Source: Papillibacter cinnamivorans DSM 12816
Lineage (GTDB): Bacteria; Bacillota; Clostridia; Oscillospirales; Oscillospiraceae
Direction of reading: 5' to 3'
DNA: 64,000 nt
Assembly (NCBI RefSeq): GCF_900176335.1
Contig: NZ_FWXW01000008.1
Span: 1 to 64,000, forward strand
The notes beneath the pieces were generated by a model. It worked only from the letters and a program-made list of their open reading frames with translations, did not search any database and was not told the origin of the DNA. Shown one piece after another: positions 1 through 64,000 of the stretch. Positions within the stretch are counted from its first letter, which is position 1, and every line of letters starts with the position of its first letter. Made by a program: the position numbers and the translations under genes.

Positions 1-651
1 CTGATTCCCGGCATAGGCGTCGTCAAGAATCTGGATGAAGCAGGGACGGTGCTGAAAGCCCTGTTCAACGGCGCGGAGACCCTGACCCCCGCCCTGGCCG
101 CGGCGGCGAAGATAAGCCCCGAAGCCGCCGAATGGCTGATGAAAGGAATCGCAAAGTACGGCGACACGGTGACCGATCTGCTGCACGGCGCCGCGAAAAA
201 CGCGGACGTCGCCGCCGAATGGGGCCTTCTTGTCTCCGCCGTCCGGAAAGCGGAAGACTCCGGCGGCATTCTAAAATCCGCCGACGAGCTCATTGAGGGC
301 GCGGGGGAGGTAAGTAAATCATGGGGTTCAACAGATAACCTCATTAATTCGGCAACAACCCCCGGAAAAGGCGGAGTATCTCCAGTAGGTAGAGCGTTTC
401 AAAAGCATGCTGGTAATCCAAATCGTGCGGGCACCTTCGTTGGAGATGTGTCGGGGAATGCCGCTAAGAATACAGAACAGGGAGCGCGATATGTTTCTGA
501 AATTTTGAACAATCCGAAGTCGATATACAAAACATCACATTCTAATGTTTTTGGAGACATATTGGATGTGCGCCTTCCAGATGGCACTGGGGCGAGGTGG
601 TCTGCTGATGGGAAAAGATTTATCATGTTTTTAGAAAAATATACACACTAA
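1..651 (+). CDS. Polymorphic toxin, C-terminal part (gene runs off left edge)
   Basis: The frame is open from the first base, so this is the 3' end of a longer gene whose delivery part lies outside the window. Up to about base 309 it is GC-rich and encodes an Ala-rich helical linker (AEWLMKGIAKYGDTV, ending DELIEGAGE) that recurs twice downstream. Base composition then drops abruptly and a tip domain of about 110 residues begins, with GRAFQKHAGN near its start and GARWSADGKRF before the end. This layout and the KH plus G.GARW..DG ending resemble C-terminal toxin tips of Rhs/CdiA/WXG-type polymorphic toxins, many of which are RNases of the barnase/colicin (BECR) type; the RNase assignment is inference. 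A small gene follows after 21 bp, as expected for cognate immunity. Compared with the two later linker copies it lacks about 18 residues between two KSA motifs. Confidence 0.7.
   Translation: MIPGIGVVKNLDEAGTVLKALFNGAETLTPALAAAAKISPEAAEWLMKGIAKYGDTVTDLLHGAAKNADVAAEWGLLVSAVRKAEDSGGILKSADELIEGAGEVSKSWGSTDNLINSATTPGKGGVSPVGRAFQKHAGNPNRAGTFVGDVSGNAAKNTEQGARYVSEILNNPKSIYKTSHSNVFGDILDVRLPDGTGARWSADGKRFIMFLEKYTH
73..309 (+). repeat. Toxin-linker repeat, copy 1
   Basis: GC-rich segment encoding AETLTPALAAA through DELIEGAGE. It matches copies at 1460-1697 and 2757-3045 almost base for base over long stretches. It is 54 bp shorter than them because one KSA-to-KSA unit is missing. Homology stops exactly where the toxin tip begins, the expected recombination junction for tip exchange. 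Confidence 0.85.
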
Positions 652-672
652 AAATGAAAGGAATGAGATATA

Positions 673-888
673 ATGGTAAAGTGGACAGCTGATTTTGGGA
701 ACGACCCGAATGATGATTATAACTTAATTGTTATAATTTATTGCAACGAAGAAGATGTGGCAATTATTCGCAACCTTGAAGGGGAGTTGGTTCTTCAATG
801 GTTCGCAAAAAAGCCTAATTTAGAAGTGCCTGTTGATTGGCTTATAGGGTTGCTCGTGGCTGCAAAAGAACGTTTAGCCAGAGATTAA
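673..888 (+). CDS. Probable immunity protein for the first toxin tip
   Basis: A 71-residue acidic protein starting MVKWTADFGNDPNDDYN, with ribosome binding site AAAGGAATGAG just upstream. It lies 21 bp after the toxin gene on the same strand and shares its low GC, so it probably travelled with the tip domain. It has no signal peptide or membrane segment, which fits a cytoplasmic protein that neutralises a nuclease. I recognise no named family; the immunity role rests on position, size and composition. A strong terminator follows at 933-965, closing the toxin-immunity unit. Confidence 0.6.
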   Translation: MVKWTADFGNDPNDDYNLIVIIYCNEEDVAIIRNLEGELVLQWFAKKPNLEVPVDWLIGLLVAAKERLARD

Positions 889-932
889 TACCTTAGCGCT
901 TTTGCGGTCGGCGTTGCCGGACGCTGTGAATC

Positions 933-965
933 GGCAGGCGCACCTTGCGGCGCGCCTGCCTTTAT
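933..965 (+). terminator. Terminator after immunity gene 1
   Basis: Arms GGCAGGCGC (933-941) and GCGCCTGCC (952-960) form a 9-bp stem followed by TTTAT. Confidence 0.75.
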
Positions 966-1459
966 CCTGCATGGTTTTCTACCCCCATGGTTCACCTCTG
1001 ACTTTTAGGGAATCGGGCCGATATTATGGCTGACTTTCTAGGCACGGAACATGCCACACAAAGGCCTCACAATCGCTGCTGCCGCCAAGTGGGGTAACCT
1101 CCTGCCATGCCGCCAAAACGCGACACAGGGGCACACGGCGGGCCACGGTGCCGAGGTTCTTTCTTTGGTCATAACACAGAGTTAAAACTGTAATATTCTT
1201 GTAACACAGCACTAATTGACAAACTTTTACAACCGGCTTATAATTTGCGGCAGGAGGGGGTTTAAGGGTGTAGCACCTTAGCTCTCTCTTTCTCTTTTTT
1301 CTGAATGTGACAGTTCGGAGACACTCGCGGAAATGACTTGCAATACTTTTCGAGCAGAGTTAACATCACACATCAAAGAAACCTGCTTGAAGCGTAAAGT
1401 CCGTTGGTGGATAGGCTGTCGCGCCCTTGAACACGGGAAACCGTGAATTCTGGCATCTG
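966..1459. other. Gene-free stretch before the orphan cassette
   Basis: No convincing coding frame is visible on either strand. It holds one very good sigma-70 type promoter (1216-1244) followed by a GGAGGGGG motif, but the next start-like triplet is GTG followed at once by TAG. It looks like debris from rearrangement between copies of the toxin locus. Confidence 0.5.
1216..1244 (+). promoter_or_regulatory. Consensus promoter upstream of the orphan cassette
   Basis: TTGACA (1216-1221), 17-bp spacer, TATAAT (1239-1244), a perfect match to consensus. The first intact gene downstream is the immunity gene at 2104. Transcription from here would cross the broken toxin copy without making toxin. 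Confidence 0.6.
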
Positions 1460-1697
1460 AGGTTGCCGAATGGCTGATGAAAGGAATCGCCAAGTACGGC
1501 GACACGGTGACCGATCTGCTGCACGGCGCCGCGTAAAACGCGGACGACGCGGCCGAATGGGGCCTTCTTGTCTCCGCCGTCCGGAAAGCGGAAGACTCCG
1601 GCGGCATCCTCAAGTCCGCCGCCAGGAACGCCGACGAAACCCTCGACGCCGCCCAAAGCGCCGCCAAATCCGCCGATGAGCTCATTGAGGGCACGGG
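1460..1697 (+). repeat. Toxin-linker repeat, copy 2
   Basis: Second copy of the linker repeat, aligning with 73-309 and 2757-3045. It carries the 54-bp unit (AARNADETLDAAQSAAKS) absent from copy 1, and the stop codon described for the pseudogene. Confidence 0.85.
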
Positions 1698-2088
1698 AAA
1701 GACAAGTTTAGCAGATTGGGCTAATAATACAGAAGAGCTGGCAAAGACATCTCCTATAGAAATCCCGGAAAATGCAACAATCAAATCAGGCACTAAAGCA
1801 GCAGGATATGACCAAATAAGCTATAAATGGACAGATAGCGGATACAACTATGAGGCACGGTGGCATACAAAAACACCCGGGGCACCCGCAGGACAAGGTA
1901 ATACATGGGTTGTTTCAAGAGTTACACAAGGCAATCCAACTGGTCAACGAAGAGTGATTCATATAATGGTTGGAAACACATGGGTAACGAGACATGAATG
2001 GCAAGCGGCTATAACGGCATACCAAAATGGTACGATGACGGCCGCACAGAAAGCGATGTTAAAAGCTGGTCATTGGCTTGCACCATAA
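1460..2088 (+). pseudogene. Orphan toxin module: second linker copy plus a different toxin tip
   Basis: The frame reads the same linker as the first gene (AEWLMKGIAKYGDTV) but has no start codon and an in-frame TAA at 1534-1536 where copy 1 has AAA. After the stop the frame stays open through DELIEGTGK and into an AT-rich tip of about 115 residues ending at TAA 2086. The tip contains YEARWHTKTPGAPAGQGNT, RRVIHIMVGNTW and KAGHWLAP, with several conserved-looking Arg and His residues typical of toxin tips, and differs completely from the first tip. As it stands no toxin can be made; the segment can act as a donor that replaces the tip of the intact gene by recombination in the shared linker. 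The toxin activity is unknown. Confidence 0.7.
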
Positions 2089-2103
2089 AGGAGGGGTTCA
2101 TAA

Positions 2104-2466
2104 ATGGATAACCAAATAAATAAATACTATGAAGGATATGAAGGTGAGCCTGAGATACAATTTATAAAAGGTTCTAATAATCGAACCATCCTCAGCATAT
2201 GGGAGGGTTTTTTTGATGATATTATGGACCAATTTGAACCGACTCCCTCTGGTTGGCAAGGGCTGGCGTACTACTATCACCTTGTAACAGGCTGGGAAGA
2301 TGGAATTTGGGAAATGCCTGATATTTATTCAGCATTAGCAGAATTCCAAAGCATCGATCCAAACAAATTAGAGTTTAATGGTTCTGCTGAAGTTCTATCT
2401 GCAATTTGCGATTTTCTTAAAACGGCTATTAAAGAAAATCAAAAGGTATGGATTGACAAGGATTAA
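2104..2466 (+). CDS. Probable immunity protein for the orphan toxin tip
   Basis: A 120-residue acidic protein (MDNQINKYYEGYEGEPE) with ribosome binding site AAAGGAGGGG, 15 bp after the end of the orphan toxin tip. It is low in GC like that tip and has no signal peptide or membrane segment. The strong ribosome binding site and intact frame contrast with the broken toxin beside it, as seen when cells keep an orphan immunity gene for protection against kin carrying the matching toxin. I do not recognise its family; the role is inferred from position. Confidence 0.6.
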   Translation: MDNQINKYYEGYEGEPEIQFIKGSNNRTILSIWEGFFDDIMDQFEPTPSGWQGLAYYYHLVTGWEDGIWEMPDIYSALAEFQSIDPNKLEFNGSAEVLSAICDFLKTAIKENQKVWIDKD

Positions 2467-2639
2467 GTTCTAGTATATAGCAAGGCGCTTACGATTGCCA
2501 ACTACCCAAAGGTGGCGGTTAAAAAGCTTCAATTTATCGCACTTTCACTGATTTCCGACCACCTAACTGACGTCAATGCCCGAATTCGACCACCTGAGCA
2601 AAATCCCGGAAACGCCCAGCACTGCTGGGCGAAGTGAGC

Positions 2640-2671
2640 GGCGGGAGGTCGCGCACGACCACCCGCCTTTC
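2640..2671 (+). terminator. Terminator after orphan immunity gene
   Basis: Arms at 2640-2651 (GGCGGGAGGTCG) and 2656-2667 (CGACCACCCGCC) pair with one mismatch and are followed by TTTC. The GCCCAGC/GCTGGGC hairpin just before it is a second, weaker stem. Confidence 0.6.
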
Positions 2672-2756
2672 TCCTGCTCTGTTTTCGACGCAGTAGATTT
2701 GCCCGATTTGAGTGGAACAGGGTAAATCTAATTAAGCAAAGGCACAGCTTGCTTTC

Positions 2757-3050
2757 GCGGAGACCCTGACTCCCGCCCTGGCCGCGGCAGCGAAGTCGGG
2801 CCCCGAGGCCGCCGAGTGGCTGATGAAAGGAATCGCAAAGTACGGCAACACGGTGACCGATCTGCTGCACGGCGCCGCGAAAAACGCGGACGACGCGGCC
2901 GAGTGGGGCCTTCTCGTCTCCGCCGTCCGAAAAGCGGAAGACTCCGGCGACATCCTCAAATCCGCCGCAAAATCCGCTGACGAAGCCCTCGACACCGCCC
3001 AGAGCGCCGCCAGATCCGCCGACGAGCTCATTGAGGGCGCGGGGGCGTAA
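2757..3050 (+). pseudogene. Third linker copy without a toxin tip
   Basis: The linker repeat appears a third time (AETLTPALAAAAK to DELIEGAGA) and stops at TAA 3048-3050, exactly where copies 1 and 2 pass into their toxin tips. An ATG at 2823 would give a 75-residue product, but there is no good ribosome binding site and the natural reading frame is open further upstream, so I read this as a decayed third module. Its downstream boundary is the terminator shared with the polyamine operon. Confidence 0.65.
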
Positions 3051-3062
3051 ATGTCAAAACAA

Positions 3063-3089
3063 CCGGGCCGATGATGAAAATCGGCCCGG
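3063..3089. terminator. Bidirectional terminator between toxin locus and polyamine operon
   Basis: CCGGGCCGAT (3063-3072) and ATCGGCCCGG (3080-3089) form a perfect 10-bp stem. A T-rich tract follows on the plus strand and TTGTTTT on the minus strand, so it can end both units. Confidence 0.8.
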
Positions 3090-3102
3090 CTTATTTTTCT
3101 CT

Positions 3103-3948
3103 TTACAGCAGGATCAGCAGTTCCCGGAGAAGCTTGCAGGCCGCGGCGGCGGAGGCGCCGGAGGGGTCCAGCATGGGGGCCAGTTCGCAGACATCGGCGG
3201 CCACAATATTAAGCCCCTTCAGGGAAAGAATCGCTCCCAGAAGCTCTGAAAAGCTTGCGCCCCCCGGTTCCGGTGTGCCGGTGCCGGGCAGCACCGAGGG
3301 GTCCAGTACGTCCAGATCCACTGTGAGGTAGACCGGTTTTCCCGAAAGGCGCGCCGTCACATCGGCAAGGCCTTCAAAATCGAATTTTCTGGTATAAACG
3401 TGCTCTTCACCCCAGACAAATTCCTCCCGCTCGCCGGAGCGGATGCCGAACTGAAAAATGCGCCCGTCCCCCACCGTCTCCCAGCAGCGCCGGAGGACGC
3501 AGGCGTGGGACAGCGGCTCTCCCAGGTATTGCTCCCGGAGGTCGGCGTGGGCGTCAAAATGCAGGATGTGCAGCTCCGGGTACCGATTAGCCGCCGCCCT
3601 AAGGGCGCCCAGGGTGACGAGGTGCTCTCCCCCCATCATAACGGGGAGTTTTCCGTCGGCCAGGATCTGCCCGGCAGTCTCGCCGATCCGGTCCAGGGCC
3701 CTCTCCGGTGCGCCGAAGGGCAGCTCCGGATCTCCCGCGTCAAATACCTTGTTCTCCGGCAGTTCCTTGTCCTGATACGGGCTGTAAGTTTCCAGGCCCC
3801 AGGAGTCCCCCCGCATGGCCCGGGGGCCGAAGCGGGCGCCGGGCCGGAAGGATGTGGTGGAATCGAAGGGCGCTCCGAAAAGAACGAGTTTCGCTTCCCC
3901 GTATTCCGCTGTGCAGCCCAGAAAGGTCTCCAAATTCCGCTTAAGCAT
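3103..3948 (-). CDS. speB: Agmatinase
   Basis: 281 residues, normal for the ureohydrolase family. It should hydrolyse agmatine to putrescine and urea in the cytoplasm. The binuclear manganese site is visible: GGEH (106-109), HFDAHADLR (130-138) and TVDLDVLDP (209-217), giving His109, Asp132, His134, Asp136, Asp211 and Asp213 as ligands. It is the last gene of the minus-strand polyamine operon, and its start overlaps the end of the spermidine synthase gene by 8 bp, implying translational coupling. Neighbouring arginine decarboxylase and spermidine synthase make agmatine the natural substrate rather than guanidinobutyrate or arginine. Confidence 0.92.
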   Translation of the reverse strand: MLKRNLETFLGCTAEYGEAKLVLFGAPFDSTTSFRPGARFGPRAMRGDSWGLETYSPYQDKELPENKVFDAGDPELPFGAPERALDRIGETAGQILADGKLPVMMGGEHLVTLGALRAAANRYPELHILHFDAHADLREQYLGEPLSHACVLRRCWETVGDGRIFQFGIRSGEREEFVWGEEHVYTRKFDFEGLADVTARLSGKPVYLTVDLDVLDPSVLPGTGTPEPGGASFSELLGAILSLKGLNIVAADVCELAPMLDPSGASAAAACKLLRELLILL

Positions 3949-4789
3949 CGTCCTTCAGCTCCGAAATCACGTAGTTGGGCAGGGCAAAGGCTCCCCGGTG
4001 CAGCTCGGGATTGTAGTACCGGGTCTCAATGCCCAGGCGTTCCCACCGGTACAGCTGAGCTTCCAGGGGATCGATCCCCTTGGAGGCAAAGCCGAAAAGC
4101 CAGTGCCCCGAGGGATAGGTGGGTATGTGGGCCTGATAGACCCGGCAGACGGGAAAGCACTCGTTGATGCGCCGGTGGGCCCGCTTCATGGACCGGGTGT
4201 AGTCCGGGTAATAGGGGGACTCGTGCTGATTGACCAGGATCCCCTCCTCCCGGAGAGCGTTATAGCAGCTGCCGTAAAACTCCCGGGTGAAAAGCCCCTC
4301 TCCGGGGCCGAAGGGGTCGGTGGAGTCCACCAGAATGAGGTCGTATTCGTTTTCCCTGCTGCGGACGTACTTGAGCCCGTCCTCGATGAGAAGGTTCACC
4401 CTGGGGTCGTCCAGGCGGGAAGCGGTCTGGGGAAGAAATTCGCGGCAGGCGCGCACCACTTCCCCGTCGATCTCCGCCATGTCGATGCGCTCGATCCCGG
4501 GATACCGGGTCAGCTCCCGCACCGTTCCCCCGTCGCCGCCGCCCACCACCAGCACCCGCCGGATGTCCGGGTTTGCCGCCATGGGCACGTGGACGATCAT
4601 CTCGTGATAGATGAACTCGTCCTTTTCCGTGAGCATCATGAGCCCGTCCAGGGTTAAAAAGCGTCCGAACTCCTTGGATTCAAAGATATCGATCCGCTGA
4701 AAGGGGCTTTGTACCGAGCACAGCTGCCGCTCCACGCGGATGGAAAACCGCACATCGGGTGTGTGCTCCTCCGTATACCAAAGTTCCAT
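3941..4789 (-). CDS. speE: Spermidine synthase
   Basis: 282 residues. It transfers the aminopropyl group of decarboxylated S-adenosylmethionine to putrescine. Family marks are clear: DGLMMLTEKDEFIYHEM (48-64) near the active site, the nucleotide-binding loop VVGGGDGG (81-88) and the gatekeeping DSTDP motif (155-159). It starts 3 bp after the decarboxylase gene and overlaps speB by 8 bp. Both substrates come from operon partners, putrescine from SpeA plus SpeB and the aminopropyl donor from SpeD, so the operon is self-sufficient for spermidine. Confidence 0.93.
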   Translation of the reverse strand: MELWYTEEHTPDVRFSIRVERQLCSVQSPFQRIDIFESKEFGRFLTLDGLMMLTEKDEFIYHEMIVHVPMAANPDIRRVLVVGGGDGGTVRELTRYPGIERIDMAEIDGEVVRACREFLPQTASRLDDPRVNLLIEDGLKYVRSRENEYDLILVDSTDPFGPGEGLFTREFYGSCYNALREEGILVNQHESPYYPDYTRSMKRAHRRINECFPVCRVYQAHIPTYPSGHWLFGFASKGIDPLEAQLYRWERLGIETRYYNPELHRGAFALPNYVISELKDDA

Positions 4790-4792
4790 TTT

Positions 4793-6256
4793 TCATTCCT
4801 CCAAAACCTGAATGCTCTCCGCCGCGGGGTCCACGGTGCCGGTGATGCGGCAGCCCCTGTCCCTGGCGTACCGGATGTACTCCACGATCTCCCCGGTGAT
4901 CCTCTCTCCGGGGGCCACCACGGGGATGCCCGGAGGGTAGCTCATCACGGATTCCCCGCATACCCGGCCGGCGCTGTCCGCGAGAGGAAGGCTCCGGCGC
5001 TTTGCGTAAAAGGCCTCCTGAGGCGGCAGTACCACCTGGGGAGGGATGTACTCGTGGTCGAACATTCCCGAGGGATCGCGCCGTTTCAACCGCCGGATCT
5101 CCTGAAGGGCGGAAACCAGCCGCTCCGCCATAAGCTCGCTGTCCCCCACGGACAAAATGGCCAGAATGTTCCCCAAATCCCCGAATTCCACCTGGATTCC
5201 GTAGTCGTCCCGGAGCATGTCGTACACCTCGATACCGGCGAGGCCGATCTCCCTGGTGAAAACCGGGAGCCTCGTCCGGTCAAAACCGAAAACGCCGGGG
5301 CTGCCCGCAATGTCGGGGCCGAAGGCCCGGTAGCCTCCCAAGCGGTTAATTTCCCCTCTGGCGTACTCCGCCAGGGCGAGGACTTTGGAGAAGGTTTCCT
5401 TTCCCTCCACCGCGAGATTCCGCCGCGCGATGTCCAGAGACGACATGAGCAGATAGGACGCGCTGGTGGTACCCGTCAGATTGATGATCTGTCGCAGATA
5501 CCCCGGGTCCACCCGCTCCCCGGCTAAAAGGATCGAGCTCTGGGTCAGAGACCCCCCGGTCTTGTGCATGCTCACCGCCGCCATATCCGCTCCCGCGCGC
5601 ATAGCCGGCACCGGAAGCCCCTCTCCGAAGGAAAAGTGGGTTCCGTGAGCCTCGTCGGCCAGGACGAGCAAGCCGTTTGCCCGGGCTAGCTTTGCTATGG
5701 AAACCGTGTCCGGGCAGATGCCGTAATAGGTTGGATTGTTCACCAGGACCGCCCTGGCGTCCGGGTTTTCCCGGATGGCCCGCTCCACCGCCTCGGGGGT
5801 CATCCCCAGGGCGATGCCCAGGCTCCTGTCCACTCCGGGGTCCACGTAGACGGGGACCGCGCCGCAGAGAATCAGGGCGTTGATGGCGGAGGTGTGCACG
5901 TTCCGGGGGAGGATGATCTTGTCCCCCCGCCGGCACGCGTAAAGGATCATGGCCTGGACCGCCGAGGTGGTGCCGTTGACCATGAAAAATGCGTACTTCG
6001 ACCCAAAGGCGTCCGCGGCCAGCTCCTCCGCCTCCCGGATCACAGAAATCGGGTGGGTGAGGTTGTCCAGGGGCTTCATGGAGTTTACGTCCACGGAAAG
6101 ACAGCGTTTTCCCAGAAATTCCGTAAGGCGCGGGTTCCCCCTTCCCTGCTTGTGGCCGGGAACATCGAAGGAAACCACCCGGTCGGCCCGGTAACGCTCC
6201 AGGGCCTCCGCCAGGGGCATGTTCTCCTGCCGGTTCGCGCTCTTTCCCATGGTCAC
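4793..6256 (-). CDS. speA: Pyridoxal-phosphate arginine (Orn/Lys/Arg) decarboxylase
   Basis: 487 residues, matching the short fold-type I Orn/Lys/Arg decarboxylases of Gram-positive bacteria, which lack the wing domain of the larger inducible enzymes. Visible marks are VPGHKQGRG (32-40), the phosphate-binding NGTTS (94-98), DEAHGTH (201-207) and the cofactor lysine Lys232 in [11 protein letters not shown]. The family includes lysine and ornithine decarboxylases; arginine is favoured here because agmatinase is the last gene of the same operon. The start overlaps the end of speD by 4 bp (ATGA). Confidence 0.88.
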
Positions 6257-7071
6257 GCGAAGACGTTCTCGCCGCTGAAGATTTCGATCATCTCCCGGCG
6301 CAGGTTTTCCACGATCTCCAGCCTCTGGCGGGGCAGAAGCTCGTAGGCATCCACGTTGAAGAGGTAGTTTTGCAGGACAATATCCTTGATGAGCATCTTG
6401 GTGTGGAAAATGTTCGCCTGATATACGTTTATGTCCATGGCGTCGTACTTTTTCAAAGTGGCGCCCTCTATATAGTTCTGGATCGAGGTGATGTCGTGAT
6501 CGATAAACAGCTTTTGTCCGTTCATATCCCTGGTGAAGCCCCGAACCCGGTAATCAATGGTGATGATGTCCGAGTCAAAGCTTCCGATCAGGTGGTTCAA
6601 AGCGTTCAGCGGGGAGATGGTGCCGCAGGTGGAAACGTCGATGTCCACGCGGAAAGTGGCGATGGAGTTGTCCGGATGGTACTCCGGATAGGTATGGACG
6701 GTGACATGGCTCTTGTCCAGATGCGCCGCCACGTCCTGTTTGACCGGCAGAACCACCGGTTCTTCGCCTTCTTTTCCCCGTTCCAGGATCTGCACCTGGA
6801 TGGGGTGCTCCGCGATGAGAATGGTGACGCTGGCCCCCTGGGGGTCGTAATCCTGCCTGGAGATGTTCAGCACCTGGGCTCCGATGATCTCCGTGACGTC
6901 GCAGAGGATCTTGGTAAGCCGCTCGGAGTTGTACATCTCGTCGATATAGGCGATGTAGTCCTTCTGTTCCCGCTCGCTCTTGGCATAGCAAACATCGTAG
7001 ATGTTGAAGCTGAGCGTCTTTGTGAGGTTGTTAAAGCCGTATAAAGTCAGCTTTTTTTCCAACCCTACCAT
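6253..7071 (-). CDS. speD: S-adenosylmethionine decarboxylase proenzyme (E. coli-type)
   Basis: About 272 residues, the long E. coli SpeD class rather than the short SpeH class common in Bacillus. It makes the aminopropyl donor for spermidine. The proenzyme cleaves itself before a serine to form a pyruvoyl cofactor; the site is [14 protein letters not shown], with Lys-Ser at about 120-121, and the catalytic cysteine lies in STCGT about 28 residues later. I choose ATG 7071 because AAAGG lies 5 bp before it; a GTG one codon upstream (7074) is also possible. First gene of the four-gene minus-strand operon. Confidence 0.92.
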
Positions 7072-7090
7072 CACAACCTTTCAATAGTAT

Positions 7091-7117
7091 CCGCCCCCGC
7101 ATGTCCGGCAGGGGCGG
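7091..7117 (-). promoter_or_regulatory. GC hairpin in the speD leader
   Basis: CCGCCCC (7091-7097) and GGGGCGG (7111-7117) can pair around a 13-nt loop. It lies in the predicted leader about 20 nt before the speD start and could affect translation. No attenuator partner is visible. Confidence 0.4.
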
Positions 7118-7132
7118 TAATAAACACTGTAT

Positions 7133-7183
7133 ATTATATTGAAACGCTCTCAAATTTCAAGATATTTTTGAAATATTTTGAGA
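7133..7183 (-). promoter_or_regulatory. speD operon promoter overlapped by an inverted repeat
   Basis: On the minus strand TTGAAA (7160-7155), a 16-bp spacer and TATAAT (7138-7133) form a good promoter. The -35 lies inside an imperfect dyad, TCTCAAA/TTTGAGA (7148-7154 and 7177-7183) enclosing ATTTCAA/TTGAAAT (7154-7160 and 7168-7174). A repressor site is a reasonable inference. Confidence 0.5.
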
Positions 7184-7355
7184 TAATCACGATTTTTTTA
7201 CTTCTGTCTCTTAAAATCTTCTTTTTATTTGGAATTCCTCCGAATATCTCCCATATCCATCGGCTTATCTCCAACGGCTCCTCTTTTTCGCCGACACCGC
7301 CGCGCTCCGTTTTTCGACCCGTTTCTTTTTTAAATTAGTATATTCCTATTTTTCG

Positions 7356-7384
7356 TTGCTATCCCGGCCGTTTTTGTGTATCAT
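7356..7384 (+). promoter_or_regulatory. Promoter for the CoA-transferase pair
   Basis: TTGCTA (7356-7361), 17-bp spacer and TATCAT (7379-7384) lie about 30 bp before the start codon at 7421. The rest of the 7185-7355 gap is AT-rich with no gene seen. Confidence 0.45.
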
Positions 7385-7420
7385 AGAATTCGTGTAAAAA
7401 AAATAAAAGGAGATCCGATT

Positions 7421-8710
7421 ATGTGGCAAGAATTGTATAAAAAGAAGAAAATTTCGGCAGATGAAGCGGTTTCCTTGATAAAAAACGGCGATCGGGTCAG
7501 CATCGGCGAAAATGTGGACGTGGCCCCCACCCTGGTGGAAGCCATGCTCCGGAATAAGGACCGGTATCGTGATGTGGAAATCGTCCACATGCTGCCCATC
7601 GGTCCCCAGGAGTACCTGGAACCCGGCATGGAAACCCATTTCAAACACCACACCATGTTCTGCGGCGCAGCCAATCGGGCCGCCGTGAACTGCGGTTTCG
7701 CCGACTATACTCCGTCTTTCTATTACAACCAAGGCTCCATCACGAAAAATGAACTCCGGGCGGACGTCCTTTTTGTTCAGCTCACTCCGCCGGATAAAAA
7801 CGGGTACTGCAGCTTCGGCACTTCCGCCTCCGTGAAGCGGGAAGCCATGGAGAGTGCGAAGATCGTCATAGCGGAGCTCAACGACCAGATGCCCTATACT
7901 TACGGCTCTTTCGTCCATATCTCCGACCTGGATTATATCGTGGAATCCTCGAGGCCCATCACCGAATTTCCTCCCGCGCCGGCGGGCGAGGTAGAAATGC
8001 AGATCGGCGAGATCTGCGCCTCCCTCATCGATGACGGCTCCACCCTTCAGGTGGGCATCGGCGCGGTGCCCGAGGCGGCGCTGAAAATGCTCCGGGGCAA
8101 GCGCGATCTGGGTGTCCACACCGAGCTTCTGGGCGACGGGCTCATCGATCTCATGGAAGCCGGCGTCGTCAACAATAAAAAGAAGAGCTTAAATCCCGGC
8201 AAATGCATCACCACCCTGTATATGGGCACAAAGAAGCTCTACGACTACATCGATCGCAATCCCGCCTTCGAGGTCCTCCCCGTGGCCTATACCAACGATC
8301 CCCGGGTCATCGCCCAGAACGACAGGATGATCTCCATCAACGCCTGCCTCCAGATCGACCTTCTGGGCCAGGTGAACTCCGAGACCATCAACGGCAAACA
8401 GTACTCCGGCATCGGCGGCCAGGTGGACTTCGTCCGGGGCGCCACCATGTCCAGGGGCGGCAAATCCATCCTGGCGGTAAACTCCACCACGGCGGGAGGC
8501 AAAAAGTCCAAGATCGTCCCCTTCCTGGCTCCCGGCACCGTGGTTACTACCTCCCGCACCGACGTGGACTACGTGGTCACCGAGTACGGCTACGCAAGAC
8601 TCAAGGGCAAGAGCATCCGGGAGCGGGCAAAAGCGCTGATCTCCATCGCCCACCCTAATTTCCGCGCGGAGCTCACCGAGGCGTTTGAAAAGGCGTTTTT
8701 TAAGCTGTAA
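7421..8710 (+). CDS. Acetyl-CoA hydrolase/transferase family CoA-transferase (first copy)
   Basis: About 429 residues from ATG 7421, chosen because AAAGGAGA lies 6 bp before it (MWQELYKKKKISADEAV). The family exchanges CoA between acetyl-CoA and acids such as 4-hydroxybutyrate or butyrate. The conserved GIGAVPEAAL, HTELLGDGL and GIGGQVDFVRGA stretches are present; Glu235 in HTELLGDG is the likely covalent catalytic residue by analogy with AbfT/Cat-type enzymes. It closely resembles the next gene, so the pair arose by duplication. The acid substrate cannot be read from the sequence. Annotations such as 4-hydroxybutyrate CoA-transferase or butyryl-CoA:acetate CoA-transferase are both possible. 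Confidence 0.85.
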   Translation: MWQELYKKKKISADEAVSLIKNGDRVSIGENVDVAPTLVEAMLRNKDRYRDVEIVHMLPIGPQEYLEPGMETHFKHHTMFCGAANRAAVNCGFADYTPSFYYNQGSITKNELRADVLFVQLTPPDKNGYCSFGTSASVKREAMESAKIVIAELNDQMPYTYGSFVHISDLDYIVESSRPITEFPPAPAGEVEMQIGEICASLIDDGSTLQVGIGAVPEAALKMLRGKRDLGVHTELLGDGLIDLMEAGVVNNKKKSLNPGKCITTLYMGTKKLYDYIDRNPAFEVLPVAYTNDPRVIAQNDRMISINACLQIDLLGQVNSETINGKQYSGIGGQVDFVRGATMSRGGKSILAVNSTTAGGKKSKIVPFLAPGTVVTTSRTDVDYVVTEYGYARLKGKSIRERAKALISIAHPNFRAELTEAFEKAFFKL

Positions 8711-8751
8711 TTTCCGGAAACACTTCAAAATCACAAAAAGGAGAAGCGGCT

Positions 8752-10038
8752 ATGTGGAAAGAGCAGTATAACCAGAAAAAAGTGACCGCGGAGGAAGCAA
8801 TCTCCCATATCAAATCCGGCGATACCGTGGCCGTCGGCGGCCCGGGGCACGCTCCCCTGCTGCTGGTGGACACCCTGGTAAAGCACAAGGACGATTTCAG
8901 GGACGTCACCCTCTACCAGATGGACCCCCGGGAGCCCATTGGATACCTGGCGCCGGGGATGGAAGGCCATATCCATCACGTCACCTCCTTCTGCTCGGCA
9001 AACAACCGCGGCGCGGTGGCCTCCGGGCAGGCGGACTTCATCCCCTGCTTTTATATGGACAAGCCCGAGCTGATGCGCTCGGAGATTCGGCCGGACGTGG
9101 CCTTCATCCATGTGACCCCTCCCGACCGGGACGGGTACTGCAGCTACGGGGCTATCGTCTCCTTCATCCCCGGGCTTGTGGAAAGCGCCAAATACGTCAT
9201 CGCGGAGGTCAACGACCAGCTGCCCTACACTTACGGCAGCTCCATCCACGTCTCCGAGATCGGCTGCCTGGTAGAGGTCTCCCGCCCGGCCTATACCGTG
9301 GCTCCCCCCGTCATCGGGGAAGCGGAGTGCCAGATCGGCGAGATCTGCGCCTCCCTCATCGAGGACGGCTCCACCCTGCAGATCGGCATCGGCGCGGTGC
9401 CCGAGGCGGCCCTGAAAATGCTCCGGGGCAAGCGGGATCTGGGCGTGCACACCGAACTTCTGGGCGAGGGCCTTGTGGAGCTCATGGAGCTGGGCGTCGT
9501 CACCAACAAGAAAAAGACCTATAACCCCGGCAAGTGCACCGCCACCATCTATCTGGGCTCCCAGAAGCTCTACGACTACCTGGACCACAATCCCAGGTTC
9601 GAAGTGCTCCCGGTGAACTACACCAACGACCCCAGGGTCATCTGCCGGCACGAGAAGATGGTCTCCATTAACGCCTGCATCCAGGTGGACCTTCTGGGCC
9701 AGGTGAACTCCGAGGGCATAAACGGCAAGCAGTTTTCGGGCATCGGCGGCCAGGTGGATTTCATCCGTGGCGCCGCCATGTCTCCCGGCGGCAAATCCAT
9801 TCTCGCCTTCAACTCGGTGACCAACAAGGGCATCTCCAAAATCGTCCCCACCCTGCCCCCCGGCACCGCGGTCACCACTTCGAGAACCGACGTGGACTAT
9901 CTTGTCACCGAGTACGGGTACGCCAGGCTCAAGGGAAAGAGCATCCGGGATCGGGCGAAGGCCCTCATCTCTATCGCTCACCCCGATTCCCGCGCCCAGC
10001 TTACCGAGGAGTTTGAAAAGATTTTCTTCAAGCTGTAA
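8752..10038 (+). CDS. Acetyl-CoA hydrolase/transferase family CoA-transferase (second copy)
   Basis: 428 residues with ribosome binding site AAAAAGGAG, 41 bp after its paralogue. The same motifs are present: GIGAVPEAALKML, HTELLGEG with the likely catalytic Glu235, and GIGGQVDFIRGA. The two copies are nearly identical through the central and C-terminal parts but differ in the first 200 residues (VGGPGHAPLLLVD here against IGENVDVAPTLVE), the region lining the acyl site. Different acid specificity within one operon, or a heteromeric enzyme, are both possible. A GC-rich hairpin follows at 10071-10099. Confidence 0.85.
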   Translation: MWKEQYNQKKVTAEEAISHIKSGDTVAVGGPGHAPLLLVDTLVKHKDDFRDVTLYQMDPREPIGYLAPGMEGHIHHVTSFCSANNRGAVASGQADFIPCFYMDKPELMRSEIRPDVAFIHVTPPDRDGYCSYGAIVSFIPGLVESAKYVIAEVNDQLPYTYGSSIHVSEIGCLVEVSRPAYTVAPPVIGEAECQIGEICASLIEDGSTLQIGIGAVPEAALKMLRGKRDLGVHTELLGEGLVELMELGVVTNKKKTYNPGKCTATIYLGSQKLYDYLDHNPRFEVLPVNYTNDPRVICRHEKMVSINACIQVDLLGQVNSEGINGKQFSGIGGQVDFIRGAAMSPGGKSILAFNSVTNKGISKIVPTLPPGTAVTTSRTDVDYLVTEYGYARLKGKSIRDRAKALISIAHPDSRAQLTEEFEKIFFKL

Positions 10039-10070
10039 TCCGGAGCCGATTTTTATAAAACGAACAACGC

Positions 10071-10099
10071 CGGGGGAAGGAGCGCCGCTTCTTCCCCCG
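10071..10099 (+). terminator. Possible terminator after the CoA-transferase pair
   Basis: CGGGGGAAG (10071-10079) pairs with CTTCCCCCG (10091-10099). The following tract is only moderately T-rich, so the strength is uncertain. Confidence 0.5.
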
Positions 10100-10310
10100 C
10101 TTTCCCCTTTCGGCGCGAAAGAGGATTGTCCCCCGCTCCGCTTTGCACCTTCCCGCGGCGGATCCGGCCGATTCGTTTTCCTCTGCCGGGCAGGAGAATT
10201 TGCTCTTGACTTGACCACAAAAGCTGGTATAATAAATTTTGCTGTATCGCCGCCCCCCGGCATTCAAACGGCAAAATAACCGAATACGCAGCACTCACTC
10301 AAGCAATCAT

Positions 10311-10403
10311 GGAGATGTCGCCTAGATTGGTCGAGGGCGCGCGACTGGAAATCGCGTAGGCCGCAAAACGGTCTCGAGAGTTCGAATCTCTCCATCTCCG
10401 CCA
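10311..10403 (+). tRNA. tRNA-Ser (anticodon GGA)
   Basis: A 93-nt class II tRNA. The acceptor GGAGATG (10311-10317) pairs with CATCTCC (10393-10399), followed by discriminator G and an encoded CCA. The anticodon stem CGCGA/TCGCG holds loop CTGGAAA, giving anticodon GGA. A long variable arm and the GTTCGAATC T-loop are present, as expected for tRNA-Ser. The AT-rich cassette beginning just downstream makes this a plausible integration point, though no duplicated tRNA end was found. Confidence 0.97.
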
Positions 10404-10410
10404 CTGAAAA

Positions 10411-10448
10411 TGCATGTGTTAGCATTGAAACTAGCACATGTATTTTCT
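10411..10448 (+). terminator. Terminator of the tRNA-Ser gene
   Basis: CATGTGTTAG (10413-10422) pairs with CTAGCACATG (10431-10440), extendable by two pairs, followed by TATTTTCTTTTT. Confidence 0.8.
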
Positions 10449-10519
10449 TTTTATCTTAAATGTTTATACTACACTTGATTTGACTATCCATAATGATTAA
10501 ATGAGGAGCTTAGGAACGA

Positions 10520-10906
10520 ATGAATGCTGTGATTAAAGAATTGATAGACGCTGCCGACAAAGCGATAAAAGAGGAACGGTTTGATGCGTTAATGGATTTT
10601 TATACTGAGGATGCGGTGCTTGTTGTCAAACCCGGTCTGGAAGCAAGAGGGAAAGAAGCAATTAAGCAAGCCTTTATAAAAATCGCTGCTTACTTTAAAA
10701 ACAGCGTAATCCCCACACAAGGGAAAATGCTTATGATTGAGGCTGGCGATACGGTTTTGGTTATGTCCCAGACCCTGTTGGAGTCTGATAATAAAAACGA
10801 ATCGGAATTCAGCATGGATCGACGCGCAACTTATATCTACCGAAATATTGATGGGAAGTGGCTGTGCGCAATAGACAATTCATATGGAACTTCCCTGCTT
10901 GATTAA
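10520..10906 (+). CDS. NTF2-like (SnoaL/DUF4440-type) small protein
   Basis: 128 residues with the pattern of a cone-shaped NTF2-like domain: an N-terminal helix ([24 protein letters not shown]), then [11 protein letters not shown] and a C-terminal beta section ending [17 protein letters not shown]. Members include isomerases, dehydratases and many binding proteins of unknown role, so no reaction can be named. It is AT-rich and lies alone between the tRNA terminator and the strong hairpin at 10946-10988, so it is probably a single-gene unit and the first gene of the acquired stretch. Confidence 0.7.
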
Positions 10907-10945
10907 AACTTTAACAATCAAGGGATATCGAAGGTCATGACACAT

Positions 10946-10988
10946 CCCAAAAAGAGCGAGCAGGTTTACCCTGCTCGCTCTTTTTGGG
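10946..10988. terminator. Strong bidirectional terminator
   Basis: Perfect 19-bp arms 10946-10964 and 10970-10988 around loop TTTAC, with A and T runs inside the arms. A related hairpin with a GCAGG-TTTA loop closure occurs at 14579-14615, and in both places the repeated hairpin element follows at once. Confidence 0.9.
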
Positions 10989-11000
10989 TTCCGGCGGCTT

Positions 11001-11037
11001 CGCCGTCTCCACCCGGTTTGATTTTATCGCGACGGCG
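11001..11037 (+). repeat. Structured repeat element, copy 1
   Basis: CGCCGTC (11001-11007) and GACGGCG (11031-11037) form a 7-bp stem around a loop containing CCCGGTTTGATTTTATCGC. The same loop with a matching stem recurs at 12841-12877 and 14630-14668. Confidence 0.7.
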
Positions 11038-11125
11038 AATATCAATGTATATACATTTTATACAATTGTATTTTTTTATTGACTTTTTGGATGCGTTGTA
11101 ATAAGCTTGACTTGAGGTGATATTT

Positions 11126-11563
11126 ATGTCAATAGATCTTGATGCCTTAATACCTTTTGAAAGAATAAAAAATGAGCCGCAGCAAGTATTTGACTTGGTG
11201 GACAAGTGTGGGCAAGTAATATTGTTGAAAAATAACGCTCCCGCGTATATCATTGTTAAACCCGAAATGGTATTGGGTTTTCAGCAACAAGCTGCAATAC
11301 CAACCATAACCAACAAGCACAAATCTTCCGCATATACGCTTCAAGAAGCTATGAAACTCGTGTTACTTGAAACCGAAGGGAACCAACTACATGCGGCAGA
11401 ACTAGCGGATACAATATTTTTGAAAGGTTTATATTACAAAAAAAACGGCAGCAAAGCCGAATATAACCAAATCAGAGCAAGGTGCGGCCACTATCCCGAT
11501 ATGTTTGAAGCGCTTCCTGGGAATATCATCAGGCTGAAAATCAGCGGAAAATCCGTGCATTAG
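11126..11563 (+). CDS. Phd/YefM-like N-terminal domain fused to a HARE-HTH-like winged helix
   Basis: About 145 residues from ATG 11126, preceded by GAGGTG at 6 bp. Residues 1-50 (FERIKNEPQQVFDLVDKCGQ, VILLKNNAPAYIIVKPEM) look like the Phd/YefM antitoxin fold, which binds DNA and neutralises a toxin. Residues 70-140 (LQEAMKLVLLE, LHAAELADTIF, YNQIRARCGHYPDMFE) resemble the HARE-HTH winged helix often linked to DNA modification and restriction. It heads a three-gene AT-rich cassette with a GIY-YIG nuclease-like protein. A regulator or antitoxin for that cassette is inferred; I am unsure of the C-terminal call. Confidence 0.55.
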   Translation: MSIDLDALIPFERIKNEPQQVFDLVDKCGQVILLKNNAPAYIIVKPEMVLGFQQQAAIPTITNKHKSSAYTLQEAMKLVLLETEGNQLHAAELADTIFLKGLYYKKNGSKAEYNQIRARCGHYPDMFEALPGNIIRLKISGKSVH

Positions 11564-11601
11564 GAAAACTAATTATAAAAATATACTAATAATGATAGGT
11601 G

Positions 11602-11832
11602 ATGGAACAAATGAGAGGTAAGAGAATATTCACCGAAAAAGAAGCGGCTGAAATCAGAGTACTAATCAAGCAAAAACAACATGAACCAGATAAGCAGAAA
11701 GCGATAAGAGACAAAATCAGACGACGCGGTTTTTACTATAATGATTTTCGGCCCAACCGGAATGACGGCGGTTATACTGTCGAAGATTTCAATGAATTAA
11801 TCGATACTGGTGAAATTCAGATCGTCGATTAG
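11602..11832 (+). CDS. Small charged protein of the GIY-YIG cassette
   Basis: About 76 residues from ATG 11602 (GATAGGTG upstream). It is strongly charged and helical (TEKEAAEIRVLIKQKQ, KAIRDKIRRRGFYYNDF) with a C-terminal YTVEDFNELIDTGEIQIVD. I do not recognise the family. It lies 38 bp after the Phd/HARE-like gene and 36 bp before the nuclease-like gene, in one probable operon, and has the size and charge of an accessory or antitoxin protein. Confidence 0.55.
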   Translation: MEQMRGKRIFTEKEAAEIRVLIKQKQHEPDKQKAIRDKIRRRGFYYNDFRPNRNDGGYTVEDFNELIDTGEIQIVD

Positions 11833-11868
11833 GACGTATCATACATTTTTCTATTGGGAGGAGTTATG

Positions 11869-12708
11869 ATGGAGCTAGATTATATATGTCCTTTCCCAAA
11901 CAGGTGGAACGAAATATATGAAAATTTGTGCAGAGCCTACGAAAACATAACGGGAATAATACTTCCAAAAACCGTTGTTGAGATCAGCAATGCCGGTGGA
12001 CCGCCGACCCCACTCATTTTAGCCGGCTGGGCGTTTACCAATGACGAGGATAAGAAGGATCGGTGGCAGGAAACACTTCATTGGGCTGAGAAACACAAAC
12101 TCCTCCATTTAACAAATGTTGAAGAGAGCGACAGATGTTATTCTTCCGGGCATACACGCGGCGGAGGAATCTGTTTCGGTGAATACTGCGCATATACCAA
12201 CGATATCATAGACCAATATAAGCTTTCCGATTATGTCACTTTAAATCAGTACATTTCCGACCCGGCGAGAGTAACGGCCAGACTGCCAGATACAAATGGT
12301 GTATATTTTGTAATCTTCCCTTATGAATGGCCTGAAGGTATGTTTGTCAATCCGGGCACCGGTGGCCATTTCAAAGGCAAAAATCCTAATGTGCCGATAG
12401 AGGAACTTTGGAGGAATTGGGTCGAAGAAGCGGATATTCTATATATAGGCAAAGCAGGAGGCACATCGGTAAACGGGATCCCATCAGATGCGACCTTAAA
12501 GGAAAGGATCGTTGCGCTGCTTCGGTTTGGAAACGGAAAAAACGTCGGCCACTGGGGCGGCCGATATCTGTGGCAGCATGAAAGCAGCCCGGATTTTCGA
12601 GTCTACTGGTATGCATGTGCGGATGAAAATCCCGTCGAACTTGAACAAAAACTGCTCAATGAATTTAAAAGAGTATGCTTAAAGAGACCTTTTGCAAATC
12701 TCAAGTAA
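11869..12708 (+). CDS. GIY-YIG nuclease-like protein with an unknown N-terminal domain
   Basis: 279 residues from ATG 11869, chosen because GGGAGGAG lies 5 bp upstream. The C-terminal half carries all marks of a GIY-YIG nuclease: GVYFVIF (144-150), ILYIGKAGG (190-198), LKERI with the catalytic Arg213, an acidic VELEQKLL with the metal Glu near 259, and a terminal Asn in PFANLK. The first 130 residues (CPFPNRWNEIYENL, PTPLILAGWAFTNDEDKKDRW, GGGICFGEYCAY) form a domain I do not know. The association with a Phd/HARE-HTH-like protein beside a tRNA suggests a restriction or toxin-antitoxin-like defence role, which is inference. Confidence 0.65.
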   Translation: MELDYICPFPNRWNEIYENLCRAYENITGIILPKTVVEISNAGGPPTPLILAGWAFTNDEDKKDRWQETLHWAEKHKLLHLTNVEESDRCYSSGHTRGGGICFGEYCAYTNDIIDQYKLSDYVTLNQYISDPARVTARLPDTNGVYFVIFPYEWPEGMFVNPGTGGHFKGKNPNVPIEELWRNWVEEADILYIGKAGGTSVNGIPSDATLKERIVALLRFGNGKNVGHWGGRYLWQHESSPDFRVYWYACADENPVELEQKLLNEFKRVCLKRPFANLK

Positions 12709-12778
12709 AGAGAAACTTAGTCAAGGAGCAATCTTCGGATTACTCCATTTTCATGCCCATTTTCAAGGAGGGGGCGGT

Positions 12779-12826
12779 ATGGCGATGTCCGATTGGATCC
12801 CGAAGATACCAACAGATGCCCGGTAG
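12779..12826 (+). other. Fifteen-codon reading frame with strong ribosome binding site
   Basis: AAGGAGGGGG precedes ATG 12779, which opens MAMSDWIPKIPTDAR then TAG. It looks like the truncated beginning of a once longer gene, cut where the repeat element at 12841 was placed. The homology is not established. Confidence 0.25.
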
Positions 12827-12840
12827 TTTTTGACTTCTCA

Positions 12841-12877
12841 CGCCGTCTCCCCCCGGTTTGATTTTATCGCGACGGCG
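12841..12877 (+). repeat. Structured repeat element, copy 2
   Basis: Stem CGCCGTC/GACGGCG (12841-12847, 12871-12877) with the same CCCGGTTTGATTTT loop as copy 1. Here no terminator hairpin precedes it. Confidence 0.7.
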
Positions 12878-12983
12878 GAAGTGAACCTCAAACTATAAAG
12901 CTCTCACTTCATCTTTGGCTGTACATATTATATAGCAGCACAGGATCCTTCAAAATCGAATGCGGCAATGGGAGATGAAATAC

Positions 12984-13550
12984 GTGCAAACCTTTAAAAG
13001 CTGCTCCGCTCCGAGCGTTTTTCCAAATCCGATCACGCAGGTTGCCGACATGCCCTATGCCCTGTATCTGTCGCTTCAGGGAAAATATTTCGTAGGGTAT
13101 GCCCCCGACGTGCAATTTGCTAAAAATAAATACGGATGGGCGGGACTGGTGAATCCCCCTCATTCCGGCGTGAATCTTCATGTCTATGTGTGGACGGTCA
13201 CCAATTTCGGCGCGTCTCCGCTGATTGCGGAAATTTGGTTCAACGCCGGTACGCCGGAGGGCGCGGCGGTATCCGAGTATATGTCGCCGGCCAACACCGC
13301 CCTCTGTCCCCTGCCGGAGCCAAGGGTGCAAATCCTTCAGGCGAACAATATCGGCGGCCCTCCCCCCGGCGGGGATCGGATCTCCGTCACAAAAGTCCCT
13401 TCCGAGGTTACGATCGTCGGCGCGGAAAACGGCGCATGGATCTTTCCGCCCGGCGGGTCCTTCAGCATTCTGTTATCCAACGCCGAGGCGTCCACTCTGT
13501 CGGGAATCGCAAACCTTGCTTTCGGATGGTGGGAAGAAGCAATCAAGTAA
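12984..13550 (+). CDS. DUF6143-like protein, first paralogue
   Basis: About 188 residues from GTG 12984, chosen because GGGAG lies 9 bp before it and the start then aligns with the next paralogue; ATG 12960 would add eight residues. Conserved blocks are FPNPITQV, LYLSLQGKYFVG, WAGLVNPPHSGVNLHVYVW, PANTALCPLPEPRV and IFPPGGSFSILL, ending FGWWEEAIK. This looks like DUF6143, a beta-rich family of unknown function in Firmicutes (name from memory). There is no signal peptide. The gene overlaps or adjoins nothing upstream and is 22 bp from its paralogue. Confidence 0.6.
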   Translation: MQTFKSCSAPSVFPNPITQVADMPYALYLSLQGKYFVGYAPDVQFAKNKYGWAGLVNPPHSGVNLHVYVWTVTNFGASPLIAEIWFNAGTPEGAAVSEYMSPANTALCPLPEPRVQILQANNIGGPPPGGDRISVTKVPSEVTIVGAENGAWIFPPGGSFSILLSNAEASTLSGIANLAFGWWEEAIK

Positions 13551-13572
13551 ATGAACAGGAGGTAATATAAAA

Positions 13573-14133
13573 ATGGAAAGCTGCAGGAAAAACGCCATAC
13601 TCCTACCCAATCCGATCACGCAGGTTGCCGGCATGCCCTATTCCCTGTACCTGTCGCTTCAGGGGAAGTATTTTTTAGGCTCCTCGGGAGATCTGACGTT
13701 CGGGAACGGCGCCAACGCCTGGGCCGGTTTATTCAACCCATGTAATTCCAGGGTCAATCTGCACGTGTATTCCTGGGAGGTAGCCAATACGGGTACGACG
13801 CCGGTCCGGGTGCGGATCTATTTCAATTCCTGCCCTCCCGGACAGGGGACACTGGTGGACGCGGTATACCCGGGCAACACAGCGCTGTGTCCGCCGCCGA
13901 GGCCGAGAATCAACCTGTATCGGGCGTCGGACGTTTCCGGCGAACCGGAGGGCGGGGTCAAGGTATTTGTAAGGAGAGCTCTGCCCGGAGTGACCGTGGG
14001 CGATGAAGAGGTGGGCAAATTCATCTTCCCGCCCGGAGGGTCCTTCCTGCTCTTCCTGTCCGATCCGGAGACGCCGGATGAGCCCGCCAGCGCGACCCTC
14101 GGCTTTTCCTGGTGGGAAGAAGCGATCAACTGA
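13573..14133 (+). CDS. DUF6143-like protein, second paralogue
   Basis: 186 residues with ribosome binding site AGGAGGTAAT. It repeats the blocks of the gene before it: LPNPITQVAGMPYSLYLSLQGKYF, WAGLFNPCNSRVNLHVYSW, PGNTALCPPPRPRI, FIFPPGGSFLLFLSD and a WWEEAIN end. The two genes form a tandem duplicate in one operon. The highly conserved Gly/Pro-rich surface motifs suggest a structural or binding protein; spore or envelope association is possible but not shown. It is followed by the 78-bp tandem repeats. Confidence 0.6.
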   Translation: MESCRKNAILLPNPITQVAGMPYSLYLSLQGKYFLGSSGDLTFGNGANAWAGLFNPCNSRVNLHVYSWEVANTGTTPVRVRIYFNSCPPGQGTLVDAVYPGNTALCPPPRPRINLYRASDVSGEPEGGVKVFVRRALPGVTVGDEEVGKFIFPPGGSFLLFLSDPETPDEPASATLGFSWWEEAIN

Positions 14134-14197
14134 AAAAGGCGGGCATAAAGCAGCGAATCCGGCGGTGCCAAACAGGGTGCCGCCGGTTGGTGTTCTT

Positions 14198-14431
14198 GCC
14201 TCCCTTGTCAAAGGGAGGGGGAGTGCCTCAGCGGTGGTAGGATTCCGAGGCGATTTACTCTTACCCTATAAGGGTGCCTCCCTTGTCAAAGGGAGGGGGA
14301 CCGCTTCAGCGGTGGTGAGATTCTGAGGCGGTTTGCTCTTGCCCCATAAGGGTGCCTCCCTTGTCAAAGGGAGGGGGACCGCTTCAGCGGTGGTGGGATT
14401 CCGAGGCGTGAAAGAACTTTTTTACGGAATC
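14198..14431. repeat. Three tandem 78-bp repeats
   Basis: Units begin GCCTCCCTTGTCAAAGGGAGG at 14198, 14276 and 14354, spaced by exactly 78 bp. Each contains a small palindrome and CAGCGGTGGT. Because 78 is a multiple of three the frames stay open, which makes false reading frames. No gene is supported here. Confidence 0.85.
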
Positions 14432-14620
14432 GTTTCCTGGTTTCTCCACAATCCCTCCGTCAGGCTTCGCCCGACACCTCCCTTTCACAAGGGAGGCTTT
14501 TCGCCTGAGGGCGAGATTATTCAAGGTAAAAGCCTTTTTTCCCGCCGGCTCAGCGGGTGGGTTTCTGCGTTACACAATAAAAAGAACGGGCAGGTTTAAC
14601 CTGCCTGTTCTTTTTATGTT
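14351..14620. repeat. Dispersed repeat element of about 270 bp, copy 1
   Basis: Begins GGGTGCCTCCCTTGTCAAAG, passes ATCCCTCCGTCAGGCTTCG and CAAGGGAGGCTT, then CGTTACACAA, and ends in a terminator hairpin. The same order recurs at 34297-34570. Only fragments are coding-like, so it is probably a non-coding mobile or structural repeat. Confidence 0.7.
14579..14615. terminator. Bidirectional terminator
   Basis: Arms 14579-14594 and 14600-14615 (AAAAAGAACGGGCAGG and its near complement) around TTTAA. It ends the DUF6143-like operon, and from the other side the minus-strand membrane protein genes. Confidence 0.85.
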
Positions 14621-14629
14621 CCCGGGGCT

Positions 14630-14668
14630 TTGCCGCTTCCGCCCGGTTTGATTTTCTCGCGGTGGCAA
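14630..14668 (+). repeat. Structured repeat element, copy 3 (changed stem)
   Basis: The loop CCCGGTTTGATTTT is kept. The stem TGCCGCT (14631-14637) still pairs with GGTGGCA (14661-14667), including a C-G to T-A change at the outer pair relative to copies 1 and 2. This points to selection on structure. Confidence 0.7.
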
Positions 14669-14678
14669 AGGCATGAGT

Positions 14679-15104
14679 TTACTTAGTCATAAATAAAACG
14701 ATTTTATTTGCAATCCATTTGAACAAACTCTTCTCATGATTCACGCTATTGACCATAGTTTCGGTAACATTTCCATCCTCATCGAATTGAATCATAAGAA
14801 ACGGTTGGATGAATGTACCTTTTCCTGTATAATATATCATTTTGTCTTTTCCTGAATCTTCAGAAACACCATTTTCCCCCAACAATTCAATGATTTGATC
14901 ATACTTCATACTTACAAAATCATATTTGCTATTCAGGCTGTCAATCATTCTCTCCCTCTGCCAGATATCTTGATTCCATTTTTCTGATGTAAATTCTATC
15001 GGTGTATGTAAATTGTTTTCAATAACTATAAAAACCAGATTGCTTAAAAATAAAATCAATACAATGATTGATGTAATGATTATTGCTTTTGGAATTTTTT
15101 TCAT
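14679..15104 (-). CDS. Small membrane-anchored protein
   Basis: 141 residues. An N-terminal membrane helix (AIIITSIIVLILFLSNLVFIV, about residues 8-28) is followed by a soluble part with SKYDFVSMKYDQIIELLGENG and a beta-rich FLMIQFDEDGNVTETMVN. The IIELLGENG segment recalls small outer-surface SmpA/BamE-like folds, but that is weak. Third gene of a minus-strand AT-rich group starting with the cyclase-like gene; its ribosome binding site is poor. The function is unknown, and a role as membrane effector or partner is only a hypothesis. Confidence 0.5.
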   Translation of the reverse strand: MKKIPKAIIITSIIVLILFLSNLVFIVIENNLHTPIEFTSEKWNQDIWQRERMIDSLNSKYDFVSMKYDQIIELLGENGVSEDSGKDKMIYYTGKGTFIQPFLMIQFDEDGNVTETMVNSVNHEKSLFKWIANKIVLFMTK

Positions 15105-15173
15105 GTCTTTGCCCCACTTCGGTCATTCATGACAAATTGTCCATTCACAATGTAGGCTGGGTAGCAGCAAGCT

Positions 15174-15458
15174 TTATACATTCCAGATGCCTACTATAAC
15201 GATGAACAGCCAAAAAGCACTGAACAGAATAAAATAATTGCCCAACCGTTTTGAATATTTTGTTCTGTTTTCAGGGGTATCGTCTGCAACCTTTTTTAGC
15301 CTTAAGCCACTTCTTATATACAACCCATCCACCTTTTTCCACGGATGATGAAACATGCAGGAAAAGTCATATTTGCGCATAAGAAGGCCAACTCCAGCCA
15401 GAACAAAAGAAAAAAAGAAACAGACTATACTCAATATTATTCTTGTGTTCGTGCTCAT
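15174..15458 (-). CDS. Two-helix membrane protein beside the cyclase-like gene
   Basis: 94 residues with ribosome binding site GAGGAG. One helix lies at about 6-27 (ILSIVCFFFSFVLAGVGLLM) and another at 73-92 (FILFSAFWLFIVIVGIWN), with a short basic and aromatic cytoplasmic or external segment between (FHHPWKKVDGLYIRSGLRLKK). It starts 52 bp after the cyclase-like gene ends on the same strand. Pycsar effectors can be small membrane proteins next to the cyclase, so an effector role is conceivable, but the sequence carries no recognisable cyclic-nucleotide pocket. Confidence 0.5.
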   Translation of the reverse strand: MSTNTRIILSIVCFFFSFVLAGVGLLMRKYDFSCMFHHPWKKVDGLYIRSGLRLKKVADDTPENRTKYSKRLGNYFILFSAFWLFIVIVGIWNV

Positions 15459-15510
15459 ACACGATACTCCTCATAAAGATAATGGGAAGTTTTCTAAATC
15501 GTAAAATGCT

Positions 15511-16266
15511 TTATATATTTAATAATAAGTTTAAAATCTGCGTTATTATTTCTTCGGTTCTACCCTCCATATTTTTGTTATGATCATGTTTAATCTGCTT
15601 TAAAATCCATAAATATTTTTGTAATATACTCTGATTGTGTTTATTTTGCTCAATGTTTTTTTCCAAGTAATTAAATATAGATGTATATAGTATCTTAGAT
15701 TGATCAATTCCACTTTCAAGCACCGGATAGATTCCATAAGATGATAGACTATAAACTCCATCATCATCTAATGCAAATTCCATTATTCCTTCATTCATAG
15801 CTTTGAACCGATCTTTCAATTCTATTACCAAAGAATTTTCAAGAATAATTCTGGGAGATACTGCGTTTTTTTCTGATAATACAGCCTTGTTCCATGCTTC
15901 ACCGAAGAATACACTGTTATCTTCGTCTATGTACATCGCGCCGGAAGTAATGGCACCTCTTAGATAAACGCCTTTTGTAGCTAATTTAAATTGCATAATA
16001 CATAATCTACGAATAACAAGATATACATTTGTGAAATTATGAGGAAACATAAAAAACATACTATCCGCACCCTGCATACTTATAATATGACTATTTTCCT
16101 CCATTGATTTTAAGGAGTTGTGAATAGGATTGTAATTTTTCATAAGATCTATTGCTTCATTTAAGGTAGTTTGCATTTCCTTAATTTTTTCAAAATCGCT
16201 AGTCATTGATTTAAAACCTAATATGTCAATAAAAGCTACACAATAGTCGAAATAAAGCTCTGCCAT
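15511..16266 (-). CDS. Class III nucleotide-cyclase-like protein (Pycsar-type candidate)
   Basis: 251 residues with ribosome binding site AGGAGAG 7 bp before ATG. The order of motifs follows the class III cyclase fold. FIDILGFK carries the first metal aspartate (Asp14). SMQGADSMFFMF carries the second (Asp68). Then come LRGAITSGAMY and FFGEAWNKAVLSEKNAVSPRI, matching the R.G...G...FG...N.A..LE pattern. There is no membrane segment or sensor domain, as in stand-alone anti-phage cyclases of Pycsar systems that make cCMP or cUMP. The product is not predictable by eye. It heads a minus-strand group with two small membrane proteins behind a promoter homologous to that of the AlbA_2 gene at 33117. 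Confidence 0.6.
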   Translation of the reverse strand: MAELYFDYCVAFIDILGFKSMTSDFEKIKEMQTTLNEAIDLMKNYNPIHNSLKSMEENSHIISMQGADSMFFMFPHNFTNVYLVIRRLCIMQFKLATKGVYLRGAITSGAMYIDEDNSVFFGEAWNKAVLSEKNAVSPRIILENSLVIELKDRFKAMNEGIMEFALDDDGVYSLSSYGIYPVLESGIDQSKILYTSIFNYLEKNIEQNKHNQSILQKYLWILKQIKHDHNKNMEGRTEEIITQILNLLLNI

Positions 16267-16368
16267 TACTGTTCTCTCCTATTAAATTTATAAATTTTAT
16301 GAGAATATTAATCCAATGTACCTACCCTTATAGTGAAAATAATATTAAAAAGAACTTACTCTTACAGA

Positions 16369-16403
16369 ATAATACATTTTTCTCTAACTTACAATAATTG
16401 GTG
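16369..16403 (-). promoter_or_regulatory. Promoter region of the cyclase-like operon
   Basis: On the minus strand CACCAATTATTGTAA is followed by TAGAGAAAA and a TATTATTCT stretch. The same CACCAATTATTGTAA and TAG.GAAAA blocks occur before the AlbA_2 gene. TTGTAA with a 17-bp spacer to TATTCT is the best promoter reading. Confidence 0.45.
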
Positions 16404-16413
16404 CATAATTAAC

Positions 16414-16436
16414 GGCCCTGATTATTAATCAGGGCC
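16414..16436. terminator. Terminator after the XRE genes
   Basis: GGCCCTGATTA/TAATCAGGGCC palindrome flanked by T-rich sequence on both strands. Its counterpart in the second module is at 33243-33273. Confidence 0.7.
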
Positions 16437-16443
16437 TTTACTA

Positions 16444-16695
16444 TTAACCATTATCCTGCTTCAATAACTCTTCCACAGTAATATCCAGCGCCTTTGCAAG
16501 AATAACGATCTCATAATCCTGTACGAGGCGGTACTGCCCTTCCAGTCTGGAAAGGCTCGTCGCGCTGATATCCATTCCCATGGTCTGAAGTTTTGCAAGG
16601 AAATCCTTTTGTTTGATGTGCTTCGCTTTTCTGATTGTCACGACTTTGGAACCGATTATATTCTTATTACCCGGCAAATCTTTTCTCGGTTTCAT
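16444..16695 (-). CDS. XRE-family helix-turn-helix regulator
   Basis: 83 residues with a Cro/CI-type helix-turn-helix: IGSKVVTIRKAKHIKQKDFLAKLQ, then MDISATSLSRLEGQYRLVQ and YEIVILAKALDITVEELL. It is a stand-alone DNA-binding domain without a ligand domain. It lies 31 bp after a second small HTH gene on the same strand and is followed by a terminator before the cyclase-like operon. It probably helps control the module; which operator it uses is unknown. Confidence 0.8.
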   Translation of the reverse strand: MKPRKDLPGNKNIIGSKVVTIRKAKHIKQKDFLAKLQTMGMDISATSLSRLEGQYRLVQDYEIVILAKALDITVEELLKQDNG

Positions 16696-16726
16696 TTTAA
16701 GCGCCTCACTATTCGGCTGGCTAATC

Positions 16727-16927
16727 TTACTCTTTTATATGCTCAATCACTTCATCCACTTCGCAATCAAGTATAAAACACAGTGTATCGAGGGTTTTCA
16801 TCGTGATTGCTTTGCCGTGCTTCATTCTGTGTAAGATGTTAGATGAAAAGCCATACTTAAAAATAAGCTGATATTCTGTAATTCCTTTTTTAAAGAGGGT
16901 TTGATAAAAAGGCTTATAGCTTATCAT
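16727..16927 (-). CDS. Small XRE-type helix-turn-helix regulator
   Basis: About 66 residues from ATG 16927, chosen because GAGGTGG lies 5 bp upstream; a GTG at 16936 overlaps that site. The sequence (KGITEYQLIFKYGFSSNILHRMKHGKA, TMKTLDTLCFILDCEVDEVIEHI) is a compact Cro/CI-like domain. It is divergent from the SLOG gene, and the shared intergenic region holds two overlapping palindromes on the SLOG promoter, so it is the obvious candidate to bind them and autoregulate. Confidence 0.8.
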   Translation of the reverse strand: MISYKPFYQTLFKKGITEYQLIFKYGFSSNILHRMKHGKAITMKTLDTLCFILDCEVDEVIEHIKE

Positions 16928-16950
16928 AAAAACCACCTCTTCAATACACT

Positions 16951-16994
16951 AGCATAGTCAAACTGTTGACTATGCTCAATATATTGAGTATAAT
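16951..16994 (+). promoter_or_regulatory. SLOG-gene promoter with two overlapping palindromic operators
   Basis: TTGACT (16966-16971), 17-bp spacer and TATAAT (16989-16994) give a near-consensus promoter. A perfect dyad AGCATAGTCAA/TTGACTATGCT (16951-16961, 16966-16976) covers the -35, and a second perfect palindrome CTCAATATATTGAG (16975-16988) fills the spacer. Confidence 0.7.
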
Positions 16995-17014
16995 TACAAA
17001 AGAGGTAATCATTT

Positions 17015-17584
17015 ATGCCTGAAATAGAAGGAGTAGTTATAGAAATGAAGCAAAATACCTGCTGTTTTTCGGGGCACAGGCCGGGAGGGCTGCCCTTCGG
17101 GTACGACGAGAAACACACGGACTGTATCCTGCTGAAAATGCGCTTGCTGGAGGAAATGGTGGGTATGCGCGGGCGCGGGGTCACCACGTTTCTCACCGGC
17201 ATGGCGCAGGGGGTGGACCTGATCGCCGCGGAGATCGCGCTGAATCTGAAATGGGCGAATCCCGACGAGCCCGTCCGCCTGGTGGCCATCATCCCCCACG
17301 AGGGGCAGGCGGACCGTTGGACAGTGCCCAGCCGGGAACGGTATTTCAAAATCCTGTCGGAGGCCGACGAGGTGATCACCCTTCGCAAGCAATACACCGC
17401 CTCCTGCATGCACGAGCGGAACCGGTATATGGTGGACGCCTCCTCTTTTCTCATCGCGGTGTACGGCGGAGCCCCCGGGGGCACGAAATACACCGTGGAT
17501 TACGCCGTCAAAAAGGGGCTGGACGTCGTGATCATCGACCCCGTCACTTTGAAAAGAAACCATATATGCCCTGCAAAGTCTTAG
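17015..17584 (+). CDS. SLOG-superfamily protein (YpsA/DUF1273-like), module A
   Basis: 189 residues, ribosome binding site AGAGGT before ATG 17015; an internal ATG at 17045 with GGAG would match the second copy's length. Rossmann-type SLOG marks are clear: CCFSGHRPGGLPFG, FLTGMAQGVDLIAAE, IPHEGQADRW, and RNRYMVDASSFLIAVYGG plus GGTKYT. SLOG proteins bind nucleotide-derived ligands and are frequent in conflict systems. It differs from the copy at 33739 at about 14 of 174 aligned residues by eye. It is GC-rich, unlike the AT-rich regulators and cargo beside it. Confidence 0.8.
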   Translation: MPEIEGVVIEMKQNTCCFSGHRPGGLPFGYDEKHTDCILLKMRLLEEMVGMRGRGVTTFLTGMAQGVDLIAAEIALNLKWANPDEPVRLVAIIPHEGQADRWTVPSRERYFKILSEADEVITLRKQYTASCMHERNRYMVDASSFLIAVYGGAPGGTKYTVDYAVKKGLDVVIIDPVTLKRNHICPAKS

Positions 17585-17623
17585 GCTTCGCGGGGCCTCA
17601 TTCCCTTAGAACTACACAGCGGC

Positions 17624-17661
17624 AGCGAAAAGCGCATCTTCTGCAAGATGCGCTTTTCGCT
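17624..17661. terminator. Terminator after SLOG gene A
   Basis: Perfect 17-bp arms 17624-17640 and 17645-17661 (AGCGAAAAGCGCATCTT and complement) with a CTGC loop. The T-rich arm can act in both directions and also closes the transporter operon. Confidence 0.75.
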
Positions 17662-17729
17662 ATGAGAGGCAGCCAGACTGAGGAGGCTCTGAAAAGCGGA
17701 GTCATTCCTTTTCCGTTGGTATCAGGCGG

Positions 17730-19154
17730 TCACCAGACGATTGCAAAATACAGTATGTTTACGACAAACACAATCACCACCGCGGGCAGCGAGTAGGGAA
17801 TGATATCATTGAACTTGACTTTAAAGTTCGCCAGGTAAGGCAGCGCGAAGAATGGGATGATCAGGTTCGTTGTGGAATCGCCCATCTGATATGCCTGAAT
17901 CGTCGCGTTCAGGCTGGTTCCCAGGTTCAGCGAAGTGGGGATGATATAGGGGGCCTCAATGACAAACTTCGAGCCGCCCGAAGGAACGAAGATATTCAGA
18001 ATCGCCGAGTAAATATATGTAATGACCGGCCATGTGCTGGGAGTGGAAATCGAGGTAAATCCGTTCGTAATCAAGGTTCCCAGCCCGGTACCCACTATTA
18101 TGCCGAATATGCCGGCATAAAACGAGAATTGGAGTATGAATCCCCAGGTTCCCATTAAATGATCGCGGAACAGCTTGCAATAGTATTCGGGGCCCTGATT
18201 AAAGCACAGAACCATGCCGAGCATGAGAAAAAGAAAATTGAAAAGATTGAGGGAAAGGCCCGCCAGTCCTGCTTCCGCTATTTTCGCAATGGCAAAAAAC
18301 AATCCGACTCCTCCGACTGCAAGCATCACGATCCGGGACGCGTTCATCCTTTCCGAGGGCAGGTTTCTTGGAATGACCGGCGTTATCGCGCTGGCTTCCA
18401 CGCCGTATAAAAAGTCGTCGTCGATTTCGCGAATGCGATCGTCCGTCTTGGGATGCATCAAAATGGGAACAAGGACATAAATCACGGCTCCGATGATCAG
18501 CAATAGTATAAAAGGAGGCGCGGCCACGGTATCCGTAAGCGGCAGAGCGTCGGGTACCAAAGGTTTGATTTCTTCGGCAACCAGGCCTTTCAGATATCCC
18601 GGCGTCGCCGAATAGATGGAAGCGGCGCCGGAAATACCGGCAGAACCCCACGGCATCGTGCAGAACGCGACCGTCCAAAGGACGGGGGCGTGAATTTTGA
18701 TGCCTTTTTTCTTAGCCGCGGCGGCGATTTCCCGGCCGAAAACGATTCCCAGCATCATGCCGACCCCCCAATGGATATAGCCGCAGAAGCCGGCAATCGC
18801 GGCCACCATTATAAAACAGGTGACCCGGTTGTTGGGCAACGACGCCAGTCGGATCAGCAGTTTCTTGATCGGCGGCGAAGAGGCGACAACGCCTCCGGTA
18901 ACCAGCAAAATCGTCATCTGCATAATAAAGGCCAGCAGAGACCAGAACCCGCCGTTCCAGGCCGACACAACGCTTGCCGAGCCGTCAAAGGTCAATAGCG
19001 GGGTCTTTGTAAAAATCATTGCAGCCAGTGCGACGATAATCGTAAGGGCCAGTGTGATGAAAAAGGACTCCGGGAACCACTTGAAAAACCACTCGATATA
19101 GCTGTCCATTTTGCTTTTTTTCAGATCCGGTTTCGTATCAATTTGATTACTCAT
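17730..19154 (-). CDS. Short-chain fatty acid transporter (AtoE-like)
   Basis: About 474 residues from ATG 19154, chosen because GGAGGG lies 5 bp before it. The long upstream extension is not translated. Hydrophobic segments number roughly 11-12. Typical family stretches are WFFKWFPESFFITLALTII, GFCGYIHWGVGMMLG and FVPSGGSKFVIEAPYI near the C-terminus. This is the SCFA_trans (AtoE) family, taking up short-chain acids such as acetoacetate or butyrate. As last gene of the sigma-54 operon with a thiolase and a CoA-transferase, it probably imports the acid that the operon degrades. Confidence 0.85.
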   Translation of the reverse strand: MSNQIDTKPDLKKSKMDSYIEWFFKWFPESFFITLALTIIVALAAMIFTKTPLLTFDGSASVVSAWNGGFWSLLAFIMQMTILLVTGGVVASSPPIKKLLIRLASLPNNRVTCFIMVAAIAGFCGYIHWGVGMMLGIVFGREIAAAAKKKGIKIHAPVLWTVAFCTMPWGSAGISGAASIYSATPGYLKGLVAEEIKPLVPDALPLTDTVAAPPFILLLIIGAVIYVLVPILMHPKTDDRIREIDDDFLYGVEASAITPVIPRNLPSERMNASRIVMLAVGGVGLFFAIAKIAEAGLAGLSLNLFNFLFLMLGMVLCFNQGPEYYCKLFRDHLMGTWGFILQFSFYAGIFGIIVGTGLGTLITNGFTSISTPSTWPVITYIYSAILNIFVPSGGSKFVIEAPYIIPTSLNLGTSLNATIQAYQMGDSTTNLIIPFFALPYLANFKVKFNDIIPYSLPAVVIVFVVNILYFAIVW

Positions 19155-19280
19155 TCTAACCCTCCTCATACTTGATAACATCCTCGGGGAACGATATCGG
19201 CTGGGTTTTCCCGTTACAAGCGGACCATATTTGCCGCCGGCTTTCGTCAACTCAATGCCGGTAGAAAAGATGAGAGACGG

Positions 19281-19691
19281 CTAATCATACTTTTCCAGTA
19301 TCTCAACGTAAACTCCGTTAAACTCTTCGGGTGCGAAAAAGAAGACTCTGGTGCCGCGGGACCCCGGGACAACGCCGTCCCATAGAAATTTGACGCCGCG
19401 CTCTTTGAGCTCTTCGTAATACTTGTCTATGTCCGTTACTTCAAACGCCAGATGGTGAATCCCCTCTCCCCTTTCCCGTATATAATCCGCAACCAGTCCT
19501 GTGGTGGCCGTCGTGTAGATCAGCTCTATTTCCGTATCGCCAATGGGGAAAAACGCGACTTTATTCGTCACCCCCTGAACATCGACCGATTCGATGTCCG
19601 CCAACTTTAATCCCAGCGTTTTTTCAAACCGCATAACGCTGCTTTCAAAGTCCTTTACCAGCACGCCCACATGCTCCAGTTTCTTAATCAA
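19281..19691 (-). CDS. VOC-family methylmalonyl-CoA epimerase-like protein
   Basis: 136 residues with two beta-alpha-beta VOC repeats: MIKKLEHVGVLVKDFESSV, EIELIYTT, then GIHHLAFEVTDIDKYYEEL and GVYVEILEKYD. His7, the His of GIHHLAF and the glutamates of EIELI and VEILE fit a metal site as in methylmalonyl-CoA epimerase. It lies 51 bp after the thiolase gene in the sigma-54 operon, suggesting epimerisation or isomerisation of a CoA ester in that pathway. The true substrate could be another branched acyl-CoA. Confidence 0.7.
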   Translation of the reverse strand: MIKKLEHVGVLVKDFESSVMRFEKTLGLKLADIESVDVQGVTNKVAFFPIGDTEIELIYTTATTGLVADYIRERGEGIHHLAFEVTDIDKYYEELKERGVKFLWDGVVPGSRGTRVFFFAPEEFNGVYVEILEKYD

Positions 19692-19742
19692 TTTGCTTAA
19701 ACCTCCTCAACTCATTTTTTAGGGAGGGATTATTGGGGCGGG

Positions 19743-20909
19743 TTATCTCGACAAAATCTGGATCCCGGCGACCAAGGGGTTTTCCAGTCCGGTCAGAACC
19801 CCGCCCAGCATCTCGGCCATGCCCGTCTTGGCGTTTTGCACTTGGGTGGCTCCGGCTTCGCCCCACAGCTGCCTCGTCACATCGTTCACGACCCGGACGC
19901 CGGACGCTCCCAGCGGATGCCCCATGGAAAGAAGCCCTCCGCTCGGATTCACTGGGCACCGGCCGCCGATATCCGCGGCGCCGGAACGGGCAAACGCAAC
20001 GCCTTCCCCCTTTTTGCACAACCCCAGCATTTCATATGCGGCCAGTTCTTCCCCGGAAAAGGCGTCGTGAAGCTCCACAACTCGAATGTCTTCCGGCCCG
20101 ATTCCCGCCATCTCGCACGCCTTCTTAGCGCCATCTATCAGGCACGGCAGCTCAATGGGCTCGGAACCGGCTTCTTCCGGGCTGCTGCAGGAAATCACCG
20201 AGCCGGCGATTCTCACCGGCGGACGGTGGGTTTTCTTATTGTGATTTTTGTAGTACTCCGCCGAGCACAGGACGATCGCCGCGCCGCCGTCGCTCTGGGG
20301 GCAGCACTGGAGCACGGTAATGGGATCGACAACCGTGGGAGAAGCCATAACCTCTTCAAAGGTCAGCTCTTTATGATATTGAGAAAGAGGATTGTTCACG
20401 CTGTTCTTATGGTTCTTGATCGTGGGATAGCAAAGGTCCTCCAGGGTCGCCCCGCGCTGGCTCATCAGGCGCTGATAGAGCATGGAGAAAAAGGCCGGCA
20501 TCGTGAGCCCCATCTTCCCGTTCATGTCTCCCTCCACCGCCAGCAGGCCCTTGCCGTATTTTTTATTGAAAGCGGAAAGGGATTCCACGCCGAACGCTAT
20601 GCCCACTTCGCAGGCGCCCAGAGCGATACGCTCGAAGAGCAGATGCACCGCGCTCGATCCGCTGGAGCAGGCGTTTTCCACATGATACATGGGAATTTTG
20701 CAGATGCCGACTCTCAGCATAACGGACTGTGCGGGATTCAGCGGCGAATAGAGGCTCCCGCAATAAGCGGTCTCGATATCCTTGGGGTTGATCTCCGCGT
20801 CTTTCAGGGCCATATTTACGGCGTAAGCGCCGAGATCGTCGCAGGTCATTTTTGCATGCTTTCCGAATATCGTCTGGCCGATTCCCAATACGTACACTTC
20901 TCTCATCAT
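19743..20909 (-). CDS. Thiolase-family (SCP2-like) protein
   Basis: 388 residues from ATG 20909, chosen because AAGGAG lies 6 bp upstream; the longer upstream frame has no ribosome binding site. Catalytic marks are VENACSSGSSAVH with Cys81, ELHDAFSGEE with its His, and NPSGGLLSMGHPLGASG with the third catalytic His. The fold is the lipid-transfer-type thiolase that usually acts with a DUF35 OB-fold partner, encoded just upstream with a 4-bp ATGA overlap. It should cleave or form a beta-ketoacyl-CoA; its substrate is unknown. Confidence 0.85.
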   Translation of the reverse strand: MMREVYVLGIGQTIFGKHAKMTCDDLGAYAVNMALKDAEINPKDIETAYCGSLYSPLNPAQSVMLRVGICKIPMYHVENACSSGSSAVHLLFERIALGACEVGIAFGVESLSAFNKKYGKGLLAVEGDMNGKMGLTMPAFFSMLYQRLMSQRGATLEDLCYPTIKNHKNSVNNPLSQYHKELTFEEVMASPTVVDPITVLQCCPQSDGGAAIVLCSAEYYKNHNKKTHRPPVRIAGSVISCSSPEEAGSEPIELPCLIDGAKKACEMAGIGPEDIRVVELHDAFSGEELAAYEMLGLCKKGEGVAFARSGAADIGGRCPVNPSGGLLSMGHPLGASGVRVVNDVTRQLWGEAGATQVQNAKTGMAEMLGGVLTGLENPLVAGIQILSR

Positions 20910-21322
20910 TTTTCGACTCCTTTTCCTGCGGTATATGGAACATAATAGTATCCGGCTACTTCCGTGCCGTCTTTTTCGGTCCAAAGCGCGCCCGTCTCCA
21001 CTTCGACTTTCATTCCGGCTCTCACCTGCTTCTCGTCGGCATGGATCTGGCCGAATACCCGCGTGCCTTCGGGAAGGTCCACATATGCCAGAATAATGGG
21101 CGGTTTGAACGATCCCACCGGCACCCTGGTCACGCTGTAGGAAAATACCGTTCCCACCTTGCTGAGAGCCGCCTTTTCCGTGTTTTCAGAGGCGCAGAAT
21201 GGACAGCGTTCCATGGCGGGATACGCGGTCTTGCCGCAATCACGGCATCTTTTGCCCGTCTGGACCAGCCTGCCGTCCGCTTCCTCCAGAGTGCCTTCGT
21301 GAAATAGGACCTGATTTCTCAT
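20906..21322 (-). CDS. DUF35 zinc-ribbon/OB-fold partner of the thiolase
   Basis: 138 residues. A rubredoxin-like zinc ribbon, CRDCGKTAYPAMERCPFC (about 26-43), is followed by an OB-fold: VGTVFSYSVTRVPVG, PIILAYVDLPEG, RVFGQIHADE and MKVEVE. Proteins of this family bind SCP2-type thiolases and help handle the acyl-CoA. The gene overlaps the thiolase start by 4 bp and starts 32 bp after the CoA-transferase gene, so the two probably form a complex made from one transcript. Confidence 0.85.
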   Translation of the reverse strand: MRNQVLFHEGTLEEADGRLVQTGKRCRDCGKTAYPAMERCPFCASENTEKAALSKVGTVFSYSVTRVPVGSFKPPIILAYVDLPEGTRVFGQIHADEKQVRAGMKVEVETGALWTEKDGTEVAGYYYVPYTAGKGVEK

Positions 21323-21354
21323 ACTCTTTCACCTTTTCCCTTTCTTTTTACCGT

Positions 21355-22545
21355 TTACCTTACGATTCCCTTTTCCTTCAGCGATGCAATCTCCGCGTCG
21401 CCGCAGCCGGCGTATTTTTTGAGGATTTCGTCCGTATGCTCCCCGAGGGCCGGAGAAAATCTGACTTTGCCGGGGGTTTTCGAAAAATGAAACACCGGGG
21501 CCCTGGTTTTGATTTTTCCCGCCGTGATTTCCTTTGTTTCCATATCCACGATCATATTTCTGGCGATCAGCTGCTCGTTTCGGACAAGGTCCTGCGTCTT
21601 TTCCACCTTGCAGCAGGGAATCTCCTTCTCCGTCATGAGTTTCAGCGGTTCTTCGACGGACTCGAAGGATTTGAGCCAATCTTCAATCATCGGGATGATG
21701 AGTTCTTTCCGTTCCGCCCGCTTTCCGGAGCCCCGGTACAAAGAATCGTCAATCATTTCTTCCCTTCCCATCATGGTGCAGAGAGCCGCCCACAGTTTGT
21801 CGCTCGCAACGCATATGATGATGGAGCCGTCCCTTCCGTTGAAAAGGCCGAACGGCGCGACCACCGCCTGATGATTTCCGCCTCTGTGGGGGACCGGGAA
21901 ATTGTTATAGGCAAGGTCGGTGTAATCGTTGATGTTGACCAGGCCTTCCAGCAAAGAGATATCGATATACTGGCCCTCTCCCGTTTTTGCTTTGTGGTAC
22001 AGCGCCGCCGCCATCGCGCCGAACGCATCCAATCCTCCCACAAAATCGCCGACGGCGCTGCCGATTTTCGTGGGCGGACCGTCGGGAAATCCCGTATTGT
22101 CCATGAGGCCGCTCATAGCCACGGCGATCATGTCGTAGCCCGGCCGCTGCCCGTAAGGGCCGTCCTGCCCGAAACCGGATACGGAGCACATAATGAGATC
22201 CGGTTTAATCTTGATCAGCTCTTCATACCCGAAGCCCATTTTATTGATGGCTCCCGGCTTGAAGCTTTCCACCACGACATCGGCCTGCGCGATAAACTTT
22301 TTGATGATTTCAATTGCTTCCGGTTTCCTTGTGTCCATTACGATGGATTTTTTGTTGCGGTTAAGCCACATCGCAATCAGGCTTTTCCCTTCGATAAAAG
22401 GGCCGTACTGCCGGTTGTCGTCCCCGCTGGCCTTCTCAATCTTGATCACTTCCGCCCCATAATCCGCCAACATGCTGACGGCTGTCGGCGCGGCCAAATT
22501 GTTGGAAAAATCGATTACCAGCACCCCGTCAAAGATATTTGCCAT
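21355..22545 (-). CDS. Class III CoA-transferase (CaiB/BaiF family)
   Basis: 396 residues. The family moves CoA between a CoA ester and a free acid through an aspartyl-CoA intermediate. The N-terminal VLVIDFSNNLAAPTAVSMLADYGAEVIKIE, the NRNKKSIVMD segment and the catalytic Asp167 in SAVGDFVGGLDAFG are present. First gene of the minus-strand operon behind a sigma-54 promoter, so it probably activates the imported acid to its CoA ester. The substrate cannot be read; carnitine, bile acids, oxalate and branched acids are all used by family members. Confidence 0.85.
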   Translation of the reverse strand: MANIFDGVLVIDFSNNLAAPTAVSMLADYGAEVIKIEKASGDDNRQYGPFIEGKSLIAMWLNRNKKSIVMDTRKPEAIEIIKKFIAQADVVVESFKPGAINKMGFGYEELIKIKPDLIMCSVSGFGQDGPYGQRPGYDMIAVAMSGLMDNTGFPDGPPTKIGSAVGDFVGGLDAFGAMAAALYHKAKTGEGQYIDISLLEGLVNINDYTDLAYNNFPVPHRGGNHQAVVAPFGLFNGRDGSIIICVASDKLWAALCTMMGREEMIDDSLYRGSGKRAERKELIIPMIEDWLKSFESVEEPLKLMTEKEIPCCKVEKTQDLVRNEQLIARNMIVDMETKEITAGKIKTRAPVFHFSKTPGKVRFSPALGEHTDEILKKYAGCGDAEIASLKEKGIVR

Positions 22546-22600
22546 CTCTTTTTTCCTCCTTTATTCATGTAAGAGCACCGCTGTACAGCAACCACTAAAA

Positions 22601-22618
22601 ATGCAAGCAGTATGCCAA
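22601..22618 (-). promoter_or_regulatory. Sigma-54 promoter of the CoA-transferase/thiolase operon
   Basis: Minus-strand TTGGCATACTGCTTGCAT matches the -24 (TGGCA) and -12 (TTGCA) elements with correct spacing. It lies about 55 bp before the first start codon. The divergent neighbour is a sigma-54 activator. Confidence 0.85.
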
Positions 22619-22835
22619 ACGTCCGGGGGAATCGGAACGCCGGAATAAACAAATTAGGCTAACACACAGCGATGCATAAATCGCCGATGCGGAATATCCT
22701 GAAACGCTTTGGCGGACAAGGGCTCCGGCCGCTTCTTACCGGCACTTTGAAATCCCGATCGAATCCCTGAAAAGCGAATATGCAGACGGATTTTCAGCAA
22801 ATGAAACCTCAGATTATTTTATTTGTTATTGACAC

Positions 22836-22961
22836 AGGCGCATATCTGCGCCTATAGTTTGTATTGGAAATATTAAACAGTGCCGCACTCCCCGGGAACC
22901 AGTAGGCTTATGCACAATTGAGCCTATAAATGAATAACAGGCGCATAATTGCGCCTGTTAT
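22836..22961. promoter_or_regulatory. Three palindromic enhancer sites for the sigma-54 activator
   Basis: Site 1 is AGGCGCA-N4-TGCGCCT (22836-22853). Site 3 is a perfect dyad with 12-bp arms, ATAACAGGCGCA (22934-22945) and its complement (22950-22961). A degenerate middle site TAGGCT...AGCCTA with GCA-CAAT-TGAGCC lies at 22903-22926. All sit 220-360 bp upstream of the promoter and beside the activator's own start, suiting both activation and autoregulation. Confidence 0.75.
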
Positions 22962-22996
22962 GGTCCTTCATATTAAACCAGTAAGGGGTTGCGCTT

Positions 22997-24721
22997 ATGT
23001 CTGAGATTCAATCCGCGAATGATATGGGTATTGCTCTCGGCACTGCGTTTATTGACGATGCATTTTTCATTAAATTCGCCGACTCGCAATTCTCACATCT
23101 GCTGCAGGTGGAACGAGCCGAGCTATTCGGGAAAAAAATATTCGAATTGTTCCCGGAAATAGACTGGCCCGCCGTTATAAAAAAAACAAATGTCGGACAC
23201 CGGATCTGCCGGGAAAACGGTCAGATACTGATTGTCAATTTCATTAAGATCCTGATCAAATCTCAGCTGGAATATCTCATCGTATTGCAGGACAATACAT
23301 ACGGTGAAAACATCGTAGAACAGTACAATTTTCTAAACAAGCAGTTTCAGGGTTTTACTCAAATGCTGGACAGGCTGTCGGACGGCGTCTATATCTGCGA
23401 TGCGAGCGGATGGCCGATATACTGGAACGAAGCCTTTACCGCTTTGTCCGGTCTGGACAGCGACTATCTGAAGAATAAGACGATTTATGATGCGCTGAGA
23501 AAGGGGATCGTCAACAATTCCTGCGTGCTGCCCGTTCTGGAGACACAGCAGCCGGATTCCGCCTGCATTACCTATCCCTCCGGGAAAACATGCCTGGCTT
23601 CCGGTTTCCCCATATTTGTCGACGGAAAGCTGGCGATGGCGTTTGGGATCGTACGGGACCTGACAGAGCTTATCCTGTTGCAGAAGCAGCTGGAAAAGCA
23701 AAAATACCTGACGATGACATACCGGAATAAATTGCTGGAGGTCGAATCAAAAATCTCCAACAAATATTCGTTCGTAACCCACAGCAAGGCTATGAAGGAT
23801 ATTTATAACGAGGTCCTGCGGGTCTCGGAGGTGGACTGCCCGATTTTACTCCGGGGGGAGACCGGCGTCGGGAAGGATTTTCTGGCAAAGTTCATCCATG
23901 ATATTTCAAAATCCAGCAGAGAAGGGAAAATCATCAGCATCAACTGCGGCGCGATACCCGAAAATCTGATTGAATCAGAGCTCTTCGGCTATGAAAAAGG
24001 CGCTTTTACGGGTGCAAAAAAAGAAGGCAAGGCCGGTTTGTTCGAGCTGGCCAATAACGGAACCGCCGTTCTGGATGAAATCGGAGATATGCCTCTTCAT
24101 CTTCAGATCAAGCTGCTCAATTGTATCCAGGACAAAGGGTTTTTCAGGGTCGGCGGAACACAGGTTGTCAATTTCAACGCGCGGATTATCGCCACAACCA
24201 ATACGGACCTGGAAAAGCTGATCGATCAGGGAAAGTTCCGGCTGGATCTCTATTACCGCCTGAACGTGATCACCATTGAGATCCCGCCTTTACGGGAACG
24301 CAGGGACGATATCCTGCCCATCGCCCAGAAATTCCTGGACGAATTCAACAGGAAATATAACAGGACCTGTTATTATTCTCCGGAATCCATAGGCTTTTTA
24401 TTAAATTACAGCTGGCCCGGAAACATCCGGGAATTGAAAAACGTTATCGAACGGGTCGTAATCATGTGCAAGCAGGACTCCATCGAGCTTCGCGCCTTCG
24501 AAAAGAGCACAAAAGCCACCATTTACAGCCTGCACCCGTATCTGAATATCAAGACGACAAATATTGAGGAATGCCAGGCGCTGAAATATCAGACGGAGAT
24601 GTTCGAGGCGTCCTATATCAAGGACTGCCTGAATTCTCAAAAAACTCTGGAGGACGCGGCGGTTTATCTCGGCATAGACCGCTCCACCCTGGTCCGGAAA
24701 AAGAAAAAATACAAGCTTTAA
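22997..24721 (+). CDS. PAS-domain sigma-54 enhancer-binding activator
   Basis: 574 residues. The N-terminal half has two PAS-like sensor segments (about 10-100 and 120-225, DGVYICDASGWPIYWNEAF). The AAA+ core has Walker A GETGVGKD (287-294), the sigma-54 contact loop GAFTGA (335-340) and Walker B AVLDEIGD (357-364). The C-terminus (LEDAAVYLGIDRSTLVRKKKKY) is a Fis/TyrR-like helix-turn-helix. There is no response-regulator domain, so it senses a small ligand directly. It is divergent from the CoA-transferase operon and flanked by its own palindromic sites, so it should switch on that operon. Confidence 0.92.
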   Translation: MSEIQSANDMGIALGTAFIDDAFFIKFADSQFSHLLQVERAELFGKKIFELFPEIDWPAVIKKTNVGHRICRENGQILIVNFIKILIKSQLEYLIVLQDNTYGENIVEQYNFLNKQFQGFTQMLDRLSDGVYICDASGWPIYWNEAFTALSGLDSDYLKNKTIYDALRKGIVNNSCVLPVLETQQPDSACITYPSGKTCLASGFPIFVDGKLAMAFGIVRDLTELILLQKQLEKQKYLTMTYRNKLLEVESKISNKYSFVTHSKAMKDIYNEVLRVSEVDCPILLRGETGVGKDFLAKFIHDISKSSREGKIISINCGAIPENLIESELFGYEKGAFTGAKKEGKAGLFELANNGTAVLDEIGDMPLHLQIKLLNCIQDKGFFRVGGTQVVNFNARIIATTNTDLEKLIDQGKFRLDLYYRLNVITIEIPPLRERRDDILPIAQKFLDEFNRKYNRTCYYSPESIGFLLNYSWPGNIRELKNVIERVVIMCKQDSIELRAFEKSTKATIYSLHPYLNIKTTNIEECQALKYQTEMFEASYIKDCLNSQKTLEDAAVYLGIDRSTLVRKKKKYKL

Positions 24722-24889
24722 AGAATATAAGCTTTTAGAGGTCTCCATAGGGGCGGCAATACCGGATTGTACCGTTTTTTAACCCGCAGCCTCTTTTGAG
24801 CCGCGCTGCGCCTTTGCATAATCGCCGCCGCAAACGAAAATACTGAGGTTGAATCATCGATCACAAATCGGCAAAGGAAGCGCTTTGAT

Positions 24890-25291
24890 ATGAATGAGAT
24901 TATAGCTTTTATCGAGAGGAACAAGCTGGGCAGCCTCGCCACCTGCGACGGGGAAAAGGCGGACATAAGGCCCTTTGAATTGGTGTTCCACAGCGACAGG
25001 GGATTATTCTTCTATACTTCGGACGGAGAAGACGTGTACAGGCAGCTGCGCGAAAACCCCAACATCGCCTTCTGCGCAACGGACCGGAACTATAATTACA
25101 CGAAGATCACCGGTTCCGTTTCCTTCAGCGACAGCGACGCGGACAAGGCAAAGATCCTTTCAAACAGCCAATTCGCCAAAGAGGTATTCGCGGGTTCCGG
25201 CACGGAAGACATGAAGGTCTTTTTCCTGCCCCACGCCTCCTGCATGCTGCATTATCACGCGGACGGCAAAGCCGTTCCCTGGCAGTTTTGA
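24890..25291 (+). CDS. Pyridoxamine 5'-phosphate oxidase-like flavin-binding protein
   Basis: 133 residues with the split-barrel FMN-binding pattern: FIERNKLGSLATCDGEKADIRPFEL, GLFFYTSDGEDVYRQLRENPNIAFCA, and KITGSVSFSDSDADK, ending with MLHYHADGKAVPW. Small family members of this kind act as flavin- or F420-type reductases or as sensors, so no substrate is given. The start codon at 24890 follows a purine-rich AAAGGAAGCG. A terminator follows at 25325-25356, so it is a single-gene unit. Confidence 0.75.
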   Translation: MNEIIAFIERNKLGSLATCDGEKADIRPFELVFHSDRGLFFYTSDGEDVYRQLRENPNIAFCATDRNYNYTKITGSVSFSDSDADKAKILSNSQFAKEVFAGSGTEDMKVFFLPHASCMLHYHADGKAVPWQF

Positions 25292-25324
25292 AGCAGAATA
25301 CCCATCGGATCCGGTTCATCGCGG

Positions 25325-25356
25325 CAGCCTGCGGACTATTCCGCGGGCTGTTTTTT
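25325..25356 (+). terminator. Terminator after the flavin-binding protein gene
   Basis: CAGCCTGCGG (25325-25334) pairs with CCGCGGGCTG (25341-25350), followed by six T. Confidence 0.9.
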
Positions 25357-25380
25357 ATAGGAAAAAATGCCAATAAGCAA

Positions 25381-25709
25381 TTGACATTAAATGCTAATCC
25401 GTAATAGTATTAGAGATAAGAATAAGTCGAAAAAGGGTGTGATATGTCGCATGAATTGGAATCCTGAACCGAACACTTCCGGATAGCACCCCTCTCTCAA
25501 CTTCTTAATCCTGCGCAATCGGATTTTATTTCGCGTCCCCCTTTTTACGCAGCTTTTTCCGGGGTAATCCGGCGCGGCAGAGGCTCCTGCGCAATATGAC
25601 GGCAATCTTCCTGAAACCGAATGACATCGTCTATACGGATCTTACACCGGGCATTTTGGAGGCCAACCCAAAATTCTGATCTGGAATGATCGAGAAGGAA
25701 TTGAGAGAG
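25381..25709 (+). promoter_or_regulatory. Promoter and long leader of the SLH protein gene
   Basis: TTGACA (25381-25386), 18-bp spacer and TAGTAT (25405-25410) imply a leader of about 290 nt. Within it 25520-25679 reads protein-like in one frame (NMTAIFLKPNDIVYTDLTPG) before a TGA at 25677; this may be a gene remnant. No riboswitch class was recognised. Confidence 0.4.
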
Positions 25710-28700
25710 ATGAAAGAAAGATTGAAAAAGGCGATTTCTATCCTTCTGACGGCGGCGATGCTGATCGTCCTGCTGCCGGCCATGAGCATACCCGCGGGAG
25801 CGGAAGTAATCGGCAGCGACTATACCGCGACGGTCGTTTTTAAAGATTCCGGGAACAATCCGGGGTCGGGTTACGCTGTGGTGCTTAAGCAGGGCGACCT
25901 GAGCTTTGATCTGACCGAAAGTTCGACCACAAAGGGTACATACACCGCCTCCGTTCCCGCCGGGACATATGACATTTACGCCGGCGGCACGGACACCGAA
26001 GAGGACATCACGGTGGACAGCAGCGGCGGCAGCGCGACGGTGGACTGCACCCCTTCCCTTACGGCCACGGGCAACAGCGGCAACTATGTTGAGCTCTCCT
26101 GGAAAACCTACAGCACAACCGGCCACTATATGGTCTATCAGAAGGATAACGGCGAGGACGCCAGCCAGTATCAGACGATACCCGTCAGCGTGAACATAAA
26201 GGTCCTGAACGTATACCCCGATGCCGCCGGTTCCGACGGTCTTCAGGGCTGGATGAACACTTCAACTTCGGGAAGCGACACCGTGGGCAGCCCGACGGTG
26301 GACGGCGTCAAATACACGATGACGGTGGATAAAATCGATATCACGACTTTCAACAGCACTCCTGCCACATATCTTTATAAGAACTCCGACGGAAGCTACA
26401 ATTACGACGTCATCTACTTCGGAGCATGGGATTCCAATAACGGCAGAGATCTGTCCGCTTCCGCCGCAAACGTCGTGGGCACTTTCATCCAGTACGGCGG
26501 CGGCTGCCTGTTCGGGCACGACACGGCCTATTACGGACACAGCAATTTTTACGGGCTTGCGTCATCCTATATGAATATGCTCAGCAGCTCGGGCATCGGG
26601 TTTTACGGCAGCAGTTCAGGCAGCAGTACCGTATTGGTGCTGAAAAACGGCCTTCTGACGAATTTCCCCTATAAGCTGACCGGCGATCTCGTTGTGCCCG
26701 CGTGCCATTCCACAGACCAGTTCGCCATGGGCGACGTCTGGATGAACTTCGAAGCCGTCAATTTAAGCAGCGGCTGGAATGTTGTGCACACAGAATACGC
26801 CTACCAGACGGGCACGAACAATTTTTACCTGACGACCTGGAACAACTGCGCAATGATCCAGACCGGGCACAGCGGCGGCAATTCCTCCGCCGACGAGCAG
26901 AAAATCCTCACCAACACGCTCTATTACCTGGCGCAGATCACGAAGGAAAAATCGGCCAGCGATCATATGTCTCAGGATTTCGCCTCGCCGGACGCCGTCA
27001 GTTCGGGCAGCGTAAGCTCCGCCGCGTCTGGGACCGACGGTGAAATCATCCGCTGGACCGCCTCGGACGACAACGGCAGCATTTACAATTATTATCTCAA
27101 GGAAGTATCCCAGGACGGGAGCAGTTCTCTCCTCTCCCCAACGACAAACGCGACGGTCACCACGGGCGTATCCGGCTACTATGTGCTTGTGGATACGAAT
27201 GCGACCGCGAGCGCGAGCACCGTTAAAAGCAGCGGCACAAAAGTGACCGGAACCTCCTATACCAAGACCGGGCTGACGAACGGCACCACTTACTATGCCC
27301 ATATCGTGACGGTGGACGGCAACGACAACCTGTCCGGCGTGACCACGGCCTCCTTCGCCTATGTGACGCCCGGTCTGTCGGCAGCCGCCGGCACTTCCCC
27401 GCTCGCGGAGGCGAACCTCAACGGCAACAGCCTCGCGGTCACGCTCACGGGCACGACCTTCGCGGACGGCACCCTTTCGGCCTCCAATTTCACTCTGAAC
27501 AACAAGCCGGCGGGCTTAAGCGTCGGAAGCGTCTCCTATACGGACGCGACCCATTGCACGGTGAACCTTGCATATGACGGCTCCGTATTCGGCAGCGTGA
27601 GCAATTTCAGCCTCACCATCGCGGGTTCCGAGCTGAACTCCGGCAGCAGCCTTACCTCCGGGACGCTGGCGATCACGGCAAAGCTGCACGGCACGGCGAA
27701 GATCAGCGGAACCGCCGCCTACGGGCAGGAGCTTACGGCGTCGGTTGAAAACTGCAACAGCACGGGCACCCTTTCCTACCAATGGCTGCGCGGCGGCGCG
27801 GAAATTTCCGGCGCGACGGGGCAGCGCTATACCCTGACCGCGGACGATATCGGCAGGGAGATATCGGTCCAGGCAGACAGCAGCGTTGAGACGGACGGCC
27901 CGCTGGTAAGCTCCTCTGTAACGGTGGCAAAAGCCGACTGCGGGACGGTCACGGGCATCGCGCCCGTCCTGTCTTCCAAAACCGTCCGGAGCATCACCGT
28001 AATCCAGGTCGCCGGCTACGAATACGCCGTCGTCGCCCATGGAGCGGCGGTCCCCTCCGCCGGCTGGCAGGACAGCAATGTGTTTACCACCCTGTCGCCG
28101 GGCAGGGATTACGACGTCTACCAGCGGGTGAAGGAGACGGCGACGGTCAAGGCTTCGGCCCCCAGCGACGCGCTGGGCGTGACGACCGATTATTGGCTCA
28201 GCGATACGGACAACAGCGCGAAGGCAGAGCTGGACGGGCAGTCGCAGGACGCGGGCACGCAGGAGACCTCCACGGGCTCGGACGGCAGGATAACGACGAC
28301 GGTGACCGTGGATGAAGACAAGATGAGGAGCATCCTCGAATCGGCGGAGACCGGCGACACCGTTACGCTTCCCATAACCGGCGATTCGGATGCGGTGAGA
28401 GGCAGGCTGACGGGGCAGACGGTAAAGGACATGGAAAACAAGTCCGCGACCCTGGCCGTCCAGACCGATTCGGCCATCTACAGGCTGCCCGCCGAGCAGA
28501 TCGATATCGCGAGTATCTCCCGGCAGTTCGGCGAGGACATTTCGCTCTCCGACATCGACGTAACAGTGGAGATCTCCGTACCGTCGGCAGAGACGGCGGC
28601 GGTGGTGGAAAGCGCTGCGGAGGACGGCGGCTTTACCCTCATGGTCCCGGCGGTGGAATTCACCATAAGCTGCGAGTATAACGGGCGGACCATTCCGGTG

Positions 28701-29465
28701 AGCAGTTTCAACGCCTATGTGGAGCGGCTGATCCGGATCCCCGATGGCGTCGACCCCAATAAAATAACCACCGGCGTCGTGGTCGAGCCGAACGGGACGA
28801 CCCATCACGTGCCGACGCAGGTGACCGTGATCGACGGAGTATACTACGCCAGGATCAACAGCCTGACCAACAGCACCTACGCTCTGGTCTGGCACCCCAT
28901 CGAGTTTAACGACGCGGAAGGCCACTGGGCGAAGGACGCAATCAACAACATGGGCTCGCGCATGGTCCTGTACGGCGTGGGCGGCAATACTTTCGAGCCC
29001 GACCGATCCATGACCCGCGCGGAATTCGCCGCGGCGGTAGTGCGGGCCCTGGGCCTTGAGCCGGGCACCGGCTCCGTCAGCTTCAGCGACGTGGGCGAGA
29101 ACGACTGGTTCCTCCCCTATGCCCAGACGGCGGCTTCCTACGGCATCATCAAAGGATACCCCGACGGGGCCTTCGGTCCGAACGACACGATCACCCGCGA
29201 ACAGGCGATGGCCATACTGTCTCGGGCAATGACGATCACCGGCCTGGACGCGGAGCTTACCTCCGGCGATGTCGGCGCCCTTCTGGGCGCCTACGCGGAC
29301 AGCGCGGAGGTCTCCGCCTACGCCGAGGACAGCGTCGCAGTCTGCCTGAAAACCGGCATCGTGAACGGCAGAAGCAGCACCGCGATAGCGCCGCGGGAAA
29401 GCGTTACCCGCGCGGAGGTGGCCGTCATGATCCAAAGGCTGCTGCAAAAGTCGGAACTGATCTAA
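25710..29465 (+). CDS. Large secreted SLH-domain surface protein
   Basis: About 1251 residues from ATG 25710; the ATG at 25686 is possible but gives a longer charged leader. A signal peptide (KKAISILLTAAMLIVLLPA, cleavage near PAGA-EV) is followed by a beta-rich N-terminal region and a domain with VIYFGAWDSNNGRDLS and FIQYGGGCLFGHDT that recalls DUF5057. Then come fibronectin type III-like (about 430-560) and Ig-like (about 660-740, AYGQELTASV, YQWLRGGAEISGA) modules. Three S-layer homology domains close the C-terminus (DAEGHWAKDAINNMG, VSFSDVGENDWFLPYAQTAASYG, ITREQAMAILSRAM). It should be anchored to the cell wall polymer. The cargo function is unknown. Confidence 0.88.
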   Translation: MKERLKKAISILLTAAMLIVLLPAMSIPAGAEVIGSDYTATVVFKDSGNNPGSGYAVVLKQGDLSFDLTESSTTKGTYTASVPAGTYDIYAGGTDTEEDITVDSSGGSATVDCTPSLTATGNSGNYVELSWKTYSTTGHYMVYQKDNGEDASQYQTIPVSVNIKVLNVYPDAAGSDGLQGWMNTSTSGSDTVGSPTVDGVKYTMTVDKIDITTFNSTPATYLYKNSDGSYNYDVIYFGAWDSNNGRDLSASAANVVGTFIQYGGGCLFGHDTAYYGHSNFYGLASSYMNMLSSSGIGFYGSSSGSSTVLVLKNGLLTNFPYKLTGDLVVPACHSTDQFAMGDVWMNFEAVNLSSGWNVVHTEYAYQTGTNNFYLTTWNNCAMIQTGHSGGNSSADEQKILTNTLYYLAQITKEKSASDHMSQDFASPDAVSSGSVSSAASGTDGEIIRWTASDDNGSIYNYYLKEVSQDGSSSLLSPTTNATVTTGVSGYYVLVDTNATASASTVKSSGTKVTGTSYTKTGLTNGTTYYAHIVTVDGNDNLSGVTTASFAYVTPGLSAAAGTSPLAEANLNGNSLAVTLTGTTFADGTLSASNFTLNNKPAGLSVGSVSYTDATHCTVNLAYDGSVFGSVSNFSLTIAGSELNSGSSLTSGTLAITAKLHGTAKISGTAAYGQELTASVENCNSTGTLSYQWLRGGAEISGATGQRYTLTADDIGREISVQADSSVETDGPLVSSSVTVAKADCGTVTGIAPVLSSKTVRSITVIQVAGYEYAVVAHGAAVPSAGWQDSNVFTTLSPGRDYDVYQRVKETATVKASAPSDALGVTTDYWLSDTDNSAKAELDGQSQDAGTQETSTGSDGRITTTVTVDEDKMRSILESAETGDTVTLPITGDSDAVRGRLTGQTVKDMENKSATLAVQTDSAIYRLPAEQIDIASISRQFGEDISLSDIDVTVEISVPSAETAAVVESAAEDGGFTLMVPAVEFTISCEYNGRTIPVSSFNAYVERLIRIPDGVDPNKITTGVVVEPNGTTHHVPTQVTVIDGVYYARINSLTNSTYALVWHPIEFNDAEGHWAKDAINNMGSRMVLYGVGGNTFEPDRSMTRAEFAAAVVRALGLEPGTGSVSFSDVGENDWFLPYAQTAASYGIIKGYPDGAFGPNDTITREQAMAILSRAMTITGLDAELTSGDVGALLGAYADSAEVSAYAEDSVAVCLKTGIVNGRSSTAIAPRESVTRAEVAVMIQRLLQKSELI

Positions 29466-29484
29466 AACGGATATCCGCACAAAA

Positions 29485-29522
29485 GGACCTGCGAAACACC
29501 GGAAGTGTTTCGCAGGTCCCTT
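29485..29522 (+). terminator. Terminator of the SLH protein gene
   Basis: Perfect 15-bp arms 29485-29499 and 29505-29519 (GGACCTGCGAAACAC and complement) around CGGAA, followed by CTTTATTT. Confidence 0.92.
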
Positions 29523-29547
29523 TATTTCTCCGAAAAAGCCTTCTTTT

Positions 29548-29763
29548 CTGCGGGACCGGGGGCTGTATATCGCTGAAAAGCTGGGCCTGGAGGCCTGGGG
29601 CGTCCCCTCCGACCTGCGGGACTATCCCGGCCAGTTCTACCGCGAAGCCAGGGAAATCCTCGCCCGGGCCAAGGACTTCGTCGCCGTCCTCTTCATGCCC
29701 CGCCCCACCTATCTCGGCGCCTCCATCTCCATCACCGGCAGCGGGGATGCTACGGATGGGTAG
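29548..29763 (+). pseudogene. C-terminal remnant of a SanA/YdcF-type (DUF218) protein
   Basis: An open frame without a start encodes GLYIAEKLGLEAWGVPSD, REAREILARAKDFVAV and PRPTYLGASISITGSGDAT before TAG 29761. This matches the end of SanA-like DUF218 envelope proteins, where an arginine-rich YRALYIARRLG and the PTYLG..I.I.G.G.AT tail are typical. The N-terminal two thirds are missing: the fragment begins 25 bp after the SLH gene terminator. It marks a deletion or insertion boundary next to the AT-rich second SLOG module, which begins directly downstream. Confidence 0.7.
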
Positions 29764-29901
29764 GGGAATAAAAGTTTGATTCTCAATCTGTACTAAAAAG
29801 AATGAGCGACTTTCGGTAACTTATTCCTGCCTACAGTAAAGAATTTTTATATATCGCTTAAATTAAAGGCTCTGGATTTTAACGTCCAAAGCCTTTAAAC
29901 G

Positions 29902-32900
29902 TTACAAATCATCACATTCTTCAATATTGCTAAATCCTTCTTCTTTAAAATGTTTTGATATTTGCCGCAATGTAGTAGCAAAACGAGAGTACCCGGCATC
30001 GTCTGCCAGGTTTGCTTTATCTTGATAACGATCTGATAGTTCAAAATCTGCCTTTCCTGTTTTATCTATTGAATGAACACCTCTTGAATTAATGGCCTCT
30101 GTTCTATAGCCTTCTCTAATTCTATCGCTATCACTTGCTTGAAGAAGGACTGCAATATTTTTGTGTATAAAAAATCCTGAAGGATCTGCCGGAGAATAGT
30201 ATAGTAATTTTCCAAGAGTAATCATCGCTACTTCAAATCGATCTATCAATTTACTCTTTTCTTTAACATTTTGAACCCATTCCTCGAATTTTTCTATATT
30301 TAACAAACCTTCTTCATTACTTCCAGGTACAATTTTACATCCGCTTAAAAGATAGTAATATTGTTCTGCCATTATTTTTGAATGTTCACTTAATTTTTTT
30401 TCGCCTTCACATTCTTCTTTTTTATTTCTTGGCTTGTAGATCATTTCTATAGCGTTTATAAACAAATCGGGATTATCAGCTACTCCTTGATATAATGTCT
30501 TTGCATTGATTTCAGAACTGTCATCAAGGATACGTAAAAACTTCCATTCAAGTTTTAACATAATTTCATGGTCAATTGTTTGCTTTTGTAACCAGCCAAT
30601 TATTTTTGAAATGTTGTATGCAGTCATATCATTGCATTTTAAAGCTTCGCCGCTCACTTCATTTAAACAAAAAATAGCTATACCCGGTTCAATTAAAGAT
30701 TTCTCAATCATACCATTTATGATATCAATGGCTTCTTCAATTTTGTTTACGTTGATTAAATTTGAAACTACATAATTATTAAATTCAAGTCCATCTATTT
30801 CTATTATGTAAGGACTTATTAGATTCCAATAAATACTCTCATTACCTTCTATCTTCTTCTTAACATAGTCTAATGTTTCATTTGCAAGCGGAATTAATGC
30901 CAAAAAAGTAGCATTTTTATTAGACGGCCATTGGGAATCCATTGTCTTATATACCCATTCAATACCTTCATTACTAAATTTTTTTATTATATAATTATTA
31001 GCTACAGTTCGCAGTATCTCGTCTTCAGAAGTAATCCCTTTGAGAATTACTTCTTTAAATGCCTCTATTTCTGAAAGATTCGCTAAACAGCGACCAATTA
31101 TCTCAGGTTTATCTACTCTATGTGCATATTCCAGCAGGCCAAAAAGGTTAATATTTTCAAATAATTGTTTAACTACTGTTAATTGATTTTCGGATAACTC
31201 TTTTTCTGATTTTTTCCAATCACCTTTATTCCTTATTAGTAGACTATGTTGTTCTTTTTTGAATAATCTAGCTGAATAAATTGTAATATCAATGGGTTTG
31301 TATTTTTCAGTAATCGCTTCTATTTTCTTAATTGCTTCCTCTGGCAAAGCCCATTTAGCTTCTGGAAAACTTTTATGATGTGCAATGAAATCCAGAAGTT
31401 TATCCCAAATTATATATTTGAATTGATCATCTGGTTCATTATCTAAATAATTATCATAGAAATCACACAATTTTTCGAATAGTATCTTTGGTACATTATC
31501 TAGGAATTCTATTAATTCGGCTATACGATCTGCCGATCCTTCTGCCGCTTCCATTGCGTTCATAAAATAACATTCTGTAATTTCCCAATACTCTTCTGTA
31601 CTAATTGTTTCAGGTATATTACCATAAGGTAAAAAACGAGGACGTTCGATCGGATTTCCAGCTTTTACTTTACCTGGTAACAACGATATAATTAGTTTCC
31701 ATCCTAATTCATTATTTTCTCTCTGTAGCGTGCCTATGATAGATTTCCGTCTAGATAATACTGCCGATGTTTGAGGAAACCACGGAAGTAATATCCCTGT
31801 TAGCGTACTTAACGCTTTTTCACTATATGCTGCAAGAGAAAACAAATTTTGACATGAACTTGTAAAATAATCAGAATTGCAGGCAATTAATGATAATGCA
31901 TAGAAAAGACTTGGACCATATTTATATTCAAATACTCCAATTTCACCTTCATTTAAGAACTTTTGTATTGGGTTATTGTCATGTTTTAAATTCATTTCAA
32001 TTGATCTAAGAAATACTTCTGGTGCAGCCTCAGCAAGCAAACTCAAATTTTCAGAAAGTGTCGCCCATATTTTCCAGTCTTTGATTTTTAATATTTCTCT
32101 TATAATAATTGACGCATAATTATTAATCTTTGTTCTTGTGCATGAAGTAAAATATTCGGGTTTATTACCTAATATAGCTAAAAACTCTGATAATCCATGA
32201 GTGATTTCATGAGAATAAATAGGTTTTTTATTATAGATCTCCGCCATAAATCTCTGATTCTGCTCAAGGTTATACCGAGGATTAATTGTTGTTAAAACTT
32301 TGATTATTTGTTCTTTAATAATCTCAAAATAACTATCATATATTTTATTTCCTTCTTGCTTTAAAATATCAGAACGGTTTTTAATCTTCCAAACTCCGTT
32401 ACTAAACTGTATTGAAGTATTTTCTAATGATCTAATATCTCGTATTGGTTGAATCCAGTTCTGATATGTTTCTTGAGTGATTTCTTCAATTAGTTTAATA
32501 TCATTATTATTATTTTCGTCCCAAGCACCTAATATTGCTGCTAACAAGGTTGAAGAAAGACCCGTATTATATTGCCTATTAATTGCTGATTGATAGACTG
32601 GATACGAATAAAATTCAGGTTGATTTATACTTTTAATGATGCGTATCCTATCTTGATGTGTCATTAGATAATTTTTGCTTCCACGTCTTAGAAAAGCTTG
32701 CCCTCTAAATACACCTTCCCGTTCATTTTTTGCAAATGTATCTTTGACTTCATAAATTCTATCGTTATTTGCTTTTGAAATAAATATGTATCCGAATGTT
32801 AATCCTTCATACTCAATAGTACCAGTTTGGATATCTGGCCTTGGATTTATTTTATCAAATAAATTTTGATATTCATTATCATCTTGCATTGGAATAGTTC

Positions 32901-33117
32901 CTAATCCTCTTTTTTCAAGTGTTTTATCTACAATTCCAAATATAATAAATTTATTATGCCCTATTCCAAAATCAGAATTTAGCATTGCTATTACTGTCTC
33001 AATAACTCTATAGCAATTCTTATGGTTATATGGTATTTCTTTGTATTCAATGGTATCAAATTCTGATGGCAATTGAGAGAGAACCTCAAGAATATATTCA
33101 TTTGGGGTCCAAAGCAT
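29902..33117 (-). CDS. Giant AlbA_2/Schlafen-type protein (1071 residues)
   Basis: The start has ribosome binding site GAGGTGAG 5-6 bp upstream. Residues about 10-175 form an AlbA_2 (Schlafen-like) domain: FDTIEYKEIPYN, RVIETVIAMLNSDFG, KFIIFGIVDK and AFLRRGSKNYLM. The remaining 900 residues are rich in predicted helices with regular spacing, with no Walker motifs, nuclease motif or membrane segment that I can recognise; they could form a long alpha-solenoid. AlbA_2 proteins include tRNA-cutting or regulatory factors and anti-phage proteins. The gene is very AT-rich, stands alone behind a promoter with an inverted repeat, and belongs to the XRE/SLOG module, so a defence role is inferred. Confidence 0.6.
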   Translation of the reverse strand: MLWTPNEYILEVLSQLPSEFDTIEYKEIPYNHKNCYRVIETVIAMLNSDFGIGHNKFIIFGIVDKTLEKRGLGTIPMQDDNEYQNLFDKINPRPDIQTGTIEYEGLTFGYIFISKANNDRIYEVKDTFAKNEREGVFRGQAFLRRGSKNYLMTHQDRIRIIKSINQPEFYSYPVYQSAINRQYNTGLSSTLLAAILGAWDENNNNDIKLIEEITQETYQNWIQPIRDIRSLENTSIQFSNGVWKIKNRSDILKQEGNKIYDSYFEIIKEQIIKVLTTINPRYNLEQNQRFMAEIYNKKPIYSHEITHGLSEFLAILGNKPEYFTSCTRTKINNYASIIIREILKIKDWKIWATLSENLSLLAEAAPEVFLRSIEMNLKHDNNPIQKFLNEGEIGVFEYKYGPSLFYALSLIACNSDYFTSSCQNLFSLAAYSEKALSTLTGILLPWFPQTSAVLSRRKSIIGTLQRENNELGWKLIISLLPGKVKAGNPIERPRFLPYGNIPETISTEEYWEITECYFMNAMEAAEGSADRIAELIEFLDNVPKILFEKLCDFYDNYLDNEPDDQFKYIIWDKLLDFIAHHKSFPEAKWALPEEAIKKIEAITEKYKPIDITIYSARLFKKEQHSLLIRNKGDWKKSEKELSENQLTVVKQLFENINLFGLLEYAHRVDKPEIIGRCLANLSEIEAFKEVILKGITSEDEILRTVANNYIIKKFSNEGIEWVYKTMDSQWPSNKNATFLALIPLANETLDYVKKKIEGNESIYWNLISPYIIEIDGLEFNNYVVSNLINVNKIEEAIDIINGMIEKSLIEPGIAIFCLNEVSGEALKCNDMTAYNISKIIGWLQKQTIDHEIMLKLEWKFLRILDDSSEINAKTLYQGVADNPDLFINAIEMIYKPRNKKEECEGEKKLSEHSKIMAEQYYYLLSGCKIVPGSNEEGLLNIEKFEEWVQNVKEKSKLIDRFEVAMITLGKLLYYSPADPSGFFIHKNIAVLLQASDSDRIREGYRTEAINSRGVHSIDKTGKADFELSDRYQDKANLADDAGYSRFATTLRQISKHFKEEGFSNIEECDDL

Positions 33118-33189
33118 AAAAACTCACCTCATATTGTATAAATCAATAATTCTTTGTTAATATTATTTTGCTAAAATATAATTATAGTT

Positions 33190-33240
33190 TTACACCAACA
33201 TAATAGTACTCTTTTCGCTATTTTACAATAATTGGTGTAA
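33190..33240 (-). promoter_or_regulatory. Promoter of the AlbA_2 gene framed by an inverted repeat
   Basis: Minus-strand TTGTAA (33228-33223), 17-bp spacer and TATTAT (33205-33200). The promoter is framed by TTACACCAA (33190-33198) and TTGGTGTAA (33232-33240), a perfect 9-bp inverted repeat. The CACCAATTATTGTAA part is shared with the cyclase operon promoter. Confidence 0.55.
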
Positions 33241-33242
33241 TA

Positions 33243-33273
33243 AAAAGGCCCTGATTACATATCAGGGCCTTTT
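33243..33273. terminator. Bidirectional terminator after the XRE gene of module B
   Basis: Perfect 13-bp arms AAAAGGCCCTGAT (33243-33255) and ATCAGGGCCTTTT (33261-33273). Confidence 0.92.
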
Positions 33274-33343
33274 CTGTATCTTGTGTCAATGGTCAATAAT
33301 TTCTTCTACTTGACTGTGAGATATGACCATAATATATGATTTT

Positions 33344-33583
33344 TTATTTAACAAATGAAAATTCGTTGAGTTCCTTAAAATCCAAAAACTCTGCCAGGGT
33401 CATATTCATACCGATTGCGATACGGTGCAGTGTCTGTATACGCGGGTCTTTCGTTACTCCGCGTACAATATTGTCAATCGTAGACTGATTGAGACCGCTC
33501 ATGGACGCCAGCTTGTTATAAGCAATCCCTCTTTGCCTGCATATGGAGGATATACGCATTATGATGATTTCGGAATATGTCAT
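33344..33583 (-). CDS. XRE-family helix-turn-helix regulator, module B
   Basis: About 79 residues from ATG 33583, chosen because AGGAG lies 6 bp before it (an ATG at 33589 overlaps that site). It is a classical Cro/CI domain: ISSICRQRGIAYNKLASMSGLNQSTIDNIVRG, then TLHRIAIGMNMTLAEFLDF. It is divergent from the SLOG gene and separated from the AlbA_2 gene by a terminator. ATTACCCGAAT-type half sites on both sides of the divergent region make it the likely repressor of the module. It is not the same subfamily as the two HTH genes of module A. Confidence 0.82.
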   Translation of the reverse strand: MTYSEIIIMRISSICRQRGIAYNKLASMSGLNQSTIDNIVRGVTKDPRIQTLHRIAIGMNMTLAEFLDFKELNEFSFVK

Positions 33584-33644
33584 AAGCATCTCCTACCTGT
33601 ATTCGAATCTTTCTTACATAATAATGGATGTTATGACTGTAATT

Positions 33645-33705
33645 ACCCGAATTCGGGTTGACTTGTGAAATAAATCCATGATATTATTACCTATATTCGG
33701 GTAAT
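33645..33705 (+). promoter_or_regulatory. SLOG-gene promoter of module B with ACCCGAAT operators
   Basis: TTGACT (33658-33663), 18-bp spacer and TATTAT (33682-33687). Perfect palindrome ACCCGAATTCGGGT (33645-33658) abuts the -35, and a second site ATTACC...ATTCGGGTAAT (33686-33705) follows the -10. A further half site CCTGTATTCGAAT lies at about 33596-33608. Confidence 0.6.
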
Positions 33706-33738
33706 TTTATTAAACTGACGCTAGTAGAGGACTTCAAC

Positions 33739-34299
33739 ATGAACGACAAGCAAAATACCTGCTGTTTTTCGGGGCACAGGCCGGGGGGACTGCCGTTTGG
33801 GCACGACGAGAAACACCCGGACTGTATCCTGCTGAAAATGCGCTTGCTGGAGGAAATGGTGGGTATGCGCGGGCGCGGGGTCACCACCTTTCTCTCCGGC
33901 ATGGCGCAGGGAACAGATCTGATCGCCGCGGAGATCGCGCTGAATCTGAAGTGGGCCGATCCCTCCCTTCCCGTCCGCCTGGTGGCCGTCATCCCCCATG
34001 AGGGGCAGGCGGACCGCTGGACGGTGCCCTGCCGGGAGCGGTACTTCAAAATCCTGTCGGAGGCCGACGAGGTGATCACCCTTCATAAGCAATACACCGC
34101 CTCCTGCATGCACGAGAGGAACCGGTACATGGTGGACGCCTCCTCTTATCTCATCGCCGTTTTCGGCGGAGCTCCCGGCGGCACGAAATACACCGTGGAT
34201 TACGCCGTCAAAAAAGGGCTGGACGTCGTAATCTTCGACCCCGTCACCCTGAAACGGCGGCATATCCCCTCCTCTTTGCCCTATCCGGCCGTTCCGTAA
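33739..34299 (+). CDS. SLOG-superfamily protein (YpsA/DUF1273-like), module B
   Basis: 186 residues starting MNDKQNTCCFSGHRPGG. The SLOG marks match the copy at 17015: SGHRPGGLPFGHDEKH, FLSGMAQGTDLIAAEIAL, IPHEGQADRW, RNRYMVDASSYL and GGTKYTVDYAVKKG. The two proteins are over 90 percent identical by eye, far closer than any other gene of the two modules, so the SLOG gene was duplicated recently or is kept uniform by gene conversion. The DNA is GC-rich and host-like. A ligand-sensing role within the module is inferred. It runs straight into a dispersed repeat. Confidence 0.8.
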   Translation: MNDKQNTCCFSGHRPGGLPFGHDEKHPDCILLKMRLLEEMVGMRGRGVTTFLSGMAQGTDLIAAEIALNLKWADPSLPVRLVAVIPHEGQADRWTVPCRERYFKILSEADEVITLHKQYTASCMHERNRYMVDASSYLIAVFGGAPGGTKYTVDYAVKKGLDVVIFDPVTLKRRHIPSSLPYPAVP

Positions 34300-34570
34300 A
34301 GGGTGCCTCCCTTGTCAAAGGGAGGGGGACCGCTTCAGCGGTGGTGGGATTGTCATTCGCGAAAGGACTTCCTTTCTGGATCGTTTTCCGTTTTCTCCCG
34401 AATCCCTCCGTCAGGCTTCGCCTGACACCTCCCTTTCGCAAGGGAGGCTTATCGCCTGAGGGCGGAATTATTCAGGCGGCAAAAGCCCTTTGTCTTCCGC
34501 CCGCTTTGCTGGCGGTTTTCCTCGTTACACAACAAAAGGCCCTGACTTTGCCGTCAGGGCCTTTTAATGT
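34297..34570. repeat. Dispersed repeat element, copy 2
   Basis: Same order of blocks as 14351-14620: GGGTGCCTCCCTTGTCAAAG, CAGCGGTGGTGGGATT, AATCCCTCCGTCAGGCTTCG, GGGAGGCTTATCGCCTGAGG, CGTTACACAA and a terminal hairpin. The first bases overlap the SLOG stop codon, so insertion or rearrangement reached the gene end. Confidence 0.7.
34534..34565. terminator. Bidirectional terminator at the end of the repeat
   Basis: Perfect 13-bp arms AAAAGGCCCTGAC (34534-34546) and GTCAGGGCCTTTT (34553-34565). Confidence 0.9.
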
Positions 34571-34590
34571 GTTTGCGGAAGTATGAGGAA

Positions 34591-34813
34591 TCACCGGTTC
34601 GTTATCTTTTCGCGGATCTCCGCGCATTTCAGCGGAGAGAGAACCGCCGCCGTGCCGGAGCCGAAATAGGCCACGTCGTCGATGGCGAGCCACCGGCTTT
34701 TCTGGCCGTATTTGAAGTTCAGAACAGCGTTGCCTCCCTGGGCGCGCGCCTTAAAGGCCAGCTCCCGCTTGACGTCGTTTAAATTCTTCAGCTGCGATCA
34801 GGTAGATCTTCAT
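34591..34813 (-). pseudogene. Frameshifted small gene of unknown family
   Basis: ATG 34813 begins MKIYLIA in one frame. The rest of a plausible protein is in another frame: LKNLNDVKRELAFKARAQGG, NAVLNFKYGQKSRWLAIDD, VAYFGSGTAAVLSP, ending at TGA 34591. A single-base change near 34790-34795 separates the two parts. The NAVLNFKYG segment recalls small proteins with a heavy-metal-binding-like or SHOCT-associated fold, but I cannot name it. Either a broken gene or a base-calling error. Confidence 0.45.
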
Positions 34814-34934
34814 CGCTGTGCCTCCGCAGCCCGCCGGCCCGCTTTGCCGCCGGCGCATCGGGCCGAAACGGCTTAACCGGACTTCGGCGCCGCCTCCGGC
34901 TTTCGCTTTGAGGCGGCACCGTTTATTCCCGGGC

Positions 34935-35354
34935 TTATTTTCTGTTTTCCCAGAGCTCCACCAGAATGCCGCTGGAGAATTTGGGACGGACAAAGTTGAT
35001 CCAGGTGTTCTCGAAGGCGGAACCGGGATTCCCCGCCCGGACAGGCGCCTTTTCCAGCATTTCGCACCCCTGGGAAATCAGCTCGTGGCAGGCGGTTTCT
35101 ATGTCCTCCACCTCGTAGCAGACGTGATGGATCCCGCCCTTGCCGTTGTTGAACTCCTTCAGAACGCCCCCGGAGGGGATAAGAAACTCGATGGGGCTCT
35201 CCTGCCCGTTCGCCTTGGTAAAGATCGCCTTCGCCTGGTACGGGGTCTCGCCGATACTGGCCGCCTCCAGGCCGTACTGGGCCATGAAGGCGTACGCCTT
35301 TTCCTCCGTGGGCACGATGATACCCACATGGTGCATTTTCATCCTCTGAAACAC
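34935..35354 (-). CDS. VOC-superfamily (glyoxalase/epimerase-like) protein
   Basis: 139 residues from GTG 35354 with AGGAGG about 8 bp upstream. Two VOC halves are visible: MKMHHVGIIVPTEEKAYAFM, IEFLIPSGG, then GGIHHVCYEVEDIETACHEL and GILVELWENRK. Metal ligands fit His of MHHVG, Glu of IEFLI, His of GIHHVC and Glu of LVELWE. Methylmalonyl-CoA epimerase and lactoylglutathione lyase share this pattern; nothing nearby selects one. It stands alone on the minus strand, and the 35355-35668 stretch upstream shows no gene. Confidence 0.7.
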   Translation of the reverse strand: MFQRMKMHHVGIIVPTEEKAYAFMAQYGLEAASIGETPYQAKAIFTKANGQESPIEFLIPSGGVLKEFNNGKGGIHHVCYEVEDIETACHELISQGCEMLEKAPVRAGNPGSAFENTWINFVRPKFSSGILVELWENRK

Positions 35355-35668
35355 GGTTCTTCCTCCTCCGGGCAGCTTATGCTGCTTAATTCACGGGACG
35401 GGGTGCCGCTGATTATAAGATAATCCATTTTTCGCCCTTTTACAATTCCCGATTAAAAAATCGCGGAGGAAGGGAAGCACGGCATTCTGCGATTTTACGC
35501 TGTCCGTTTTTTGCGCTGTTCTTTTATTGCGCAGTTCAATTTTTGCGCTGTTTTTCTATCTCATCCCCGCGCGCCGGGCTTTTCTGGCCGCGCCAGCCCC
35601 GGCCAAAAAAATATTTGCGGAGTTTCCCCACAAGCGGATAAACCGCGTTCCGCTGCTTTTTCAATCGA

Positions 35669-35705
35669 AAAACGCGGCCCTGATACAAATTCAGGGCCGC
35701 GTTTT
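35669..35705. terminator. Bidirectional terminator
   Basis: AAAACGCGGCCCTGA (35669-35683) pairs with TCAGGGCCGCGTTTT (35691-35705). It closes the TspO-like gene. Confidence 0.9.
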
Positions 35706-35739
35706 GTTCAGTAACTATTCAGGAGCCGACGGGTCTTTC

Positions 35740-36543
35740 CTACCGTTTTCCGCGTTTTTTCCTTCCGCCCATCAGGATATAAACCCCCGAGGCGAAAAGA
35801 AGGACTAAAGAGGCGGCGGCCGCAATAATCACCATGGGGTACTCCCCCGCGAAACCCGAGGCCATCAGGTGATTTGCCAGGATGCCGGCATAGGCCCAAA
35901 CGAAAACCAGAAGATACGCAACGCACCGAAACCGGACAGCCGCCACAGCGCCGATAACGGCTCCCAGGGCCAGAATAATCACCGTCCAGACCGGCTGGGA
36001 AAGCCCGAAACCGTCCCATCCCAGCCAGACGAGAAGCGCCGTGACGTTTGCGATGGCGGCCACGGTGATCCACCCGGAATACACGCCGAAGGGCACCTTG
36101 ACAAAAAGCGCCTCCCTCCCGGTGAGTTTCTTGCCGCCCAGCATGCGCATGATTGCCAGAAGCACAGCCAAAAGGCCCGCCATGAGAAGAACGGACAGCG
36201 GGACCAGTTCATAGTGCCAGGCGAAAATCCACAGAAGATTCAAAACGGAGGAAACGGCAAACAGGACTCCCACCCGGCACAGGAGCTCCTCGTCCGTCTC
36301 CCCTTTCCCACGGAACAGACCCAGGAGATAGAGAACGTGCGCCGCCAGCAGGATGTAGATGACTCCCCATATGGCGAAGGTGAAGCCGGGAGGCGAAAAG
36401 AGGTTAGGATATTCCGCCGCCGCTTCCGCCGTGGTAACCCCGCCGATGGGAAGAACGTTTGCCAGAATATTGACGAGAATCATCGCAAGAAAGGCAATGA
36501 CCGCCGCCGCGGTTACCACCGGGCATCTGCTTTTTGTTTTCAT
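35740..36543 (-). CDS. TspO/MBR-related tryptophan-rich membrane protein
   Basis: About 267 residues from ATG 36543, chosen because GGGAG lies 5 bp upstream. The hydrophobic pattern gives about eight to nine membrane helices. Marks are FSPPGFTFAIWGVIYILL, SSVLNLLWIFAWHY, KVPFGVYSGWITVAAIAN and a basic C-terminus. This is the long tryptophan-rich sensory (TspO-like) family found in Firmicutes, not the classical five-helix TspO, so the ligand is unknown (porphyrins are bound by TspO itself). It is single-gene and closed by the terminator at 35669. Confidence 0.75.
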   Translation of the reverse strand: MKTKSRCPVVTAAAVIAFLAMILVNILANVLPIGGVTTAEAAAEYPNLFSPPGFTFAIWGVIYILLAAHVLYLLGLFRGKGETDEELLCRVGVLFAVSSVLNLLWIFAWHYELVPLSVLLMAGLLAVLLAIMRMLGGKKLTGREALFVKVPFGVYSGWITVAAIANVTALLVWLGWDGFGLSQPVWTVIILALGAVIGAVAAVRFRCVAYLLVFVWAYAGILANHLMASGFAGEYPMVIIAAAASLVLLFASGVYILMGGRKKRGKR

Positions 36544-36561
36544 AACGACTCCCTTCCGCAT

Positions 36562-36995
36562 TTCCCTGTTCTTTCTCTCTCAGTAAAAGCCCCGGGCCGC
36601 TGCGATTTCCGGGCATTCGGCATTCCTTCCGCGCAGCGTGCGCGGGGAGCGATCCCCGACGCCTCCGGCCGGGTGCCTTCGTTCTTAAAACCGCCTGTAC
36701 TGTTATTATCTTATCATACGACCCTGCCCGGAATCCAGTGCATTTTGTCCTTTCGCATCCCTTTCCCGGCTTTATCGCCGGACAATTTATGCTTGTATAT
36801 TCTTATGTTTTTTAAAGCGGAAACAGACTTGTTTTTTCGGCAAGGAGATTTTTTTACTTACATCCGGCTGAAAAAATATGCTACACTATACATACAACGT
36901 GCGGTTTTGACGAACGTAAGTCCAGTTGTCAAACCTCACGTTTTCAATTTAAACATTCATTTTTCGGAATACTTCAAAGGAATTCAGGTGACACT
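36562..36995. other. Intergenic region before the CarD cluster
   Basis: No gene is seen. A bulged inverted repeat GGTTTTGAC...GTCAAACC (about 36903-36935) and an AT-rich stretch ATGCTACACTATAC upstream may form the control region of the CarD cluster. No terminator was recognised for the TspO side. Confidence 0.35.
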
Positions 36996-37274
36996 ATGGC
37001 AACTTTATCCCGCCGTTCCAATCTTGAGCTGCTTAAAATGCCGGACTGCGGGGGGCTCAGAGAAGACGGAAGGTGCAGCCGGATCGATATCCCCTGCTGC
37101 ACGGGTCCCAAATGCGCATTTTTCCGGGAAGCGAGCAGTCCTGCAAAAGCCCGGATCCGGCTGCGATCACTGGACGAAGCGCTCCAGAAGCGTATCGCGG
37201 ACAAATATTACGGCGGGAAGCGCCCCTGGACCCATCCCTGCGAAGAAAGCACGGAGGCAAAGGGTCATGTTTAA
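36996..37274 (+). CDS. Cys-rich small protein heading the CarD cluster
   Basis: 92 residues. The centre has a cysteine cluster, MPDCGGLREDGRCSRID then PCCTGPKCAFFRE, which could bind zinc or an iron-sulfur group. The C-terminal half is basic and helical (KARIRLRSLDEALQKRIADKYYGG). CAGGTG precedes the ATG by 5 bp. It overlaps the CarD gene by 8 bp, implying coupled translation. I do not know the family; a regulatory partner of CarD is inferred from the overlap only. Confidence 0.6.
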   Translation: MATLSRRSNLELLKMPDCGGLREDGRCSRIDIPCCTGPKCAFFREASSPAKARIRLRSLDEALQKRIADKYYGGKRPWTHPCEESTEAKGHV

Positions 37275-37803
37275 AACCGGGGATTTGGTTCTCTACGGAG
37301 GCACGGGGGTCTGCAGAGTCACGGAAATCACACAGCGCGATCTGCAGGGGGCCGAAGGAAACGCGCTGTACTATATCCTGAAACCTCTTTACAGCAATTA
37401 TATCGTTTCCACACCGGTAGACACCGAGAAGGTTGTCATTCGTCCCATCCTTACGAAGACCGAGGCGGAACAACTTATCGACAGGATCCCCTCTTTCCAT
37501 CCGAAGCCGTTTTACAGCCGCATGATCCGGGAGGTCGCGGAGCATTACGAAGCTCATTTTAAAACCTATTGCTGCGCGGATCTGATGGAACTGTCCATCT
37601 CGCTCTATGCGAAAAAGCAGGAATCGGAGCGGCAGAACCGAAAATTCGGCCTGGTGGACGAGCGGTATATGAAACGAACCGAGGAGCTTCTCTTCGGAGA
37701 GCTGGCCGCGGCGCTTGGAATTTTGAAAGAAGAAGTTCCCTCTTATATTACGGCGAGGGTCGGGAAAAAAGGAGGGGAACCTGATGGCAAATGTGACTCA
37801 TGA
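37267..37803 (+). CDS. CarD-like transcription factor
   Basis: 178 residues from ATG 37267. The N-terminal RNA-polymerase-interaction domain (MFKTGDLVLYGGTGVCRVTEI, YYILKPLYSNYIVSTPVD, VIRPILTKTEAEQLIDRIP) is followed by a helical C-terminal domain (RQNRKFGLVDERYMKRTEELLFGELAAALG). CarD/CdnL proteins bind the polymerase beta subunit and stabilise open complexes at promoters. The stop codon lies inside the next gene (20-bp overlap) and the start inside the previous one, so all three are translationally coupled. Confidence 0.88.
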   Translation: MFKTGDLVLYGGTGVCRVTEITQRDLQGAEGNALYYILKPLYSNYIVSTPVDTEKVVIRPILTKTEAEQLIDRIPSFHPKPFYSRMIREVAEHYEAHFKTYCCADLMELSISLYAKKQESERQNRKFGLVDERYMKRTEELLFGELAAALGILKEEVPSYITARVGKKGGEPDGKCDS

Positions 37804-38137
37804 GCAGGTCCGGCACAGGCAATTCGGCGTCGGGACGGTTACCGAGCAAACCGAAACCACAGTAACGGTTATGTTCAATGGGGCTTTCGGACTCCGCAAA
37901 TTTCAATATCCCCTGGCCTTCGATGCGTATCTGGAGCTTTGCCGTCCCGACGCAAAGCAGGCTATGGACACGGAGCTTCAGCAGTTCAGGGAACAGACGA
38001 CAGCGGAACAAAAACGCAGAATCGAGGACCTGGATCGGCGCCGAGAAGAAAAGCGGCGGGCATTCCTTGTTGGAAAAAAGACTTCCCGCAAAAGCACGCA
38101 GGCGAAAAAAAACGGAAAATCAGCAAAATCCGAATAA
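37784..38137 (+). CDS. Lysine-rich protein overlapping CarD
   Basis: 117 residues with GGAGGGG before the ATG. The N-terminus (VRHRQFGVGTVTEQTETTVTVMF, LRKFQYPLAF) looks like a small SH3-type barrel as in nucleic-acid-associated proteins, and the C-terminus is a charged coiled helix ending in a lysine-rich tail (KKTSRKSTQAKKNGKSAKSE). Nucleic acid or polymerase binding is likely from composition. It overlaps CarD by 20 bp, a second coupled overlap in the cluster, and is followed by a perfect terminator. Confidence 0.65.
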   Translation: MANVTHEQVRHRQFGVGTVTEQTETTVTVMFNGAFGLRKFQYPLAFDAYLELCRPDAKQAMDTELQQFREQTTAEQKRRIEDLDRRREEKRRAFLVGKKTSRKSTQAKKNGKSAKSE

Positions 38138-38179
38138 ACAGCACAGGCCGCCGGCTTATATCCGGCGGCCTGTGCTGTT
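38137..38179. terminator. Terminator of the CarD cluster
   Basis: Perfect 17-bp arms 38138-38154 and 38162-38178 (ACAGCACAGGCCGCCGG and complement). Confidence 0.92.
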
Positions 38180-38244
38180 CAGTGCCATTTCAGCAGGCCC
38201 TCCGCGCGGAGGGTATCCGCATTCCCGCGCTTTCCTCAAGCGGT

Positions 38245-38487
38245 CTATTCCATGTATTCCCCACAGCTGTAATCATTAAACTGACGTTTTAGCTTGAGAA
38301 GGATCGAGTCGTCGGGCTGAACGGTTTCCTCGATAATCTTATACTGAATCCGTTTGCGGTCAAGCTTCTGTTTAAATTGCTCCAGCTCTTCCCTAACGGC
38401 TGCTGCGGCCTCTTCGTGGCCAACCAGGTCTTCTTTCAGCTGAAAATGAATGGTCTGCTCCAGGCAGGCGTATTTGATCCGCTTCAT
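38245..38487 (-). CDS. Small conserved-looking helical protein
   Basis: About 80 residues from ATG 38487, chosen because AAGGAGGAAGAAG precedes it. The sequence alternates beta and helix (MKRIKYACLEQTIHFQL, VREELEQFKQKLDRKRIQYKI, DDSILLKLKRQF) and ends in a Cys/Glu tail (YSCGEYME). I do not recognise the family. It is a single gene between two plus-strand units. The 38488-38775 gap upstream shows no other gene. Confidence 0.6.
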   Translation of the reverse strand: MKRIKYACLEQTIHFQLKEDLVGHEEAAAAVREELEQFKQKLDRKRIQYKIIEETVQPDDSILLKLKRQFNDYSCGEYME

Positions 38488-38775
38488 TCTTCTTCCTCCT
38501 TTGCCAGCATATTCTATCACGTTTCAAAAAGCAGCCGCAAACGAAAAAAAACGCAATTTTAAAGTTTGTGAAATACGCGCATGCACTGCCGGCGCAACAT
38601 TTGTGCAGTTTTTCAGGTGAGAATTATCCAACCGCGCCAGCCGGATGCCCCCTGCTATACTTCTCCGTAACGTACATCCAGGTCCCGGACTATTCCGCGT
38701 ATGAACCCATGCTCCGGCACATATATTGAAACGAGCGTTCCCGGATGCTCAAATCCAACCGGGGCGGTTTTCGCC

Positions 38776-39594
38776 ATGAAAAAAACCAGGATTCTTCTCA
38801 TACGGAGAAAACGTCTGTTTCCGCTGTCTCTCTTTATTCTGCTCGCCGCCGTGTGCGCCGCGGGCTTTTTTTTCACGCGCACCCCGCCCGAGACGGCGGA
38901 AGCCTTCTCCGGGGAATTCATGTGGTACTATATCCCCCAGGAGGCGGGGGAGCCCCCTCAGCCCATGGAAAAGGCGGAGTATATCGGAAATTACAGGATC
39001 CTCTACCTGGGGAAAACCGAAGAAAAGGTCATCTACCTGACCTTTGACGACTGCCCTGAAAACCAGAACATTCCCGCTATTCTGGACATCCTGGAAGAGC
39101 ACGGCATCACGGCCGCCTTTTTCATGAACGAGACCTATATCCGAAAGTACCCGGAGGTCGTCCGGCGGGCGGTGGACGCGGGCTGCCTCATCTGCAACCA
39201 CACAGCCCACCATGTAAGCGTTACGCGGCTTTCCTTCAGCAAATTCAAAGCCGAACTTCGGGGCGTGGAGGAAGCCTACCGGGATGTGACGGGCAAAGAG
39301 CTTTCCCGATTCTTCCGGCCGCCCCAGGGCCTGTTCACCGAAACCACCCTGGGCTACGCCCAGGAGCTGGGGTATACCACGGTGTTCTGGTCCTTCAGCT
39401 ACGACGACTGGAACGAGTTCGCCCAGCTTTCTGCGTCCCGCGCCATTTCCATTGTCATGAAGGAAACCCATCCGGGGGAGATCGCCCTGTTTCACTGTCA
39501 GTCCCGGACCAATTTAAAAATCCTGGACGGGGTGATTACCGCCTGGAGCGAGGCGGGGTACTCCTTCGGATCGCTGGAAGACCTGGCGGACTGA
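38776..39594 (+). CDS. pdaA: PdaA-type polysaccharide deacetylase
   Basis: About 272 residues from ATG 38776. An N-terminal membrane anchor or signal (LFPLSLFILLAAVCAAGFFF) is followed by the NodB fold: YLTFDDCPENQNIPAILDIL, CNHTAHH, FFRPPQGLFTETTL, FWSFSYDDW and GEIALFHCQS. The order and spacing match PdaA, which removes acetyl groups from muramic acid for muramic-delta-lactam in spore cortex. The metal and base motifs are kept, with DDCPEN where PdaA has DNGYEN. This supports a spore-forming host. The ribosome binding site is weak, so the start has moderate certainty. Confidence 0.82.
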   Translation: MKKTRILLIRRKRLFPLSLFILLAAVCAAGFFFTRTPPETAEAFSGEFMWYYIPQEAGEPPQPMEKAEYIGNYRILYLGKTEEKVIYLTFDDCPENQNIPAILDILEEHGITAAFFMNETYIRKYPEVVRRAVDAGCLICNHTAHHVSVTRLSFSKFKAELRGVEEAYRDVTGKELSRFFRPPQGLFTETTLGYAQELGYTTVFWSFSYDDWNEFAQLSASRAISIVMKETHPGEIALFHCQSRTNLKILDGVITAWSEAGYSFGSLEDLAD

Positions 39595-39639
39595 TAAAAC
39601 TGTCGGTTAAAAAGGTACCGGAATATTTCAGACTAGCTC

Positions 39640-39672
39640 AAAAAGCCGCCGGGTCAAAGCCGGCGGCTTTTT
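39640..39672. terminator. Bidirectional terminator
   Basis: AAAAAGCCGCCGG (39640-39652) pairs with CCGGCGGCTTTTT (39660-39672). It separates the convergent deacetylase and flavodoxin-like genes. Confidence 0.92.
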
Positions 39673-39712
39673 GGATTCGGACTATATTATGCACATTTCC
39701 CTGCAGCATCTT

Positions 39713-40300
39713 TCAGGCTTCCGACAGCGTACCGATGAGCCGCCGGGCAAATTCCCCTGCATGTTTCTTTTTTTCCTCGGTGATAAACTCCGCTTTGTAT
39801 CCGAAATCCCTTTCCGCCAGCATGCCGATATAGTCAAGCTGAGAGTGCCTGCAGTAGCGCCTGATTCCCTCTTCGAAGAGATCGGCCCCCTTTTCGGGGC
39901 GATACCCGCAGGTGGTTATAATCGCCGCTTTCTTTCCCTTCCAGAGTGACGGGCCTTTTTCATCGCCATAATATTTGTTCATTCCGTACATCAGCCGATC
40001 GAGAATCGCCTTCATGGGAGGCGTGCAGTACCAGCAGTAGATCGGCGTAGCCAGAATCATAACGTCGCACCCGTACACCTTGTCGAAGATCTCCTGGGCG
40101 TCATCTTGAAACCTGCATCCGAAAATCGTCCAGTCTTTCTGGCAGCTGCGGCAGGCGACGCAGGGCTCAATATGCTTGTCGTGGAGCCATATCTGATCAT
40201 GCTGAACCTTATGACGATCCAACTCTTCAAGAAACGGCCTGATCAATTGAGCCGTATTCCCGTTTTTGCGCGGGCTCCCGCTGAGTATGCAAAATTTCAT
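39713..40300 (-). CDS. Iron-sulfur flavoprotein/NADPH-dependent FMN reductase-like protein
   Basis: 195 residues from ATG 40300, preceded by GGGGA at 7 bp. MKFCILSGSPRKNGNTAQLI is the flavin phosphate-binding start of the flavodoxin-like fold. A cysteine cluster follows (CVACRSCQKDWTIFGC), then ATPIYCWYCTPPMKAILDR near the flavin. Such proteins move electrons from NAD(P)H or ferredoxin to unknown acceptors. It is divergent from a GyrI-like gene across a perfect inverted repeat, suggesting joint control. Confidence 0.82.
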   Translation of the reverse strand: MKFCILSGSPRKNGNTAQLIRPFLEELDRHKVQHDQIWLHDKHIEPCVACRSCQKDWTIFGCRFQDDAQEIFDKVYGCDVMILATPIYCWYCTPPMKAILDRLMYGMNKYYGDEKGPSLWKGKKAAIITTCGYRPEKGADLFEEGIRRYCRHSQLDYIGMLAERDFGYKAEFITEEKKKHAGEFARRLIGTLSEA

Positions 40301-40387
40301 ATCCGATTCCCCGTCCATTTGATTCAATTGCTGCTTGACCGGTTTTGAAGCCTGAGAAAGCGTTCACCGGTGTTGCGAACCTTTCCA

Positions 40388-40418
40388 ATTTCTGCTACAG
40401 TAAAACTATAGCAGAAAT
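40388..40418. promoter_or_regulatory. Inverted repeat between the flavodoxin-like and GyrI-like genes
   Basis: ATTTCTGCTA (40388-40397) and TAGCAGAAAT (40409-40418) are perfect 10-bp arms around an 11-bp centre. The site lies in the divergent promoter region, so an operator for a dimeric repressor is likely. Confidence 0.55.
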
Positions 40419-40488
40419 ATTCCCTGTTTCCTAGGGCAAAGCACGGTATTTTAAAAATCGGTGCAGAGAAAAGGAAAGGAGATCTTCC

Positions 40489-41148
40489 ATGGCAAGCGCA
40501 GCTTTGGATTATAAGAAAGAATTTTGGGACCTATATCACCCGAAAGCCGCGCCCCGCTTGATAGACGTGCCCGCCATTCTCTTTCTGGCGGTTGACGGCA
40601 AAGGCAATCCCAACGAGGAGGGCGGCGAATACTCCCGGGCCATGGAGCTTCTATACGCCCTGAGCTACTCCATCAAAATGAGCAAAATGGGACCGGAAAA
40701 GCCGGAGGGCTATTTTGAGTATGTGATACCGCCGCTGGAAGGTCTCTGGTGGCTGGAGGGGGACCGGCCCTTCGCCTTTTCGGAGAAGGACAAATTCTGC
40801 TGGACCTCTATGATACGCCAGCCGGAATTTGTAACGCCCGGGATGCTGGATTCGGCAAAAGCCGCCGTACGGAAGAAAAAACCGGAACTGGACGTCTCCC
40901 GGGCAAAATTCTTTACCTATCGGGAAGGGCTCTGCGTCCAGGTGATGCACCTGGGGCCCTATGACGGGGAACCGGCCACCATGGCGCGGCTGCAGGAATT
41001 CCTCCGGGCAAACGGGTACCGGGACGCCGTGTCCGACCGGCTTCCGGACGGAACCGTTCTCCGGCATCACGAGATCTATCTGGGAGATCCCCGAAAGACG
41101 GAGCCCTCCAGGCTGAAGACCGTTCTGCGCCACCCTGTGAAGAAATAA
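40489..41148 (+). CDS. GyrI-like small-molecule-binding protein
   Basis: 219 residues with ribosome binding site AAAGGAG before ATG. The family pattern LIDVPAILFLAVDGKGNPNEEGGEYSRAMELLYALSY, then PPLEGLWW and VQVMHLGPYDGEPATMARL is that of stand-alone GyrI-like (SHS2/SCUT type) domains, which bind small hydrophobic ligands. There is no DNA-binding domain attached, so it is not itself a BmrR-type regulator. It is divergent from the flavodoxin-like gene and ends at a strong terminator. Confidence 0.8.
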   Translation: MASAALDYKKEFWDLYHPKAAPRLIDVPAILFLAVDGKGNPNEEGGEYSRAMELLYALSYSIKMSKMGPEKPEGYFEYVIPPLEGLWWLEGDRPFAFSEKDKFCWTSMIRQPEFVTPGMLDSAKAAVRKKKPELDVSRAKFFTYREGLCVQVMHLGPYDGEPATMARLQEFLRANGYRDAVSDRLPDGTVLRHHEIYLGDPRKTEPSRLKTVLRHPVKK

Positions 41149-41184
41149 TCTGGACTTCAATAAAATGTCGATACAACAAAAGAA

Positions 41185-41231
41185 ACAGTACGGTTGTCCC
41201 CCCGCCTCCGGCGGGGGGACAACCGTACTGT
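41185..41231 (+). terminator. Terminator of the GyrI-like gene
   Basis: A long perfect stem with 22-bp arms from ACAGTACGG (41185) to its complement ending at 41231, then CTTGTTT. The 41232-41488 gap after it contains no gene that I can see. Confidence 0.92.
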
Positions 41232-41488
41232 CTTGTTTAATCTTTTTGGGGTTAATAGTATAAAACGACGGGTTCGGACCGCGCGGTACCGTTTGTTCTC
41301 CTGTAAATTTTACCGCGGGATTGTTCTTTCCCGTTTCACCAAATCCAATGGAAAATTTCTGTAAATATTCGGTAAGTCACCGCTGAATTAATATTCTGCG
41401 GTGACTTGTCCTTTTGATTCATAATTGAATTTTTTCACGGAATTTCCGCGGTTCCTGCCGTCTATTTTATGGAATTTAAAAATATTTT

Positions 41489-42901
41489 TTAATATCGGAT
41501 ACGGTACTTTCCCTTCCTTCGGACAATGGACGACTGACTGGTTTGGAGGACCTCCGCCGCCTTATAGGTATTGCCGTATTTATGAAGGGCATATTCCACA
41601 TAGTTTTTTTCGCACCGGGCAAGGTATTCCCTCAGGGAGGTCTTCTTCTCCAGAAGCATGTCGTATTCCTCGTTTACGGCTTCGCTTTCTTCCGGTTCAT
41701 CCTGCCATCCAAGGGCGTAATCGGGAGCAAATTCCGCCGTTATATCCCCGATGTTGCTGATCTCAATGGTTTCGTCAAAGCTCATGACCACAGCCCGTTC
41801 CACGAAATTTTTCAGTTCCCGCACGTTCCCGGGCCAGTTGTACCGGGTCATATATGTCAGGGTATTGGGCGAGAGGGTCTTCTTTTTGTTGTATTTATCG
41901 CAGTACCGCCTGAGAAACAGCGACGCGAGAGGGACAATGTCCTCCCGCCGGTTTCTCAGGGGCGGGAGCACGATGGGAATTACATTGAGCCTGTAGTACA
42001 GGTCGCTGCGGAAGCTGCCTTCGTTAATCGCCGCGATAAGGTCCTGATTGGTCGCCGTGATCAGCCGGAAATCCACAAGGTGATGCCGGTTGGAGCCCAG
42101 GCGCTGAATCTGCCTGGTTTCCAGCGCGCGCAGCAGCTTTCCCTGCAGGTTCAGGGGCATGGAATTGATCTCGTCCAAAAACAGGGTCCCCTTATCGGCT
42201 TCTTCGATCAGGCCCTGCTTTTCGGCCACGGCACCGGTAAAAGCGCCCTTCTCAAACCCGAAAAGCTCCGCCTCCAGCAGGTTTTCCGGCAGAGAGGCGC
42301 AGTTGATAATCACCAATTTGTTCTTATTTCTGAGGCTGTGTTCGTGGATGTAGTTGGCGATGACCTCCTTCCCGGTGCCCGTCTCTCCGGTAATCAGCAC
42401 GGCGGAGTCCACTTTGGCAATCCTGTCCACCATTTCCATAAGCCTTCGCATCTCGGAACTTCTGGATATGACGGTATCCGACGGTCTTTCCTCCATATGG
42501 GGCATGGAAACGCAGTTGATTACATCGTGCCTAGCTGCCTCCTGCAGCGGGTCGTTGATCGTTGCAACGTCCCGGCAGATAGCAAGGATATTTTTTACGT
42601 TGCCGTTTCCGTCAAAAATTGGTGTGGATATGATAAGCTGCCTATAGCGCCGCTTGATTCCGTCCACATCCTGAAACATGATCACACGTTTTTTTTGCTT
42701 ATATACAATGTCGGAGATGGAACTCTTGATAAAACCTTCCTTCACAAGATCGTAAACATTATACTGCATGATCTTTGTCTTCGATATTCCCGTCATCTTG
42801 ACGTATGTGCTGTTTACGAAAATATAGTCGCCTTTTTCGTCCAGGACGTAAACGCCGTCGATAAAGTTATCCAGCATTGTCTCATAAAACTTGCTGTCCA
42901 T
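41489..42901 (-). CDS. PAS-domain sigma-54 enhancer-binding activator (second)
   Basis: 470 residues. One PAS domain (about 8-115, DGVYVLDEKGDYIFVNSTYV) precedes the AAA+ core with Walker A GETGTGKE (172-179), sigma-54 loop GAFTGA (219-224) and Walker B LFLDEINS. The C-terminus (YKAAEVLQTSQSSIVRRKGKYRI) is a Fis/TyrR-like helix-turn-helix. It resembles the activator at 22997 in build but has one PAS domain. It is divergent from the PanE-like/BKACE operon, whose -24/-12 promoter lies 104 bp upstream of this gene's start, so that operon is its target. Confidence 0.92.
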   Translation of the reverse strand: MDSKFYETMLDNFIDGVYVLDEKGDYIFVNSTYVKMTGISKTKIMQYNVYDLVKEGFIKSSISDIVYKQKKRVIMFQDVDGIKRRYRQLIISTPIFDGNGNVKNILAICRDVATINDPLQEAARHDVINCVSMPHMEERPSDTVISRSSEMRRLMEMVDRIAKVDSAVLITGETGTGKEVIANYIHEHSLRNKNKLVIINCASLPENLLEAELFGFEKGAFTGAVAEKQGLIEEADKGTLFLDEINSMPLNLQGKLLRALETRQIQRLGSNRHHLVDFRLITATNQDLIAAINEGSFRSDLYYRLNVIPIVLPPLRNRREDIVPLASLFLRRYCDKYNKKKTLSPNTLTYMTRYNWPGNVRELKNFVERAVVMSFDETIEISNIGDITAEFAPDYALGWQDEPEESEAVNEEYDMLLEKKTSLREYLARCEKNYVEYALHKYGNTYKAAEVLQTSQSSIVRRKGKYRIRY

Positions 42902-43004
42902 CTTCCGTCACCTCCGCTGAATTTTTCTCTTCTCTGATATCATACTATTTTTAAGCCCGCTTGTCATCCTCCATCTCCGGCCAAATTCCGCCGCGGCAAA
43001 ATTT

Positions 43005-43022
43005 TTGGCATAATAATTGCAT
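43005..43022 (+). promoter_or_regulatory. Sigma-54 promoter of the PanE-like/BKACE operon
   Basis: TTGGCATAATAATTGCAT has the -24 TGGCA and -12 TTGCA elements with correct spacing and is nearly the same as the promoter at 22601-22618. Confidence 0.85.
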
Positions 43023-43031
43023 ATATCATTG

Positions 43032-43168
43032 GCAGATTCTAAATCTGCGGCAAACCGCCTGCCTGTCCGGGTGTGATTATCCTGTTCCGGTTCGGCAGTC
43101 CTGCTTGTTTGCCGATAGCCGCAGCTTAATTTATTATACCACGTTTCCTATTATATGGTATAATAAAT
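43032..43168 (+). promoter_or_regulatory. Two palindromes in the long leader of the BKACE operon
   Basis: GCAGATT-CTA-AATCTGC (43032-43048) lies at the predicted transcript start. A 13-bp perfect inverted repeat, ATTTATTATACCA (43129-43141) and its complement (43156-43168), lies 110-160 nt downstream of the -12 element. Either could be activator sites in an unusual position, operators, or RNA hairpins. Confidence 0.5.
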
Positions 43169-43277
43169 GCGGTATCCGACAGAGCAAATTCCCGCCGGAT
43201 ATTTCTGCGGCGGGCCGTGGCATACGGCCTCAATCCAGTGCAAAATACATCGCCGATAAGGCGGAACGGAGGAAGTT

Positions 43278-44306
43278 ATGAGAACATGTATTCTTGGTTG
43301 CGGCTCTATGGGAACAGTGTTGGGCGCGTTTATGACGAAAAACGGCTGTAAGGTCGATATGGTCGACTCTTATGCGGATCACGTCAAAGCGCTCAACGAA
43401 AAGGGCGCGAAAATAGTCGGTTTCGTGGACATGACAATCCCTGTCAAAGCCCTCACCCCGGATCAGATGGAAGGGATCTACGACCTGGTGTTCCTGTTTA
43501 CAAAGCAGACGGCAAACGAAGAAGTGCTGTCCAATCTTCTGCCCCATCTGGGCCCGGACAGCACGGTCTGCACGCTCCAGAACGGCGTGCCTGAAGTTTA
43601 TGTCTCCGAGAAAATCGGCAAAAACAGAACCGTCGGCGGCACCGTGCTTTGGGGCGCTACTTTCTGGTCCCCCGGCGTTTCCGAGCTGACCCAGGATATC
43701 ACCAAATCCAAGGTTCTCTTTGATATCGGCGAGATCGACGGCAAAATCACCGATCGGATTAAAAAGGTTGCAAGCGTTCTGGAATACATGGGGCCGGTGG
43801 AAATCACCACGGAGCTCATGGCTTCCCGCTGGGCAAAGCTGGTGAACAACGCCTGCATGAGCGGCATGTCCGCCGCATGCGGCTGCACTTTTGGGGACGT
43901 TTTGGACAACCCCAAGGCCCGCGCGTGCCTGAGCTATATCGGGTATGAAGTAAAAGCCTGCTGCGAAGCGGACGGATTAAAAATGCCCGTTCTCCTCGGC
44001 CGCTACTCCCCGGATACGCTGGATCTTTCCAAACCCGGAGGATTTGAAGCTTCTCAGAAGATGTTCCTGGAAATGTACGACGGACTGCGCACCGCCAAGG
44101 CCAGCATGCTTCAGGACCTTGAAAAGGGCAAAAAGACGGAGGTCAACATGATCAACGGCTTTGTCTGTGACACCGGCAAGAAGCACGGAATCCCCACTCC
44201 TTACTGCAGCACCGTCGTGAAGGTTGTCACCGGCATTGAAAACGGCGAATATCCCCTCTCCATGGACAATATCAAGTATTTCAAAGTTCCCGGCTTTAAA
44301 GACTAA
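43278..44306 (+). CDS. Ketopantoate reductase-family dehydrogenase (first PanE-like)
   Basis: 342 residues with ribosome binding site GGAGGAAG. The Rossmann start MRTCILGCGSMGTVLGAFM, then QNGVPEVYVSEKIG and the C-terminal helical domain with RWAKLVNNACMSGMSA carrying the catalytic Lys are those of the ApbA/PanE family. It is followed by a BKACE gene 52 bp away under one sigma-54 promoter and no pantothenate genes are near. It therefore probably oxidises a beta-hydroxy acid to the beta-keto acid that BKACE cleaves, rather than making pantoate; this is inference. Confidence 0.82.
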   Translation: MRTCILGCGSMGTVLGAFMTKNGCKVDMVDSYADHVKALNEKGAKIVGFVDMTIPVKALTPDQMEGIYDLVFLFTKQTANEEVLSNLLPHLGPDSTVCTLQNGVPEVYVSEKIGKNRTVGGTVLWGATFWSPGVSELTQDITKSKVLFDIGEIDGKITDRIKKVASVLEYMGPVEITTELMASRWAKLVNNACMSGMSAACGCTFGDVLDNPKARACLSYIGYEVKACCEADGLKMPVLLGRYSPDTLDLSKPGGFEASQKMFLEMYDGLRTAKASMLQDLEKGKKTEVNMINGFVCDTGKKHGIPTPYCSTVVKVVTGIENGEYPLSMDNIKYFKVPGFKD

Positions 44307-44358
44307 TTTCGGTCCGGAGAACAAAACTATATTTAATACAGAAAGGTGATCTTCTATC

Positions 44359-45210
44359 ATGAGCACAGGTCTCGAAAACAAAGTTATCATCACAGCCGCC
44401 CTTACCGGCGCAGTCACGCCGAAATCCATCAGCCCCAACACCCCCATCACCCCGGAAGAAATCGCGGAAGACGCTTATAAGTGCTGGAAAGCGGGCGCCG
44501 CCATTGTCCATCTTCACATGAGAACCGACGACGGCATCGGCACCATGGACAAAGAGCGCTTCAAGAAGACCGTTTCCCTCATCCGTGCAAAAACGGACTG
44601 TGATATTGTCGTCAACTGCACCACTTCCGGCGACAACAACGCCACCGACGAAACCCGCATGGCCCACATCAAGGAAATCCCCGCCATCGAGCTCGCCTCC
44701 TACGACGCAGGTACCTTCAACTGGATGCCCAGCTTCGTGTTCTACAACACGCCCCAATTCCTGACAAAGCTCGGAACCACCATGCAGGAGTACGATGTCA
44801 AGCCCGAAGTTGAGATCTTCGACATGGGCATGCTGAACAACGCCAAGTATTATCTGGGCAACGGCGTTCTCAAGTCCCCGATGTACTGCCAGCTGGTTAT
44901 GGGCGTGGGCGGAGCCATGGAAGCTACTGTTGAAAATCTTCTCTATCTTGTCAACCACCTGCCCAAGGACACCGTCTGGTCCGCTTTCGGCATCGGCACC
45001 GCTCATCTTCCCATCATGTACGCGGCACTGGCTCTGGGCGGACACATCCGCGTGGGCCTGGAAGACAACGTTTACTTCTCCAAGGGAGTCAAGGCATCCA
45101 ACCCGCAGCTGGTTGACCGCGCCGTGCAGGCCATCACGACCTTCGGCAAAGAGCCTGCTACTCCGGCGGAAGCCCGCCAGATTCTGGGCCTCAAGCCCCT
45201 GGTGCGCTAA
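44359..45210 (+). CDS. Beta-keto acid cleavage enzyme (BKACE/DUF849)
   Basis: 283 residues with ribosome binding site AAAGGTGAT. These zinc enzymes condense a beta-keto acid with acetyl-CoA and split it to acetoacetate plus a new CoA ester, as in lysine fermentation (Kce). Marks are IITAALTGAVTPK, the zinc ligands in VHLHMRTDDG (His51, His53), VNCTTSGDN and HIRVGLEDNVYF with Glu235. No kamA/kamD-type lysine fermentation genes are near, so the substrate is probably another beta-keto acid, such as one from the PanE-like partner. Confidence 0.88.
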   Translation: MSTGLENKVIITAALTGAVTPKSISPNTPITPEEIAEDAYKCWKAGAAIVHLHMRTDDGIGTMDKERFKKTVSLIRAKTDCDIVVNCTTSGDNNATDETRMAHIKEIPAIELASYDAGTFNWMPSFVFYNTPQFLTKLGTTMQEYDVKPEVEIFDMGMLNNAKYYLGNGVLKSPMYCQLVMGVGGAMEATVENLLYLVNHLPKDTVWSAFGIGTAHLPIMYAALALGGHIRVGLEDNVYFSKGVKASNPQLVDRAVQAITTFGKEPATPAEARQILGLKPLVR

Positions 45211-45262
45211 TTTATTTGCTTTTCGGTTTTGTTTTGGTTACTCTCCTTCCCCCCCCCACGAA

Positions 45263-45300
45263 GACAGGCGGTCGCAAACGCGGCCGCCTGTCCGTTTTTT
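45263..45300 (+). terminator. Terminator of the BKACE operon
   Basis: GACAGGCGG (45263-45271) pairs with CCGCCTGTC (45284-45292), then CGTTTTTT. Confidence 0.9.
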
Positions 45301-45320
45301 AATCAACATATTTATCTCAT

Positions 45321-45502
45321 ATTATTATGTTAACTTTTGAAATCGTTTTTTCTGCAGCATGCGCTCTTTCATTGAATCAGAGCAAAGTTTGCTCGGTAGC
45401 ATTACCTTCAGCGTTTGTAACAACTTTATCATTCTGCTTAAATATCGCATATCCTGGCAATATGCATCCATATCCCACTTTTAGTATTCATTATTATGTT
45501 AA
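45321..45502. repeat. AT-rich insert bounded by 13-bp direct repeats
   Basis: ATTATTATGTTAA occurs at 45321-45333 and 45490-45502. The enclosed 156 bp is AT-rich with broken protein-like frames on the minus strand (YAIFKQNDKVVTNAEGNATE). A related ATTATGTTAAC is at about 46585. It may be a small insertion remnant. No complete gene lies in 45211-45559. Confidence 0.4.
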
Positions 45503-45519
45503 TCTTTAGTAATAATTCA

Positions 45520-45545
45520 AGGCCGGGGGGATTCCCCTCCGGCCT
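45520..45545 (-). terminator. Terminator of the hydrolase gene
   Basis: AGGCCGG (45520-45526) pairs with CCGGCCT (45539-45545) with inner G-C pairs; the minus-strand exit is TTGAATTATT. Confidence 0.65.
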
Positions 45546-45559
45546 CGACAGTGGATAGA

Positions 45560-46393
45560 TTATTCCGGCTTTTTCGGATATTCCTTCAGAAGACTGAAAA
45601 AGCCCTTGTTGATGGAGGAAAAGTGAATGTTGACGCCGGGACGGAACTGGGATTCCACAAAGGTAATCAATTTGGCGTTCGGAAGCATCCGGGCCATTTG
45701 AGCCGCCGCCTCGTAGGGCACCATAGCGTCGCCTTTCGCGTAGTACAGCGTCACGGGCTGCGTGATGGAAAACGGGTCGAAGCCCCAGGGAATCGCGTGC
45801 AGTCTTCCTTCCCTGGCGGGGCCGATGCACCGATTGGCAGAGACATCATTCAAAGAGTTCTCGTAATAGCCTCCGGGCTCTCCCCGCAGGCCCTTTTTCA
45901 TTTCGGCCAGCTTATTTTCAAAATACTCCTGTGTCTCGGAAAGGGGCTGATCCTCAAGCCTCAGATACCCTTTCTGAAATTTCGGGGGATACAGACTGAA
46001 TATCTCCTTTCGGAAAACAGCCGGAACACCGCCTAAAAGCCAAACCCGGCCCACAAGCTCCGGGAAACCAACGGCAGTGGCATACGCGTAAGGCCCGCCG
46101 GCCGAAATACCCACGACGTCGAAAGAGTGCAACTCCAGCTGCCGGACCGCCTCTTGAAACAGCGGAATCCAATCTCCCACCCTTGTAATGTTCATAACCG
46201 AGCTGTCCCCATAGCCGGGACGCTCAAAAACGATACATCTAACGTCCGCCTCATCGATGGCCCGGCGCCAGCTTCCCTCCAGCCAGGAGCTGACCAGCTG
46301 GCCGTGAAATAAAACCAGCGTGTGCTTTCCGCCGCCGTACACCTGATAGGCAAGCCTGTCCCCGTTTTGCAGATTGACGAATTTTTTTGCCAT
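45560..46393 (-). CDS. Alpha/beta hydrolase
   Basis: 277 residues with AAAAAGGAGA before ATG. The fold marks are VLFHGQL with the oxyanion region, FERPGYGDSS, nucleophile elbow VGISAGGPYA with Ser97, and YAKGDAMVPYEAA with the acid residue; the His near NIHFSS probably completes the triad. There is no signal peptide, so it is cytoplasmic. The substrate cannot be predicted; esterase and carbon-carbon hydrolase activities share this fold. It stands alone on the minus strand. The 46394-46698 gap holds no further gene. Confidence 0.8.
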   Translation of the reverse strand: MAKKFVNLQNGDRLAYQVYGGGKHTLVLFHGQLVSSWLEGSWRRAIDEADVRCIVFERPGYGDSSVMNITRVGDWIPLFQEAVRQLELHSFDVVGISAGGPYAYATAVGFPELVGRVWLLGGVPAVFRKEIFSLYPPKFQKGYLRLEDQPLSETQEYFENKLAEMKKGLRGEPGGYYENSLNDVSANRCIGPAREGRLHAIPWGFDPFSITQPVTLYYAKGDAMVPYEAAAQMARMLPNAKLITFVESQFRPGVNIHFSSINKGFFSLLKEYPKKPE

Positions 46394-46698
46394 GCCGAAT
46401 CTCCTTTTTCCCCGGATCTCCCGCGGGACGTTTCTCTATAAAATCCGCCGCTTCCGGCGGCTTCATATGGCCCAATACGCATTAGTATAAGGCAGCGCGT
46501 CCGTTTTTTCAATACGCGGCGGCGGAAAAAGCTTCCCGCGCCGCGGATTCCCGGCTCTCCGCCTCATTAGGTATACCATAATATAATTATGTTAACTCTT
46601 TCGCGCATATTCCGGGATCTTCTTCCCTTTTTCCTTTGACAGATACGCTCCGCTGCGGTAGTCTATAATTAACATATCATTCCAAAGGAGGACGCGGT

Positions 46699-47703
46699 AT
46701 GGCGAAACCGGAAAAACAGCCGGACGGCACCTGGGCGATCCGCGCCTGGTGGCGGGACGCCTCCGGAAAAAACCGGTCCAAGCGCAGAGGCGGCTTTATC
46801 CGTCTGCGGGACGCCATCGACTGGGCGGACGCCTACGTGCTGGAACAAAAAGCCGCGCTTCCCGACAGGAAATCCCGGCGGGTCACGCTTTCGGAATATC
46901 TGGACACCTGGCTGTCGCAAAAAGGACCCTCCCTGTCCCCCAATACGGCCTCCGGTTATGAAGAGAACATCCGCAAGATCAAAGAGCATCCTTTGGGGGA
47001 TACCTCTCTTCTCCGTGTGAACCGGGAAGAGATCCAGTCATTTTTTGATTCCCTGCCGGGAAAGCCCAGAACGGTGCTCTACGTATACCGCACCCTTCAC
47101 GCCGCCCTCCGCTCCGCCGAGGAGAACGGCCTTATCCCCGACAATCCCGCCCGCAGGGTTTCGCTTCCCCATGAGGAACCCTATGAACCCGCGGTCTTAT
47201 CCCAGAAGGAAGCGGCCGATCTTCTTTCCGCCCTCCGCAGGGAGAAGAATGATCTTTATATCCCCGTACTCCTCTCCCTGTTGTACGGCCTGCACCGGGG
47301 CGAGGCCCTCGGCCTTCGCTGGGAGGACGTGGACGCGGATACCGGCCTTGCCGTCATCCGAATGAGCTATACCACCGAGGGGACACGGGGCACCGTGCTG
47401 CGGGCTGTGAAAACGCCAGGAGGCTTCCGCCAAATCCGGTTTTCCCAGGGCGTCCTTCGGGAACTTCTCTCCTATCGCGGCGTTTTCGAAAATCGCCGGG
47501 GACGCTTTCCCCTTTTTGTCTCAGAGACACCCAAAGGGCTTCCCGAACCCCGTTCCATGGTCAAGCGCCTTAACGGATTTCAGAGAAAACACGGCCTGAA
47601 GGTCTGCCGTTACGAGGATCTCCGCCGCACCTGGGAATCATTGGGCGGAGGAGCAGAAACGGAACTTTCCGCCCCGGCCGTCCGTTCGCTGTTTCCCGAA
47701 TAA
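46699..47703 (+). CDS. Tyrosine-recombinase (integrase) homologue lacking the catalytic tyrosine
   Basis: 334 residues with ribosome binding site AAAGGAGGA. The N-terminal AP2-like arm-binding part (KPEKQPDGTWAIRAWWRDASG), SAM-like core-binding domain (about 63-150) and the start of the catalytic domain with LLYGLHRGEALGLRWEDV (Arg200) and the beta-hairpin Lys (VKTPGG) are present. The second box reads RYEDLRRTW, with Tyr where His is usual. The protein then ends without the LGH box or the nucleophilic Tyr about 50 residues later. It cannot be an active recombinase in this form. No att duplication or element is visible around it. Confidence 0.75.
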   Translation: MAKPEKQPDGTWAIRAWWRDASGKNRSKRRGGFIRLRDAIDWADAYVLEQKAALPDRKSRRVTLSEYLDTWLSQKGPSLSPNTASGYEENIRKIKEHPLGDTSLLRVNREEIQSFFDSLPGKPRTVLYVYRTLHAALRSAEENGLIPDNPARRVSLPHEEPYEPAVLSQKEAADLLSALRREKNDLYIPVLLSLLYGLHRGEALGLRWEDVDADTGLAVIRMSYTTEGTRGTVLRAVKTPGGFRQIRFSQGVLRELLSYRGVFENRRGRFPLFVSETPKGLPEPRSMVKRLNGFQRKHGLKVCRYEDLRRTWESLGGGAETELSAPAVRSLFPE

Positions 47704-48006
47704 AAACGTCTTTTCCGGTTGTTGCATATGCTTTTCTATTCAAATATGGCGTTATTATTATGAATCGTATTCTTTATTCTTATCTGCAACTATTCTTTTA
47801 GTTTTGTCACATATTTTACATTATATTATGTAATTTTTAAAGTATCCTTAGTATATCGTTTTCACTATGTGACTTTATCGACTTTCGGGAAGGCTGATTT
47901 GTGTCCAATTTTCCGCCTGCGCTTCATTACCTATCATCCATACGCCGCATCTGGGGATATCTCGGATCCCATATCCCGGAATACCTTATATCAGGGAGGA
48001 ATATCC
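47704..48006. other. AT-rich gap between integrase homologue and GNAT gene
   Basis: About 300 bp, AT-rich, with inverted GTTGCATATG...CTGCAAC motifs and no coding frame that I can support. It could be the former 3' part of the integrase after heavy decay, but no catalytic box is readable. Confidence 0.3.
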
Positions 48007-48504
48007 ATGAACAGCGGGCTTCAAATCAAAACGGTCCATACGGACGCGGAGCTGGAACTCTTTTCTCCCGTGATTCGCCGTGCTTTTCTTACGGTGGCCG
48101 AGGAGTTTCACCTGACGCCGGAAACGGCGCCCACCAATCCCGCCTACGCGGGCGTCGAATCTCTGATCGCCATGCGGGACCGGGGAATCCAGCTTTACGG
48201 AGCGTGGCACGCCTCCCGTCCCGCGGGATTTGTCGCTCTGGAAGATGCGGGGGACGGCTTGTTCTATTTGGAGCGCCTGGCGGTTCTTCCGGACCTGCGG
48301 CACCGGGGATACGGGACGGATCTGATCCGCTTTGCGGAGGAGCGGGCCCGGCAGCAGGGCGGCAGGAGCATCTCCATCGGAATCATATACGAAAACACCA
48401 TACTGCGCAGCTGGTACATCCAATACGGTTTTCAGGAAACCGGAACCAAGTCCTTCCCTCACCTGCCCTTTACCGTAGGTTTTCTGAAGCTGGATCTCGT
48501 CTAG
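48007..48504 (+). CDS. GNAT-family N-acetyltransferase
   Basis: 165 residues from ATG 48007, chosen because GGGAGGAAT lies just upstream. The acetyl-CoA binding loop is LERLAVLPDLRHRGYGTDLIRFAEERA, followed by SIGIIYENTILRSWYIQYGFQETG, the classical end of a GNAT domain. The acceptor is unknown. It is a single gene upstream of a DsrE-like gene, separated by a perfect palindrome. Confidence 0.85.
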   Translation: MNSGLQIKTVHTDAELELFSPVIRRAFLTVAEEFHLTPETAPTNPAYAGVESLIAMRDRGIQLYGAWHASRPAGFVALEDAGDGLFYLERLAVLPDLRHRGYGTDLIRFAEERARQQGGRSISIGIIYENTILRSWYIQYGFQETGTKSFPHLPFTVGFLKLDLV

Positions 48505-48558
48505 TCTTTCTTGATCCCCGGACGCATAAAAACCGGCCGGCAGGCATTGCGCGCACCG

Positions 48559-48581
48559 GGATCTCCTCTTAGAGGAGATCC
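48559..48581. promoter_or_regulatory. 23-bp palindrome before the DsrE-like gene
   Basis: GGATCTCCTCT (48559-48569) and AGAGGAGATCC (48571-48581) are perfect arms around one central T. It lies 48 bp before the start codon, in promoter position. Operator or translational hairpin. Confidence 0.5.
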
Positions 48582-48628
48582 GAGTTATCCGCTTCACCGG
48601 CTCCGATGACGTTTCAGGAGGAATGTTT

Positions 48629-48973
48629 ATGGCAGAGACAAACCGGCTCTATATTCTTTGGACCAACGCAGACCTCATAACCTCGGATAAAATGGTGATG
48701 ATGTACGCCATCAACAGCAAGCTCCACTTCTGGTGGGAGGAAGTCACGGTGATCATCTGGGGAGCGACGGCGAAGCTCGTTGCCGAAAACGCTTCGATTC
48801 AGGAAAAAATCAGGGCCGCCCGGCAGGCGGGGGTACACTTTTCCGCCTGCAAAGCCTGCTCCGACCAGCTTGGTGTATCCGGCAAGCTCCGGGAGCTTGG
48901 AATCGAGGTCATCTTCTGGGGCGAGGGCCTCACTGCGATTCTAAAGGAAAACCGCTGTCTTCTGACCGTATAA
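48629..48973 (+). CDS. DsrE-like small protein
   Basis: About 114 residues from ATG 48629; the ATG at 48623 overlaps the AGGAGG ribosome binding site. The Rossmann-like order LYILWTNADLITSDKMVMMYA, VTVIIWGATAKLVAEN, VHFSACKACSDQLG and GIEVIFWGEGLTAIL fits the DsrE/DsrF/YchN fold, with cysteines in SACKAC placed where sulfur-carrying members have them. A sulfur-relay or redox role is possible, but many members have no known function. Confidence 0.75.
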   Translation: MAETNRLYILWTNADLITSDKMVMMYAINSKLHFWWEEVTVIIWGATAKLVAENASIQEKIRAARQAGVHFSACKACSDQLGVSGKLRELGIEVIFWGEGLTAILKENRCLLTV

Positions 48974-49082
48974 CCCCAGGTCTTGTCCCCAGGTTCCATG
49001 TCAAACTAATGATCTGCCGCCGGCTCCATGCGGGAGCCGGCGGTTTTCCAGGTTTAATGGGCTGATTATTGGGGAAATCTTC

Positions 49083-49120
49083 TTGACATCCATGCATATT
49101 GTGTATATTATATATATACA
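49083..49120 (+). promoter_or_regulatory. Promoter and GntR operator of the ABC operon
   Basis: TTGACA (49083-49088), 17-bp spacer and TATTAT (49106-49111). The inverted repeat TGTATAT/ATATACA (49102-49120) covers the -10, as expected of a YtrA-type operator. Confidence 0.7.
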
Positions 49121-49139
49121 TTATTTATTGAGGTGCGCC

Positions 49140-49514
49140 GTGAACATCATCATCAGCAACTCGGGAGCACAACCGATATACGATCAGATCGCTTCTCAAA
49201 TCAAAAGCCTGATCATTTCCGGGCAGCTGCGGGAGGGGGAGGCCCTTCCTTCCATGCGTCTTCTCGCCAAGGAGCTTCGCATCAGCGTAATTACCACAAA
49301 GCGGGCATACGAGGAGCTGGAGCGGGACGGTTTTATCGTGTCCGTAACCGGCAAAGGCAGCTTTGTGGCGGAAAAAAACATGGAATTCATCCGGGAGGAA
49401 CGGCTTCGGGCATTGGAAGCCCTGCTGCAGAAGGTCTCCGAGGAAGCGGCGGCCAGCGGGCTCGGTCTGGAGGAACTCATCGAGCTTCTTAAACTGATTT
49501 ACAGGGGAGAATGA
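49140..49514 (+). CDS. YtrA-subfamily GntR regulator
   Basis: 124 residues from GTG 49140, chosen because GAGGTG precedes it; the longer frame reads through the promoter. The winged helix is PIYDQIASQIKSLIISGQLREGEALPSMRLLAKELRISVITTKRAYEELERDGFI, followed by TGKGSFV and a short helical tail, the YtrA form without a large ligand domain. Such proteins repress an adjacent ABC transporter operon. The TGTATA palindrome on its own promoter supports autorepression. It ends 3 bp before the ABC ATPase gene. Confidence 0.88.
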   Translation: MNIIISNSGAQPIYDQIASQIKSLIISGQLREGEALPSMRLLAKELRISVITTKRAYEELERDGFIVSVTGKGSFVAEKNMEFIREERLRALEALLQKVSEEAAASGLGLEELIELLKLIYRGE

Positions 49515-49517
49515 AGC

Positions 49518-50366
49518 ATGGAACTGGCACTGGAACTGAAAAACGTAACCAAACGCTATGACGGATTTACATTGGACGCCGTAAGCTTTTCCCTGCCCCG
49601 GGGCTGCATCATGGGACTCATCGGGGAAAACGGAGCGGGAAAAAGCACCACCATCCGTCTGATTCTGGACCTTATAGGCAAAGACGAAGGAACCATCACA
49701 CTCTTAGGGGAGGACAGCCGCGACGCCTCCAAAGCTCTTCGGGAAAAAATAGGCGTGGTGATGGACGAGAGCTGTTTCCCGGAAAACTTCACCCTCCGGG
49801 ACGTGGACTCGGTGATGAAACGGGTGTATCACAGCTGGGTCAGCGAAGAGTTTTTTGCCATGGCCCACCGTTTTTCCCTGCCGGACAAAAAAATCGTGAA
49901 GGACTATTCCCACGGCATGAAGATGAAGCTGGCCATTGCCGCGGCTCTTTCCCACAGAGCGGAGCTTCTGATCCTGGACGAAGCAACCAGCGGCCTTGAT
50001 CCCGTGGTCCGGGAAGAAATTCTGGATGTTTTTCTGGAATTCATCCAGGATGAATCCCATTCCATTCTCCTGTCCTCCCACATCCTCAGCGATCTTCAAA
50101 AGGTCTGCGACTACATCACTTTTATCCACCGCGGAAAGGTCCTCTTCAGCCGGGGAAAGGATGAACTTCTGGAAAGCTACGGAATTCTAAAATGTTCTCC
50201 GGAGGAATTCAGCCGGATTGACAAATTCGCCGTCGCGGGGTACCGCGAAAGCAAATTCGGGGTGGAGGCGCTGGTGCTCCGGGATAAAATCCCCTCCGGG
50301 CTTGTGGTGGACCGGGCGGGGATCGAGGATATCATGCTGTATTATGTAAAGGAGAATGTCCAATGA
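49518..50366 (+). CDS. ABC transporter ATP-binding protein (YtrB-like)
   Basis: 282 residues. Walker A GENGAGKST (36-44), the signature-like YSHGMKMKLAIA near 135 and Walker B LLILDEATSGLDPV are intact, so ATP hydrolysis should be possible. The signature is the variant SHGMK seen in this exporter class. The last 70 residues form a typical regulatory extension. It overlaps the permease gene by 4 bp. With a broken permease (below), the pump may no longer work as encoded. The substrate is unknown; cell-wall-stress or antimicrobial export is usual for GntR-controlled systems of this kind. Confidence 0.88.
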   Translation: MELALELKNVTKRYDGFTLDAVSFSLPRGCIMGLIGENGAGKSTTIRLILDLIGKDEGTITLLGEDSRDASKALREKIGVVMDESCFPENFTLRDVDSVMKRVYHSWVSEEFFAMAHRFSLPDKKIVKDYSHGMKMKLAIAAALSHRAELLILDEATSGLDPVVREEILDVFLEFIQDESHSILLSSHILSDLQKVCDYITFIHRGKVLFSRGKDELLESYGILKCSPEEFSRIDKFAVAGYRESKFGVEALVLRDKIPSGLVVDRAGIEDIMLYYVKENVQ

Positions 50367-50977
50367 CGGGACTCATTCTAAAGGATCTTCTCAATCTGAA
50401 ACGGCAGGGAAAGATCATCGCCATCCTCTTTGCGTTTTATCTCTTTTTATCCCTTACCTCCCATGACAGCTCCTTTTTCGGAGGCGTCGTGGCGGTTCTC
50501 TGCGCCATGCTGCCCGTCACCGCTCTTTCTTATGACGAAAGATGCAAATGGGATAAATACGCCCTGACCATGCCGGTGTCCCGGAAGGATCTGGTGATCA
50601 GTAAATATCTGCTGGGCGCGCTGTTTTGCGCCGCGGGATTTCTTGTGAATTTCGCCTTCAATCTCATCACAGGCTCCGGAAACATCGCGGAAGCCCTTGA
50701 GATCTCCCTTTCCCTTCTGTCGGTGGGTATGTTCTTTATCTCGCTGATCCTTCCCATACTATTTCAATTCGGAGTGGAAAAGGGACGGCTTCTCATGATG
50801 CTGGTTCTCTTTGTTCCTGTGGCTGTGGTTGTCTTTCTTTCCACCCAGGGGCTGTCTTTGCCCAAGGGCAAAAATCTGGATTAGATCTTCTGGGTGCTGT
50901 TTCCCGCGGCGCTTCTCCTGTTTATCGTTTCCGCCTCCATATCCGTCCGGATTTATCGAAATAAAGAGTTTTCCTGA
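50363..50977 (+). pseudogene. ABC-2 type permease with an in-frame stop
   Basis: The reading frame begins MTGLILKDLLNLKRQGKII and runs through about five membrane helices to TAG at 50882-50884 (codon 174). The same frame then continues for 30 codons through a clear final membrane helix (WVLFPAALLLFIVSASISV) to RIYRNKEFS and a natural TGA at 50975. The RIYRNKEF ending is typical of intact ABC-2 permeases, so one base change truncates the protein by a helix. A terminator follows at 51000. It overlaps the ATPase gene by 4 bp. Readthrough or a sequencing error are the alternatives. Confidence 0.75.
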
Positions 50978-50999
50978 AAGAATACACCGGAATCCGCGC

Positions 51000-51028
51000 A
51001 GGCGCCGCTTCAAAGCGGCGCCTTTTTA
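51000..51028 (+). terminator. Terminator of the GntR/ABC operon
   Basis: AGGCGCCGCTT (51000-51010) pairs with AAGCGGCGCCT (51013-51023), then TTTTT. Confidence 0.9.
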
Positions 51029-51164
51029 TGCCGGGGAGAGTTCTATTGACAGCCTTTCTGCCCGTCAGCCAAACTTTTTACCTTAGATTGCAATTTCCAT
51101 CTACCTCTTTTGCAGAATTGTGGTAGAATATGAACGTACTCATTTTTAAAGGGGGCGGGACAGA

Positions 51165-52037
51165 TTGCGTATAAAAAAACTGCTCGCAGCGGGAATCCTG
51201 GCGGCGGCGCTGCTGCCCCTTCTTACCGTATCCACCCTGGCCGACATGGGCCCCAAACCTCAGATTACCGTCGTGGTCCGGAATTCTCCCGGCGGGGAGT
51301 ATTATCTGGATCTTCTTGTATACGGCGATCCGGACGCGGATCTTTACGACAACCTCCGGGATTCCCGTGAAAATTACGACTCTGAAATGCTCGCCCTGCT
51401 GGAGAACTACCAGGAGGGCGGCTGGTACCCGGCGCTCACCCGGGGCACCCGGATCCCCATGTTCGGAAGCCTTACGGGAAAAGCCGACGGAGACGAAATG
51501 ATCCACACCTTCAGTTATGTGGGCGTACCGGAAGATTTCAAGATCATCACCGTGTCCTCTTCGGGGGAGGTCTCCGTTACCCGGGAAATTCACCGGAACA
51601 CCTTTCAGGCCGTTGTCTACTACGACTGGGAAACGGGGGCTGTCACACAGCGAAGCCTTGTCGTCTCTTACCTTCTGCAGTTTCTCATGACATGTGTTCC
51701 CACCCTTCTCATCGAGGGGATCCTGCTTCTTCTGTTCCGGTTCTCTCTGCGGGAAAACCTGCGGCTGTTTTTCCTGGTCAATCTCATCACCCAGGTAATC
51801 CTAACCGCCGTCCTGGGCACGGCCATGTTCCGCAGCGGAGTCCTTATGGCCTACTTCTTCTACGTGCCGCTGGAGCTGGCAATCCTTCTGGGGGAAACGG
51901 TGGTCTACACCCGATTCCTGAAAGGGCACAGTTTCCGCCGGCGCGCGGCCTACGCCATAACGGCAAATCTGGTGAGCGCCGGCGCGGGATGGTTTTTGAT
52001 CTGGTATGAGTTTACCTTCCATTCCCTCGCCTTCTGA
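51165..52037 (+). CDS. Membrane protein with an exported N-terminal domain
   Basis: 290 residues from TTG 51165 with a GGGGGCGGG-rich upstream. A signal peptide (KKLLAAGILAAALLPLLTVSTLAD) leads to a soluble beta-rich part of about 140 residues (GPKPQITVVVRNSPGGEYYLDLLVYG, HTFSYVGVPEDFKIITVSS), then four membrane helices from about residue 170 to the end. No catalytic motif is seen. I know the layout from clostridial genomes but not a named family. It is single-gene, and its function is unknown. Confidence 0.7.
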   Translation: MRIKKLLAAGILAAALLPLLTVSTLADMGPKPQITVVVRNSPGGEYYLDLLVYGDPDADLYDNLRDSRENYDSEMLALLENYQEGGWYPALTRGTRIPMFGSLTGKADGDEMIHTFSYVGVPEDFKIITVSSSGEVSVTREIHRNTFQAVVYYDWETGAVTQRSLVVSYLLQFLMTCVPTLLIEGILLLLFRFSLRENLRLFFLVNLITQVILTAVLGTAMFRSGVLMAYFFYVPLELAILLGETVVYTRFLKGHSFRRRAAYAITANLVSAGAGWFLIWYEFTFHSLAF

Positions 52038-52117
52038 AAAACTTGCAGCCTGACGAACCGCCGGCCGCTGGATATATATGACCAACCGCTAAACTGATAC
52101 GAAAAGGTGAACAGGAA

Positions 52118-53368
52118 ATGGACTTCAAAAAAGAAAAACGCCCGGTATATCTCGTTGCCGGCGCCCTGACGGAACTGATCGCAGGCTTTGCTTACGCATG
52201 GAGCGTAGTACAGGGACCCCTCATCGAAAAATACGGGTGGACCCAGACGGCGGCATCCTTGGCCTTTACCCTGCTGTTTGTCTTTACCATGGTGGCTCAG
52301 CTTACCATCGGAAAACGCATCGCCAAGCTCAAGGTTAAAACCTCTCTGGCCATTTCCGCCGTCTTGTACGGGATCGGCATGGTGGGCTGCGGCCTCATCC
52401 GGGGCAGCATTCTGGAGCTCTACCTCTATTTCGGCTTTTTTGTCGGCGTGAGCGGCGCTTTCGCATATCCGGTGCTGATCTCCTACGGGGTGCGTCTGTA
52501 TCCGGAAAAGCGCGGTTTCGGCGGCGGCATCATGGCGGCCGGATTTGCCATGGGCGCGCTTTTATGGGCCCCGATAACCGCCTATCTGTATCAGAAAACG
52601 GGGAACATCTCTCTTCCTTTCATCATCCTGGGCATCTTCTTCTTTATCGCCACGCTGGTTCTCTCCCGGCTCATCGCGGACATTCCTCCCCGGTTCGAGG
52701 AGGAGTTTAATCAGGGAGAACAGAAAGCTCAGAAGGGGCTCTTTGAAAAAAGCCGGATGGAAATGTTTAAAAGTCCTTTCCTGTACCTGGTTTATCCCTC
52801 CCTTATCGTGGGGATCGTGACGGGCCTCATGATCGTAACACAGGGCTCCGGCATCGTACGGACCACCTTCGGCATGAGCGTGCAGACCGCCTCGGTGATT
52901 GTGGGTCTCATCTCTACCGCCAGCGCGGCGGGGCGCCTCGGCTGGGGCGCCGTCTCCGACAGGCTTGGGCGGCAGAGGGTGCTGATTATGATCCACTGCC
53001 TTATGGGATTTGCCATGATCATGCTGCTGTCGGTCCGCTCCGAGCCCGTCTATATCGTGATGCTCCTGATCACAGGACTCTGCTACGGAGGCTTTTCCAC
53101 CATGGTGGCGCCCCTCACCTCGGATATCTTCGGTTCGATCCACTTCAGCGAAAATTACTCATTTATGTTCAGCGCCTTCGGCGTTTCCAGCGTCATCGGG
53201 CCTCCCCTTATCGCAGCTCTGAAGGAGAGCACCGGCGGCTTCACGGGAGCCTTTTCCTTCGGTGTCATCTTCTCCATCATCGGCGCCGTGCTGGCTCTGC
53301 TTCTGTCCATCAGCGTCCGCCGTGTCAAGGCAAAGCGGGCTGCCGGAATCGAGAGCGTACAGAGCTGA
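52118..53368 (+). CDS. MFS transporter, OFA (oxalate/formate antiporter-like) family, first copy
   Basis: 416 residues with AAAAGGTG upstream. Twelve membrane helices are predicted by hydrophobicity. OFA-type stretches are AGFAYAWSVVQGPLIEKYGWTQTAASLAF, YGVRLYPEKRGFGGGIMAAGFAMGAL and AAGRLGWGAVSDRLGRQRVL. Members move small carboxylates, so an acid linked to the local acid metabolism is plausible but unproven. It is followed by a second family member. Confidence 0.85.
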   Translation: MDFKKEKRPVYLVAGALTELIAGFAYAWSVVQGPLIEKYGWTQTAASLAFTLLFVFTMVAQLTIGKRIAKLKVKTSLAISAVLYGIGMVGCGLIRGSILELYLYFGFFVGVSGAFAYPVLISYGVRLYPEKRGFGGGIMAAGFAMGALLWAPITAYLYQKTGNISLPFIILGIFFFIATLVLSRLIADIPPRFEEEFNQGEQKAQKGLFEKSRMEMFKSPFLYLVYPSLIVGIVTGLMIVTQGSGIVRTTFGMSVQTASVIVGLISTASAAGRLGWGAVSDRLGRQRVLIMIHCLMGFAMIMLLSVRSEPVYIVMLLITGLCYGGFSTMVAPLTSDIFGSIHFSENYSFMFSAFGVSSVIGPPLIAALKESTGGFTGAFSFGVIFSIIGAVLALLLSISVRRVKAKRAAGIESVQS

Positions 53369-53451
53369 GCGCTTCTTTTACTTAAGCATACGAGATCAGA
53401 CCGCTCAATATATTAATAGAACGACTGCTATTCGGGGAAAGGGTCATACCT

Positions 53452-54696
53452 ATGGACTTTCATAAGACGCGATGGAGTTGCCTCCTCGCCGCCTTCCTTA
53501 TCCAGCTCACCCCCGGTATCGTGTACGCCTGGAGCGTATTCCAGCAGCCGCTGATCCAAAAATACGGCTTCTCTCCCACCGCCGCGGCGCTGACCTTCAC
53601 CTTCAGTTTTTCCGTCACCATGCTCACCCAGCTGTTCTTCGGGCCGCGGATTTCCCAGCTCCCCATCCGGCGGACGATGCGTATCGGCGCCCTGCTGTTC
53701 ACGGCGGGGTTTGCCGGGTGCGGCCTGATCCGGGGCAGCGTCCTGGAGCTCTACCTTTATTTCGGCGTCTTCTGCGGCATCAGCGCGGGCTTCATCTTCC
53801 CCGTCCTTGTCTCTTACGGGATGCGCCTGTTTCCCGACAAGCCGGGGCTGGGAGCCGGGGTCATGTCCGCGGGCTCCGCTCTGGGCGGTCTTCTCTGGGC
53901 TCCGGCTTTCAACCGGCTCTTTGAACTGACAGGGAACGTATCCTATCCCTTTCTGATCATCGGGATCGTCCTTCTTCCGGTCATTTTCTTCCTGTCCCGA
54001 TTTCTTCTGGAGCCTCCTTCGGATTTCGCCCCCGCCCCCGCCGCCCAGCGGACGCACAACGAAAGCCTTCTGGACCTGGGAAGGCTCCGGATGGTAAAGC
54101 ATCCCCTCTTTTACTGCACTTATCCCGCTCTGGTCTTCGGCCTTCTTGTGGGCCTCATGATTTTATCCCAAGGCTCCCCCATTCTCCAGTGGGCCTTCGG
54201 CATGAGTCCCGGGCGGGCCTCCGTCGTGGTAGGTTTCCTCTCCATGTCCAGCGCCGCGGGCCGTTTCGTATGGGGCACTGTGGCGGACCGGGCCGGAAGA
54301 CTCCGGGTGCTGCTTGTCAATCACTGCCTGATGGGCCTTTCCATGCTGCTGATCCCCCTGGTGGCCACCCCCGGCGTTTTTATTGCGCTTTTGATTCTCT
54401 GCTGCTTCTGCTACGGGGGTTTTATGACTTTGGTGCCCCAGATGGCCGCCCTGGTCTTCGGCCAGAATCATTTCGCGGAAAATTACACCGTCTTTTTCAG
54501 TACCATCGCGGTTTCCAGCCTTATCGGGCCTCCCGTTATCGCGGTGCTGAGGGAGCGCAGCGGCGGCTTTTCCGGGGCTTTCACCTTTGGGCTGTTCTGC
54601 AGCGCGGCGGGTATCATCCTGACGCTGATTCTCTTCTCCGCTTTCGCCCGGGGCAGACGGGTCCGGCAAAAAGAATCCGATCCGGTGAATCGATAA
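53452..54696 (+). CDS. MFS transporter, OFA family, second copy
   Basis: 414 residues. It repeats the layout of its neighbour: TPGIVYAWSVFQQPLIQKYGFSPTAAALTF, YGMRLFPDKPGLGAGVMSAGSALGGLL and AAGRFVWGTVADRAGRLRVL, with twelve membrane segments. The start at 53452 follows GGGGAAAGG. The two copies clearly come from duplication but have diverged in the helices facing the substrate path, so they may move different acids. A perfect long terminator follows. Confidence 0.85.
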   Translation: MDFHKTRWSCLLAAFLIQLTPGIVYAWSVFQQPLIQKYGFSPTAAALTFTFSFSVTMLTQLFFGPRISQLPIRRTMRIGALLFTAGFAGCGLIRGSVLELYLYFGVFCGISAGFIFPVLVSYGMRLFPDKPGLGAGVMSAGSALGGLLWAPAFNRLFELTGNVSYPFLIIGIVLLPVIFFLSRFLLEPPSDFAPAPAAQRTHNESLLDLGRLRMVKHPLFYCTYPALVFGLLVGLMILSQGSPILQWAFGMSPGRASVVVGFLSMSSAAGRFVWGTVADRAGRLRVLLVNHCLMGLSMLLIPLVATPGVFIALLILCCFCYGGFMTLVPQMAALVFGQNHFAENYTVFFSTIAVSSLIGPPVIAVLRERSGGFSGAFTFGLFCSAAGIILTLILFSAFARGRRVRQKESDPVNR

Positions 54697-54743
54697 TTTA
54701 ACAGAGCAGTTTCATGATTCGCAAAATCCATCAAAATACTGAT

Positions 54744-54794
54744 AATAATAGTGGGATTCCCCCCGCCGCCGCCGGGGGGAATCCCACTATTATT
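54744..54794. terminator. Bidirectional terminator
   Basis: Arms of about 22 bp from AATAATAGTGGGATTCC (54744) to its complement ending 54794, with a GC-rich tip. It separates the MFS pair from the feo operon. Confidence 0.92.
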
Positions 54795-54846
54795 TGTGAA
54801 ATAAGTGCATTTTGCAACAGCCCGCTTTTATACGGAGCTTTCTGGG

Positions 54847-54999
54847 TTATTTCTTCTCTTTTTTCGACGGACAGCCATAGCCGGAACAGCCGTCGCAGGA
54901 GCCGCCGCAGCCGCGCCCGTTTTTCCGGTCTTTCCTTATTTTCCGCACCGCCAGAAGAATGAGGATCAGCACCGCGGCGCCGATGATATAGGTTGTCAT
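54847..54999 (-). CDS. FeoB-associated Cys-rich membrane protein
   Basis: 50 residues. One membrane helix (YIIGAAVLILILLAV, residues 4-18), a basic linker and a cysteine cluster at residues 31, 35, 38 and 43 within GCGGSCDGCSGYGC, then a lysine tail. This is the pattern of the small proteins found after feoB in many Firmicutes, thought to assist ferrous iron transport. It starts 57 bp after feoB ends on the same strand. Confidence 0.85.
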   Translation of the reverse strand: MTTYIIGAAVLILILLAVRKIRKDRKNGRGCGGSCDGCSGYGCPSKKEKK

Positions 55000-55056
55000 A
55001 CCGCACCCTTCTTTCCCCTTACCGGAGGCTTTCTTTTTTCAGAATTTCGCGTTATC

Positions 55057-57222
55057 TCACCGGCTGGCCGCAGTTTCCCTTTCCGCGGGGGCGCCCGGCC
55101 GTTTTCCTTTTTTGCCTGGTTCCGGGCGAACAACGAGCCATACCGCCGCCGCCAGAATCACAAAAGCCACCGCGGTTCCCGGGGAAAAGGGGCGGCCCAG
55201 AACAAGAACACTGCCCAGCTGGTTGATCACCAGAGCCACCGCATAGGCCAGACCGGTCTGATACCCAAGGGCGATAAGAGTCCATTTCCAGCTTCCCATT
55301 TCCCTCCGGATGGCTCCCATGGCGGCAACGCAGGGAGCGCAAAGGAGGTTAAAAGCCAAAAAGGACAGGGCTGACACGCTCGTAAAGAGATTCGCGATGC
55401 CGTGCAGCAGCTCGGGGGTTTTCTCCGCCGCTCCCGCGGAGCCCAGAAGAACGCCCAGGGTGCCCACCACGTTCTCCTTGGCGGCCAGGCCCGTTAGGGT
55501 GGCGACGGTAGCCTGCCAGTTGCCGAAACCCAGAGGAACAAACAGAACGTCTATCAGGCCGCCGAAGGCGGCAAGGAAGCTCCCCTCCTGGGATACCAGC
55601 CCAATGCCGCTTCCCGCAACGCCGAAGTTGGACAAAAACCAGATCACCGTGCATGCCACGAAAATCACGGTGCCGGCCTTGACGATGAAGGCGCGGCTCC
55701 GCTCCCAGACATGGGTCAGCAGGCTTTTCAGGCCAGGCAGGTGGTACCGGGGCATCTCCATGACAAAGGGGGACGGGTCGCCCAGAAAGAGTCTGGTTTT
55801 TTTGAGGATCAGCCCGGAAAAGACCACCATGGCCACTCCCAGAAAGTACATGGCGGGTGCAACCCAGGCGCTTCCCGGAAAGAGGGCGCCCCCGATGAGG
55901 GCGATAATAGGGAGCTTCGCCCCGCAGGGAATAAAGGTGGTGACGATGATGGTCATCCGCCTGTCCTTTTCATTTTCTATCGTGCGGGAAGCCATGATCC
56001 CCGGCACGCCGCAGCCGGAACTGATGAGCAGCGGGATGAAAGATTTCCCCGAAAGGCCGAATTTTCGGAAGATCCGGTCCATGATGAAGGCGACCCTGGA
56101 CATGTATCCGCAGTCCTCCAGAAAGGCCAGGAAAAAGAATAAAAGCATCATCTGGGGAACAAAGCTCAAAACGGATCCCACGCCGCCGAGAATTCCGTCC
56201 ACAATCAGGCCGGTGAGCCAGCCCGCCGCGCCCACGCTGTTTAAAAAGGCGGTGGCACCCGGCATGAGGACAGCTCCAAACAGGACCTCCCGGGTCCAGT
56301 TGGTACCGATGGCGCCCAGCCAGGAAACCGACACGTAGTACACGACGCCCATGATGGCGGCAAACACCGGCAGGGCAAGAAACCGGTTGGTGAGAATACT
56401 GTCGATCCTGTCGGAAACGGACATGCCCACCCGGCCTCTGATGACGGAGCTGTCAACCAATTCCGTAATGAAATTATATCGCTCGTTGGCGATGATGCTC
56501 TCGCAGTCGTCGTCGTACTCTCGTTCCAGCGCCGCGGACGCCTCCTCGGCGGCGGCGAGCTCTTCCCCGGTGAGTTTGCCCTCCTCCAGAAGCTTCTGGT
56601 CCCTTTCCAGAAGCTTCACGCTGTACCAGCGGACCCTTTCGGCGGGATAATGCCAGGAGGCTATGTCCGCCAAAGGTTTCAGTGCCATTTCCACCCGCGG
56701 GGAAAAGACAATGGGCTTCTCGCAGCGCTCTCCGCTCCGGGCCAGTGCCACCGCCTGCTCCGCCAGGGTTTCCGTCCCCTCTTCCTTCAGGGCAGAAATT
56801 CCAACCATCCGGCAGCCCAGGGCGCGGCTGAGGGCATCGGCGTCGATCCTGTCCCCGTCACGGTTGACCAGGTCTATCATATTCAAAGCGACGATGACCG
56901 GGATCCCCAGTTCCAGCACCTGGGTGGTGAGGTACAGATTTCTCTCTATGTTGCTGGCATCCACCAGGTTGATGATCGCGTCGGGCCGTTCTTCCAGAAT
57001 GTAGTTTCTGGACACCACTTCCTCCAGGGTGTAGGGAGACAGGGAGTAAATGCCCGGAAGATCCGTGATGATCACGTCCTTGAACCCTTTGAGCCTGCCT
57101 TCCTTCTTTTCCACGGTGACACCGGGCCAGTTGCCCACGTACTGGGACGAACCGGTGAGACTGTTGAACAGCGTGGTCTTTCCGCTGTTGGGGTTGCCCG
57201 CCAATGCAATTTTTATGGGCAT
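55057..57222 (-). CDS. feoB: Ferrous iron transporter FeoB
   Basis: 721 residues. The N-terminal G domain has G1 GNPNSGKT (9-16), WPGVTVEKKEG as G2 region, G3 DLPGIYSL and G4 NMID. A linker helical region follows, then about ten membrane helices including the conserved Gate motifs around LISSGCGVPGIMASRTI and TTFIPCGAKLPI. It takes up ferrous iron under anaerobic conditions. Upstream lies feoA. GTTAG-N6-CTAAC boxes stand before both genes, and the small Cys-rich protein follows. Confidence 0.95.
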   Translation of the reverse strand: MPIKIALAGNPNSGKTTLFNSLTGSSQYVGNWPGVTVEKKEGRLKGFKDVIITDLPGIYSLSPYTLEEVVSRNYILEERPDAIINLVDASNIERNLYLTTQVLELGIPVIVALNMIDLVNRDGDRIDADALSRALGCRMVGISALKEEGTETLAEQAVALARSGERCEKPIVFSPRVEMALKPLADIASWHYPAERVRWYSVKLLERDQKLLEEGKLTGEELAAAEEASAALEREYDDDCESIIANERYNFITELVDSSVIRGRVGMSVSDRIDSILTNRFLALPVFAAIMGVVYYVSVSWLGAIGTNWTREVLFGAVLMPGATAFLNSVGAAGWLTGLIVDGILGGVGSVLSFVPQMMLLFFFLAFLEDCGYMSRVAFIMDRIFRKFGLSGKSFIPLLISSGCGVPGIMASRTIENEKDRRMTIIVTTFIPCGAKLPIIALIGGALFPGSAWVAPAMYFLGVAMVVFSGLILKKTRLFLGDPSPFVMEMPRYHLPGLKSLLTHVWERSRAFIVKAGTVIFVACTVIWFLSNFGVAGSGIGLVSQEGSFLAAFGGLIDVLFVPLGFGNWQATVATLTGLAAKENVVGTLGVLLGSAGAAEKTPELLHGIANLFTSVSALSFLAFNLLCAPCVAAMGAIRREMGSWKWTLIALGYQTGLAYAVALVINQLGSVLVLGRPFSPGTAVAFVILAAAVWLVVRPEPGKKGKRPGAPAERETAASR

Positions 57223-57324
57223 GTAAATTTCCTCCGATTCGTCCGCGGCTGTTTTATCGAGACCGCGCCGCCTTCAGGCGCAAAATACCGTGCTTTATCC
57301 GTACGGATGCAGACAGTGCATCCC

Positions 57325-57340
57325 GTTAGTTTCTTCTAAC
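57325..57340. promoter_or_regulatory. Iron-box-like inverted repeat before feoB
   Basis: GTTAG (57325-57329), six bases, CTAAC (57336-57340). The same arms and spacing occur before feoA. The GTTAG/CTAAC arms recall DtxR/IdeR sites, although the usual spacing is shorter. Confidence 0.5.
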
Positions 57341-57391
57341 ATATCCAACATAAAAAGACGCGCCGTTCCGGCCCGCCCAAAAGCATTCTTT

Positions 57392-57613
57392 TTACTCCAC
57401 TATGATATTCTCCGCTTCCTGCTTCCTCAGGGAAAGCTCATATCCGCGTACGGTAATCTCCATCGGGTCCCCCAGGGGCGCCACCTTCCGAACGCACACC
57501 GTGGTGCCTTTCGTGATTCCCATATCCATAATCCTGCGCCGCAGCGCGCCGGTGCCCTCCAGCCGCAGAACCTTCACCATCTGGCCGCAGGGAATGCTTT
57601 TCAATGTTTTCAC
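57392..57613 (-). CDS. feoA: FeoA-domain protein
   Basis: About 73 residues from GTG 57613, chosen because FeoA proteins start directly with the SH3-like domain (KTLKSIPCGQMVKVLRLEG) and this gives the usual length; the upstream TTG (57679) adds 22 charged residues. The domain continues RRRIMDMGITKGTTVCVRKVAPLGDPMEITVRGYELSLRKQEAENI. FeoA is a small cytoplasmic partner of FeoB. It lies 170 bp upstream of feoB on the same strand, with a separate box in the gap, so feoB may also have its own promoter. Confidence 0.85.
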   Translation of the reverse strand: MKTLKSIPCGQMVKVLRLEGTGALRRRIMDMGITKGTTVCVRKVAPLGDPMEITVRGYELSLRKQEAENIIVE

Positions 57614-57692
57614 CCTCGCCACCCCATCTCCATGCACGCTCTCCGGTCTTTCCTGCGCCGGTTTCTCTTCGGCGGACAATCCGAACCGTTTC

Positions 57693-57708
57693 GTTAGTTC
57701 CGGCTAAC
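57693..57708. promoter_or_regulatory. Iron-box-like inverted repeat before feoA
   Basis: GTTAG (57693-57697), six bases, CTAAC (57704-57708), matching the box at 57325. It lies about 80 bp upstream of the feoA start. Confidence 0.5.
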
Positions 57709-57936
57709 TTCTGATCCAGTATCAGTTTACTATGGGCGGGGAAAAATGTCAATACTCCCCGCGTATTTTCCTATTTTCTGCTTTTCGGACAACTTCGCAG
57801 GGTTTCCTTCATTTTGTTTTGTATATTCTTGCTTGCATTATACGGGCTGTATTACTTGATTTTTCAATTATCCCATTTGGTGATGCATATTTATGCTATG
57901 CAGTCCACCTCCCCATTCCGCCGGATTCCCTCCGCA

Positions 57937-57968
57937 GAAAAATCCGCCGGCGGATTTTCCGCCGGCGG
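57937..57968 (-). terminator. Terminator of the ferritin-like gene
   Basis: Two copies of the palindrome CCGCCGGCGG (57944-57953 and 57959-57968) pair to a stem; on the minus strand it is followed by ATTTTTC. The rest of 57709-57936 shows no gene. Confidence 0.75.
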
Positions 57969-58017
57969 CTCGCATTTCCGGGGAATGATTCAACCCCCGG
58001 CAGTTTTCTCCGATAGA

Positions 58018-58335
58018 TTATTTGGCGGAAGGGGTAATCCCCAGCTCCTCCATCATCTCCCTGACCTCATCCTGGCCGGAAAAAAAGTGTTCCGCCTCCT
58101 TGGGGTCCAGGTGAAACAGCAAAGTGATCAGCTCGCCCATGTGGGCTTTTTCCTCGTCCCGGATGTCTGCAATCACCGCTTTGGCAACGGGGTCGTCGGT
58201 GGCGAGAACGTGGGCGTCATACAGATAGATGGCCTCCAGTTCCCCGGCGATGTCCAGGCGGACAGCCTGGACCAGTTCCTCCTTTGTCATCTTCCTGTCC
58301 ACGTTTCCCTGAAAGGGATTTGCAAATGCCGGCAT
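58018..58335 (-). CDS. Ferritin-like protein, encapsulated-ferritin type
   Basis: 105 residues with AAAGGAGA before ATG. The beginning ANPFQGNVDRKMTKEELVQAVRLDIAGELEAIYLYDAH and the later RDEEKAHMGELITLLFHLDP carry the Glu and ExxH residues of a half ferroxidase site that is completed by dimerisation, as in encapsulated ferritins and related rubrerythrin-like proteins. Encapsulin genes normally adjoin such genes, but none is present here, and the C-terminus (GITPSAK) has no clear targeting peptide. Iron oxidation or storage next to feo genes is plausible. Confidence 0.7.
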   Translation of the reverse strand: MPAFANPFQGNVDRKMTKEELVQAVRLDIAGELEAIYLYDAHVLATDDPVAKAVIADIRDEEKAHMGELITLLFHLDPKEAEHFFSGQDEVREMMEELGITPSAK

Positions 58336-58395
58336 GTTCTCTTCTCCTTTCTTTTTATTACTGATATCGTAAACCTTCAGCGGGGTCCATCCTGT

Positions 58396-59736
58396 TTATC
58401 TGGTCGTTTCTTCTTCCCGAAACAATTCGGATTCCGCTTCATCCTGAATTTCATCATCTATTTGCATATCCCCGGCGCCGTTTCCCCTGCTCCCGCCGGA
58501 GGAAGCATCCCCGTCCATATGCCGGAGCGCGCGCACCAGGAGAAATCCCAGAATGATGAGCCCGGAAACCAGGAACCATGCGCTGCGGAAGGTGAGCAGA
58601 AGCAGAAGATTTCCCATAATCACGGGGCCTATCGCAAATCCGGCCCCGTTTACGATGGAAAGCAAAGAGTTTGCCCTGCCCATGTAAGCGTCGGGCGTTT
58701 TCTGGGCAATAAAGACATTCATATTGATATTGATCAGAATCTCTCCCACGGTAATGGAGACCATACCGATCATAAATACCAGGGTCCATCCGTTCACCGC
58801 GAAAAGCAGAAAGGCACCCAGGTAAAACACGCCGCCCAGGAAGATGGTCTCCAGCGCATGAAGCCGCCGGGTCAGGGAGGTGAGAAGCGGCGTCAGGACC
58901 ACCACGGTCACGGCGTTGACGCTCACCAGGAGGCTGTAAAGCCTTGCCCCATTCTCCCCGAACCGGTCAACGGTCTGGAGGGGCAGAATGAAGGCCCACT
59001 GGATATAGCAGAAATTGTAGATGAGAAGGCATCCCGCAAAGGCAAGAAGCACGGGGTTTTTTCGCAGGAAGGAAAAGACGGAGCCGTCTTCCGCCCGCTT
59101 TTTTTCCTCCTCCAAAATCGCTTCCGCCGCGGCGGAAAAAGGCCCTTTCTTTTCCTTTGCTCTGCTCCGGACGCCCAAAAGCACCACGATTGTGGCCGCC
59201 ATGGTGGTCATTCCGTCCAGAAGGAACAGAAGGCGGAAATGGTTTACAAACAGCAGACCGCCCAGCAGGGGGCCTACGGATAACCCGATGTTATACCCCA
59301 GGTAGATGAGGGAATAGGCGCTTTTAATCATGGAAGGCGGCGCCAGCTCGGGGATAATGGCGGTATGGGCGGGAGAAGCGACGCCGAAAAAGGCCGATGC
59401 CACCACCAGAAGAACCGCCGTCACATGTCCCGGAGGCAGAAACCCGCACAGGAGATAGGTAAAGGCGCCCAGGAAATCAAAAAGCACAATGACGCGCTTG
59501 CTGCCGAACTTGTCGGACAGCTTGCCTCCCAGAAGGAAAAAGGGAGCCTGGGCCAGCATCGCGGCCGTTGCGAAAAGGCCTGCGTCGGAAACGGAAAGAC
59601 CCAGTTTTCCCGTGAGGATCAGGGTCATCAGAGGCAGGATGAATCCGCCCATCCGATTGATGATGTCGGACAGGAAGAGAAAGTAGATGCCCTTCGGCAG
59701 GCCCCGGTATACCAGAAAATGCTCCTTCAGTCTCAC
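58396..59736 (-). CDS. MFS transporter (DHA1-type)
   Basis: 446 residues from GTG 59736 with GGGGGAGAG upstream. Twelve membrane helices, with GGKLSDKFGSKRVIVLFDFLGA as the MFS motif A loop after helix 2 and a long charged C-terminal tail (about 410-446). Drug or metabolite export is usual for this family, and no substrate is visible. It follows the GNAT gene by 60 bp and precedes the ferritin-like gene by 60 bp on the same strand. Confidence 0.82.
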   Translation of the reverse strand: MRLKEHFLVYRGLPKGIYFLFLSDIINRMGGFILPLMTLILTGKLGLSVSDAGLFATAAMLAQAPFFLLGGKLSDKFGSKRVIVLFDFLGAFTYLLCGFLPPGHVTAVLLVVASAFFGVASPAHTAIIPELAPPSMIKSAYSLIYLGYNIGLSVGPLLGGLLFVNHFRLLFLLDGMTTMAATIVVLLGVRSRAKEKKGPFSAAAEAILEEEKKRAEDGSVFSFLRKNPVLLAFAGCLLIYNFCYIQWAFILPLQTVDRFGENGARLYSLLVSVNAVTVVVLTPLLTSLTRRLHALETIFLGGVFYLGAFLLFAVNGWTLVFMIGMVSITVGEILININMNVFIAQKTPDAYMGRANSLLSIVNGAGFAIGPVIMGNLLLLLTFRSAWFLVSGLIILGFLLVRALRHMDGDASSGGSRGNGAGDMQIDDEIQDEAESELFREEETTR

Positions 59737-59796
59737 GCCGGCCTCTCCCCCAGTCGTCGGAAATCGGACTTCTTCACGGCAGCGCCGCGCCGGAGA

Positions 59797-60588
59797 TCAC
59801 TGGATCAGGGTATATTCTCCCATCTCTCTGAATCCCAGTTCCCGGTATACTTTTCCCGCGTCCGGATTGTCATAGAACAGGCAGAGGTAGCGTTTTCCCT
59901 CACTGAGGCATTTTTCGCAAAGACCCGCGACCAGATTTCCGGCGAGTCCCTTATCCCGATGTTCCGGAAGTGTGGCGACGCCCACAATCATGGCCGACTC
60001 CGAGTTTTCCGCGGTGGTGAGGGCCACGGCTGCCAAGGCTCCGTCCCGGAAGGCGCCGAAGCCCGCGCCGCTCGTGCTGAGATTCAGATGCAGGGCCGAG
60101 ATCTCCTTTTCCCTGTCTCTCCTGTACCGTTCGGCAAACTCCTGGATCTGTGTAAACAGGGCTACAACCGCCTCCGCGTCCTCCGGCATCAGAGCCCGGA
60201 TTTTATATTCCCTGGGCGCGGGCGCGGGCTTTTTCACTTTTTCCAGCTTGGACAGCAGCGAGTATTTGACAAACTTCCCGGGCAGCCCCGGCGCCAGCTT
60301 CTCCAGGACGCTTCCCTTTCCGCTGACGGCGGAGGCGTTTCTCTCCCTTAAAAACTCCGCCACTGTTTTGGCGTCGTAGTCCCCGAACCGGCTGTAAACC
60401 ACGTAATTGTTCAAATAGCGGAGCACCAGGCTGTCGTAGGTGTCCTCCCGCTTCTGCGCAAATATTTCCACCTGCTCGCAGTCCACGCCGAAGTGTTCGA
60501 TATCCCCGAAAAAGAAGAGATTGAACTCCGGTTCTTTCCGTATGTACTCCAGGATCTTCTGTTTGTCCCGCTCATAAAGCTTTTCCAA
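59797..60588 (-). CDS. GNAT-family acetyltransferase with an extra N-terminal domain
   Basis: 263 residues from TTG 60588 with GGAAGG 5 bp upstream. The C-terminal GNAT domain (about 128-263) has IRALMPEDAEAVVALF, MIVGVATLPEHRDKGLAGNLVAGLCEKCL and LCLFYDNPDAGKVYRELGF. The N-terminal 125 residues (ILEYIRKEPEFNLFFFGDIEHFG, YVVYSRFGDYDAKTVAEFL) look like a degenerate second GNAT fold, as in two-domain acetyltransferases. The acceptor is unknown. Confidence 0.78.
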   Translation of the reverse strand: MEKLYERDKQKILEYIRKEPEFNLFFFGDIEHFGVDCEQVEIFAQKREDTYDSLVLRYLNNYVVYSRFGDYDAKTVAEFLRERNASAVSGKGSVLEKLAPGLPGKFVKYSLLSKLEKVKKPAPAPREYKIRALMPEDAEAVVALFTQIQEFAERYRRDREKEISALHLNLSTSGAGFGAFRDGALAAVALTTAENSESAMIVGVATLPEHRDKGLAGNLVAGLCEKCLSEGKRYLCLFYDNPDAGKVYRELGFREMGEYTLIQ

Positions 60589-60627
60589 GATTGCCTTCCG
60601 CCTTTCCTGTTTCGCGTTTCCTCCGCG

Positions 60628-61542
60628 TCAGTACATCTGTTCCCTCGCGCGGATGAGACGATATAATACCCGGTTCACCGGTGTGGGGATGCCGTGCCTG
60701 GCTCCCAGCTCCATCACCGTTCCGGAAAAATACTCCACTTCGGTCTTGCGCCCGGCCTCCACGTCCTGGAGCATGGAGGTCTTGCCCAGAGGATTGTGCC
60801 TTTGCATGGTGGTCAGAAACTCCTCCATCTCCCGTTCTCCCAAATCGATGCCTTCCGCCTGGGCAAGGGCGGCCACCTCGGCCATGGCGTCCCGAAACAA
60901 AGATCTGAGCTCCGGAAGCCCCAGGAGGTTCCCATATCCCGCCCCGGACACGGCGGAAACCTGATTGGCCCCCACGTTGAGCATCCATTTGCGCCACACG
61001 GCCCAGCGCATATCCGGCATGATTTTTGCCTCCAGGCCCGCTCCCTCCAGAAATCTCTGCACCGACAAAACGCGCGGGGACGGGTCTTTGTTTTCCGCCT
61101 CGCCGAACTGGATGGTCCCCAAAGAGGTGCTGATCACCCGGGAACCCTCCCGGACGGAAACGATGTGAATGGCAAGCCCGTAGAGCACAAGATTGTCCGG
61201 ATATCCGGCCAGCAGCCTGTCCCTGGCGGTGATGCCGTTTAAAAGGGGCAGCAGGACGGTCTCCGGCCCAATGAAGGGGCGCACCTCCTCCATGGCCTCC
61301 TCCAGCTGGCCGTTCTTGACACAGAATATCACGAGGTCCGCCTGAAAGCGGTCCGTTTCCGGAAAGACCACACGGGGAACAAACCTCTCGCCGTTGAGGA
61401 CGATTCCCTCCGACCTCAGTCTTTTCCCCCGGTTTGAATCGGCGGCGACGGCGAAGTCCTCTCCGTACCGGTCCGTCAGATATTTCGCATAAACCGATCC
61501 AATGGCGCCCATCCCCACGAGGGCAGCTCTTTTTATCTCCAT
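60628..61542 (-). CDS. panE: 2-dehydropantoate 2-reductase family protein
   Basis: 304 residues with GGAG 6 bp before ATG. Rossmann start RAALVGMGAIGSVYAKYL (GxGxxG at 10-15), LLNGITARDRLL, and RWAVWRKWMLNVGANQVSA with the catalytic Lys, then MEEFLTTMQRHNPLGKTSMLQDVEAGRKTEVEYF. It could reduce ketopantoate for pantothenate; no other pantothenate genes are here, so the assignment by homology is tentative. It is one of two PanE-family genes in the window, and the other belongs to the BKACE operon. It is 39 bp upstream of the GNAT gene. Confidence 0.8.
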   Translation of the reverse strand: MEIKRAALVGMGAIGSVYAKYLTDRYGEDFAVAADSNRGKRLRSEGIVLNGERFVPRVVFPETDRFQADLVIFCVKNGQLEEAMEEVRPFIGPETVLLPLLNGITARDRLLAGYPDNLVLYGLAIHIVSVREGSRVISTSLGTIQFGEAENKDPSPRVLSVQRFLEGAGLEAKIMPDMRWAVWRKWMLNVGANQVSAVSGAGYGNLLGLPELRSLFRDAMAEVAALAQAEGIDLGEREMEEFLTTMQRHNPLGKTSMLQDVEAGRKTEVEYFSGTVMELGARHGIPTPVNRVLYRLIRAREQMY

Positions 61543-61578
61543 GTTACGCTCCTTACCGCATTATTCCATCTTTCCCCG

Positions 61579-63114
61579 TTATTCGCCGGGGTCTTCCCGC
61601 CTGATGCTCCCGTCCCCGGGCTCTCTGTCCGACGGACCTTCCGCCGGTATTCCGACGGAGGCGTCCGCCCGGCGCACCTTTCCCTTGACGAAGGATGCCA
61701 CCATGGCAAGCACCGCAAAACCCGCGGCCGTTAAAAAGGTGGGCCGGAATCCCCCGGAGAAGGACGCCAGTTTCAGCGCCTCCCCCGTTAAGCCGGAGGA
61801 GGATAAAACCTCCTGCGTCCTGAGGGAGTATACGCCGAACAGCGCTCCGCCCGCGGCGACCCCCAAAACCATGCCCACATTGCGCATCATGGCCAGGGTG
61901 CCCGAGGCGGCCCCGCGTTGCTCCGCCGGAGCGCTTCCCATCACGGCGCTGTTGTTGGGAGACTGGAACATACCGGAGCCGATCCCCGTCAGGACCAGCG
62001 CCAGAACGACATACCACCGGGAGGTGTCCGCCCGGGCAAAGCTCACCAAAAACAGGCCCAGGGCCATCACGCCCATCCCCGCCGAGCTGAGAATCCGGCT
62101 GTCATGCCTGTCGGAAAAGCTGCCGCTCACGGGAGCGATCACGATGGTGGCGAGGGGAAAGGGCAGATAGGCAAGACCCGCCATGGAAGGAGACAGGAGC
62201 AGGTCGTTCTGAAAATACTGGGGCATCATAAAAACAACGATATACTGGGCCATATAGCAAAAGGCCGCGGCAATGAGGCTGGCGGAAAAAACCCTGCTTC
62301 TGAACAGCGTCAGCCGGATCATGGGAAAGCTTGTCCGCCGCTCATGGATGAGGAAGATGCCCCCCAGGACAAGCCCCGCGGCCAGCATGGCAAAAAACAG
62401 CGCGGGGGCAAGCCCGTCACCTGCGAGATTGAGCGGAAGCAAAATCAGAAACAGGGCCGCAAACAGGACGAGCGCGCCCTTAATGTCGAAAGGCGATGCC
62501 TTTTGCTCTCCGTCCTTCGGTATCCATTTGGCCGCAAGGATGATGCCCACGATCCCGATGGGAACGTTGATGTAAAAGACACTCTGCCAGCCCAGGAGGT
62601 CCGCCAGGAAACCGCCCAGCACCGGGCCCGCGCATCCCGCCGCGGCCACCGCCACGGCGATGACGCCGAAGGCTCCGCCCCGCTTTTCCGGAGCGACGTT
62701 GTCCGTGATGATGGCGCTGCTGGTGGAAAACATCATACCCGAGCCCAGCGCCTGTACCACCCGGAAGGCCACCAGCATCTCAATGCCGGTGGATAGGCTG
62801 CAAAGGAGAGAGCCCAGGGTGAAAATACAAAAACCGGCCAGATACACCTTTTTATGCCCATGTATGTCCGAAAGCCTTCCAAAGGTAAGCAGCAGGCTGC
62901 TGACCACCAGAAGGTATGAGATAATCACCCATTCCACCGTGGCCAATTCGGCGCCGAACTCCGCCTGAATCACCGGCACGGCAATGTTTACAACGCTGGT
63001 GTCCAGCGCCGCCATAAAGGTTCCCAGAGCGAGGGACAGCAGCATAACGGGATAATTTCCGGTTCCTATACGCTTCAAAGCGAGCCTTCTTTCCTTGTCT
63101 GTTACCCTTACCAT
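61579..63114 (-). CDS. MFS drug-efflux transporter (EmrB/QacA, DHA2 type)
   Basis: About 511 residues from ATG 63114, preceded by GAAAGG. Fourteen membrane helices fit the DHA2 family: MAALDTSVVNIAVPVIQAEFGA is the classical helix-1 motif, VEWVIISYLLVVSSLLLTFGRLSDIHGHKKVYLAG the helix 2-3 loop, and LGSGMMFSTSSAIITDNV follows. It should export hydrophobic or cationic compounds. First gene of a minus-strand row of MFS, PanE-like, GNAT and MFS genes with 36-60 bp gaps that may be one operon. Confidence 0.85.
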   Translation of the reverse strand: MVRVTDKERRLALKRIGTGNYPVMLLSLALGTFMAALDTSVVNIAVPVIQAEFGAELATVEWVIISYLLVVSSLLLTFGRLSDIHGHKKVYLAGFCIFTLGSLLCSLSTGIEMLVAFRVVQALGSGMMFSTSSAIITDNVAPEKRGGAFGVIAVAVAAAGCAGPVLGGFLADLLGWQSVFYINVPIGIVGIILAAKWIPKDGEQKASPFDIKGALVLFAALFLILLPLNLAGDGLAPALFFAMLAAGLVLGGIFLIHERRTSFPMIRLTLFRSRVFSASLIAAAFCYMAQYIVVFMMPQYFQNDLLLSPSMAGLAYLPFPLATIVIAPVSGSFSDRHDSRILSSAGMGVMALGLFLVSFARADTSRWYVVLALVLTGIGSGMFQSPNNSAVMGSAPAEQRGAASGTLAMMRNVGMVLGVAAGGALFGVYSLRTQEVLSSSGLTGEALKLASFSGGFRPTFLTAAGFAVLAMVASFVKGKVRRADASVGIPAEGPSDREPGDGSIRREDPGE

Positions 63115-63719
63115 GATACCTTTCGCGCCTTTTCCCGTCAATAGAGTTTCGACAAGAAGGCTTTAAAAACGGTGGGGTTTCAATTAAACCGCGGCGTGCT
63201 TTTTCCATTCTTCCGGAAGCCATACGTGAGCGCGGCGTTTCCCGCCGGCAATTATAGACTCTTAAATTATTCTATAATCGGTTTGGACGGGGGCTGCGCG
63301 CTCCCCGCCGGGGGTAACTTTTTGTTTCTGCAAAAAGTCACCAAAAACAGACCAAGAGGCCTCGGCCTCTTGGAGCTCTGGAGAGGGTGCTCCTATAGGC
63401 GCTCTCAATAAGTGACTGACTTTCGGCAGTTGCGAACGCACAGACAACTCTGTGGCAGGAAGTCTGCTTTTGAGCCCGCGATCGGGGCTCTCCGGATTTT
63501 ATATTATGGGGCTCAATGGGTCTGCAAAAACCTGCCTTGTGCGACGTTTGAGAAGATTTTTTGTTTCGAAAATTTCCGTCTACGGGACATTCCATGATCT
63601 CAATGCTTCCGTATGTCGTTTTCAGTATAATGTTCCTCTAATGGGACAGGGGTTGATATACATTCTTTTTTGACGTTGCAGGAAAAAGTTTTGCAGACTT
63701 TCTGAGCCGCTGAGACCAG
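63115..63719. other. Gene-free right-end region with repeat-like debris
   Basis: No supported gene. It holds small hairpins (CCAAGAGGCC/GGCCTCTTGG at about 63341-63362) and frames that read like widespread spurious short proteins. It probably consists of repeat and insertion remnants ahead of the IS30 fragment. Confidence 0.4.
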
Positions 63720-63809
63720 TGCCGCGGCCATACGGCGGATACTTTCTTTATTCCGCCACATCCGAAATAGCTTTTTCCGTTCTTCCGGTGTAAGATGGTG
63801 GTAGCTCAT
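63720..63809 (-). pseudogene. IS30-family transposase N-terminal fragment
   Basis: ATG 63809 opens SYHHLTPEERKKLFRMWRN and KESIRRMAAAL, the N-terminal helix-turn-helix of IS30-type transposases. Homology ends after about 30 residues and the frame runs on into unrelated sequence. No DDE catalytic domain or inverted repeat pair is present. A dead fragment. Confidence 0.65.
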
Positions 63810-64000
63810 ATGGGTCGCCGCCTTTCAGTAGTGGTCTTTTCAACTCCTACTGTATCCATTTGGCCTCCCTTATGAGCTTTTTTATACTGTTGCACTTGCT
63901 ATTTTAATCCGCCGCAAGGGGAAAAATGGCCCCCGCCGGAGGCGCGTTATACCGTTCTTATTAATATAAAAATCGAACAGATTAATTATGAGGGATTCGG
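63810..64000. other. Right edge, no gene seen
   Basis: AT-rich non-coding sequence continuing past the window. No feature that I can support. Confidence 0.4.

Follow-up and report, generated by a model that had tools for sequence, protein, structure and literature searches.

Do the three AT-rich genes downstream of a tRNA-Ser gene in the 64-kb stretch of DNA analysed here (the window), which comes from a gut-type Firmicute, encode a defence system, and if so, of what type? The original prediction proposed an undescribed restriction or toxin-antitoxin type unit, built from an antitoxin-like winged-helix protein, a small protein and a GIY-YIG nuclease with a new N-terminal domain. We consider a compact, horizontally acquired, restriction-like defence unit to be the best explanation of the locus and give it an even chance of being correct.

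A repeat-bounded module contains three intact genes

The predicted AT-rich open reading frames with good ribosome binding sites (RBS) are present at 11126-12708. The first gene, g1 (11126-11563, + strand; RBS gaggtga), encodes 145 aa with a predicted Phd/YefM-like N-terminal domain and a HARE-type winged helix. The second, g2 (11599-11832, + strand), encodes a small protein of 73-77 aa depending on whether translation starts at 11599, 11602 or 11611. The third, g3 (11866-12708, + strand; RBS gggagga), consists of an N-terminal domain (11866-12255) and a C-terminal GIY-YIG nuclease domain (12256-12708). All three genes are intact and run in the same direction with intergenic gaps of ca. 35-50 nt, and the cassette has a GC content of 0.38-0.46 compared with 0.57-0.65 upstream. 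The cassette had been placed just after tRNA-Ser(GGA) (10311-10403), but a SnoaL-like gene (10520-10906) lies between the two, as does a strong terminator hairpin. A duplicated tRNA 3' end was sought within the 64-kb window and is absent. The tRNA-adjacent setting of the cassette is a loose one.

A 37-bp direct repeat is found in three copies in the whole genome, every one at this locus, and its 20-base core occurs at only these three sites of the 2.89 Mb genome when fewer than three mismatches are allowed. R1 (CGCCGTCTCCACCCGGTTTGATTTTATCGCGACGGCG; 11001-11037, + strand) and R2 (12841-12877, + strand) are 97% identical and form the 5' and 3' edges of the cassette, bracketing g1-g2-g3. R3 (14631-14667, + strand; 78%) lies beyond a pair of DUF6143 genes and a second terminator hairpin. 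The placement of the repeats therefore splits the region into modules, one of which is g1-g2-g3. The repeat-bounded modules are ca. 1.8 kb each and are situated in a variable region near tRNA-Ser. In the R2-R3 interval, the DUF6143 proteins are encoded as a tandem pair at 12960-14133 (E 5e-46 and 1e-43), and a 78-nt repeat is present three times in tandem at 14197-14430 together with inverted GCCTCCCTTGTCAAAGGGAGG units. An AT-rich group of small minus-strand genes (14679-16936; GC 0.29-0.40), including one for a Cro/C1-type HTH protein, looks like a second variable insert and adjoins genes for an SCFA transporter and a thiolase.

The C-terminal domain of g3 has a complete GIY-YIG active site

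The complete active site attributed to g3 is confirmed by a 13-row alignment in which all conserved positions are present. G145 and Y147 (GVY), Y193 and G195 (YIG), R214, H229, E260 and N278 are invariant, and a long insert separates the GIY and YIG motifs. The domain thus contains both motifs, the catalytic Arg, the Glu and the C-terminal Asn by which the GIY-YIG superfamily is recognised. Profile matches to PDB entries are weak and confined to the stretch from YIG to the Arg (UvrC, E 0.046; endonuclease II, E 0.89), with the UvrC structure alignment spanning YVGKA..LKER. Matches of the nuclease family to Pfam are likewise weak, with seven members matching GIY_YIG_2 and six matching GIY-YIG.

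Relatives of the C-terminal half of g3 are widespread at 26-46% identity. Stand-alone relatives of ca. 160 aa are encoded on actinobacterial and other plasmids, where they adjoin DUF499 or two DNA methyltransferase genes, the latter arrangement being seen in L023. Three of the actinobacterial plasmid genes (L023:2534-3492, L025:2534-3492 and L020:2543-3561) are located directly 3' of a gene for a ca. 157 aa protein. Relatives within the same bacterial family have another N-terminal domain (L006, L007 and L008), which is DUF6508-like in L007 (E 0.09). The majority of GIY-YIG relatives from this bacterial family are situated away from any obvious defence locus. The nuclease part of L007 also shows a weak match to the PADLOC family UzuA (E 0.001). 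GIY-YIG relatives were also sought on viral contigs and none was found.

Relatives of the g3 N-terminal domain occur across many phyla

The N-terminal domain of g3 matches no family in Pfam, NCBIfam, PADLOC or PHROGs. It is nevertheless not unique, as its description as new had implied: 25 relatives were identified across many phyla. A stricter motif pattern used earlier gave no matches, and neither did back-translation scans with the g3 domain as single protein, because the chosen peptides fall outside the conserved core. The first lead was a weak match in a phylum-wide search, a 104-aa protein encoded between hsdS and hsdR (L036). A pattern of the shared core added two relatives on viral contigs, and an alignment-based search then gave 23 genome loci. 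Other weak matches from the phylum-wide search (L035, L038 and L041 among them) were discarded as chance, as no common motif emerged in alignments. The family loci span Proteobacteria, Verrucomicrobia, Planctomycetes, Chloroflexi, Acidobacteria, Omnitrophota and others, a distribution whose sampling is biased since the search pattern was partly derived from the query.

Judged by sequence, there is no doubt that the g3 N-terminal domain is a divergent member of this unannotated family of ca. 100 aa, whose consensus reads CPxPxxWNxLW...PPxPLILAxW...K..R..E...WA. A hidden Markov model (HMM) built from 23 other members, with the window sequence left out, gives the g3 domain a score of 63 bits (E 8e-16 in a search space of 1e6 sequences), while the best of 2000 shuffled sequences reaches ca. 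7 bits. An HMM built from 18 short LAAW-type proteins alone still gives 49 bits. The g3 domain carries the family residues W14, P46-P47, P49-A53, W55, K63 and R66. Stand-alone members are ca. 95-115 aa long and share 30-41% identity with it. The closest subfamily (L067-L070 and L074; 36-41% identity), which comes from unrelated phyla, shows a weak match to DciA in the C-terminal part (E 0.0009-0.0014, below cut-off) and possibly represents a nucleic-acid-binding fusion. Fusion to a GIY-YIG domain was found only in the window among the family loci examined. The family is rare in Bacillota, with convincing scores from the window and L036 only among 398 genomes. An AlphaFold model of the domain has a confident core (pTM 0.67), and a fold search with it returned no match in the PDB or a viral structure library.

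The N-terminal domain family is frequently associated with restriction genes

Restriction-modification genes, identified by Pfam matches of the query proteins, are present in the available DNA of 11 of the 25 family loci. The family gene is located directly between hsdS and hsdR in L036 and L088, and type I genes are nearby in a further five loci (L081, L084, L086, L087 and L089). In four others (L072, L073, L076 and L085), a Res-type helicase gene directly precedes the family gene and a DNA methyltransferase gene directly follows it. Restriction genes were found in none of 27 short unrelated control loci and in one of eight longer ones; as these controls are unmatched for length or phylum, the comparison is supportive and not a measured enrichment. 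The remaining 14 loci have no restriction genes in the available DNA, several of these contigs being short, and the association is therefore frequent without being a strict requirement. Restriction and methyltransferase queries gave no match in the 64-kb window, so that by these queries g3 is not part of a restriction-modification operon.

An unnamed protein of type I and Res-methyltransferase operons from many phyla is now tied to a nuclease in one chain, and the g3 fusion offers a direct handle on the role of this recurring restriction-operon protein. We consider the link to an unannotated, restriction-linked family a more interesting result than the new domain originally claimed.

g1 appears to combine Phd-like and HARE-type domains and has relatives next to defence genes

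Family profile matches and a predicted model support the proposed make-up of g1, an antitoxin-like fold joined to a winged helix. HARE-HTH (PF05066) is matched by all eight aligned members of the g1 family (best 5.9e-5) and Phd/YefM by six of the eight (best 1.1e-4). The window protein itself remains below threshold for both, with 14.9 bits for HARE-HTH (cut-off 25.9; 0.035) and 15.4 bits for Phd/YefM (cut-off 29.8; 0.016), and a relative 41% identical to g1 reaches 23.5 for HARE-HTH (cut-off 25.9). The predicted model (mean pLDDT 69) has a Phd-like unit of topology b-a-a-b-b and, after it, a winged helix. The Phd-like unit matches the Phd-Doc structure 3k33 locally (38 columns, rmsd 2.2) and the winged helix matches forkhead domains locally, all PDB matches falling short of E 0.001. 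The g1 protein appears to carry both the Phd/YefM and the HARE-HTH fold and is a putative regulator, antitoxin-like protein or reader of modified DNA. For HARE-HTH domains in restriction settings, recognition of modified bases has been proposed (PMC10853773).

Relatives with 51-55% identity to g1 are encoded on nine viral contigs (L011-L019), some of which are near-duplicates of one another. In the contigs read, the g1 relative is directly followed by a small open reading frame of one of two families and then by varying cargo: a GmrSD-type gene in L011-L013, an AlbA_2 gene in L015 and L018, a DUF4209 gene in L017, where an SRA-HNH gene lies upstream of the g1 relative, and other cargo behind further relatives where the contig reaches far enough. 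One of the proteins encoded directly 3' of g1 relatives is 69-71 aa long (KTCWIAHSKE...NREYPCPAEKQEDI; L011:5403-5618 and L014:5405-5614), has no Pfam annotation and accompanies the GmrSD cargo in L011. In L092, the g1 relative stands alone downstream of chemotaxis genes. As a regulator-like gene ahead of various defence-type cargos, g1 could serve as bait for finding more systems.

No convincing relative of g2 was found in any collection searched. The type I island repressor RptR (79 aa; PMC12255303) was considered as a counterpart of g2 or of the g3 N-terminal domain and dropped as its described structure differs, a distinction based on the description alone.

The complete cassette is so far a single case

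A lack of co-occurrence of the three genes elsewhere had been named beforehand as a refutation of the defence proposal, and none of the other genomes and contigs searched contains the set. At E 1e-4, no locus examined besides the window's own combines even two of the cassette parts, so the cassette is a single case so far. PADLOC-DB contains no family matching g1, g2 or g3. These two results speak against the restriction-like reading, as do the lack of restriction and methyltransferase matches in the window, the solitary g1 relative of L092 and the GIY-YIG relatives that mostly lie away from defence loci. Of the cassette parts, two have the predicted link to defence: the g3 N-terminal domain through its family, and g1 through relatives with GmrSD or AlbA_2 downstream or SRA-HNH upstream. 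This link does not extend to a linkage of the three genes elsewhere.

A proposed type IV-like restriction unit and its alternatives

The combination of a nuclease with a second domain, a winged-helix companion and no methyltransferase is best accommodated by a type IV-like restriction unit whose action depends on a modification or a target, a reading that we believe and doubt in equal measure. In this mechanism g3 would be a single-chain endonuclease whose GIY-YIG domain cuts DNA, with the restriction-associated N-terminal domain giving targeting or control. As the cassette has no methyltransferase, a type IV-like mode is the simplest: DNA with a foreign feature, for example a modified base, would be cut and host DNA spared, and we infer that phage would be the target of such defence. 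The missing methyltransferase is consistent with, and not proof of, modification-dependent cleavage. g1 would bind DNA via its HARE-type winged helix, most likely as repressor of the operon, its Phd-like part may also restrain the nuclease, and g2 would be an accessory factor. More tentatively, and with doubt outweighing belief, the PPxPLILAxW family may be a widely shared module, not described before, that provides restriction systems with targeting or control; in the window, its fusion to GIY-YIG under a Phd-HARE regulator would have given rise to a new stand-alone type IV-like system.

The cassette could instead be a toxin-antitoxin unit in which g1 is the antitoxin, g3 or g2 the toxin, and g3 cuts host DNA upon loss of g1. 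The Phd-like part of g1 would then neutralise and the winged helix repress. We consider this toxin-antitoxin reading rather unlikely. In its favour are the apparent Phd-like part of g1, given the Phd/YefM matches of six of eight relatives and the local match to 3k33, the antitoxin-first gene order and the small partner genes that follow g1 relatives on viral contigs. In Phd, the toxin-binding part comes after the Phd fold. A winged helix occupies this position in g1, however. The neighbours of g1 relatives are unrelated from locus to locus or, in L092, missing, a pattern more in keeping with a regulator than with a dedicated antitoxin.

A nuclease of repair-like character or a mobile-element remnant, placed beside g1 and g2 by chance, would fit the variable, repeat-divided region. 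It would also fit the surroundings of GIY-YIG relatives from the bacterial family of the window, where the ordinary genes alongside, read by eye from sequence, encode for example topoisomerase-like subunits (L097) and a HAD-type hydrolase or oxidoreductases (L094 and L096). That the three genes are intact and codirectional, have good ribosome binding sites and form one R1-R2 block makes such a housekeeping or selfish origin improbable, as do the restriction links seen elsewhere for both the N-terminal domain and g1. Finally, g3 might be an accessory nuclease of a restriction-modification system encoded elsewhere in the genome, docked on a host methyltransferase or restriction complex by its N-terminal domain. 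The stand-alone family gene within type I and Res-methyltransferase operons may, by virtue of that position, encode an adaptor for those complexes, but the restriction queries found no partner in the 64-kb window and we regard this role as improbable.

Comparison with known systems

The type IV-like reading can be set against GIY-YIG enzymes with experimentally shown activity. CMoRE/PD-T4-3 is a type IV enzyme for 5hmC/5ghmC DNA (PMC12923530) and, like g3, joins a GIY-YIG nuclease and a separate second domain in one chain; the g1-g2-g3 cassette equally has no methyltransferase partner. The nuclease is N-terminal with a GIYxY motif in CMoRE/PD-T4-3, whereas in g3 it is C-terminal with GVYFV, and g3 comes with two companion genes. 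The second domains give no sign of kinship, as judged without direct comparison. The 6mA-dependent wH-GIY-YIG endonucleases Ahi29725I and Apa233I (PMC11037411) share with the cassette the pairing of a winged helix and a GIY-YIG nuclease. In the cassette, however, the winged helix is HARE-like and part of a separate protein, g1, and the nuclease bears a PPxPLILAxW domain instead. With HARE-HTH restriction fusions and Phd/YefM antitoxins, g1 appears to share both folds, but the window protein is below both Pfam cut-offs and has no PADLOC-DB model. The small PPLPLILAAWW proteins of restriction operons (L036, L072, L088 and others) fall in the same sequence family as the g3 N-terminal domain; they are stand-alone or, in one subfamily, carry a weakly DciA-like domain, whereas in g3 the domain is fused to a GIY-YIG nuclease.
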